Source: Apostichopus japonicus
Lineage: Eukaryota > Echinodermata > Holothuroidea > Aspidochirotida > Stichopodidae
DNA length: 64,000 nt
NCBI RefSeq assembly: GCF_037975245.1
Contig: NC_092567.1
Span: forward strand, 26,656,876 to 26,720,875
Direction of reading: 5' to 3'
Below, in pieces: positions 1-64,000 of the stretch; position 1 is the stretch's first letter, and every line of letters begins with the position of its first letter. Position numbers and translations under genes: made by a program. The notes below the pieces were generated by a model. The model worked only from the letters and a program-made list of their open reading frames with translations. It was not told the DNA's origin and ran no database searches.

Positions 1-1064
1 AGCTAATTTCCAGGAAGAACAAGATAGTTGCCTAGCAACCTAGAAGAGGTAGAAGTGTAGAGGTTTTAATCCACAAGACAACATACAAATATACTGTACA
101 AATGTATAGCCCCTCTGTTCAGTGCACAATGCACCTAATAAACAAGTAAAACTATGGTACAAAACAAAACTTTATGTAAGAGCTGACCATCTTACAAAGG
201 AAATAAGTATTCGAATAGGCATTCAATGAAATAGGTGTTCGAATACTTATTGGAATAGCTATATTTAGCATTCTCTAAGCATTCGAAGGAAAGAAGTATT
301 CGAATACCTATTGGAATAGTTATTTTAAGTATTCAATTAGTTATTCTAAAGTCTGAATGCTTAAATTTTTGAAATACCAACTACATAGCTATTCGAATAC
401 TTAGCGAATACTTAGCGAATACTTAATAGTTATTCGTGTTGGGTAAGGGTTATTGAGGGACTTGCGATACAATTACACTGTACATTAGTGCACCTTCCAG
501 GCTTTGAATAGCATTTAATCGAATGATCTACATTCTTCTCCCGTGGTGGTTGTGGTGAATCAAAAGCGCGGAGAAATACAATCCTTTATGTGGAACATAA
601 TAATCGGTTCCAAATAATCGGTAGCGCAATGGATTTTGCCCATGTCGGTTATTTACCGATCGTCTGATAATCAGCCTGATGCCAATTATCTAACTGATTT
701 TCGGTCGAACACTACTTTTCAGGCAGGCAGCTATGTTTTTTACCACGCTAGAGTGACTACCAATGTAAGAAAAGCCTGCAAGGGCTTATAGATTACAACT
801 TTCAGGTTAGGTGGCTTCCATTTCAACATTTTAACTCAAATTTGGAATCTCTTCAATTTTGAAAGTCATTTCAAACCAGAGGTTGCTCTTGGATGACAAG
901 CGCAACGTACTATGACCCGAGTTGGTATTGAAACCAGAACATTCTGATTGCAAAGCATCATTGTTTCACATTCCATGGCCTTACTACCATGAAAATCTGC
1001 TGAAATGCTGTCAGTTGTCGGGTAACCAAGAATAACTTTCAAAGCAAAAAATTGCTATAATTAC
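1..1064. other. Left-edge non-coding region with ATTCGAAT-rich repeat
   Basis: No coding exon was recognised on either strand. Positions about 205-435 hold a degenerate array of short palindromic words such as ATTCGAATA and TAGCGAATACTT, resembling the subterminal repeats of non-autonomous DNA transposons. Positions about 600-720 hold a second family of TCGGT-type words. The region should lie in an intron of the CREC-family gene whose exon 2 starts at 1065, because that exon ends in a good donor and the remaining EF-hand exons are not here. Confidence 0.45.
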
Positions 1065-4000
1065 CTGATTGTGATGGATTTGGTCTTTCAGTTCCATATC
1101 GGACACAAAGCCATCTCCATTCTTGTCTATCTTATCAACAATTTTGCTGCAAGGAAAAGGGAACAACAAATAAAGAATTACATAAAAAGTAAACATTCAC
1201 CATCATTGTAAACATATGTCATTCAAACACTGGCTGAAAGATGAATAATGAATACCAGGGGAAACCCTGTATAACTAGTATAAACAGAGAGGAATATTAG
1301 GTGGTAAACCAACACCAGGGAGCAATTAATTTCATCACATTTACAGGTAACATAAATAGCAGTAACATGTAAGTGCTGTGTATGAATAAAAGACTTACTT
1401 TACATTGTCAAGGACAGGAGCATACACTGAATGCAATGGTTTATGATATGTCAGATCAGATAGAAAACTTACCCTCAACATCAGGTGAGAGTAAAGACAT
1501 GTATCAAACCAACTTAGATAAGGGATAGGAAAAATTCAGGGAATACTTTAGTATTAAAATTTTGCATGAAATGATAAGCAACTATATAGTAAACCCCCTG
1601 GTAACAAAGTGTATCAATCCCAAACCACAGTACATAAGATAAGCCCTACCCATTAGATGATGTCATAATGGCTGACTTTGTTCTAGACCCCCTAATTGAC
1701 CAGAAGAGTACTGTGTATTCATTATACAATGCTGTTTATCAGCAGAGTGTTATCTGACTTCATTGAATAGGGATATATATAATTACACTCTCCATCTCTT
1801 TGTACTAGTGATTGTTTCTTGCATTTCAATACACTGTTTGGAGTCAATAACCAAACATTACTGCGTATAACTTTTGAAGTCTCTGAAGTTTTTCTCTTAT
1901 AATGTTCTATGGTTCCTGTTTACAACACTGCTAGTGCTACATACATATATTCGAATCGTATAGCAATTTGCCTATATTGTAGGTCTATGGCATATATGTA
2001 GATTATTCTCTACAATTTCATAAAAACTGAGTCCCGTTTGTTAGACTTTTTGGGGAACTGACTACACAGTTTATGCAATTTAGACCAGAGCTCAGTTCAT
2101 AAGCCACTTTCAAGAAGAAATTTCAAGCGGATATGGATAAGATTTTTTCCTGGTCTCAGGGGTGGCAAATGCATAGGCGTACGGGACCATTTCAGTTTGG
2201 GGGGGCAGAACTTTTTGTGCCCGAAAGTTCCCGTGACACTATCTAAGCGGAGCGCCACCATCGGTTGGCGCGTAGCGTACAAGAAAATTTTTGGCACACA
2301 ATGCCTCTCAGATTGCCGGAAACGGCACTTCTGAGGCCTTGCAAGTTGCATCTAAACATTCTTTATTTTATAATCTCACGATTTAGAAATTTACACTTCC
2401 CCAAAAATTTGGTAAATTAGAAGAAGAAAAAATGGTAACATCACTTTGAAGGGGAAAAATGGGACAGTACATTTTTGAAGCTCCTATTTAGTTACCTTAT
2501 TTATTATTTTAACACAGTACTCAGCTACCTCCAGAAAAACATAAATTGTTCAACGACACGTAGGCGGGATAATGTCGCTGTGTCGGGTGAGACTGCAATT
2601 TGTCTCACAAAAAAGTATAAAATATAACAAAGAATATGATAAACGTGTACTTCTAGGCTTGTAGGCACCCCCCCCCACCATCCATGAACAAGAATACGTT
2701 TCTTATATACACTCATGTTGGGGATGTCCAGGTCAAGGGCAGCGGAAGCACTTTTAATCTTGGGGGGGGGGCACCGACATCAAAGGGCACTTTGCAGATA
2801 TTCGATTGGACTGATGCAGCCTTATATTTAGTACCCTTTATAACTCTTATTGTATTATCTTATTTGTGTAAACACATCACTCCATCAACGCCGCCCCCCC
2901 CCCCCCCTAAAAGAAAATATGCATACTAGCACTGCAATATCCAATGCGCAAATTGGGAAACAAAGAACAAGTTTTCTTTTTAGACAAAATGAGGTGAAAT
3001 CATGCTAGTTGCTAATGTAGGAATCTTCCGAATTAGAGTTTTTTTCTTGTTAATATCTAAACAAATCTTTTTCATTCGAAATAGCTTTGACTTTGACCCA
3101 CAGAAATTCATTAAAAGTCACGGGCTTAGCCAGGATTTGCAAAGTTGTATGCACGACTATCTGAACGGAGCGCCACCATCGGTTGGCGCGGAGCGTACTA
3201 GAAAATTTTTGGTTTAACAAACTCCTCAGATGGCCGGAAACGGCCCTTCCCGAGTGTTCATTCTGGTTCCCTGGCCTCTTACTAACTTGAGGCACCTCAA
3301 TTTTTATGTAGAAAAAAGGCACATTTTTAACCTCAGGAAAAGTGGGGGGCACGTGCCCCCTGTGCTCCCCCGGTTCCGCCGCCCTTGGTCCAGGTATACA
3401 ATTGACTAGTTAGAAAAAAATTGATCGTGCCAAAAGCGTGGTAGCCCAGATGAACTGCGCTTACGGTGGTGTTACACGGAAATATTCGGGCATCATGATG
3501 CTAAATAAAAAAAATCATGGAATTGTCGGGCAAAAATTTGAAAAAGATTCGGGCAAGCTACTGCATATTTATATATATATATATATGAACTGCGCTTACG
3601 GTGGTGTTACACGGAAATATTACCTCTTTTAGCAGCTTCATATATATATATATTTCCAGAGGACAAGAAATTCGGGCAAGAAATTCGGGCAAAAGTCCTG
3701 AACAATTCGGGCAGCCTAAGAGGAGAAAAAAAAAATATATATTTTTTCTCCTCTTAGGCTGCCCGAATTTTTCAGGACTTTTGCCTGAATTTCTTGTCCT
3801 CTGGAAATTTGGGGGGGGGCAGTCTGCCCCCCCTGCCCCCCGCCTCGTACGCCTATGGGCAAATGCTTTTTAATATTGACAAATGTAAGGTAATGCACAT
3901 AGGTAGTAGTAACCAAAAGTTTACATACAATCTTAATGGTGTGGATTTAGAGGAGGTCTCTGTTGAAAGAGACCTAGGTATCTACATTGACTCATCTCTG

Positions 4001-5224
4001 CAACCTTCTAAACATCGTCTTGAAGCTGCTAAAAGAGGTAATAGGGTTTTGGGTATGATCAAGAGGAACTTCAGTTTTCTGAAAGAGGACATCGTAGTTA
4101 GGCTTTATAAGCAGTTGGTTAGGCCTCATCTGGAGTATGCTGTGCAGGCTTGGAACCCTTACTTTGCTAAGGATAAGGAAGTACTTGAAAAGGTCCTGAG
4201 GAGGGCTACTAGGATGATTAGTTCCTTAAAGAGGGTTTCTTATTATAGGCGGTTACAACTGTCGATTGCCAGGTTTTCAAGATTGTGTATGGTTTCGACA
4301 ATTTATCCTTTACCGATTTTTTCTTGTTTTCAAACAGTAGTTGTACTAGAGGTCATTGTCTTAAACTCCAAAAGTCGCATAGTAGGATTAATATTTGGCA
4401 TAACTTTTTTTCTAATAGGGTTGTGAATGAGTGGAATAGTTTGCCTGAGAAAGTTGTACTTGCAAGTAGTGTGAATGGGTTTAAGAATGCTTTGGACAAG
4501 CACTTTAAGCATTGTAATCGGGTCTGAGTGTCTGTGTCTTCAGTTTTTTATTCTCTCTCTATAGGGTCCTTGATGGGGACTTAAGTGTCCCTCCTGATCC
4601 TTTTTTTCTACTAAACTAAACTAAACTTTGTGTGGCACAGCTTTACACTCCAAAAGCCATGGCATCAGTTCTTGGTTAGGCAGCCTTGGCCTATTGTAAC
4701 ATTTGTATTTGAAATACTTAGCCTTCTATTCAGCGAAGTCTTCATGGTGGAAGAATGACATTAAATGTAAATTAAAACTTGTTTGATATTCACGATTACT
4801 GTAACCTAGGCTTGTGTATAACTAGTACTAGTAATAGGGTAAGGCAAGTAAATATGGTACAAGGCTGGTCAGGACGGTAGCCTACTGTACACAAAAATGG
4901 AATTACACAAGGTCCAGCCTAGACCAAATTTAAACTGTTGACAAGGTCTAAGAATGTTTATACTTCTACGGTCACTTACCCAAGCCTTCCTCGACTTTGC
5001 TGTGGGGTCAGATGTTCGAACTGCCTCGCTTCATTTTCACCCAAGAACGCGTCGTGGTCATAGGCTGCGTTGTGTTCATTGTGGCCATCAAAATGTTCCT
5101 GGCTACTAAGTTTTTCAGGATTGTGTACACGAGCGCCATGATCTAGGGTTGCCTTTGTAAATACTGTATTGACTAGGCTAGTAAGAATGAAAGCGAGGGT
5201 AATTGCCGAACGAAAATAATCCAT
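1065..5224 (-). CDS. CREC-family (calumenin/reticulocalbin-like) ER calcium-binding protein, first two coding exons (partial)
   Basis: Two minus-strand exons, 5224-4980 and 1146-1065, join in phase 2 to give the first ~109 residues; the rest lies beyond the left edge. Met is at 5224-5222. Residues 1-23 are a hydrophobic signal peptide. The exon 1 acidic/His-rich segment has the CREC hallmark YDHDAFLG, followed by LTPQQSRGRLG. Exon 2 continues as KIVDKIDKNGDGF with a canonical 12-residue EF-hand loop from Asp89 to Glu100. Donors are GTAAGT (exon 1) and GTAATT (exon 2); the exon 2 acceptor is TTGCAG. CREC proteins are multi-EF-hand residents of the secretory pathway acting as calcium buffers and chaperone regulators. 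Calumenin versus reticulocalbin cannot be decided without the C-terminus. The 3.8 kb intron 1 contains a broken retrotransposon and nested DNA elements. Confidence 0.85.
1147..2089. other. Intron 1 of the CREC gene, no feature recognised
   Basis: AT-rich unique-looking intronic sequence. No exon, RNA gene or delimited repeat was recognised on either strand. Confidence 0.4.
2734..3387. mobile_element. hAT-like non-autonomous element nested in the 2172-3857 element
   Basis: Inverted ends CAAGGGCAGCGG and CCGCCGCCCTTG are flanked by a perfect 8-bp duplication GTCCAGGT (2726-2733 and 3388-3395). Internal poly-G/C tracts and a copy of the GCGGAGCGCCACC-type module near 3165 place it in the same superfamily as its host. 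No coding capacity seen. Confidence 0.85.
3652..3808. repeat. Near-perfect long inverted repeat (hairpin)
   Basis: The left arm, from about 3652 (CCAGAGGACAAGAAATTCGG onward), is the reverse complement of the right arm ending about 3808, around a short A/T-rich loop near 3730-3743. Each arm is about 70 bp. One internal unit (AAATTCGGGCAAG) is repeated in the left arm only. It lies in the right part of the 2172-3857 element. Confidence 0.8.
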
Positions 5225-5818
5225 TGTTAATAACAATCGATATGAATACTGACTGAATGCACTTTTCTCACCTGACGAACGAATCGAAATCCTGAATATC
5301 CAAGAAGACCTGTCAATTTTTATACCCACTGGTCGGATACACATGGGTTACGTGTCCTAAAACTATGATATGCTCCATCAGCTGAAAAGCCAATCAGATG
5401 CATGTTTTTGGGGCTCGTCTCTTTAAACCAATCAAAGAGCTTCTTAGAAAGTATCGCAGTGAAAGTGAACAGAACTTTCAAACTTCATTGTAATTGGCCG
5501 AGCCGTGAGAGTGTAAAGATGAGGGCAACTGATTGGATAAAATAAGTCATATGGTCAAAACCCCAAACAAACTTTTGCTACCCTTGCAACTTTTTGAGGG
5601 GAATTTTCTGGAAGCTCATCCAGCGACGTGGCAGGCTATTTCTAGAACAAAAAATGTAAGGCGTGATACAGCAAGACGGTTTGGAATTCAGGACATTCAC
5701 AAAGGGAAACTGATGCAATTGTTACCAAAAATTGCAAACTCGAAAGAGAGTGAGGCAATAGATGAAGGGGAAGTGATGGAAGGGTAGGATTTGATGGGAA
5801 GGGGAGAATGTTAAAAGT
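5225..5818. other. Upstream flank of the CREC gene; no gene recognised
   Basis: This is the 5' side of the minus-strand CREC gene and should contain its promoter and 5' UTR, but no TATA box or other core element was identified with confidence. Short frames on both strands here have no recognisable content. Confidence 0.35.
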
Positions 5819-6441
5819 GGGACAAACTAAAACGAATGACAGCGAATGACCGAATGACAATTGACTTTGTACAGGGTAAATTATCATTTGCGAATGACAG
5901 CGAATGACAGCGAATGACAACGAATGACAACGAAGGACGGTGGTGAGAAGAGATAGAATGAATAACGGAATGGTAAATGGGTTTATTGGTTTTCTGCGCA
6001 AAAATGATTTGAGGAAAATCGCATGTTACGTGGTTGTAGGGTTTTGGTGTAATTTACGGATAGAAACCACAGGAAAGATTTTGTGTGAGAATGCGCTTGA
6101 GTGCTGTGCTTTTTACCTCTGTAAATTTATATAGCAAGATAACTGAAGCCGTTTCAAGATTATAGTACTGTTAGTTTCTAACAATTAATATCGAAAAATG
6201 ACGTTAAATGTACTTGTTAAAATCACACTTACAATTTCGCTTGCTAGTAAGGTGCGTTTTTATCTTGTCCGTACTATACTAGATCTAGATACCCACGAAG
6301 TCTGAACTGTGATATCCAGTTGAAGCAAATGTCTGTGCTGTCATTACTGTCATTCGTTTTAGTTAACGCAATTTTTTAGTGTGTACAACATATTGTCATT
6401 CGTTACGTGTAACGCAATTGTCATTCGTTTTAGTAACACCC
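5819..6441. mobile_element. Mutator-like non-autonomous element with perfect 9-bp TSD
   Basis: The 9-bp duplication GTTAAAAGT occurs at 5810-5818 and 6442-6450. The ends are imperfect inverted repeats: GGGACAAACTAAAACG on the left, and the right end reads GGGTGTTACTAAAACG on the other strand. Subterminal regions carry arrays of the 10-bp word CGAATGACAG/A on the left (about 5830-5935) and its complement GTCATTCG on the right (6350-6430). A 9-bp duplication with G...C termini fits MULE-type elements. No transposase is visible. Confidence 0.7.
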
Positions 6442-6450
6442 GTTAAAAGT

Positions 6451-7930
6451 GTACAAATTAAGCCTGGTTACGATTTTTAGGTAGGAGTTTAGGGGTGAAT
6501 GCAGGATTTTGAGGAAGGTCCTTAAAGCCGAATCCCATTGCTAATTAAATTTTAAATTTTAAAAATGACATGTTTCATTTTGAGGCAAAATTATTAGGTC
6601 TTAAATAAGGTACACGCAATTGTCTGTGCTGATAAATACTTTTAAATTTCGAAAACAACAATTCCCCTGACTGAAAGTATTTTTTTCCCCTGCTGGATGC
6701 AGCCCGCCCCCCCCCCCTCCCACGAATGAATGTCAGGTTTCACCTCCCAGACTGATCGATGAAGGCCGGTGGGGGCCGCACGTGAGCAACCCTGTATGAT
6801 ATGTATGGTTAGGAATACAGTATATGACAACAATAGCCCCTAACAGTTGAAGAGGATATTTGTTCTGACCTATTCAGGCTAGTAGGTGGGAATATTGAGT
6901 TGGATGGGTACCAACAATTTAACGAGGCCATGATTAATACTCATGTCCTGTAAATTGTGACATTTTCGTATACATATGATGGTAGCCCACAATGGCACAG
7001 AATGGTGGGGTCATATAGTAGTCTGATACTGAGAAATAAGGGATTCCTGTGCTTGACCAGGCCTGAGAATACGGTCCGGAATCTTTTGTTATTATCTCGA
7101 CAGAACGGCGAAACATTGGGATATCATAAGTGGTACTTTACTCAAATATTGTAGTCATATTCACGTGTAGCTTCATGAAGTGTTACCTACTGATATAACC
7201 TTTCCCTGCATTGCGCTAATATGTGGAAATTACAATTTAAAGTGATATTTTTTGTCACGACCGGCCTTTACAACACGCGGCTAGTGTTGAATTAATTAAA
7301 GTGGAGAGTATTAGTAGGTTGCGGAATGTTTCTCATGCTTGGATATGTTAAATGGTTTGTCCATGTCGCATTTGGAAACTATGCAGAAAACATGCTGTCC
7401 CCTATACCCTTCTCCCCGGCCCCACCATCACCACACGGGCCCTCCGATACTCGATGATTATCGAATTTAGGGACTCCTCGATCGGTATAATATGAGTCAG
7501 TTTCGATTAAAACCATTTTGTGTTTTAAGCCATTACAAACCTTGTTGAGAAACAACTCATAACGCTGCTCAGTTCAAATAAGGTAACGTAATTCGTACCA
7601 TCGGTCCGGGTGAAATGACTCTGCACATGTGACCAAAATAACTGTAGACTTCCGTTGCTATGGAACTTGAAGCTAGGCTGTAACTCTGACACGTAGCTTA
7701 ACCCTGGTTGGCCGTTACATCAGTCAATGAGGTAGTATATGTAGCTTAGTATTGTCCGACTAGTATATATACAGGATGATGCAAGATGCAGTTATTAATA
7801 CGTGGAGGTTAACCCGTCATCATGTACGTAGCCTGCACTGATCAACGATGATCTGTGCAGTTAGAACCAGCATTCAGTGGCCTCGCCACACATTTAAATC
7901 TTGGGGGCACAGCCCTTACTCAAATTCCAT
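6451..7930. other. Intergenic, no gene recognised
   Basis: AT-rich sequence with a C-run near 6705-6720. Short frames on both strands lack codon bias or recognisable domains. No RNA gene was identified. Confidence 0.4.
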
Positions 7931-7934
7931 ATCA

Positions 7935-8935
7935 GGTTTGATATCTGGCTATATCTGGATAGATGAAGACTTTATATGGCCATATAAAGCCAGATATATT
8001 TTGATATAATTGTAAGCCAGATATCCATATAAAGTTTGATATGGCCATATAAAGCCAGATATATCTTGATATAATTGTAAGCCAGATATTCATATAAAGT
8101 TTGATATGGCCATATAAAGCCAAATATAACTTGATATAATTGTAATTAGCCAGATATGCATATAAAGTTTGATACGGCCATATAAAGCCAGATATATCTT
8201 GATATAATTGTAAGCCAGATATTCATATAAAGTTTGATATGGCCATATAAAGCCAAATATAACTTGATATAATTGTAATTAGCCAGATATCCATATAAAG
8301 TTTGATATGGCCATATTAGCCAGATATATCTTGATATAATTGTAATTAGCCAGATATGCATATAAAGTTTGATATGGCCATATAAAGCCAGATATATCTT
8401 GATATAATTGTAAGCCAGATATGCATATAAAGTTTGATACGGCCATATAAAGTTAGATATATATTGATATAATTGTAAGCCAGATATCCATATAAAGTTT
8501 GATATGGCCATATAAAGCCAAATATATCTTGATATAATTGTAAGCCAGATATGCATATAAAGTTTGATATGGCCATATAAAGCCAGATATATCTGGATAT
8601 AATTGTAAGCCAGATATTCATATAAAGTTTGATATGGCCATATAAAGCCAAATATAACTTGATATAATTGTAATTAGCCAGATATCCATATAAAGTTTGA
8701 TATGGCCATATTAGCCAGATATATATTGATATAATTGTAAGCCAGATATCCATATAAAGTTTGATATGGCCATATAAAGCCAGATAATTCTTGATATAAT
8801 TGTAATCCAGATATCCATATAAAGTTTTATCTGGCCATATAAAGCCAGATATAACTGGATATAGAGACAATCCAGATATGTAGATAAAGTTTTATCTGGC
8901 CATATAAAGCCAGATATAACTGGATATACATGTAA
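7935..8935. repeat. 65/68-bp minisatellite rich in self-complementary words (~15 copies)
   Basis: The unit contains GATATGGCCATATAAAGCC and GATATAATTGTAAGCCAGAT and recurs every 65 bp, or 68 bp where three bases (TTA) are added before AGCC. The core ATATGGCCATAT is a perfect palindrome, so every unit can form a small hairpin. Copies toward the right edge (after about 8830) diverge more. The long minus-strand frames here arise only from repetition. Confidence 0.9.
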
Positions 8936-11360
8936 CGCTGTATGCTCTTACATAGTGTATTTTCATAGAGATTTACATTGTCCTATATTGTGGTACTGCA
9001 AATGCATATATATTTCAATGGTAAAGCACTTACAGTGCACACTAAGTCAAAGGGGGAGGGTGGACTATGACTTGGCTACTTATTCTATCTGGGTTGCTAG
9101 GCGACCACAGGGTCTTAGATGGAAAAGGATGACTCGATCAGAGGGTAATTAAGTGTGAAGCCTGCTTGTGAACCGAAAGGACATATGTGTATTGTTACTC
9201 TGGGAGTGAGATAGGAAAGGGAGTGTACACATGGTAGGAGTAGAGAGCAGAAGGAAGTTTAATAGAAAGGATTGGTACATTAAGGAAAGGTGATGGAGAT
9301 TCGTAAAATATAACCTATTGATGTCAGGACATTGGCAAAGGATTCTATAGTGAACTGAACAGTCAGAAGTAAAGAAGGTTTTTTTTTTGTAATGGATGGA
9401 AACAACATATTTTGGAACTGAACTTTGATACTGAATTGAACATATTTTGCCCTCCTGGAACTTATTTACTAAAGCAAATATATTAAATAAAAGAATAACA
9501 CAACACAATTTAGTATCAACATCTACAGGACCACAGAAGAATAAAGAACTCAACCTTCAAGCATTATTTTTAAGTGTACTAGTGGTACCACACGATGCCA
9601 GTTTATTTAAGTAAGTATACTTTTACAATACAGTGTATACACAAAGAATCTCGTACAAGTAATATAACTGTCAGAGGGTGCAGGCTAATTTTCTGAACAG
9701 GAATCATTTTATGACCATAGCAGTCGGATTAGGTAACAGCAAGGAGCTTTTTTTAGTGATATGTTTGGGCCAATACTGCAGATTCGTAAGTCCAAGATAA
9801 GTTGATCTTTACCTCCAATTAAGCCTTGCTTTTTTGGTCTAATTGTCTGGAGATCGGGGATTTTTCAGACACAATTTGAATGATTTTGAAATCTCTTTAA
9901 AGTTGGAAGCACTGTGAGTCACAAATATAGCTGTGTCACAAAAAGTTGCGCACACAATTGGGTTTGGAATGTGCTGGAAATAAAGTAATCCCAACTTTAT
10001 ATGTCTTCGTCATTATTTTGAGAATTGTGACTTGCAGACCTTGCAGAGACTGAAGACAGCCTAGAAATGCGGCAGAGTGATGGGCATTTTGTCATGAAGC
10101 AGGCTTTCAAGTGCCAATTTATTCATGGAACATTTTATAACTTAATTATAGACCTAATATAAAGCCTAAGTGTGACTCAAAATGGACCATTTGAATAATT
10201 GTTTTGTGGGTGGACCCCTACCACCCACTGGCTTGGCTGCCAATACCTTAGTGCCACCCCCACCTTTTATAAAAATCCTGGATATGTTCCTGCTAAAGTG
10301 TAAGAAAACTTATTCTAAAAGAGATTCCAATAAACCCAAATTATAGAGAATGTCTGTGCTTCACAACTAAGTGTTTATTACATATATGCATATCATCCTC
10401 AGAAAAAATGTTACAGCATCACATAAATATGAAAGACTGGAATGGATCTGACCCAGTTCATGTGGACAATCCTTTCACAACTTGAAGATGATCCCTAATT
10501 AAACACTTCTTTGCTAGGTGTGACAGTTAGAAGTAACATAAACTTGAATACCTTACAACCAGGGATCTCACACCAGTTTCACTTCATGGAATAGTCCCCG
10601 CCCCTTCCCCTCCCCCATATTTCCATAGCTTTCACTCGTTTAACAAATACACTGTGCCTAGATGTTTTCAACTTTGACTATGGGCATTCCTCTGGCAGTT
10701 AGCCTAACCTAAATTGATGATAACAAATTTGGCCTTGAGTCTTATATGCTACCTAGGTTACATATAGATATAAATCATATGAAAACATATTTTGATTTGC
10801 AAAGAAATAGGTGTCAAGGTGTCACACTTTGTTAAACTGAAAAACTAACTATGGCTGATTGACTTGCAAACTAGTCTGCTTTAGTGCATGATTCTGACCA
10901 CATATACACAGATTAAATATAAAGATAGCTGAAGAAAACTCACAATTTGAAGGTATGTTGTTGTACGCAAGCAGAGGTTCGCTGTTCAAAAGTACTCGGT
11001 TTACTACAATGGAGAACACACATGCTCTTACCAACCAACTAAAGCAAGACAAGGTATGTCTGAAGTTTGTTAGCAATGGTCTACCGTGCATTACACTGGA
11101 GGCAAGTGAAGGTGAAGAGATGGTGCCTTTGAAAAATTGGACCAAATAACATTGCTACCCAACCCTTACCCACCCCCCCCCCCACCCACCCCAAATAGTA
11201 AGTACAGTACTACAGCTACAGGCATATGTGGTACAGTCATTGTAATATCACTCAATGTATATTTCCACTATCACAGCATCTCTGATATGGTTTCTTGTTT
11301 TGTCTCCTCATTGAGTGCAAAGATTGATTCCTGAGTTGTTCGTTTTCAGCAAACCCTCTG
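8936..11360. other. Intergenic region downstream of the IMMP1L-like gene
   Basis: No convincing coding exon, RNA gene or delimited transposon was seen. A plus-strand frame at 10955-11149 ends in LEASEGEEMVPLKNWTK and could be an unrecognised terminal exon, but no splice partner or homologue was recognised. The 3' UTR of the minus-strand IMMP1L gene should lie just left of 11361; no clear poly(A) signal was found close to it. Confidence 0.35.
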
Positions 11361-14133
11361 TCACCTCTCAGGCAGTAAACCCACAGAACTGAACGGCCAG
11401 ACCTGTAATACAAATGAAAGAAACTGTTTCATTCACTGGTGGAATGACAATAGGTTAAGGGCCGGCATTTATTTGCAACATATACATATATAATGACGGC
11501 AGTCTTTAAAGAGAACTTCCACTCCAGCCTTTTATAACATCTTCCCAACAGTTGCAGGTGAAATTCCTGTTTAACTAACTATCAAAGATGTATGGATATA
11601 AGCTGCACAGGTACCTTATAGATAGCTCTGCCTCGTATAAGTCCCACTGGTATGGGGCCAAAACATCTAGAGTCCATAGAATTCCTTCGGTTATCACCTT
11701 CAACCCATACATGGCCTCTTGGAACCTAAGGATCAAGGCAGTGGAAAGTCATGGAATGAGCTGCTTGCTTTAAATATCTTTTGTTAACTTATAGAATTCT
11801 GTCAAAATTAGAAAAATACTGAAAAATATTTGCTGATGTTTGTGATGTTTGCTGAGGTTTGTTAGATAAAAAAAATTGCCATTGTTTAAACAAAAATAAA
11901 GATTTTGGTATACTCTGATCAGTCTAATGACAATGTAATAATTGAAAAAGCAAAGTGAGGTTTAACAACACATTATTTTGTTGTTTTGATGTTGGGGTAT
12001 AGCAGTATTATACTTAAGGCTTTTAGAAGTGTCACAGCATGAATGGACCCCATTGGCAAAATGTAAAGAGGTTTACAGACCTCTAAAGTCAGCGGTATTG
12101 CTCCCCCCTCCTCCCCCCACCACTTCCCCATCATCAAGGGATCAAGTGATACTCCCCCCCTCTTCCCCCACCACTTCCCCATCATCAAGGGATCAAGTGA
12201 TACTCCCCCCTCTTCCCCCACCACTTCCCCATCATCAAGGGATCAAGTGATACTTCCCCCTCTTCCCCCACCACTTCCCCATCATCAAGGGATCAGGTGA
12301 TACTCCCCCCTCCTCCCCCCACCACTTCCCCATCATCAAGGGATTAAGTGATAGCAAGTCCAATAATGGTCACTCATGTTCTAACATCATATGGAATCAT
12401 TAACCAGGGTTAGTATAAGTTGATAGGCTATTTTAGCCTTTCTCTACATCTCAGAAATAATCTGGAGTTCCAGAATCTTTTTGAGAAATACTTTTCAAAG
12501 CTTTTAGCAAATTGATTGGTGAGGGGAGGGGGGGGGGATGGGCAATACTGATAACATTTAAAGTAATATTGGAATAATTAATAATTTTATTTTCATACAA
12601 GGTACTGTAGTATTAAATCACAGTATCAAATGGCAAATTTTGCATATCTCTGAAGACTCTGTACTTCCAGGAGAATCTCTCTCATTAATTAGTGTCAAAG
12701 TTAATTAGTAACTAAATGGTAAGGTTTTTGTTAAAACACATCATACGACCCATTGGCTACTGTAAGTTTACATGTAATAAACTTGTAACCTGGACAAAAG
12801 TGGAACACTATTAAAGTTACACTAGAAAGGGAAGTCTGCTGTTTTTGGAAATTTACACATGTGCAGGTGGACATAACTTATAAAAATTTAGGAAGCAGTG
12901 AGAAGCAAATTCTAAACAAGAATTTGTTGAATGCATCCAATAATTCTTACATATTGCCTCATTCTAGTAAACCTCCAGGACGTTTCATCAGGCATATGGT
13001 CAAATTCTAAAGCAACAACTCTCTTGCAAAGGAAGCAGTCAGGATTCAGTGGAGACTTGAAAACGACCACATCACCCCTGTGAAAATACAAAAGCAAAAT
13101 GTTTCAGCTTGTTGTGATAAAGATCATACTCTTAGAATTAGATAGTAGGTATGAGCATATAAGAATGCTAATTAGATCATACATGTTGGGGAAATAATGG
13201 TTACATCTCACAACAGATGGAATCCATGAAACTCTTTATAGATGGGGAGACACTTCAGTCATAATTAACACTGAGTGATAATTTATTATTATACCATTAA
13301 ATCGATCCTTCCATGCAACCTTGCAGGGAGGAGAATCTTATTTACCTGTTCACCTTGCACAGAAGTCTAGTGCTCACATGCTCCGTCAGGAGAACGCTAT
13401 CATCTTCGACAGTAGGAAGCATTGAGGGACCAGTGCACTGCAAAACAAAGAGAAATCTATATCAAACAGGATGCTAGTGATCAGTATCAACAGTAGCTAT
13501 CTCAGTTTCCTTCTTTCTCTTTTGCACATGCTGTGACTCTTGCACAAAAACCATTAAAACAAACAAGAAATTTAAATAGGGTATAAGACTTCTGGATTAT
13601 CCCCAAAAGTACCAGTGTACAGCTTTTCTGACAACAGTGATACAGTAACTGAGAACTGTAAAGAAAGTTTATTATACTTTATATCCGGATTTTCCATGGA
13701 CATGTCCTCTGCTGTAAGTACATGAGTGCCCATTTGGATTTTCAAAATTCAAAATAATAGTTAGGTTCTTATTCATAGCGTTGTAAGATAAATAGAGACA
13801 AAGATTGTCTGGATGGTGATTCGGCAATCTAGCTACTCCAAGTGAGAAGGAAATTTTAAGTGTCAATACTAATGGTGATTCAATATTCTAAAGATTGACT
13901 AAGTGGTAACAAATATGATGCCATTTGAAGCAGGTAAACTATATCCTTTATTTTAAAATCACTTCAACAAAAATGTGTAGGAACCCAAACTTTAACTTAG
14001 ACAACTCCCCACCTGGGCCATGACCACTTACCCACGTAAAATCCACAATGTACTCGGTCACAAAATGTGTACAACAATAAATCACTCCACCATACTTGCC
14101 AAGTTGAAGTGACCATTGGAGAAGTTTTGCCAT
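11361..14133 (-). CDS. IMMP1L: IMMP1L-like mitochondrial inner membrane protease subunit 1
   Basis: Five minus-strand exons (14133-14032, 13437-13346, 13077-12951, 11725-11615, 11402-11361) splice in consistent phases (0, 2, 0, 0) into 157 codons plus TGA; the human protein is similar in length (166 aa). It is an S26-type signal peptidase that removes sorting peptides from proteins in the mitochondrial intermembrane space, anchored in the inner membrane as a heterodimer with IMMP2L. The catalytic dyad is present: Ser39 in CTGPSM and Lys83 in LCKRV. Later blocks [18 protein letters not shown] and [13 protein letters not shown] match IMMP1L better than IMMP2L. The N-terminal segment around [11 protein letters not shown] corresponds to the membrane/targeting region. 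The usual LxGD after KRV reads LEFD here. Start: the first in-frame Met aligned with the family N-terminus; 5' UTR exons were not resolved. Confidence 0.93.
12095..12355. repeat. C-rich 50/51-bp minisatellite in an IMMP1L intron
   Basis: Five copies of a 50-51 bp unit containing CCACTTCCCCATCATCAAGG followed by GATCAAGTGATACTCC. It lies in the intron between exons 12951 and 11725. Units are nearly identical and differ mainly in C-run length. Confidence 0.9.
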
Positions 14134-15478
14134 GGCTTCATATATATAACCATATAATGTATCATAACTGCACAGCTGAAAATATGAAACAAAGTACATT
14201 TTAAGATTCAGTTCAGAAAGCTTCCTGATCATAACTCAAAATAACTTGAACAAGTCGTATAAATATCTTTTGCATAACTCTGTCAAACATTCGAAAGTCT
14301 TGAGTTTTACTTTCTATGGTAGCTTGTAAAATGTTACCCTAATTAAAACAAGACATTCTGCCAGAAGAAAAGACAAAACAGAGAAAACTATGTTGTGAAA
14401 ATAACTGACCTACAGTAGCCTAGGCCTAATTTAATATTCACTTTATTTCTGAGCAAACACTTCATAGGTTAATATTGTTCAGCCTGAGCTGATTGGTACT
14501 AAAGTTAATTCAAAATATAAGAAGCTACAGTACTGAATACAGAAAGCTTTTGCTGCAAAAAAATACACTTTTACAAAACTTCTACACAGGCTACAGCCTA
14601 CAGTATTATTACACCACAACTGAGTTTGAAGATTTCGCATATCTGGTACCAAATATAATGGGCACATATTCAACATCATTAAAATGTGACAAACTTCAGA
14701 GTAACTATATTAATTAATAACAATGGCTTAACACAGTAATTTCAAAGAGCTGGAATATTTTTCATTGCGGACTTACAATGTCTGCACAGTAAGACTTAGA
14801 GTTAATGTAACTTCATAAACGTACTTCCCGAACCCATCAGGTTCTCTCGAAGTTGCTACCGCCTCTGTATAGGTCTTTGTTAGTGATGATTGCACCTCAT
14901 GGTGTTGTACATGCGACCTTGTATTTTCATTCTATGCAAGGTGTATTTTGAACATGCACATGAAACTAGAAAATCAATACGTCAGATACACAGTGACTAT
15001 CTAGTATTGGTGCGCCATAACAAAACACACACTGATGGAACAGTAATTCATCAATGAAAGGATGATACAACTACGCTTACCTGTAATGGAACTGATAAAA
15101 CAACATCCCGGCTTGGTAGTCACAGGATATATGGCAATCTGAACTATTAATGCTCAGCAATTACAAAGTTAACTGACCTCTGAAGTTTCAACATTCCGAA
15201 ATTTCGCTCATCTAGTCCTTTTGTACTGTTGTGTAGCCTTCCATATACATTCTACCTGAATTATTTGCAGGTTCAGTACAAGTCGACCTACTGTAGGCCT
15301 AAGTGTTAAATTATTAACGTGTTTATTAAATTATTAATGAATACAAATATAACGATCCATAACACTACACTCACTTTGGTTGGCCTACTATTGTAGCATG
15401 GTTGGCTCATAGTTGACGCACTTTAGAATTTGATCAACGATGGCTATCAAGGAAAAATCCAAATCACTCAACAGTAGG
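14134..15478. other. Upstream flank of IMMP1L, no gene recognised
   Basis: AT-rich sequence that should hold the IMMP1L 5' UTR and promoter. An AG acceptor just upstream of the coding start (near 14176) suggests that coding exon 1 is preceded by a non-coding exon, which was not located. No other exon or repeat was delimited. Confidence 0.35.
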
Positions 15479-15485
15479 CTATGCG

Positions 15486-16498
15486 CTTTCTGGTCACTTC
15501 GCCCAACAACCATTTCGCCCGACTGTCATTTCGCCCAACTAGCATGGTCATTTCGCCCAACCAGCATGGTCATTTCGCCCAACCAGCATGGTCATTTCGC
15601 CTAACCAGCATGGTCATTTCAGTCATATTCAGTCAGAATAGTACCACTCTTTCTATTTCACTAATCCACAGCTGTCGTTCTGCTTGATGACTTCGATCAA
15701 GCGTTTATCAAGTCCGCCAGGCGTTAATCAAGGGTATTGTTCACAGCAGTTAGGTGTTAATAGTTCTACATAGTGTTAATCTAATGTTATACAAACAAAG
15801 GGGAATCAGTCTCCATAAAAACCTATCAAACCTAACCCCTAAAACATGATCCATCCTACCAACTGTTACCACGACTTCAAGTTTCCTTAATATTCGTTTC
15901 GTATCCCGTAACGTTAACCAATTCCCAAACGTTTCCTTATTAAATTGACCAAACCCATAGAAGTATTCCCGTCCGGGAGTAGCTGCAGAATACTGCGCTG
16001 GATCCGAGATTGTGGTTTTGACGGAGACAAACAACGTCCAACGCCGTCTTATATTGTGCTTGAGTAGATGGCGTTATTATAGTATTGTTAAGATTATTGG
16101 ACTGATATTTTTTCCCTACAGTATTTTCGAGTGTACAATGCAATTTTTGTGGTAAGATGATCCTTGAACATACACGTAAAATTAATTTATAAGAATGCAC
16201 TGTGGAACTTAAGCCTATCCGTAAATAAGTTAGCGCCATCTATCCCTTATCCACTTTTACCTCGTAGCCCGTAGCACCTATTTTGGTTAAGTTTCAATAA
16301 CGCAGGGTATTCGACAGCTATTCCCCTGTCCGTTATATTGAAGTAACTTTAATCAATGTTGGTCGAAATAACCAGCAAGGTTGGGAGAAATGACCATACT
16401 GGTTGGGCGAAATGACCAACAAGGTTGTGCAAAATGGTAAGGTTGATGGAAATTGCAGTTGGGCGAAATGGTTGTTGTGCGAAGTGACCAGCTTCCGT
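15486..16498. mobile_element. Non-autonomous DNA transposon with long inverted ends and 25-bp subterminal repeats
   Basis: The left end at 15490 (CTGGTCACTTCGCCCAACAA) is mirrored by the right end finishing at 16491, which reads CTGGTCACTTCGCACAACAA on the other strand; similarity continues for about 37 bp. Left of centre, GGTCATTTCGCCCAACCAGCA recurs about four times at 25-bp spacing (15530-15620); the right arm carries complementary GGTTGGGCGAAATGACC words (16340-16480). CTATGCG occurs on both sides (15479-15485 and 16499-16505), a candidate target duplication. No transposase; the interior (15640-16330) is AT-rich. The superfamily is uncertain. Confidence 0.75.
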
Positions 16499-16505
16499 CT
16501 ATGCG

Positions 16506-17597
16506 TACTTCATACGTGTGCTGTAGTTCCTCAGAAATGTAATGATCTCAAAATATTTATTGTTCTGTGCCTACGCAATGTACAATTGAGCAGAATTTGA
16601 CCACAAAATGTCTGCCGTGTCAAGTTCTCACATACTTGAAATTGGCACATTCGCTGATAAGCCAACAATAAGTATATCCATTCATGATTGACTCTGACAG
16701 GTCAGGTCCCAGAGAGCTGTGGTATCATGTTGAGGTATTTTTGGTTCTTTTTAGGGAGTAAGAATTTCAAATGCCACAAATATGTGCAAAACTGTGGGGA
16801 GGATATTAAAAGCTTAAAAAAAAACACAATTTGATCAGCACATAGCTGAAATGAATTAAAAATCATGGAATATGTAACTCTGCTTCGCTGCAAAAAGTTT
16901 AGGTTGCCTGCTGTATCGTTGCTACAGTAGTACTAAGGTTTGTCAAATTTGTAGGTGTGTAATTATATATGAAGCCTTTACTTAACTGTGTATCTAGCCT
17001 TGGCCTAACTACTGTATTTATCGTGCACAATCATGACGATATAGTTTTTTGACAAAATTTTTACCTATTTGCAGAGAATCAGCAAATTTCACAGATCACA
17101 ATAATAATTGGTTTGACTGTGGCAATGTTTACATTTCATGGTCAAAATTTAAAGTATGGGATGTCATCACCTGGATTCACAAGAGCCACAAGTAAAAAAC
17201 AAGCATGGTCTGGATTATTTCTTACCAAAAAAAATAGAAGGAAATTAGAGGGAATCTAAGTGTTACTGTACATTGAGTAATTGAAATAACATGGGGGAGT
17301 GAGTAAGGTACAGTAGCTATGTGTTTGGAGTAATATACTGTTGAGACAAAATGAGTAAGGAAACCAGTGTAGGATGATGTATTACCATAGATGTCTTGTA
17401 ACCTGCAAAAATAAAATACAATGGGAGCACAAGGCATAGTCATAAAGTTACCAATGATGACTACAAAATCCATAATTCTACTTATAAATGCTTATTGTGT
17501 ACATCTACAATAATTTACAATATTCAGCCTGCATGGTTATTCACTGATTCTTACAGCATTTGCTTCCCAAAAATAATCTTGGTGTAGTCCAGTCAAG
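16506..17597. other. Intergenic region upstream of the WDR45-like gene
   Basis: No coding exon was recognised. The promoter and 5' UTR of the plus-strand WDR45-like gene should lie near the right end, but no core promoter motif stands out. Confidence 0.35.
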
Positions 17598-20500
17598 ATG
17601 GCTTTGAGAGGAGTTTATTCCCTGCAATTTAATCAGGATCAAGGTAATGTATTTAATTCTGCTTTAATTTACAGTCCATTTACACTTAGAATTGTTGTTT
17701 TCAAACTTTATCCACCAAATGCTTAATTAGATATCTTGGTTGTATGTTGATAGGGGTTGATTGGGATTCTAGTATAATGTTTACTTATGTTCCCTTAAAT
17801 ACTGTTGTTAATAGGGGTTGATTGGGATTCTAGTATAATGTTTACTTATGTTCCCTTAAATACTGTTTTTGATAGGGGTTGATTGGGATTCTAGTATAAT
17901 GTTTACAGTATGTTCCCTTAAATACTGTTGTTGATAGGGGTTGATTGGAATTCTAGTATAATGTTTACTTATGTTCCCTTAAATACTGTTGTTGATATGG
18001 GTTGATTGGGATTCTAGTATAATGTTTACTTATGTTCCCTTAAATACTGTTGTTGATAGGGGTTGATTGGGATTCTAGTATATGTTTACTTATGTTCCCT
18101 TAAATACTGTTGTTGATATGGGTTGATTGGGATTCTAGTATAATGTTTAATTATGTTCCCTTAAATACTGTTGTTGATAGGGGTTGATTGGGATAATGTT
18201 AACTTATGTTCCCTTACAGGTAAATACTGTTGTTGATATGGGTTGATTGGGATTCTAGTATAATGTTTACTTATATTTTCCCTTAAATACTGTTGTTGAT
18301 AGGGGTTGATTGGGATTCTAGTATAATGTTTACTTATGTTCCCTTAAATACTGTTGTTTAATGTAAGCACTTAATGATTTGTTCGCTCTCTAATTTTTAT
18401 GAATATTGCAATGTAACTACTTTTGATTTCTCTTCTCTGGAAAATTATGAAAAAATAACTTTGTTTTACATTTTTTGTTTGATCAGGATGTTTCTCATGT
18501 GCGATGGAATCTGGTGTTAGAATCTATAATGTAGAGCCCCTCGCTCCAAGGCTTCGATTAGGTTTGTATATGAATTAATTTATTGACCACAACCATGTTT
18601 TGTACTGTTCAAAATAAGTGGAGACTTGTGGTAACTATGAAACATCATTTTCTCTAATCCTGTATATCAGATATATTCTTTGGTAAAATGTTGGCTCGTT
18701 ATTTTTCGGATCATCTATCGCTAATATGAAGCACTGAGCTATTCTTTTAAATTCAGTTTTAATACTCATAGGACTCTCACACACATCAAAGTTTGATAAA
18801 TTTCAGTCTTACTGTATTTTTAGTAAATTAATTGCCAATCAATTCCACAAATTCATACAGTGTATACTAATGATATCCAACTTCCAGTTGTGTAATAATG
18901 AACTGCCAATATCTGCTACTTGTTTCATATTTTAGAGAAAGATGTTGTTGGCAGTGTCACCAGAATAGAAATGCTCAATAGAACCAACCTAATTGCTATT
19001 GTCGGTAAGTAAAAAGATGACCCACCCATTAGTATCTTTATGTGACAGTGATGTAGACAAGTAGTTTTATCCAAGTAACTGGTACTTCAGAGTTTCTTAA
19101 TTCTGGAGTACCAGCGTCCAATTACTTCTCTCTTTTTTATCTGATTCCCAAACTTTAAAAATCCAAGAACAGAGTACAAATATGTTTTTATCAGAGTACC
19201 TTTGATGTATTTAATATAAAAGAGCTTTGTGCTTGTAACTGCTACTGTTGTTGATTAAACAATTGAATATAGAAATGATTTCTTGGACCTTGTTATTCTG
19301 TGCCAATTTCGGTCAATATGTCTCAATACAGTATTTTCAAAAACTCCTCATATTGGAATCGCATGTTAGAAGTATTTTTTTACTGAGATGAACATACTGT
19401 TTTGCAAGAAAGGCATTTTTAAGTGAGCAAAGGGTACTTGAAATTTAGTACAAGTACTTTAACATCTGAATATGAGTACCAAATGATGAGTACAGATACG
19501 TTTTAATACTCAAGTACTCAAAAGTGAGCACAAGTACTTGCAAAGATTATGCAAGTACTTGCAAAGATTATGCAAGTACTTTTTAAGTACAATGACGCTA
19601 ATATACAGTACGAAGCATGCCTGGCGTCAACCCTTGTGAAAAGCTCCTAAATTTTCCTCATGGAGTGATTTTGTAAGGCAAATTTAAATATTAAATGGGA
19701 AAATTGTAATTTTACCAAAAGGTGTTTCTCTTTTGTTAAACTTCTTTAGAAGTGAATATTAGGCTTTACTGGTTTACAATTTATGTTGCCTAATATTTTT
19801 CGCTTCCAATATGAAACATCCGGTTACATTTATTTTATTTCAGGAGGAGGAAAAATGCCAAAGTTTGATGAAAACACAGTCCTCATTTGGGATGATTTTA
19901 TGAAGAAATTTGTCCTAGAGTTGACATTTCCAGCTTGGGTCCTAAATGTGAAACTCAGAAAAGATAAGTAAGTATAGTAATGGTCATGTTTGCTTCGAAA
20001 GGCACGCATAATTTGTCTGAAAGTTGAAAAAAAAAAATTAAACACAACTGCTCAATTTTCATATATATTACATTGATTCCCTGTTCTGTTAACACCCTCC
20101 ACCTCTTCCCATACCCAAGTTTCTTTGTCTGTCTTCCTCCTTTTGTTTTAATAATTGAAGTAGTTAATTACAGTTTCCTCAATTTAGTCCTGTACTCTAC
20201 TAAATTTTGACCACATTGGAAGCACACTACAGCCATGATCAAAGCTTTAGTAGGTATTTCCTGAACTCTGTTTTACACATCTACTGTTTTATTTTCTTTC
20301 TCTCTCTCTCTTTAGGATAGTTGTGGTTCTCTGCAACCAAATATATGTATATAGTTTTCCAAATGATCCACAAAAGCTTTTCACATTTGACACCAGGCCA
20401 AATCCTCAAGGTAAAGAATTTTTTTTTCTTTTTCTTTTTTCTGACAGTTTCAAAGTAAATGTATACCTCTTGATTGTAGGTGTAATTTCTTCCTCCAAAA

Positions 20501-23500
20501 ATGTTACTCAGGTGATGGAAAGAGAAAGATCAAGAAGGAGGTGCGGTGGCCGGGGGGAATCAATATTAACGAGAAGGGGACAGATGGTTCTTCCTGATGT
20601 GATCAAACTTTCAGGTTGTCAGGCTTCTCAAGCTTTACATTATACAAGCACTGCATATTTGGTGACTCAATTCCATTTGTGTGTTACAGTAAGGTGACCA
20701 TATTTTCCTGACTGGAATCAGGGACATTTATTGCATGACTGATATGGGGGAGAGGTGGGGGAGAGGGGAAAGGTGCTTAGATGTAAAATGGTGATACTTA
20801 GAAGCACTTTTTAAATCAATTTTATTTTCAAAAATGTAGCTTTTTCTTAGATGAAATTTTCTTACTTTACGTGCTTCTTTAAGAGCTCGTGAGTTGCTCA
20901 TGCTCACACTATAAGTGTCGTTGTGTCGCCGTAGTTGCCAATTATATGGTCGAAAGATACTAGATCGATCTAGCATATTTTAACAGTGTTTCCACTTTAC
21001 ACTGGCCCACCTGAAATGCTGGTTATAAGTTCCGTTCTGCGACTGCACACGTGACTAAATTTTGTTTTTTAAATTATTTTACTAATAATGTGGGATATTT
21101 TCGAAATTCCTGAACAATTTGACGAATCGGGGACATTTTCGGGGACACTTGTTTATCAGGGACAGCAGACTGTAATCGGGGACTGTCCCCAAAAATCGGG
21201 GACGTCTGGTCACCTTATGTTACAGTATCTCCTTTGGTTATTCCTGCAGGTGTCTGTGCTCTTTCCCCTTCCAGTGATCACCAGATATTAGTCTTTCCTG
21301 GTCACAAGCAAGGCAGTATACAGATTCCAGACTTGAGTGTAGTAGAATCAGGCTTTTCCAGTTCTCCTGTCACTATCAATGCCCATCAGGGTGAAATCCA
21401 GTGTATTGCAATAAACCAAGAGGGTACACGCGTGGCAACAGCATCATCAAAGGTAACAAAAGGGGCAAGGGAAGGGGGACATTGAATGGATACTACATGG
21501 TGTTTACCTTTAAAGAGAGATCGGAGCAGACCAAGTTAAAGCTGTTATAGCAGTGTACTATGGAGACCCAACCAACTTGCATGTCTGAGGTTACTAGGTT
21601 TTTTAAAAAGGAAATTTTTCTTTGTTGGTTCCAAGAATAATGACTATCAACTTTGAGAGAGATTTTTATGAATACTTGCTTGTAACACATACTGTAACTG
21701 TATAAACATAACAGTTTTTCTTGAGGTGGCTGTATCACTATTGGTAGTTTCTCAGGAATGTCAGGGAGTTATATACAACCATGGAGGGCAATAGTTATGA
21801 AAATGAAGTCAAGGCACAACAAAACTTGCAAACAGACACCATGGCTGCGGCTATGAATGGCATCATGTGAGTGTGGTTGGGTTGAATAACAGCTGTGTGC
21901 ACCATTTGGACAAGTAGAAATACTTGAATTAGTTTCTGACATGGTGCCCTAGACTCCCTTGATTGCATTATTCATCTGGTGTGGTGGGTGAGGTGTGGAG
22001 TGTAGGGTCGGGCAGTGTGCAGTAGGGTTTGTATAATTGTAGTTGTGAATTGCTCAGCTGATTTTTCAACAAAGGTTACTTACATGTGTTGTTAAGAAGT
22101 TTTAAACAATAATGGAGGAGAGTTATATTTAATCTAGGGTTAAATTGCTGCAGCTATGCTTGTGCTGACACAACAACAGAATTACATGACTCTACTCTTT
22201 GACACATGTTTCCTTTTATGCAGGGGACATTAATCAGAGTATTTGACACTACATCTCGTAAGCAGCTAGTGGAGCTTAGAAGAGGATCTGACCCTGCTAC
22301 CCTTTACTGGTAAGGGGGACAGGTTATCCTTCAATAAAATCCTTGTTTGCATGTAAATCACAGCAGAAGGCAAAAGATTCATTGTAAACAATTGTTGCAA
22401 AAAACTGTTTTCTTACGTAGTTGTGAACTGCTTTATTTACATTGAAAGTACTTGTATGCCAGTTTTCCACCACATACAAGAGTCAGTAGACCTACAAAGT
22501 GTTAAAATAAATGATAATTGCAATTCATCCAAATGCTGCATTTTCCATGATGTTTTTGTCGCTTAAAGAACCTGTAACTGTTTCTATGAATTCTAAATCT
22601 TGTCCCTGAAATAGTTCTCACATTAGTGTCAAACAGATCCACTAGCAGATTGGACATTTTGGAAAAAAGAAAGTGTTCTGGCATTTAAAGTACTCCAGAA
22701 GTATATGTGGTTGCACCCCTTCTCTATGCCCTGATTTAAAATTTGAGGGGGGAGGGGGCATGAAATTTGGCTTACATCCATTCTAGGGAGGGGTCAAAGT
22801 GGGGGGGGGGTGGTAAGGGAGCTTCAGTGCAGAGTTATGCTATCATTTCCATCACTTCAACTACATTTGTGTATTACAATTCAATCTTGGCCAAGTAAAC
22901 AACTTAGGGTACATACAAGTGGTGCTTTGCCATCCCGTTTTGACCCAAACATTTCTGTAGCAGAACTCTGAACCCCCCTCCCCTCTTCACCACTAATTAT
23001 GGCTACTTCATTTTGATTTTGACTGCATTTTAGAGGCTGTAGAAAAAACATAGAATTCAGTTATTAAACAACATCAATAAGAAATTATTTTATGGGTTGG
23101 AGATTTTATTCTTGTCTGTTTTCTCTTGCTGCAGCATCAACTTCAGTAACGATTCATGCTATCTGTGTGCATCTAGCGATAAAGGCACTGTCCACGTATT
23201 TGCCCTGAGTAACACCACATTAAACAGAAGATCAACGTAAGTAGTCTCATGCTATCTGTGTGCATCTAGCGATAAAGGCACTGTCCACGTATTTGCCCTG
23301 AGTAACACCACATTAAACAGACGATCAACGTAAGTAGGCTCATGCTATCTGTGTGCATCTAGCGATAAAGGCACTGTCCACGTATTTGCCCTGAGTAACA
23401 CCACATTAAACAGACGATCAACGTAAGTAGTCTCATGCTATCTGTGTGCATCTAGCGATAAAGGCACTGTCCACGTATTTGCCCTGAGTAACACCACATT

Positions 23501-25416
23501 AAACAGACGATCAACGTAAGTAGTCTCATGCTATCTGTGTGCATCTAGCGATAAAGGCACTGTCCACGTATTTGCCCTGAGTAACACCACATTAAACAGA
23601 TGATCAACGTAAGTAGTCTCATGCTATCTGTGTGCATCTAGCGATAAAGGCACTGTCCACGTATTTGCCCTGAGTAACACCACATTAAACAGACGATCAA
23701 CGTAAGTAGTCTCATGCTATCTGTGTGCATCTAGCGATAAAGGCACTGTCCACGTATTTGCCCTGAGTAACACCACATTAAACAGACGATCAACGTAAGT
23801 AGTCTCATGCTATCTGTGTGCATCTAGCGATAAAGGCACTGTCCACGTATTTGCCCCGAGTAACACCACATTAAACAGACGATCAACGTAAGTAGTCTCA
23901 TGCTATCTGTGTGCATCTAGCGATAAAGGCACTGTCCACGTATTTGCCCCGAGTAACACCACATTAAACAGACGATCAACGTAAGTAGTCTCATGCTATC
24001 TGTGTGCATCTAGCGATAAAGGCACTGTCCACGTATTTGCCCTGAGTAACACCACATTAAACAGACGATCAACGTAAGTAGTCTCATGGAACGCAGACTT
24101 CCGAGTGGTACTTGGTGGTTGGTACTCAGCAGTTTTTTTCATTATAGAAGTATGTTCAACCTCGCAAAACAATGTGGTTATGCTAATGAGCTGTACTTTG
24201 AAATTTGTGTTCAAGCACTTTCATCATAACATTTTTGAGGTTTTGTCACAAGAGTACTTCTTAAAAGCCTCTGTGTATGATGGCATCTCCTAAACCAGCC
24301 ATACAGTGAAATTAACTAGTCTGTCGTACATTGGATAGTGGAGCAGTGTGTATTTGCCTATGGCTACGAACAAGATTTAGCCAGTTTTCAGTTGCTGGCT
24401 TTAGGCAACAGTACAGTTATTCAGTGTGTGACAGTTCATGATATGTCCATTTTCAACAAAGTTATTACCAATCCTGGAAGAAACAATGTTTGCATAATTA
24501 CGAGTTTTCACCATCAAAAACTAAAACCGGACAGTTAATTTAAGTTATGTCTTTTTCAGTCGGGTATAGTGTGCAGATGGTTTTAAAATCTTGGTTGGTT
24601 GGGATGTAGAATTCTCAATGTAACTTCTCTGGTTGACGTCCTAATGTAATAGATTGTAGCTCTTTTACCTATGACCTTCAGTTTATGCATTTTAGAACAC
24701 ATATATACATTTGTATATCCTGAATTAATTTCATTGGTGGTTGACAACAAGGGAAGTAAAACAAAGCCAGTCTTATACAGTCTGTTTACAACCTTTCCCT
24801 GTCGAAATATTCACTTTCTTTTAACAATTGGAAGTATTTTGTACATGAAGCAAGTTGGACATTATCAGCTGGGTATGTTCAAACTGCTAGAAGTTGTCAA
24901 ATGGTCATTTCCTCCAGGTTCTGACAATTCCGATTCTATGACAATATTGAGGATTGTTCAGATAGAAACTTCAATATCTCTGGGTGGGTAAATGCCCTTT
25001 GGGTGGTAATAAAAAACTATTTGAGTTTATATAGCTATTACAACTTTATTTTAGAGCATTTTTCATGGAAATCCTGATTGTTTTTTTTAGGATGATATAT
25101 ACAGCCAATCAAAACTCATGAAAACTGACTGTCACTCATTATTACATTTAAGTTCTTTTGTTTATTTCATGTTCACTCCAAATATAGACTTGCCAAGGTT
25201 GGAATCAAAGGCCAGTACGTGGAATCTCAGTGGGATTTGGCTAACTTTACGGTTTCGGCAGAATGTGCGTGTATCTGTGCCTTTGTGCAGCCGTCCTCAA
25301 TCATCGCAGCCTGTGTCGATGGAACTTTCCACAAATACGTATTCACTCCGGAAGGCAGTTGTAACAGAGAGGCATACGATGAATACTTAGAACTCGGCGA
25401 CGATGAAGAATTTTAA
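17598..25416 (+). CDS. WDR45: WDR45/WIPI4-like PROPPIN (autophagy beta-propeller)
   Basis: Nine exons: 17598-17643, 18487-18561, 18936-19004, 19844-19967, 20316-20410, 21250-21452, 22224-22309, 23135-23236, 25188-25416. All junctions are GT-AG and the joined frame is open for 342 codons plus TAA. PROPPINs are seven-bladed propellers that bind phosphoinositides (PI3P) on forming autophagosomes; WDR45/WIPI4 works with ATG2. The lipid-binding motif is LRRG at residues 222-225 (FRRG/LRRG in the family). WDR45-type markers include [13 protein letters not shown] at the start, NQIYVYSFP in the middle and [13 protein letters not shown] near the end; the WDR45B paralogue differs at these points. Start: AAGATGGC at 17598, aligned with the family N-terminus. 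Intron 1 carries a 60-bp minisatellite, intron 5 a transposon, and intron 8 starts with nine extra copies of the 3' part of exon 8. Confidence 0.95.
17748..18360. repeat. 60-bp minisatellite in WDR45 intron 1 (~10 copies)
   Basis: Tandem units contain GGGGTTGATTGGGATTCTAG followed by ATGTTCCCTTAAATACTGTT. Spacing is about 60 bp, with small indels in some copies (for example near 18080 and 18200). It lies wholly between exons 1 and 2. Confidence 0.92.
18562..19843. other. WDR45 introns 2-3 with an AAGTACTT-rich stretch
   Basis: Apart from exon 3 (18936-19004) this is intronic. Positions about 19050-19590 are rich in the palindromic word AAGTACTT and in CAAGTACTTGCAAAGATTATG repeats, resembling the inside of a non-autonomous DNA element. 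Ends and target duplication were not resolved. Confidence 0.4.
20690..21217. mobile_element. hAT-like non-autonomous element in WDR45 intron 5, perfect 8-bp TSD
   Basis: Inverted ends TAAGGTGACCA and TGGTCACCTTA are flanked by TGTTACAG on both sides (20682-20689 and 21218-21225). Subterminal GGGGAC/GTCCCC words repeat toward the right end. It ends only 32 bp before the exon 6 acceptor. No transposase seen. Confidence 0.85.
23154..24083. repeat. 93-bp tandem array of the WDR45 exon 8 3' part plus splice donor, 10 copies
   Basis: The first unit is real: positions 23154-23236 are the last 83 nt of WDR45 exon 8, followed by GTAAGTAGTC. Nine further units of exactly 93 bp follow, ending at 24083. 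Each contains the same 83-nt exon piece and a GTAAGT donor, but no upstream 3' splice site. Units are almost identical. The true exon has AGAAGATCAAC where the copies have AGACGATCAAC (synonymous Arg), and one copy has AGATGATC. Reading through the first donor meets TAA immediately. Confidence 0.97.
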
Positions 25417-25780
25417 ACTCATGTTATATGTGGACTGAGGTACAGCTGTATCTGCCTGTGTTTGGTACTCTGGAAGGTATATGGCAATGATAGATGATGA
25501 AGAATTTTAATGGTGGATTGAACTCATGTTATATATTGAATGGGGTTTGTTGAACCATATCTTCTTGTGTTTGGTACTCTTCTGCCTGTATCTACCTGTT
25601 TTTGGTACCCAGTAGGGTATATGGCAATGATAGATGATGAAGAATTTTAATGGTGGATTGAACTCATGTTATATATGGAATGGGGTTTGTTGAACCATAT
25701 CTTCTTGTGTTTGGTACTCTTCTGCCTGTATCTACCTGTTTTACCATATACCCAGTAGGGTATATGGCACTGATAGACCT
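25399..25780. repeat. Duplicated WDR45 stop-codon/3' UTR segment
   Basis: The final codons and stop (GATGAAGAATTTTAA, from 25402) recur at about 25496 and 25636, each followed by related 3' UTR sequence (AACTCATGTTATAT, TTTGGTACTC). The last two copies are about 140 bp apart and nearly identical. Confidence 0.85.
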
Positions 25781-25899
25781 GTGTTATGTACAATGCTTAT
25801 GTAAATGTTAGTGGTGATGACTCGTATTCAATAGTTAACCAGACACTGCTCTTATTAATAACTGGGGTTTGTTCAACATCATTACAGTCTCCAGTGGCA

Positions 25900-25905
25900 A
25901 ATAAA
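25900..25905 (+). terminator. Candidate poly(A) signal for WDR45
   Basis: AATAAA about 485 bp after the stop codon, on the gene's strand and in AT-rich context. It is the first clear canonical signal after the CDS. Confidence 0.45.
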
Positions 25906-26306
25906 TGTATCATAGAGCAATAGGCACAATTGGTGAGTATGTACAATACATCGATGAAGACAAAGTTAGTTTATCGATATGCAGGTCTCGATCAAGATTT
26001 TTAGAGGCACTTATTTACTCCAGAAGTCAGCTGAAAATGTGAGAATTGGGAGATCAGTTATGCTGTAAGACTTGCATCATGGATTTCATCTATTTGGTTA
26101 ATGTGAAGCTTGTTCATACATGGCCAATAATTAGGATCTGTTTATGAACCTACCTGCATCTAAAAGGTACACATTTATAAACCGTATACGGATAGAGATT
26201 CATACCTTGGAGCAGTTTTGAAAGTGGATAATCTTCACTTTTTCGAAAAGCATGCGCATTCCTGGAGTAGCTATAGACAATGGTATTTAGTGATTCTTGT
26301 ATACCT

Positions 26307-26777
26307 CAGGGATGAGACTGAGCCGGGGAAAAAAAATCTGAAATTTATCGATCGCCGTCCTGGCGGAGGGGTTTAAGGGGAGTAGGTGTCCCCCTCCCCT
26401 TTAGAATTTTTTTGTCAGGTAAGGAGGGCTTAGATGCAAAATGGTGGACTCTAGATGGAATCTATCACATCACGTCACTCGCCAAAAAAGTGTGGAATTT
26501 CTGCTTGTATAATTTATCCATTAGCTTTTTTGAACCAAAAAAAGGCTTTTTTCTTGCTTTGTGCTACTTGATTCCACCACTGGTCAAATTCGGTGTTCCT
26601 TCCCTTCACAGTCCAGCATGTTCGGCAAAAAAAAAATCAAAAAAATAAAAATCAAAAAAATCAAAAAATTTAAATTAAATCAAAAAAATAATAAAAAACG
26701 CGAATTACGAGAAAAAACGCGAAAATGAAAAAAAAAAAATCGGAAATCCGCGTTTCCGCGGAAGAGTCTCATGCCTG
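26307..26777. mobile_element. Probable hAT-like non-autonomous element downstream of WDR45
   Basis: Inverted ends CAGGGATGAGACT and AGTCTCATGCCTG bound about 470 bp. It has a GTGTCCCCCTCCCCTTT tract like other family members here and an A-rich right half with AAAAATCAAAAAAAT repeats. The flanks share ATACCT on both sides but are not a clean 8-bp duplication, so the boundaries are less certain than for the others. Confidence 0.6.
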
Positions 26778-28285
26778 ATACCTGTGTGCATCACCCTGTA
26801 ACATATTAAATGCGTCACATTTTAATATTCAATTAATATGCTTCGTACAATTATTCCATGTTTGTGTTTTGACAAATGTTTGATGCCAACTGCAAATCAG
26901 GGAATACTTTATCTGGTAGATTGCTTACCAGTGCAAAGATAGTAGAGTACTCTACCTAATAGTAGAGTGCTCTACCTGTGCAAAGTATAGCAGTTTACCT
27001 ACAGTATGTACAGAAACCATTGACAAAATTCAGCCTTCAAAACTACTAGATTTGAACTCTAAATTAAATTATTCCTCCAAGTTACACAACAGTTCATTAG
27101 ACTCACTACTCAAAGTCTCATATTAAATCATTTTGAAAAGTTTTGATTTTCATTTCTGTCTGCAGTTCATACTAGTATGTAAATAGTCTGGGGCAATTGT
27201 GTAAAGAATTGAGTGGATTCAAACTTGTCAAATAAGAGGAATTACTAAAACAAATAAAGAGCTGCTTAAGAGAATGTTTTGTTTTATGATCACAATGAAA
27301 GTGACTGCTCTGCCTATTGCACAACTAATGGTGTCGACTTGTGAATGATACATGACTTCACCACCTTCATACTGTATATATTAGTCCTGTGCCAAATGAC
27401 ACAAGATGATGAAAGAAGTTTATTTGCTATAATGCTATGTAGGTTTCTCAGATCTGGACACCAAAAGTACAGCATGCATACATATACAGTTTTAACTTCA
27501 GATGAGCTGTATTAAAATGATCTATGTATTTCACATCCAATATCCGACATCAGTTGATGAGTCCCCACCAGCATTGAAAGCCAGGATTTGTTCCTATCCT
27601 TAAGTCAAAACAAGATCCAACATAATGTACACTATTGCAGAATAACATTGTAAATAAATATTGTAATAATTATATATCTTCTAATATTTTGTAAATAAAT
27701 ATTAGAAGAAAAGGTAAACAATACAACCTGTTAAAACCATCAGTTCTCAATATCTGATAAATGTGTTTGTGTCTCCATTTTCTACTCAATTTTGTGATTC
27801 ATTGCAAACTTGGATAACTTGTAATATGCTCAGATTGAAAGATAACATCACCTTTGAAAATCTGAAAGTATTCTCCTTTTCATATTTCTGTGGTGAAAAC
27901 ATGTTAATGATACCAGCATAAAGAAGTCAAGTGCAAATCTAGGACAAGCTTGGAGAGCAGCCATTTGCAAATGAAATGTAAAACATGACAGCTTTGAATA
28001 ATATGAAGCGATTTCTGATAACAAAATAAATCAAAGTATCTACCAGCTTTGAATACATTTTTTTGTACGAAGTACCAAATGTTCGGTTAATATTAATTAA
28101 TATACATGTATGCAAGCGGCAAATCTTCATATATATTTGGCATACAAAATAGATTATGTTGTGATGCTTATTTTGCTGTCTAGCGATGGTGTACATTAGC
28201 TCATGCAAGTTATGTAACATCACAAACTGACACAGAGACATCGGACAGAGAGAGTGACTAATTACCAGGTTGTTTTGGATACATA
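26778..28285. other. Intergenic region between convergent WDR45 and RTN4IP1 genes
   Basis: AT-rich; no exon or RNA gene recognised on either strand. A TAATATTTTGTAAATAAATATT segment near 27640-27720 is locally self-complementary. No delimited transposon. Confidence 0.4.
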
Positions 28286-28291
28286 TTTATT
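28286..28291 (-). terminator. Candidate poly(A) signal for RTN4IP1
   Basis: AATAAA on the minus strand about 670 bp after the RTN4IP1 stop codon. Position and strand fit, but other weaker AT-rich sites exist. Confidence 0.35.
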
Positions 28292-28712
28292 CACGGGATA
28301 TTTGGAGTAAAGGGGAAATTTCCCTAGACCTGTTCCTTGTCCTAAACTCAATAAATCAAGTACAACTTCTGACAGAAAATATTAATAATACATGAAAAAA
28401 GAAACTGCTTAATCAAACATGTATGACTAATAAGGATTCTGGAAGGTTCATTAAAGGGGAACAAACTTGAAGGGGTTGGCCTATATAATGCCAATGCTGC
28501 AGTTATACCATTTTTCAATGCATGCATTTATGACTTTTTACTTATGGAGTAAAAACCTGGTCAATACTGGCAAGCAGCTGCTCTATAGGGAGCTCAACAT
28601 TTACTTTGGCAAACCCGCAACTACTGTATTGATTAGCCTTAAAATGTTCTTTGTTTATATAAGTTCTCCATTGAATCTCTTGTGTGGCTCAGGCCCGAGT
28701 TTGCCTAGTCCA

Positions 28713-28977
28713 TCAATGTGCAACCAGACTGACACAAACAGTTACCATGATCACTGAAACAATTCTCAATGTGCAGCCAGACTGACACAAACAGTTACCA
28801 TGATCACTGAAACATTTCTCAATGTGCAGCCAGACTGACACAAACAGTTACCATGATCACTGAAACAATTCTCAATGTGCAGCCAGACTGACACAAACAG
28901 TTACCATGATCACTGAAACAATTCTCAATGTGCAGCCAGACTGACACAAACAGTTACCATGATCACTGAAACAACTC
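28713..28977. repeat. 53-bp minisatellite overlapping the RTN4IP1 stop codon, 5 copies
   Basis: Unit contains TGCAGCCAGACTGACACAAA and CAGTTACCATGATCACTGAAA; TGATCAC recurs at 28748, 28801, 28854, 28907 and 28960, exactly 53 bp apart. Read on the minus strand, the first unit includes the last codons Leu-Phe-Gln and the TGA stop of RTN4IP1, so four further copies of this coding end lie in the 3' UTR. Confidence 0.95.
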
Positions 28978-31900
28978 AGGTGCACCTCTTTCAAACCCCT
29001 TTGCTGATTCTCCAGCCACATTTACAACCACTTTACCCCGAGTGTGACCATTTTCAACCTTTTTAAATGCTAAAGGCAGGTCCTGATAATCAAAAACTTC
29101 ATCAATAGCAGGCTTTATCTTGCCATCCTCAGCCAGCTTAGCCACCTCTTTCAATGCAAATCCATTTGGTTGAGCAAATGCCCATCTGAATGTTGCCCCT
29201 GCCCCTGCAAATTTTCTTGACTTCTTAAAGAGTTCTAAACTTGATGAAAGTCCACCTAACAGAGGTCCCTTTTTGTCGATTTCATTGAGAAAAGGAGTTA
29301 TAAGTGTAACATATTTTGCATAAGCTTTTTCTTTGATAACCTTGATAGCTAAGTCTTCAACTGCTTCTGTGGCTGCATTGAGGATGAAATCATATTTTCC
29401 ATGTTTCAACAATTCTTGTAAAATGTTTGGTGATTTATAATCTACTGCATGGTGGGCTCCTAACCTATACATCAAATCAAAGGCATTTTCACTGCATGTT
29501 ACAGTTACATTGGCTCCCCATGCATTCAGCAACTGGACACCAAATGTTCCTATTCCACCAGAACCACCAAAAATGAGAGCTCTTTTGCCTAAAGCGTTTT
29601 GGGGACGAAATTTTGCCACGGCATAAGCTGCACTCCAGTTAGTAATTGCCACATATGGTATGGAAGCAGCTTCGATATGGGTGAGATTCTTTGGCTTGCG
29701 GCTAAGTTCTTCCATTCCACAGACAACATATTCTGCGTGGCATCCTGCTTTGACAGCATTGACAGAAGTCCAGACTTCATCATCAACTGCAACGTCTTTC
29801 ACTCCTTTACCAACATCGACCACTACGCCAGAGCAGTCACGACCAAGGGTCAATGGAAATTCATCTCCAGGTTTTACTCTGCGGGCTTTGTTCAGAAGGG
29901 CTGCACCATAACCACCTCTGGTCCTAACATCTATAGGATTGACACTTGCAGCATAGACCTGTGGAATAGATTAATATATAGAAACTTAAAATATATTTAA
30001 ACAGGGTTTCCCCTGGGATTTCTTGTGTGAAAGGTAACTGGCTGGTGACACTGGCGGACATGTGCATATCTGGGGGCATGGTCGCCTGAAAAATTTGTTA
30101 AACATCCTAATGTCAATCATCCTTACAATAAATTAGATACAAATGCTATGTTAAATAGGCAGAAGAACATTTATTTGTTGCTATAATTTAGTGTCCACAG
30201 CCAATTTTTCAATATTAGATGCTGGCATGGGTAAAAAAGTTCGATTTGCACAATCAGTGCATCTTTTATACCTTCAAGGGGCTAGCAATTTGAGGGGCAT
30301 TAGGTTTCCAAATCTTATTGAATTAAACCTGGGACACTACAGTATCTGCACAGCAACAAAGCCCTACCATGGTGAAAATGATTCTGGAATCACTTAATAA
30401 ACAAAAAGAAAGGGAAGACATTTTTCATGAGATAAATCTTACATCAGAGATGAAGGCACATCGTCAAAACAGGGTGATCTGCCAAATTATGCCATGTACA
30501 GCTCTCAGTTATAACCAAATATGGCGAGTTTTATGCCATGTACAGCTCTCAGTTATAACCAAATATGGTGAGATTTAGGGATGCACTGGATCCAAATTTT
30601 GGATCCGGCCGGAACCGGATTTTGCCGGATAGTACCTGAAATTCGGCCGGATAAAATCCGGCCAGAACCAGATTTTTTCATTACACAATTTAAGAAAATC
30701 ATTTATAAGAAGTAGAAGTATGAAACAAAGAGCAAATCTTAGGTGAGGTACACGCAAAGTATAAAGAAGGTGAAATTAAGACCCCATTTATGAGATTAAA
30801 TATGACTTGCAGTGGTGTAATCTACATTCTTTAATAAAATAACTACAATATAATTTTTGACAAGCTTGATACAGTATGTAAATTTGTTTGCTGGAAAAAT
30901 ACTGCATACTACAGTACCTATGAAGTTTCTTTTAAAATGGGAAGCTACATTTCACAAATCTCATACCTTATACTGAATAAAAAGATTATTTAATTGTTGT
31001 AATAACACTTACTATCTGGATTTAGAATTGTCTTTTATTATTCATTATCTGTAAAATAAAAAGCATTGTATCTTTCCAGAAGTGGAAGAAACTTCTTATC
31101 TATCTTTTATCTATCCTTTAAAATAGAATTGAATGTTCATTAGAACACAAAATGATTTAGGTTTTTTTCATGAACTTTTAGGAGCTTTCAATATTATACT
31201 TTCAATATTATACTGATGAAGGCTGCAAGAAATGATTTCACTGCAAACTGTATTTGTTGTATATAGCTTCATATTATTACAGGTGGCATACTCCTATTAG
31301 AGTCTATATCAAACCGCTCGATTGTTCTCCTTCAGGAAAAGTGCCAAAAAGCAGCAGGGGAACATCTTTTGTGACTTGTTATCAATCATAATCTAGTTTT
31401 TTTGTGGCTTGCATGTTGAAGAGCATGAATGGAAGTACATGTGGTGAGAAAATTGGGTCAACTGAGGCAATTTTAGACCCCTTTAGGCCTCCCGGGAGCA
31501 GCGTAGGAAATTTGTTTACCACTGAGTGAAGAGGTTTGTTTACAAGTGACGAAAACTTCCGGCTCGGATAGCAAAAATTCTTCACGGTCATGGTACGGAA
31601 AATTGATGGTGCCATGAATGGCCAACTTGTCAGCTATCTGTTGTTTACAAATCCCGATGATCCAGTTTTGGCAAAGAACACCTTCAATTCTCTTTCTTTA
31701 TTCAAGTAGAAACTTAACAGTTGCACTGGAGTGACATGCAATATCAGTTTAACATGTTCCAAACAGTTCAGGAATACATTGGGGTATGTCCTGTGGGTCA
31801 GTTTGGGAGGAATCAGCTGAGCTAAACAAAAGTAGTTTTCATCACTTTTCAGAGCCAGAGACGAAAAAACCCTCACCGCTGACCCTTCTCTGGATGATGT

Positions 31901-34900
31901 TTCTGCAGGTAGGGCAAGCCAGACCAAGTGGACTGTGATCAGGGATACCAATAATACCTGCAAGAATCATAGATGCACCCAAATTGGTCAAGCTTATCAA
32001 AATTGGTGACTGGAAGTGTTGTTGCAGACATAGACCTGGTTACTGCTTACACAGTATTGCTCATATGTGTATTTACACACTGCACCTTGCATACTGAAAT
32101 CTCTGAAAATACATCTTTATGGACCTAAAATGATAATTGCATAGAATTCTGTTGTGGTTTATATTGTGACGACTATGAAAAGTATCATTTTGGTAAAAAA
32201 AAAAAAAATCATTTTTCACTTAAGGTGGCATACTCCTATTAGAGTCTATATCAATCCGCTCGATTGTTCTCCTTCAGGAAAAGTGCCAAAAAGCAGCGGG
32301 AGAACATCTTTTGTGACCTGTTATCAATCATAATCTAGTTTTTTTGTGGCTTGCATGTTGAAGAGCATGAATGGAAGTACATGTGATGAAAAAAATGGGT
32401 CAATTGAGGCAATTTTAGACCCCTTTAGGCCTCCCGGGAGCAGCGTAGGAAATTTGTTTACCACTGAGTGAAGAGGTTTGTTTACAAGTGACGAAAACTT
32501 CCGGCTCGGATAGCAAAAATTCTTCACGGTCATGGTACGGAAAATTGATGGTGCCATGAATGGCCAACTTGTCAGCTATCTGTTGTTTACAAATCCCGAT
32601 GATCCAGTTTTGGCAAAGAACACCTTCAATTCTCTTTCTTTATTCAAGTAGAAACTTAACAGTTGCACTGGAGTGACATGCAATATCAGTTTAACATGTT
32701 CCAAACAGTTCAGGAATACATTGGGGTATGTCCTGTAGGTCAGTTTGGGAGGAATCAGCTGAGCTAAACAAAAGTAGTTTTCATCACTTTTCAGAGCCAG
32801 AGACGAAAAAACCCTCCCCGCTGACCCTTCTCTGGATGACGTTTCTGCAGGTAGGGCAAGCCAGACCAAGTGGGCGGTGATCAGGAATACCAATACAACC
32901 TGCAGGAATCATAGATGCACCCAAATTGGTCAAGCTTATCAAAATTGGTGACTGGAAATGTTGTTGCAGTCGTAGACCTGGTTACTGCTTACACAGTGTT
33001 GCTCATATGTGTATTTACACACTGCACCTTGCATACTGAAATCTCTGAAAATACATCTTTATGGACCTAAAATGATAATTGCATAGAATTCTGTTGTGGT
33101 TTATATTGTGACGACTATGAAAAGTATCATTTTGGTAAAAAAAAAAAAAATCATTTTTCACTTAAGGTTGCATACTCCTATTAGAGTCTATATCAATCCG
33201 CTCGATTGTTCTCCTTCAGGAAAAGTGCCAAAAAGCAGCAAGGGAACATCTTTTGTGACCTGTTATCAATCATAATCTAGTTTTTTTGTGGCTTGCATGC
33301 TGAAGAGCATGAATGGAAGTACATGTGATGAAAAAATTGGGTCAATTGAGGCAATTTTAGACCCCTTTAGGCCTCCCGGGAGCAGCGTAGGAAATTTGTT
33401 TACCACTGAGTGAAGAGGTTTGTTTACAAGTGACAAAAACTTCCGGCTCGGATAGCAAAAATTCTTCACGGTCATGGTACGGAAAATTGATGGTGCCATG
33501 AATGGCCAACTTGTCAGCTATCCGGCGATGGGTAGCGTTTAGCTAGTGAAAACTTTTATCTAGACTTAGAGACCACATTACTTTTGTGATTTAGTGTGTA
33601 AGTCAATGGGGCTTTTAATGGGCGTATGCTACCTTAAGCAAAAATGCCAAATTTTTCATTTTAAGTGCTAGAAGTCCCAATTTTGGATCAAAGTAGTTGC
33701 TATGGTGTGTAAAAATGGTTTTCAAGCAAACGTCAGAAAATTTCAAGCTTGGGTGATCTTTACGCATAAATTAGTATTACAGCCTTAAAGTACCACAAAG
33801 AGCATATGCGTTTCCATACATTAGGCTAGAATAGCCTTCTGAGCATTTCTAACCAGTTTTCCTCCCCAATAAATATTGGGTCATTAAGCCTTGACCTACC
33901 AAAGCTTCCGTAGTATGATTCCTGCCTTGAATCTGCTAAGTTAGGTGCCAAATGCACGAAATTCAAACTCCTTCAGAATCAGAACAAAATGCCTGCAGTG
34001 TGTTTGACGTGAACGACTAAGTTCAGTGAAATTTGACATCTGTGGGCACCTAAAGTACATGGTAATCATACTTTGGGTTATTTTTGCTAAAGTTGGAAGT
34101 ACCTGGTGTTTAACTAAGGACAAAAACTCAGTTTCAATGCATGAAATACCCCTAATGTTGTTAGCTTAGGCCTAGGCCTCAGGTTCATAATGGCGCTACG
34201 TTAGTATCCTAGACCAAGTCTACACCAGCTGTAACACAATGTTGTATGAGGTCTGTATCCTAAGTGGAGTGGCTGCTGAGGGCTAATACCTTGCACAGAG
34301 AATGTTTTGAGTCTTATTTAGCAAATAATCCACAAAGGTATGCATTTTCTGCTTCTGCCAATGTGCATCAAGGGGTTTTTGAGCCTACTCACTCCTCATT
34401 AGCTTTCTGTTGTTTTGTTAATTTCAGAGAAAGTTGATGTGCTAAGTCCTCAGCATGCACAGCGATATACTTTGAATGGGTGTGGTATCAATGGACTCAA
34501 TTGGTTAGATGAGGTAACAACAAATCCCAAACAACTCTGACAGCAGAAAGAGATATCCTGATGCTTCCATGGGAGATCTACTGTAGTAACTATAGGAACC
34601 AGTGCTTGCCACCAATGGAAAATAAGGTAATTTGACGTTGTTGTTCTCTGCCGAGCAACAAATTTGAATGTTTTATCATGAAATAGGCCCCCCTATCCAC
34701 CTCTCTTCTCTTATAACTGTCTTTAATACATTGTAACAACCTACTGTACAGTATGCACAAACCTTTAAATGGACTGGATATGCTATTGAGGTGAACAGTG
34801 TATCTAGATAGCATTCCAGTAAGCTTTCCTTTTGACTACTGTAATACTGTTACAGTGAGGCTGTTGTTTACAAATCCCGATGATCCAGTTTTGGCAAAGA

Positions 34901-36814
34901 ACACCTTCAATTCTCTTTTTTTATTCAAGTAGTAACTTAACAGTTGCACTGGAGTGACATGCAATATCAGTTTAACATGTGCCAAACAGTTCAGGAATAC
35001 ATTGGGGTATGTCCTGTGGGTCAGTTTGTGAGGAATCTGCTGAGCTAAGCAAAAGTAGTTTTCATCACTTTTCAGAGCCAGAGACGAAAAAGCCCTCACC
35101 GCTAACCCTTCTATGGATGATGTTTCTGCAGGTAGGGCAAGCCAGACCAAGTGGACTGTGATCAGGGATACCAATAATACCTGCAAGAATCATAGATGCA
35201 CCCAAATTGGTCAAGCTTATCAAAATTGGTGACTGGAAGTGTTGTTGCAGACATAGACCTGGTTACTGCTTACACAGTATTGCTCATATGTGTATTTACA
35301 CACTGCACCTTGCATACTGAAATCTCTGAAAATACATCTTTATGGACCTAAAATGATAATTGCATAGAATTCTGTTGTGGTTTATATTGTGACGACTATG
35401 AAAAGTATCATTTTGGTAAAAAAAAAAAAAATCATTTTTCACTTAAGGTGGCATACTCCTATTAGAGTCTATATCAATCCGCTCGATTGTTCTCCTTCAG
35501 GAAAAGTGCCAAAAAGCAGCGGGAGAACATCTTTTGTGACCTGTTATCAATCATAATCTAGTTTTTTTGTGGCTTGCATGTTGAAGAGCATGAATGGAAG
35601 TACATGTGATGAAAAAAATGGGTCAATTGAGGCAATTTTAGACCCCTTTAGGCCTCCCGGGAGCAGCGTAGGAAATTTGTTTACCATTGAGTGAAGAGGT
35701 TTGTTTACAAGTGACGAAAACTTCCGGCTCGGATAGCAAAAAATCTTCACTGTCATGGTACGGAAAATTGATGGTTCCATGAATGGCCAACTTGTCAGCT
35801 ATCCGGCGATGGGTAGCGTTTAGCTAGTGAAAACTTCTATCTAGACTTAGAGACCACATTACTTTTGTGATTTAGTGTGTAAGTCAATGGGGCTTTTAAT
35901 GGGCGTATGCTACCTTACAGTAGTTGTATTATTTTGGTTGATCTTTAGAAACAGTGGGTCAGACCATTGAGAAAATTAAATTAAACATGTTAAACCTAAT
36001 TTTTCCTTACTTTGAATGTTTTAATTAATTGTTGGAAATGGTTTACATTGATTTAAGTTAATACCAACACCTTTTTAAGGAATTATTCAGGCCAGATTTT
36101 GAAAAAGATCCAGCCAGATTTTGAAAAAGATCCGACCGGATTTTGATATAAATCTGGCCGGAACCGGATAATTGCTCACTATCCGGCAGGATACTCCGGC
36201 CGGACCGGATATCCGGTGCATCCCTAGCGAGTTTTATATTAATTTGATGAATAAAAATAGTGATTTGTTGGTGGCATTCGACTAAGGTGTGATGTTGTAA
36301 ATTATGTTAAACTTGTAAGCTAGTGTGCCATTTTCCATATAACCATGTGGGCTATATTACAATGGATATAACTCTACAAGACAATTACCTTGATGAGAAC
36401 ATCATGTGGCTTTGATACAGTAGGTTTTAGCGTCTCAACCATCTGTAGCACTTGGTTTCCTCCATACTTTCCGATTTGCCATGCAGAAGATGTTAACGGT
36501 TCGGCTGATTGTGTTGAGTAAAACCTGCTTCTTCCGTAGACTGCTTGATTATGTATGGGACGAGTTCCACGACAATGATTTGTACAGATTGACGATGAAA
36601 ATAACATTAGCCTCATAGGCCTAGTGTTACTCTTTGCTTTGGTGGAGACGTAAACATTTGCACTTTCATTACGAAGAGAACTTTCCATACTCTTACGATG
36701 GAGAACTTCACGAAATGAAATAGTCTTTGAAAGAAGAACACATCCCTGACGCATGCATACCATCGTCTTATATTTACAGCCTAAATTAAGCGACTTCAAA
36801 GAAATAGTGTTCAA
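28963..36814 (-). CDS. RTN4IP1: RTN4IP1-like mitochondrial NAD(P)H-dependent reductase (MDR family)
   Basis: Two minus-strand exons, 36814-36389 (142 codons) and 29958-28963 (331 codons plus TGA), join in phase 0 across a 6.4 kb intron to a 473-residue frame. RTN4IP1 is a mitochondrial quinone-oxidoreductase-like MDR enzyme linked to coenzyme Q biosynthesis and respiratory complex I in animals. Exon 1 ends with WQIGKYGGNQVLQMVETL, the start of the GroES-like fold. Exon 2 opens with VYAASVNPIDV, then FPLTLGRDCSG, the Rossmann nucleotide-binding GGSGGIG at about residues 273-279, DYKSPN, YVTLITPFL, and finally VENGHTRGKVVVNV. The ~110 residues before the domain are Ser/Arg-rich and basic, fitting a mitochondrial presequence, but longer than in human (396 aa); a start at Met18 or later is possible. 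The C-terminus is ~16 residues longer than the human end and its last codons lie in a minisatellite. Confidence 0.93.
31282..33165. repeat. Two 942-bp tandem units, each made of MITE left part plus a host segment
   Basis: Units start at 31282 and 32224 and the next element starts at 33166, exactly 942 bp apart each time. Each unit begins with the left end of a TTAA-type MITE (GGTGGCATACTCCTATTAG), runs to GTCAGCTATC, then switches to a segment starting TGTTGTTTACAAATCCCG and ending at ATTTTTCACTTAA. The identical minus-strand frames of 77 and 105-109 codons repeat because the DNA repeats; no domain was recognised in them. Confidence 0.9.
33166..33633. mobile_element. Complete TTAA-flanked MITE (468 bp), copy 1
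   Basis: Left end GGTTGCATACTCCTATTAG and right end, read inverted, GGTAGCATACGCCCATTAAA are imperfect inverted repeats. TTAA flanks both sides (33162-33165 and 33634-33637). TTAA target sites are typical of piggyBac- and Kolobok-type elements. No coding capacity. Confidence 0.8.
33638..34858. other. Spacer inside the 5.65 kb element, with one possible orphan exon
   Basis: Mostly AT-rich with no repeat structure. At 34428-34512 an ATTTCAG acceptor, an open frame (VDVLSPQHAQRY, NGCGINGLNWLDE) and a GTAACA donor form an exon-like unit on the plus strand, antisense to RTN4IP1. No homologue or partner exon was recognised. Confidence 0.3.
34859..35446. repeat. Isolated copy of the host segment of the 942-bp unit
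   Basis: From CTGTTGTTTACAAATCCCG to ATTTTTCACTTAA this copies the second part of the 942-bp unit (compare 32580-33165) with a few substitutions. It is preceded by unrelated DNA and followed directly by a second complete MITE. Confidence 0.88.
35447..35914. mobile_element. Complete TTAA-flanked MITE (468 bp), copy 2
   Basis: Nearly identical to the MITE at 33166-33633, with ends GGTGGCATACTCC and GGGCGTATGCTACC. The left flank is TTAA (35443-35446); the right flank is TTAC, so one base of the duplication has changed or been lost. Confidence 0.8.
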
Positions 36815-36976
36815 CGTGGTGCGGAATGTCGCAACTTACTCCTCAGAGACTAGGTTTAATTCGCAAGTATTTCATGCTTAAGTTCTCCATGGATATTACC
36901 CTACTGAGGTACATTTCAAAAGCATGAGACACTTGATAGGGAAACAATGGCTGCATGAACGTAAGTTGACTATTAA

Positions 36977-38538
36977 AGGGTGTGAAGACTCGCGCAAAAA
37001 GAAACGTCTAATGCCGGTAATCTTATTATTTAGTCTAACTTTTGTGATCATAATGCAACTGAGGTCAAACTTATGTATAGCACTAAAAGTAGTTATTTGG
37101 AGTCTAGTCGAAATAATGACAGAAAATTGTCGGACGAAGGTGATATTCAATGGTGCAAATTTTTAAAAATTTTAACTATTCACCAAAAAATATAAAACTT
37201 TTATATTGCACATATCCAATTAGTTCCATACAACTTGAAAGATGAATTTTCGAGTTATTATAGCCGACATTCCTCGAGAAATTAAGATACACAAGAAAAA
37301 AGTTGAAAATAATTCATAAATGACTCTCCTTAAATCTGGAGTCCTACCTATAATTTTCAAGTAGTTTTCAATTGGTTACACCATAAGCTCACCTAGATTA
37401 ATATGGGGGCCGGGGGGGGGGGCGGACTCTGGCAGTGGTGGCCCACCAATATAAATTACCCGAATTTTCCATCCCTTACATATGAAGTGCATGATACCTA
37501 TCATTTTCCAGTAGGTTTCAACTGGTTACCTCATAAGCTGACCTAGGTCATGGAGGAGATGGGCATTTTGGGGGTACCTGGCAGGGGGACCCCACTAATA
37601 GAAATTACTGGAAATGCCCATCCCTTACATATAGAGTCCTGTCAAGTGGTTACCTCATGAGCTGACCTAGGCCATCCGTGAGGGGTCAACTATTGATGAC
37701 TGGCGAACCTACCCCACCACCAATAATCACTGGCGATGGCAATGTGTTGCCTTGGGGCCACACCTGCCACATGGTACTTACTTTGATGGGGTTACCAATG
37801 AAAGCTGATCTAGTTTAGCTTTTAGGTGAATTTAAAGTTGCCCTCCCAGCCACACCCACCACTGCAGGTATGCCAGTCGACTGGTTTCATATACAGGAAT
37901 GCACTGTGAACATTGTGGTGTACAAGGCAATTGGTTACCTTCCCAGCTAACCAAACCCTCTGGGCTCCCGGTCTATTAGTTTATGCTTATACAGATAACA
38001 CTTAGCATTACAATAACATAGTTGTAATGTTATTGAATATGCATATGATACACGTGTTTAAACGATGCACTACATTGTAGAATCTGCACTTGTTGGTTAA
38101 CTTGAGCTGTGCATTTGTATATTGCTATATAAGTTAAAAGCATGCCGTATGTAGCATTGCTGCACTAGAGTCCATGACTGTCCAATCTAAATTAGACGTT
38201 TCTTTTTGCGCGAGTCTTCACCAGGCGCGTAGCCAAGGGGGGGGGGTGATGGGGGCAGCCGCCCCCCCCCCCTTGAGCATATATTTTAAATGTTTTTATG
38301 ATATCGCTAGTAATTTCAAAAGAGAAAATGCTAAGATGCACTTACGAGGCCTGGGAAGTGCCATTTCCAGCGATCTGGGAGGCATTTTCAGCCAAAATGT
38401 TCTTGTATGCTTCGCGCCAACTATGGTGGCGCTAAGCTTGGATAGTTTGCAATGCCGTATCTACGGCTCTGATAGTTTGTCTACATTTTCGCCCCTCCCT
38501 TGTCAAATTCCTGGCTACGCGCTTGGTCTTCACACCCT
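36977..38538. mobile_element. TTAA-flanked (Kolobok-like) non-autonomous element interrupted in its right end
   Basis: The left end AGGGTGTGAAGACTCGCGCA (from 36977) is matched by an inverted right end TGCGCGAGTCTTCAC...ACCCT, split by the insertion 38222-38525. TTAA flanks both sides (36973-36976 and 38539-38542). The inside (37390-37960) has degenerate repeats of GGTTACCTCATAAGCTGACC type. AGGG ends with TTAA sites suggest Kolobok, but no transposase is present to prove it. It lies between the divergent starts of RTN4IP1 and cathepsin D. Confidence 0.75.
38222..38525. mobile_element. hAT-like MITE (304 bp) inserted in the right end of the TTAA element
   Basis: Ends CAGGCGCGTAGCC and GGCTACGCGCTTG with perfect 8-bp duplication GTCTTCAC (38214-38221 and 38526-38533). 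It has a poly-G/poly-C pair near the left end and a minus-strand copy of the GCGCCACCAT module near 38410-38440. Confidence 0.87.
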
Positions 38539-38614
38539 TTAAAAAAATTGTCGAAATGTCCTCATATAATATACTGTATAAATTAAATATCGAAATACGA
38601 TAAATATATACCTG

Positions 38615-38867
38615 CAGGGGCGTAGGAAAAGAAATCTCGGAAATCTAGGAAAGAAAAAAATCTCATTTGGAGCACCAAATTGCATCTAAGGCCAGGTGAA
38701 AATGCAAATGGAGTGGGTGTTGAAGTGTGCTACATTGCACCACATTGCATCTGAGGCCACCTGGAAATGCCAAAAAAATTCCACCCCCTTCCCTTGGACC
38801 CCCCCCCCCCCGGCCGGCCATCAGTCTTTAGCCCCCCCCCCCTCACTCAAAAATTCCTACGCCACTG
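38615..38867. mobile_element. hAT-like MITE (253 bp), perfect 8-bp TSD
   Basis: Ends CAGGGGCGTAGG and CCTACGCCACTG are flanked by TATACCTG on both sides (38607-38614 and 38868-38875). The inside (AATTGCATCTAAGGCCAGGTG, C-runs) matches, inverted, parts of the MITE at 39952-40323. Confidence 0.87.
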
Positions 38868-39093
38868 TATACCTGATTTTTTATTCAAAATACGTGTAGG
38901 TGCAAACTACAGGCGAAGGCCGGTTTGCATTGGGCTCAGCTTTTCATTTCCATTTTATTCGTTTACCTTTAGTTTTCTACTTCTTTTATGATTTTTTTAC
39001 ATGTTGGCTCTTACATTCAATTTTATTATTGCATTTACACCTATGTTTTCTTTTTCTAGCAATTGGGGAAGATAAGCCTCGACAGTCCGAGCT

Positions 39094-41116
39094 TATGGCA
39101 AGCCGTTTTAACATTTACCTCGCGATTCGACTTAAGTCGAATACATTTCACTTAAGTGGAATTCAATTTCACTTAAGCAGAATACTATTTAACTTAAGTG
39201 GAATTCTATTTCACTTAAGTGGAATACCATTCCACTTAAGCTTAATTGTATTTTACTTAAGCTGAATTCATCAACTTGTCACTGCATTTTACTTAAGCTA
39301 AATTCTATTTCACTTAAGTGGAATTGCATTCCACTTAAGTGGAATTGTATTCCACTTAAGTGGAAATGCATTTCACTTAAGTGGAATTGTATTCTACTTA
39401 AGTGGAATACAATTCCACTTAAGTGGAGGGTCCTGTCTATTTCACTTAAGTGGAATACAATTCCACTTAAGTGGAAATGCATTCCACTTAAGTGAAATGT
39501 GATTGGATAGTCTATTTCACTTAAGTGGAATGTGATTGGCTAGTCTATTCCACTTAAGTGGAATGTGATTGGCTAGTACATTTACCGCCAAATTTTACCC
39601 ATGCCTTTGCGCGCCATTATAAACAACTTGCCGCGATACGTGTACGTACGTACGTGGTGTCGATATGTGCACAATGAATATCGGCTGTCCATCGGGATCC
39701 AGCTAGCACTTAACATCCGTGCAAGGTGTGTACGTACGTACCTGACCTGGTACCTGACGAATACCATTACCAAAATAAAGCCATGGCAAATACATTATAA
39801 GTGGTTGGAGCTACAGCCGAAAACGCATTGACAAGGGCAAGAAAACGTTTTACTTTTTGTGGATTTGGGGTTTTGGATGGAATCTTTTATTTCGTCAAAA
39901 GTTTCACTATCTAAAAAATTACAAATTCTGCCTTTATTACTTAAACAAGATCAGTGGCGTAGGAAGGTACTTTTGAGTGGGGGGGCTGAAGACTGATGGC
40001 CGGCCTGGGGGAGGGGTCTAAGGGGAGGGGGTGTCCCCCTCCCCTTTGGATTTTTTTTGCATTTCCAGGTGGCCTCAGATGCAATTTGGTGCAATATAGC
40101 ACACTTCAACACCCACTCCATTTTGTAAAGAATTTTGCATTTTCACCTGGCCTTAGATGCAATTTGGTGCTTCAAATGAGATTTTTTTCTCATTTGGAAA
40201 TGAAAAAGGGGTTTTCTGACTTGCGGAGCGGGGGGGGCGGAACGATACTTCCGCCCCCCATATTTTTCACTGGGGGGGGCTGGCGCCCCCCCCAGCCCCC
40301 CCCCCCCGGTTCCTACGCCCTTGAACAAGATGTAAGTCGCCTCTGTTGTGCATCATACTGATTGTTCCCCTGTGCAAGTGAGGAAACAACACTTCGAATT
40401 GTGTCTCTAACAACAATTATTTGATCGCATTCCAGCAATGTTAGATGTGAATGATTAGCCGTAGCCATGATGTACACGTGCAACGAGGATCGACTAAATC
40501 ATCATATGTGATGAGCAATTGAATGCGTTACGACGAACAATACCCTAAATTGTATTTATATGTAAGCCACATATCAACATTTCCACTTAAGTGGAATTGT
40601 ATTTTACTAAAGCAGAATAGAATTCCACTTAAGTGAAATTGACGCCCAAAAGATGTTATTCCACTTAAGTGAAATTGAATTCCACTTAAGTGAAATTGAA
40701 TTCCACTTAAGTGGAATACATTTCCACTTAAGTGGAATTGTATTTCACTTAAGTGGAAATGCATTCCACTTAAGTGGAATTGTATTCCACTTAAGTGAAA
40801 TAGATGGGCTATTTAGCTTAAGTGGAATACAATTCCACTTAAGTGGAAATGTATTCCACTTAAGTGAAATACAATTCCACTTAAGTGGAATGCAATTCCA
40901 CTTAAGTGGAATTCATTTCCACTTAAGTGAAATAGAAATGTCCATTTCTACTTAAGTGAAATTGAATTCCACTTAAGTGAAATTGAATTCCACTTAAGTG
41001 GAATACATTTCACTTAAGTGGAATTCCATTTCACTTAAGTAGAATGTATTCCACTTAAGTGAAATGTATTCGACTTAAGTCTAATTGCGAGGTAAATGTT
41101 AAAACGGCTTGCCATA
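39094..41116. mobile_element. DNA element whose long inverted arms are arrays of CACTTAAGTG palindromes
   Basis: Inverted ends start TATGGCAAGCCGTTTTAACA and finish with the complement at 41116; CGAGCT flanks both sides (39088-39093 and 41117-41122). Both arms (about 39125-39570 and 40575-41090) consist of TTCCACTTAAGTGGAA-like palindromes every ~20-23 bp, about 35 intact ACTTAAGT cores plus decayed ones, separated by spacers such as TTGTA or TGCAT. The middle is AT-rich, has GTACGTACGTAC runs near 39640 and 39730, and is interrupted by a MITE (39952-40323). Repetitive frames reading FHLSGIQFHLSG are by-products. The superfamily is not recognised. Confidence 0.8.
39952..40323. mobile_element. 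hAT-like MITE (372 bp) nested in the palindrome-array element
   Basis: Ends CAGTGGCGTAGGAA and TTCCTACGCCCTTG are flanked by AACAAGAT on both sides (39944-39951 and 40324-40331). G- and C-rich ends, and an interior with CAGATGCAATTTGGTG words shared with the MITE at 38615-38867. Confidence 0.87.
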
Positions 41117-41122
41117 CGAGCT

Positions 41123-41760
41123 ACCCTCTCAAAATGACCTATATACTTACCCTCGAAAATACTTACATGACTATCTTGAATGACGCTATCTTCACACGGT
41201 AACAATAACACCTAGATGCCACCAATCATATGACGGTCCATCGAGGTAAATGAATCATTCACCTCGCTGTGACGGTCTAGGTTGGGCTGATTGTATAGCT
41301 TCCGCGTCAAATTAACAAACTCCCAAAGTAAGTGAAATTTCGGCACAACAGCTCAGCTCTACCGTGTAAAATAGCGTTTTTGTGTGGACACTATATATTG
41401 CGCATAGCTCGTTCGAACATATGTTGTTTTGTACATAAAGGGCTCGATACTATATCCAGTTTATAATAACACTCACATGATGTTTGATCATCAGTAAATA
41501 CGTAACAATGCTATTTGTGCGAACAATAACACAGTGACAAAGAAACTTACCACAATCTGCACGCTCGTGAGAACTTCACTGTGATTTGCTCGTTCAGGTG
41601 ATATGTTCCAAGCTATATGCCTACTTGTACAAAATTTGACTGACTAAATCAAGCAAAGACTGAAAGAGTATTGGAACAGTTTAAAGACATTTCTTTGAAC
41701 GGCTGATCCGACTACACATAGTATTCAAGTATTAATCGTCGTGTAGCTTTAACTTTAAAA
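41123..41760. other. Upstream flank of the cathepsin D-like gene
   Basis: Expected to contain the promoter and 5' UTR of the plus-strand protease. No TATA box or other core motif was identified with confidence; no repeat is apparent. Confidence 0.35.
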
Positions 41761-53692
<11,932 letters not shown>

Positions 53693-53970
53693 ATTACTAA
53701 GAGACAAACATCCCTTAAACTTTCTCCTCCACTAATTAACAAGCTTAATTTTTTTTATGAAGCAGTAGATTTCTAAATTTCTTATTCAATGAATATACAA
53801 TGAAGTGTATTATTGGTGCAGGTTTGTAAGTAATATTGATTATCATTCAGAACTTTTAATGGAAATTCGTAGTGAAACGCTTATTTCGCAGCACCCTAAG
53901 TTGAGTTTTTTTTCTCTTATCGGGTCGTCTTTAGACTGTGTACATGTAAGCAGAAGGTATTTGTACTTGT

Positions 53971-53976
53971 AATAAA
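53971..53976 (+). terminator. Candidate poly(A) signal for the cathepsin D-like gene
   Basis: AATAAA about 280 bp past the stop codon. A second candidate (CAATAAAAAATG) lies near 54294. Confidence 0.45.
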
Positions 53977-55425
53977 GAGTTGAAGTCGGAAACATACATT
54001 TGTGGTTACAGACATTAGCTTTTGAAAGAAGCATTTCGATATTAAGAGTACAACCTTGATACATAGAGAATCGTAATTCACAGCATTAAAAGGCTTGTTA
54101 TGTTCAATGAACTATATCATAGTTGGATGGCTAGAGGTGCTGAGTAATATTTCAGACTTAAAACTTTATTTAGTAAGTTCAAATGGTAGTTTGTTATCAA
54201 AAATTAAGAGTATAAGACCCCTCCCCTTAGACCACTCCCCTTAAACCACTCCCATTAACTGCTAACCCGGATGATGTAACAATGTATCATTTGCAATAAA
54301 AAATGCAGTTTTTGATGCTTTGTTAATTTGAATTATTTTGGGACTCATTTGTGGAAGAATATTAACCTCCATCTTGTGGAAATCAAAGCAAACTGTTGCT
54401 ATTTTGTGTTACTTAGGCAAAAATGAATGTGAAATGTGAAATCTCATGGAGGGTGACCGGGACAGATTTATGTATTGTGAAAATTGTCCTTGGCCTTTCG
54501 AGTGGGGGGGGGGGATGATGATAGAAATATATTAAACTCAAGCAGGCATTCCTCTTCCACTTTTGGTTAGAAACAATAGCTTTTAAAATGAACCTTTAAC
54601 ATAGTAGCTATTATTACCTTACCTATTGATGAATTTTGAGCCAGTAAGTGGAAATGGCCTGCTGAATTCTTTCATTTTCTTTCAACGTTAAACTAAGTTT
54701 CTCTGAACATCTAAACACTTTTTTAGCACTTTACTTTTGGCTCTTTTTGTCATAATAGATACTTCCTGTTAGGAATTATGGGTAATCCATTGTTTTAATT
54801 GCGATTGTTTCCACTCATTGTTCAAGCTTATAATGCCTGACTGACTGACTATGGTCTATCATGTGGGGGGGGTCTGTTGTTATGAGGGATAGGAGGAGCC
54901 TACTGTTTGACTGATGCTGAGGTGTTAGCTTAGCTGCTACTGAATTTCGTATTTCTCATTTAAAGTAATCAAATTCATTCAAGTTGGATTCCTTTCTTTC
55001 ACAAACTGAAAGAAATGTTTGACAAGATTGAATAAATTACTTTCGCCTATGTGTTGGGATTGTTGATTTTCTTTAGATTCACTTTAGTGCAAATTTATAT
55101 AAATTCATTGTATTTCTTCAGTTTTCTTTTGCTCAGGAATTATTTTACTGATGTTGATCAGGGCAGAAGAGAAGGAGGCTGCTCCCCCTTCCCCTACCTC
55201 CCCCCAAAACTTGTAAAAGATATATGCATCGATGCAGTAGGGCACTAAAAATCCTTTCTCCCCCACCCCTCCCCCTTACCAAAAGTTTGAAGAAAAAGGT
55301 CTGTAGGACATTTCAACATTTCACTACTTGGCTACTATGGTAATGCTGTCAGCTAACCTGTAATTGCTGTCCCTCTTTCCACGGCTAAAGACAGTCTGCT
55401 ATCTCAACCTTTAAAGGTTGGTCCA
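53977..55425. other. Intergenic region after the cathepsin D-like gene
   Basis: No exon or RNA gene recognised. Isolated G-runs (near 54504 and 54865) and C-runs (55185-55280) resemble ends of the hAT-like family, but no paired end or target duplication was found. Confidence 0.4.
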
Positions 55426-55790
55426 TTGCTGGTTGGAGATGGGGCTGCCATTTATACCCTCAATTTGGGTCCCTTCCTGGTTGGAGATGGGCTGCCATTT
55501 ATACCCTTAATTGTGGGTCCCTCCCTGGTTAAAGATGGGCTGCCATTTATACCCTCAATTGTGGGTCCCTTCCTGGTTAAAGATGGGCTGCCATTTGTAC
55601 CCTCAATTATGGGTCCCTCCCTGGTTAAAGATGTGTTGTCATTTATACCCTCAATGGGGTCCCTCCCTGGTTAAAGATGGGCTGTCATACCCTCAATTGT
55701 GGGTCCCTCCCTGGTTAAAGATGAGCTGCCATTTTTACCCTCAATTGTGGGTCCCTTCCTGCTCGGAGATGGGCTGCCTCCTGATGTGAT
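55426..55790. repeat. 48-bp minisatellite (~7 copies)
   Basis: Unit contains GGTTAAAGATGGGCTGCCAT and CCCTCAATTGTGGGTCCCTC. The spacing of 48 bp keeps frames open, which explains the apparent repetitive proteins. A right-end fragment of the TTAA family (GTGCGCGAGTCTTCACTCAC) lies just after, near 55857-55880. Confidence 0.9.
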
Positions 55791-57184
55791 AAAATCATTG
55801 AAAATAATACATTGTTGAGTTCAGTTCGATATCATTTAATTGTTTTACCTAAACAGTGCGCGAGTCTTCACTCACTTTAATTCTATTTTCTATCTAGTAT
55901 AAGATAACCCTTTCATAAAAATGAGCATCTTTTGTTGTTTGATTTTGGTATGCAATGGTAATCTTAAGAAGTTTTTGATTTAAAGTATTCACAGGTTTTG
56001 TAATGTTCTATCTTCTTTAATCATCAAATATAGTTTGTTATGAATAAAATTTTGTTTTCCTTCTTATCTCTGGCATTCTTTATGTTTCTGTGAGGAGTTG
56101 GGGGTGGGGGGGGGGCTAAAGAGCATGTTGTCCCCAGAAATCCCCATGTAGGCGCATCCTTAGAAGATCTCACGGGAGGTCCTTGCCCAAGCGCAATAAC
56201 TATCCACATCAGTGGCGGAGATTTCTTGTCAGAAGTGGGGGGGTTGCAGGCCATTGATGAAATAAAAAGTCATAACTGCTGGCTCACTATCTAAGTGGAG
56301 CGCCACCATAAGTTGGCGCGAAGTGCACAAGAATTTTTTGGCAAATATTGCCTCCCAGATTGCAGTAAATGACACTGCCCAGGCCTTGAAAAGCTGCATT
56401 TAACCAGGGGCGTATGCAGGATTTTCTAACCCGGGGGCGCGTATTACTATCTAAGCGGAGCGCCACCATTGGTTGGCGCGCAGCGTACAAGCAAATTTCT
56501 GGTTTTGGTACCCCCAGATCACCGGAAATGGCACTTCTCGGGCTTGAAACTGACGAACCATGTGTACACTTTTGCCTGAGAACCGAGTTTCTTCCAAATA
56601 CTTTTTTTCTCATCTATAACCTTTTTGAAGATTGTCACCAGTCACACATCATGTTCGACTTCATCACATATCCTGTGGATCATTGCTTTTGTAGGTGATT
56701 CTTCATCGCGGCCCACAATATCCGTCAGCCCCACTGTTCAGAATTTGAAAATTCACAATTCTCGTGAATAAATTCACTTCAAAACATACCCATAATGTTG
56801 CACAAAATATCATCTATGGACAACCGATATAGAAAAACCTCCTTCAAACCCTAACAGACGGGTCAAAATTGCACGAGTATGATGAAGTATGATGAAGAAT
56901 GTAGGTTAGGGAATTTTCGAAAATTCAGACGGCCAAAAAAATTTCGTTGAAGGAAATAAAAATATTCCAGACCGAACACTACACACATCGTCAGTTTTGA
57001 GCATGGGCGCAGATCAGTCTTGGATAATGGTGGGGACGCGTGTCTGTTCTATGACACTATCTAAGCGGAGCGCGACCATGGGTTCGCGCGTAGCGTACGA
57101 TTTTTTGGGCAAATATACCTCCCAGATCGCCGGAAATAACACTTCCCAGACCTAATGATGCTCCTAAACCTCCTTAAGTTTTAG

Positions 57185-58900
57185 CAGAGTTGTCAACAAG
57201 TCCCTAGCTGCAAGTCTCAAGTCAAGTCTCAAGTCACCTTGAAAATTTTGAGCGAGTTTCAAGTCAAGTCTCAAGTCTTTGGAGGTCGAGTCTCGAGTCA
57301 AGTCTCAAGTCCCTATGAGCAAGTCCCAAGTCAAGTCTCAAGTCTTTGAAGTTTGAATACAATGATGCAGGCTACGAATAATGTAACAGTGTTCCAGGAA
57401 ACTGAGGAAAGCAAATAAAAGTTATTGTTACAATCATGGGCGTCAGCAGGTTTCAGAAAGTGAGGGGGACACTATACTATCTAAGCGGAGCGCCAAGATT
57501 GGTTGGCGCGTAGCGTACCAGAAAATTTTGGGTACATAAGACCCCCTAGATCGCAGAAGACGGCCTTCCTGAGTCGTTTTTAGTTACATCAGAACCAGAT
57601 CTGTGAGGAGAAATTTTGTCTCACAAAACTAAATTCCGACAGAAAGTACTGGTAGAAAGAACCGTTGTTTACGTGGGTTCTAGGCCTAATTTCGGTAGTT
57701 TGGTATCATATAATATCCTGCATACAGGCAGAATACTGTCTGTAGGGCCTAAAATATATGATATTACCTTCCTGGTGGGGTCATCGCCTTGTTTTCAAGT
57801 TGAAATGCGCCGTTGTTTTCTCTGATTCACAGTGTAGGGCAAGGGGAATTCCATTTCTGGCGAGAAGGGGTGCTTCCACAAAACACTCTAAAACATCGTT
57901 CAAACATCGCACAAACTTTTATCAGAGGTCTCGGACGAAGCGGGGAGGGTGAATATCGGAGGAAGGGGGATAAAGGGCCAAGCACTGTTCTAATTTCCAG
58001 TGCAATTCATTGATAATGATTCTTAAGTTAGATTCTACTTGAATCAGCTCAGCAATTGTGATAGAAAATCGCGCATATGCATGTGATTTTTTTTAATAAC
58101 TGCTCTGAAAAGTGGGTGGGACAAATGATATGATATCCCCTCCACTTTTGAAAGTGGGGGGGACATGTCCCCCCCCCCCGTCCCCCACCTGTTGACGCCC
58201 ATGGTTACAATTGAATACATGTGTTTGTATCCAAACGAAACTATCTTCGGAATTGGTACGTACGCCGCCATAATTGTGATTGCAGCATACAGATGGAATC
58301 GGGGCTACCAGATGAAATCAATGCTTTGCGGCCAAATTGATTTTTTACGCCAAAATAAATTCAGACAAAACTCAGTCAAACAATGACCGAAATTCTGCCA
58401 AATTTTCGGCTGCTGAACACTAGAATTATGTGGTATAAATTAAACAGCCGAATAGCAAAACCGGGGCACACGCCACGGAACAAATCACCTCAAAATTTGC
58501 TAGCCACTGTTTTATTGAAAAAGGCCAACTTTCAGGCAAACAGCAGCCCTGGATGGAATATTCAACCAAGCCAATGGTAGTTATGGTAACGCCTGTAGTC
58601 GTCGTTGGGCGCTCGTATTTCCAGCGTACACGAAACCATAATTATTTATTATCAATATCAACTTATGAAGTTATTTAATGATTAAAAAATTGTGAAATAC
58701 AAACAAGTCTCTAGTAGAAAAACCGAGTCTTTTGAAGGCAAGTCTCAAGTCAAGTCCCAAGTCTTTGCTAACTTTTTGGGCAAGTCTCAAGTCAAGTCCC
58801 AAGTCTCTGACAGCCGAGTCTCGAGTCGAGTCTCAAGTCCTAAAATTTGCGACTCGAGTCGGACTCGAGTCCGAGTCCCTGACTCGAGTCCCCAACTCTG
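57185..58900. mobile_element. hAT-like element with AAGTC/GACTC repeat arms, third level of the nest
   Basis: Ends CAGAGTTG and CAACTCTG are inverted, with a perfect 8-bp duplication AGTTTTAG (57177-57184 and 58901-58908). Both subterminal regions are arrays of CAAGTCTCAAGT/ACTCGAGTC words (57210-57350 and 58700-58890). Confidence 0.87.
57435..58203. mobile_element. hAT-like element, innermost level of the nest
   Basis: Ends CATGGGCGTCAGCAGGT and ACCTGTTGACGCCCATG are inverted and flanked by a perfect GTTACAAT duplication (57427-57434 and 58204-58211). It has the GCGGAGCGCCAAGATT module near 57485 and a poly-C/G tract at 58155-58190. No transposase. Confidence 0.88.
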
Positions 58901-60231
58901 AGTTTTAGATCTCATGGCTTAGAAATTTAGTTTGGAGAAATACATGGGCGTCTGCAGAAAGAAAATCAGGGGACAAATAATCCAAGTAGACTTTTGTATA
59001 TACGATGGGTCTGGGGTCCTCTCCCAGAAAACAAATATAGACTGCCGCAAATGCGATTTCCGTCCTATATTTAACAACTGTGGATAAAATACAATAAAAT
59101 GAAACTGCTGCATGTCATTTGCACAATGCTGGATCAAACTGCGCCAAAGTTCAATACAGGGGAACTTGAAATGCAGCTATTGGTCAAGACAAATTGGTGG
59201 GGACACGGTATATCATGTCCCCACTACTGAAAAAGTTGGTGGGGACGCGTCCCGCTGTCCTCACCAGGATCTGCGCCCATGGTTTGGAGGCTGTTTATCG
59301 TGGAACGCCATTTTCATGCTCACTGATATGATGTGATATCTGCTGTTTGCTTTACAAATTCGAATAATTTTGTCACTGTTCCTCTTTCTCTTCCCGTTTT
59401 CTTGCCGTATTTTCTACTCCATCCTTTTCTCTCTTTCTTCTTTTTCTTTTCCTTCCTTCACCTCGTTGAAGTTGGCAAGTGTATACAATTCCAAAGCTAT
59501 TCAACAGCAACAAAACGTTATTTTGTGTATGTCTGTTGTGGGGTGAAGTTAGCGCTATGAGCTACAAGTTCCAATGCGCAAGGTGGGGGGAAAGGGGCTA
59601 GAAATAATGTGTGGGTCAATTCTAACTCGGTTTTCGGTCGTTAATTGTTGATGTAGCCTACCAGGTAAACGGTAGAAATGACTTTAACAATTTCAAATTT
59701 AATAATTTGATTTATTAAGCCATTTGGAGCACATAACTTAGGCTATAACAGAACATTACTGGCAAAAACTTGGGGGGGTTGATTGTGTGGGCCAACCCCC
59801 CCTCTTCAAAAAGTGGCGGGGTTAAAACCCCCCCCCCCCCAACCCCCCCTGTTTCTCCGCCACTGATCCACATTAAGACTTCTCTCAAACCATGAATAAA
59901 ACGGAGAGTCAATTTCTAGATATGTACTTAGGAACCACTTGCTGCAATAATTCTACATTTGTCAAACTGTTGATAAATTGGAAAGGCACTTGTAGGGCAT
60001 CTCGGTCAAATCTTTAACTTTTATGTCCAGCACTTCAGAGGCCAGGGACATTTGTTTGTGTACTGTGGGGAGGGGGGTGGAGATATTAATTTGTCCAGGG
60101 GAAGGGTACCCTCTCCCTTTTGAGAAATTTTGGTGCAATTGAAGGAGCTTACATGCAAAATGGTGCTATATTTTGCAACTCTAAAAACAAGATGAAACTT
60201 TGTCGACTGTTTAGGTTGTACTGCATATTCA

Positions 60232-60233
<2 letters not shown>

Positions 60234-60292
<59 letters not shown>
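60234..60292. repeat. (TA)n microsatellite
   Basis: About 29 uninterrupted AT dinucleotides. Confidence 0.98.
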
Positions 60293-60294
<2 letters not shown>

Positions 60295-61763
60295 CCTGTG
60301 TAGACTAGAATGGTCGTATACTATCCAGCTAATGAGGTAGGGGAGAGCTGGGTCCCCGGGTTTGTTTTCCTGGAGGGATAAAACCACCAGAAGTATACGT
60401 GGTTGTTCCAATGTCAGAGTCACGGAGAGCCAGGACCAGAGCACCAGGGACAGCTGTGGTCCCAAGCCCATTTTTTTCACCGTTGTTGTTACACTTACTA
60501 GCATATAATGCAAAAGAGAATATACTATTCTTTTCCATATTTTCCCTGCGGACCCGCAGGCTCGTCAATCATGCTGCGGAAAGAGATCTTATCTCTCCAG
60601 ATATATCTTACAGAGGTTTTTCATTAAACACCGCACCCCCCCCCCCCCCACACCCACATCTCTCTCTTTTTTCTCTTTCATCTCTGAGGCAACAAAGATC
60701 ATAAGAAAGTAAGTGTATATTTCTGCCACTCACATTTGCTATTAAGGATTCAATCCCAGGCGCAGTGCTACTGGTTATTATTCATGAGCATTTTTGTATT
60801 ATCAAAATGAATGCCAGACAATCAAATGATCTACTATATATTTACTACCTCGTTATACGTCTACTCGTCTCAAAATGTCAAGGTCGAGGTTTTGACGTGA
60901 TAATGAAAAATATATATGGAACAATGATATTCGAAAGGTTCGGAAAAGTAGAAATTTTGACGTAAAATAGTCAACATTTCCCATTAGTATCTAGAAGGCT
61001 TCTGGTGAAGACCCAAGTGATTTGTCTGCCCTTACTCCCCCACCCCCCCCCCCCCTGACCATTTTGGTAACCTCCTATGCCACTGATCTGCTTTCACAAA
61101 CTTGTACAAAATATCACAAATATAGGCTGCAGTTCATTTTGTGTTCTAATACTCAACTTTTTGCACATGCCCTGAATAAGGCTTTTCTGATATTTCGCTC
61201 TGCTAATGTACTGCTGATAATTACCATGGAGATGAATGCAGCAAGTCGAATAATTTCTACTGGATGAGCGATCAAAACATTGTTCGCTCCTAAATTGCTC
61301 TCAGTCTGAAAGCAACCGTAAAATCATACTGAACGCCTCATCCAACTTACAGTCAACTTAAGGTTATCAACTATTGGCACTCTATAATAACTTAAACACA
61401 CTTCTCAATCATACAACTTCCTAGGCCTAAACTCACGCACAGCGTTTAACATTACTGTCAAGTGCACACAAACATATGAGCCATATTTTTGCTGGAGAAC
61501 CCCAACTTGCAAATACATGAAGATCGCAATGAAGCCCTCCGTCAGTTGGGATTCTGTGGACTGACCAAACCAGGAGACTGGCAGCGGACTCGTGCAGTGT
61601 AAGAATATACAACAAAGTTAGTATGAGTACACGTAGAGTACCTTTCCGGGTAGAAATGCGTACTAGTTCGAGGAAAAGTAAAACCTAGTCTACCTAGACT
61701 TGCTCTAGGAGTATCTGCATGAGACTTTAAAATACCTCTACTAAGAGAACAAATCCATGAGTA
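60293..61763. other. Right-side intergenic region, no gene recognised
   Basis: No exon or RNA gene recognised. C-runs near 60640 and 61035 occur; the second is followed by CCTCCTATGCCACTG, a lone hAT-like right end at about 61080 whose left partner was not found. Confidence 0.4.
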
Positions 61764-62130
61764 CTAGTATGCGAGAACACTGACAACCATTCTAGAATAC
61801 GGGTACAGAGTACAAATCCATGAGTACCAGTATGCGAGTACACTGACAACCATTCTAGAATACGGGTACAGAGTACAAATCCATGAGTACCAGTATGCGA
61901 GTACACTGACAACCATTCTAGAATACGGATACAGAGTACAAATCCATGAGTACCAGTATGCGAGTACACTGACAACCATTCTAGAATACGGGTACAGAGT
62001 ACAAATCCATGAGTACCAGTATGCGAGTACACTGACAACCATTCTAGAATACGGGTACAGAGTACAAATCCATGAGTACCAGTATGCGAGTACACTGACA
62101 ACCATTCTAGAATACGGGTACAGAGTACAA
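61764..62130. repeat. 63-bp minisatellite (~6 copies)
   Basis: Unit contains GAGTACAAATCCATGAGTAC and CACTGACAACCATTCTAGAA and recurs every 63 bp (61808, 61871 and so on). Because 63 is a multiple of three, two minus-strand frames stay open over the whole array; neither is a credible gene. Confidence 0.95.
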
Positions 62131-64000
62131 ATTCACTACTAGTCTCATGCTAGAATGTAAGTTCGTTTGCACAAGAGAAACCTATATATGACAGTACAAG
62201 ACCAAACCGGAAGTCTAACCGGAAAAAAAGAGACACGCATTGAGACTACACTAAACTGTATCCCATCTGTGCCTTACAGGAAACCTATTATATATACCTG
62301 GGGATACCATAATCATTTTACCAATCCTATTAGCTTACATCAGAATAATCCTGGGTGGATGGGTGCGTATATTCCATCAATACTGACATTGTGGGACAAT
62401 AGCATCATAATACATCATGTTACATGTGGGTAGGTTGGGCAGGTCGGGGGATTAAGCTGTTTGTTCAAGTTTCATGAACATGATCGTGTCCGTCATTGGT
62501 TTTTGTCGTAATTATGTAGATAATGTTGAGAGTTCTTAAGTTAAAGTCCTTCACCCACCAAGCCCTAGTGAAAATAAAGAAATGATCCCAGACACCGAAG
62601 ACAGGGAGTACGTATCATTACTCGAAAAGTTTTGACTGATTATCTTAACAGCTTATTGAAGTAAAAAAATATGTTCGGCTTTGAAATGACCCCACTTCTC
62701 ACAGACCTTTTCGAAACTCTTTCCCCTCACCGACTTCCACCCCCGCCCCCTCGTCCCCCAAAACAAACATTTATCGGACCCTTATAGGGGTCAGCGGACC
62801 TCGGGTGGAGAAAGATGAAACTTCACTGGATCATTAACCTGGTCGTTGCAACACGACTAATGCAATTATTTCTTCTCTAAATTGATTAAAATTTCCTTCT
62901 CGCAAAAAAGCATTGCCTGGTTCACTACCCTTAAATATTCTACTCGTTTCGAGTAAATGTCTCTTCAAGGAGGATGAGGATTTAATGAATAAAACTAGAC
63001 GGGATAAAATTCAATTTACAAGTATTGACCAATCGATAAAATGTCTTTTTTTATATGTCAGAGTGTATTTACTCATTGCCGACTACAATGTCCAGCATAT
63101 AAAACAATAGCACATATCCTACGGTAAGGGACCCTTGTTGATTTCATTTTATTACACGAAATGTAAGTGATATTACCAGCTATTAATGCAGATATTTTTA
63201 TGGCCATCAAATGTCAGTTCTTTAAATCGTTTCCTCAACACCTGTTTGAACGTAGCGGCCATTAAGAGTAGCCACTAACAGCAGCCAATAGTGTATACAT
63301 CAACGTTACACGCCGTTGGCCACTGATGTTTGTACACTGTGACGAGCGCATGGTACGCTGTGGCGGGAAAGTGGAACCCCAGCAGCCACTATGGGCAGCC
63401 TAAATTAGCGGACAATTACAAGACTTTACTTTTTCTTAACTGTTTTAAAGCGATAATAATTCACGCTATGCATCAATGAGGCTTCCTCAACGCCGTTTAA
63501 CTGTGGAAGTCATCGGTAGAATCTACCTTAATTAGTTACATCAACCATGCGATAAGGGACTGACTCGAATCGAAAAGTATACTCTAGGACTTTCATCTAT
63601 TACTATTGGAATTTGGAATATTCCTGTCTTAGGTGAGATGTTTTCTTAATTTGTCACACAATAAATGATTTCTATATTGCCTTCTTTTCAATGTGTGTAC
63701 TAATTGAGTTAGTATCCAGTGTAAGTGTAAAATGTATAGGCCTATAGCGAATTGTTCATGGAATCTTGAAACGTGCCTTAACGCATTGCACATTTTTTAT
63801 GATGAGACTGCGCTAAGTATAGTTACTTTGGTCAAATTGGGCCTATTTACTATTTACCCGTATTTTGGTAACCATCTCTCTGACCATGGCATGATGTATT
63901 TTGAACATGTAACCATGCATTGACCTACGTCTAAGCGGGCTATGGCTAAGTAGTAAAATTGGTTTATTCTTTCATTGGTAAAGTTTATGCAAAGACCTAA
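62131..64000. other. Right-edge intergenic region, nothing recognised
   Basis: AT-rich DNA with no recognisable exon, RNA gene, tandem repeat or delimited transposon on either strand. Confidence 0.4.

Follow-up and report, generated by a model that had tools for sequence, protein, structure and literature searches.

The question raised by this locus is why a 2-kb element in the window (the whole 64-kb stretch of Apostichopus japonicus DNA that was analyzed, on contig C7) carries regular arrays of short palindromes in two inverted arms. The first-pass annotation had placed about 35 palindromes here, and had read them either as NK2 homeodomain sites or as transposase-binding sites. Its boundaries for the element (39094-41116) were exact, and its estimate was close to our counts of 36 ACTTAAGT words and 41 CTTAAG cores. 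The window contains 37 ACTTAAGT words in total, 36 of them inside the element, against a shuffle expectation of 2.0 +/- 1.46; none of 100 shuffles reached 37. The features are collected in Table 1.

Table 1. Features of the palindrome-array element and its borders (positions in the 64-kb window).
Feature	Position	Strand	Description
Palindrome-array transposon	39094-41116		starts TATGGCAAGCC, ends GGCTTGCCATA; sequence reading
Left target-site duplication (TSD), CGAGCT	39088-39093	.	same six bases follow the element
Left terminal inverted repeat (TIR), 30 bp, exact, TATGGCAAGCCGTTTTAACATTTACCTCGC	39094-39123	+	genome matches of the first 26 bases
Left palindrome array, 19 CTTAAG cores	39125-39577	.	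first dyad centre 40 bp from element end
Transposase first-coding-exon remnant	39798-40468	-	ATG at 40468; split by the 39952-40323 insertion
Later insertion, unrelated short element, CAGTGGCGTAGG..CCTACGCCCTTG	39952-40323	.	8-bp duplication AACAAGAT at 39944-39951 and 40324-40331
Right palindrome array, 22 CTTAAG cores	40581-41083	.	first dyad centre 40 bp from element end
Right TIR, 30 bp	41087-41116	-	sequence reading
Right TSD, CGAGCT	41117-41122	.	identical to left duplication

The regularity that had been claimed for the units holds for their spacing: among the 39 distances between CTTAAG cores below 100 bp, 31 were 19-22 bp (27 of 21 bp and 4 of 20 bp). It does not hold for their symmetry, as some units depart from a perfect 16-bp palindrome (in the window copy, positions +/-5 were paired in 78% and positions +/-6 in 39%). 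Spacings of 26, 27, 29, 33, and 36 bp were also present, so strict helical phasing is not kept, and repeat periods of 42, 63, and 120-132 bp were found above the 21-bp head-to-tail unit. The alignments of other copies break around the 372-bp insertion (at 858/1227 of the query); thus, these 372 bp of the 2-kb span are a later insertion, and the element proper is ~1.64 kb. By eye, this insertion and the stretch at 38615-38867 are both short elements that end in CAGnGGCGTAGG-type sequences and are flanked by 8-bp duplications (AACAAGAT and TATACCTG, respectively); in form, they are hAT-like. Also by eye, the window has an open frame at 3794-4426 that resembles the C-terminal part of a non-LTR retrotransposon reverse transcriptase; the open frames at 8146-8870 and 61727-62101 consist of short tandem peptide repeats and are probably minisatellites.

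In the genome searched (671.6 Mb), the first 26 bases of the TIR gave 394 forward and 392 reverse matches (786 ends) with at most three mismatches, against 0 + 0 for the reversed control, and the palindrome TTCCACTTAAGTGGAA was found at 1150 places, against one for its reversed control. The genome-wide search for the ends, for which a unique locus had been named as the adverse outcome, therefore returned hundreds of dispersed copies. We read 28 elements: the window copy, 20 further copies, two relatives of 21-23 kb, and five elements of a second family (see below). The consistent target duplication that had been anticipated across copies was found to be 6 bp long; it was exact in 23 of the 28 and had one mismatch in three, whereas the next six bases outward matched in none (0/28). 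The two exceptions were L002, with 5 bp (GTGAC), and the composite L001, without any duplication. Since two pairs (L007/L008 and two C12 elements) have shared flanks, apparently from segmental duplication, the number of independent insertions is at most 26. Among the exact duplications, G occupied position 2 in 20/23 and C position 5 in 20/23, i.e., the target is symmetric. All 28 elements have the termini TATGGC..GCCATA at both ends; the presence of the TIR in them is by construction, because they were found by it, and what is independent of this procedure is that the duplication abuts exactly the terminal TA. Judged from the many copies and the consistent duplications, the window element is a mobile element.

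Two patterns in the distribution of the copies were also seen among the matches listed. Seven exact TIR matches lie within 6.5 kb at C1:11141082-11147575, where L001 reads as a composite; the copies in this cluster appear to be nested or arranged in tandem. The short element is also found, with near-equal scores, at intervals of ~170-240 kb in C19:31.0-32.4 Mb, C20:0.28-1.24 Mb, C21:0.2-0.37 Mb, C11:0.13-0.37 Mb, and C14:0.15-0.37 Mb. Four of these five stretches are near the contig start (C19 being the exception), and the periodicity suggests that the element is part of a large repeat unit, perhaps a subtelomeric one.

In the interior of the short copies, an open stretch of 98 codons has remained on the minus strand. 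The 98-aa query matched C7:26696673-26696834 and C7:26697197-26697343, which are the exon remnant of the window, and, besides many short copies, C16:5813049 (38% identity, in a 183-aa open frame), which is the first exon of a gene beside an exact TIR and an array. Two TSD-flanked elements of 21.4 and 22.7 kb with a transposase gene are relatives of autonomous type, for which the first-pass annotation had proposed to look. The C16 relative (C16:5792413-5813831; 21,419 bp) has exact TIRs, the TSD CGAACC, and arrays at both ends; the C1 relative (C1:12260970-12283636), which shares the arrays, is flanked by the TSD CGGCCG, and its left TIR differs by one mismatch. The predicted transposase gene of the C16 relative comprises, on one strand, the first exon, a helix-turn-helix (HTH) exon, and an integrase-core exon, the last of which matched PF24764 (rva_4) with an E-value of 2.7e-76 and rve only with 0.22. 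Pfam searches with the 98-aa exon and the C16 and L031 first exons gave nothing above the cut-off. The HTH exon starts with GRPK/R. In L031 it matched the resolvase HTH domain PF02796 above the cut-off (E 7.7e-6), in C16 and L030 it scored 22.2 and 22.9 bits, just under the cut-off of 23.8, and the L030 exon passed PF13384 (HTH_23) instead (24.7 vs 24.6 bits). Its match to the Hin-DNA complex chain 1HCR was weak (E 0.037).

A second gene, convergent to the transposase gene, ends in a HECT domain (PF00632, E 1.1e-11). Transposase places were counted where the open frame was at least 250 aa without stops and the E-value was below 1e-45 (n = 14); 13 of these 14 had a convergent HECT-exon match on the other strand within 5.5 kb (a weak one in the case of C17:23451934, E 3.5e-5), the exception being C12:2795063. 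The short copies of subfamily B (~1.88 kb) have an interior that resembles, by eye, the HECT-side first exon. In C16, L030, L031, and L035, the distance from the end of the array to the likely start codon of the transposase first exon is ~40-140 bp (start codons by inspection). Between the convergent HECT and transposase genes there is a tandem array with a period of ~161 bp (L026; C16:5805094-5807933), which is present in the C1 copy too. Of the 90 integrase-core matches listed, 35 fall in C17:15-26 Mb; many of these are short or broken up, and the stretch may be a graveyard or low-recombination region for these elements.

Eleven relatives (L030-L040) were examined at one end each, upstream of the transposase exons. 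Other palindromes in the same layout were found in L030 (AGATATCT, 15 times), in L031 and L032 (TGATATCA, 26 times each), and in L035 (TGATATCA, 17 times, with mixed spacing). The first 17 bases of the TIR are common to the window element, L031, L032, and L035; the TIR of L030 is more diverged. The TIR of this second (GATATC) family gave 122 + 124 genome matches at two mismatches, against 0 + 0 for the control, and in the five elements read, all 10 ends had GATATC arrays (8-27 cores per 650 bp) and all five TSDs were exact. By eye, L044 (C1:19272239-19275506), a GATATC-family element that deletion has reduced to 3.1 kb, resembles the window element in that it also retains the beginning of the transposase first exon, in damaged form. 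Over the ends read in both families, at least seven units per 650 bp were present in 55/56; offset 37 was the start of the first core in 52 of these ends and offset 57 in three, one end being without a core. The right end of L011 has a TIR without an array in an element that still has an exact 6-bp TSD. The GATATC core also stands at offset 37 in L030, L031, L032, and L035.

The remaining relatives differed. In L033 and L036, ACGCGT-cored dyads number only 2-4, beginning with one whose centre is at 39. The 22-bp array of L034 is loose and only partly palindromic, with a possible dyad at 40, and L039 has a 20-bp array that is not clearly palindromic, with an uncertain element end. No clear palindrome array was found upstream of the transposase in L037, L038, and L040 (one end each), and no clear ACTTAAGT- or GATATC-type array in L037-L040. 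Because arrays are sparse, loose, or not clear in L033, L034, L036, and L037-L040, the dense array is not general to the relatives. When dyads were searched by score only, the tested fam1, fam2, and fam4 ends had their first unit at 40 (7-8 of 8 pairs). In L030, L033, L034, and L036, it came at 39 or 40 with only 5-6 of 8 pairs, so that the register in these four loci rests on the core word (a loose one in L034). Shuffled sequences reached at least six pairs in 67/3300.

The pattern TT-NN-core-NN-AA was present in 9/9 sets measured within elements: positions +/-7 and +/-8 were 94-100% T/A, and positions +/-5 and +/-6 varied, except for +/-6 in L031 and L032. Since units were picked by the six-base core, positions +/-1-3 are invariant by construction; this gap is covered by a core-blind count, in which CTTAAG was central in 40 of the 45 TT-N12-AA words in both arms of the window element. 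Between copies, the alignment of subfamily A (10 copies, window copy left out) had 21/492 variable columns in core 1-4 plus 7-8, against 50/374 in 5-6 plus linkers (p 2e-6). The difference was also found for 7-8 vs 5-6 (5/164 vs 26/164, p 9e-5) and with A/T columns only (17/404 vs 25/192, p 2e-4), and was borderline with G/C columns (core vs 5-6, 4/88 vs 16/124, p 0.055); core plus flank was also less variable than the array-free middle (64/759, p 0.004). In subfamily B (8 copies), the core was taken as 1-3, because position 4 varies there in 9/84 columns; 21/426 columns were variable in core 1-3 plus 7-8, against 53/380 (p 1e-5), and 4/168 in 7-8, against 25/168 in 5-6 (p 5e-5), with core plus flank again lower than the array-free middle (129/1003, p 3e-6). 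Note that the columns in these tests are not fully independent, as copies share ancestry, and that the majority sequence served to locate the units, a procedure that may slightly favour the ideal.

No comparable constraint was found in the exon remnant of subfamily A. The sample was drawn from 15 copies, of which 12 matched the start pattern; with the window copy dropped and five skipped for indels, six were left (five of them also in the A alignment). These had 4 synonymous and 14 non-synonymous changes, an N/S ratio of 0.95, which gives no sign of selection; a selected role for the exon kept in the short copies was accordingly rejected, on 18 changes from a small sample. Half-site compensation was also considered as a sign of dimer binding. 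Pairing at +/-5 exceeded the shuffle expectation in subfamily A (0.76 vs 0.64) and B (0.51 vs 0.39) and fell below it in L030, L031, and L032; at +/-6, both the window copy (0.39 vs 0.54) and a set of ten further A copies (0.41 vs 0.54) had less pairing than expected from shuffles. Compensation is therefore only partial at +/-5 and absent or reversed at +/-6, and the case for a dimer rests on the position-wise constraint instead.

With good confidence, we regard the window element as a non-autonomous, internally deleted transposon of the IS3EU/GingerRoot type, with ~20 probable dyad sites for the transposase in the array at each end, and with full-length relatives 21-23 kb long. What the sequences themselves provide for this reading is mobility, the 6-bp TSD, ends common to transposase-bearing copies, the same layout with other words in sister families, and constraint on the sites; dimer binding, regulation of the gene, and any role of the HECT protein are what we infer from them. 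Because the positions of the dyad pattern are kept and the gap drifts, a dimeric DNA-binding protein is indicated, and the palindromes are most likely dyad sites for an element-encoded dimer, i.e., a transposase with a resolvase-like HTH. Of the two functions proposed at first, transposase-binding sites are the better reading, in view of mobility, layout, and position-wise constraint. In Hin, dyads are contacted by a GRP arm, which enters the minor groove, and by an HTH. The exon described above is similar in having a GRP arm followed by an HTH, with an HTH_7 match and the weak 1HCR match, but it belongs to a gene with an integrase core and not to a serine recombinase. Each end of the element consists of a short TIR followed by ~20 sites of the form TT-NN-ACTTAAGT-NN-AA, about two helical turns apart and with the first centred 40 bp in. 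A transposase dimer would bind each site through its HTH, and many bound dimers would mark and synapse both element ends. Binding probably regulates the transposase gene as well, given that the arrays closely precede its first exon. Deleted copies would keep the ends and arrays, and little else of importance, because the transposase needs these.

Four other explanations were weighed. The arrays could be bound by a host protein that silences the element or activates its promoters, and such a regulator could act from where they lie, which in the families read is shortly before the first exon of the transposase. However, the array spacing is tied to the element end, and the change of word between families in one genome, with register and layout constant, fits a partner that changes with the element, so we consider a host protein unlikely. 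Neutral, satellite-like tandem amplification in the transposon ends, with palindromes that have no role, would be in keeping with the 21-bp head-to-tail units and the longer periods, which resemble local duplication, and with the tandem repeats that foldback elements are described to carry in their TIRs (PMC4079207). This is quite improbable in view of the uneven conservation along the unit in two subfamilies, where the core and +/-7-8 are kept and +/-5-6 and linkers vary, and of the fixed distance of the first unit from the end across families with different words.

Dyad-symmetric units in inverted arms might also act as DNA structure, by self-pairing of the arms or as cruciforms or hairpins in transposition. 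Changes on one side should then be matched on the opposite side; the excess of pairing at +/-5 in both subfamilies goes in this direction, but it is far from complete and reversed in L030, L031, and L032, and pairing at +/-6 is below that of shuffles in the window copy and ten A copies, which makes a structural role very improbable. The NK2 reading regarded the arrays as clustered homeodomain sites forming an enhancer or decoy near an aspartyl-protease gene. A start-like ATG does stand at 41761, 645 bp downstream of the element (the claim was ~650 bp), and an aspartyl-protease exon at 50919 (PF00026, E 1.3e-5) is compatible with the cathepsin D-like gene that had been proposed. The NK2 word T-N-AAGTG, as taken from the earlier annotation, accounts for 0.82 of the core half-sites of the window copy. 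However, the C16 relative has it in 0.33 of half-sites at one end and in 0.20 at the other, and L018 (the sole subfamily-B copy counted) in 0.21; its frequency is 0 in the GATATC loci L030, L031, and L044, which have the same layout. The kept TT/AA at +/-7-8 lies outside the word, its final G (+/-5) drifts, and the element is one among hundreds of dispersed copies. The NK2 proposal was accordingly dropped as hardly tenable.

With transposase dyad sites as the preferred reading, the element was compared with known systems. IS3EU elements are described with a 6-bp TSD and TAYGG..CCRTA termini (PMC12730594), or with TA..TA termini and usually a 6-bp TSD (PMC10045372), and TET-bearing fungal IS3EU elements with a second gene, for an alpha-kinase, in opposite orientation (PMC12730594). 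The window family resembles these printed descriptions of IS3EU/GingerRoot in the 6-bp TSD, the TAYGG..CCRTA-like termini, the integrase-type transposase, and the oppositely oriented second gene; it differs from these descriptions in having a HECT second gene and palindrome arrays. The earlier remark, which could point to no named family with this architecture, therefore stands for the palindrome layout, which we did not find in print, and fails for the termini and TSD, which match those printed for IS3EU. Term finds in the main texts of PMC12730594 and PMC10045372 gave no 'HECT', 'ubiquitin', or 'subterminal', and 'palindrom' once overall, in another context.

The soybean CACTA elements (Tgmt*) are described as a 20.5-kb putative autonomous element with deletion derivatives, with many subterminal repeats that can pair as palindromes, whose words differ between subfamilies in one genome, and that are bound by an element-encoded protein (PMC2613891). 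CACTA elements (En/Spm, Tgmt*) are thus similar, as far as described there, in the large element with deletion derivatives and in the subfamily-specific words of the subterminal repeats, and the arrays here probably organise the ends and regulate the gene as TNPA sites do in CACTA elements (PMC2613891). CACTA elements differ in their CACTA termini, 3-bp TSD, asymmetric ends, and TNPA-type protein, whereas the window family has TAYGG termini, a 6-bp TSD, both ends alike, single dyad units, and an integrase-type transposase. Membership in CACTA was rejected on the TATGG termini and 6-bp TSD. The 6-bp TSD of Polinton/Maverick elements is found in the window family as well, and the 5'-AG termini of Polintons are absent from it. 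Foldback elements (FB, Galileo, Tetris, and those of sea urchin) share long terminal arms of tandem repeats, a likeness of form and not of descent; the repeats of Galileo are reported to hold extra transposase-binding sites (PMC4079207), whereas Galileo belongs to the P superfamily and Tetris units are ~220 bp (PMC4168063, PMC3573991). As compared with these descriptions, the units here are 21 bp, each is a dyad, and the family is of integrase type.

IS3EU elements, subterminal repeats, and foldback arms are already known kinds. The dyad array, the change of word between families with a common TIR, and the HECT partner were not found in our searches of open-access papers, and Repbase entries at the family level may exist. 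As a tentative generalization, which we hold to be possible and rather doubtful, there may be a clade of two-gene IS3EU-type elements of 20-26 kb (integrase transposase and HECT protein) in which ~20 like dyad operators per end form a family-specific 'address', with its register 40 bp from the cut and its word differing between families of near-identical TIR. The address would stop sister families from cross-mobilising one another and would build a long transposase filament at both ends, and the HECT protein would tune the transposase or host factors. The convergent HECT gene is a second component of these transposons, and the dense dyad arrays offer ready-made targets with many sites each for a kind of animal transposase that has been little studied. 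With near-identical-TIR families that have different subterminal words in one genome, a change of specificity with the catalytic ends kept becomes directly testable.
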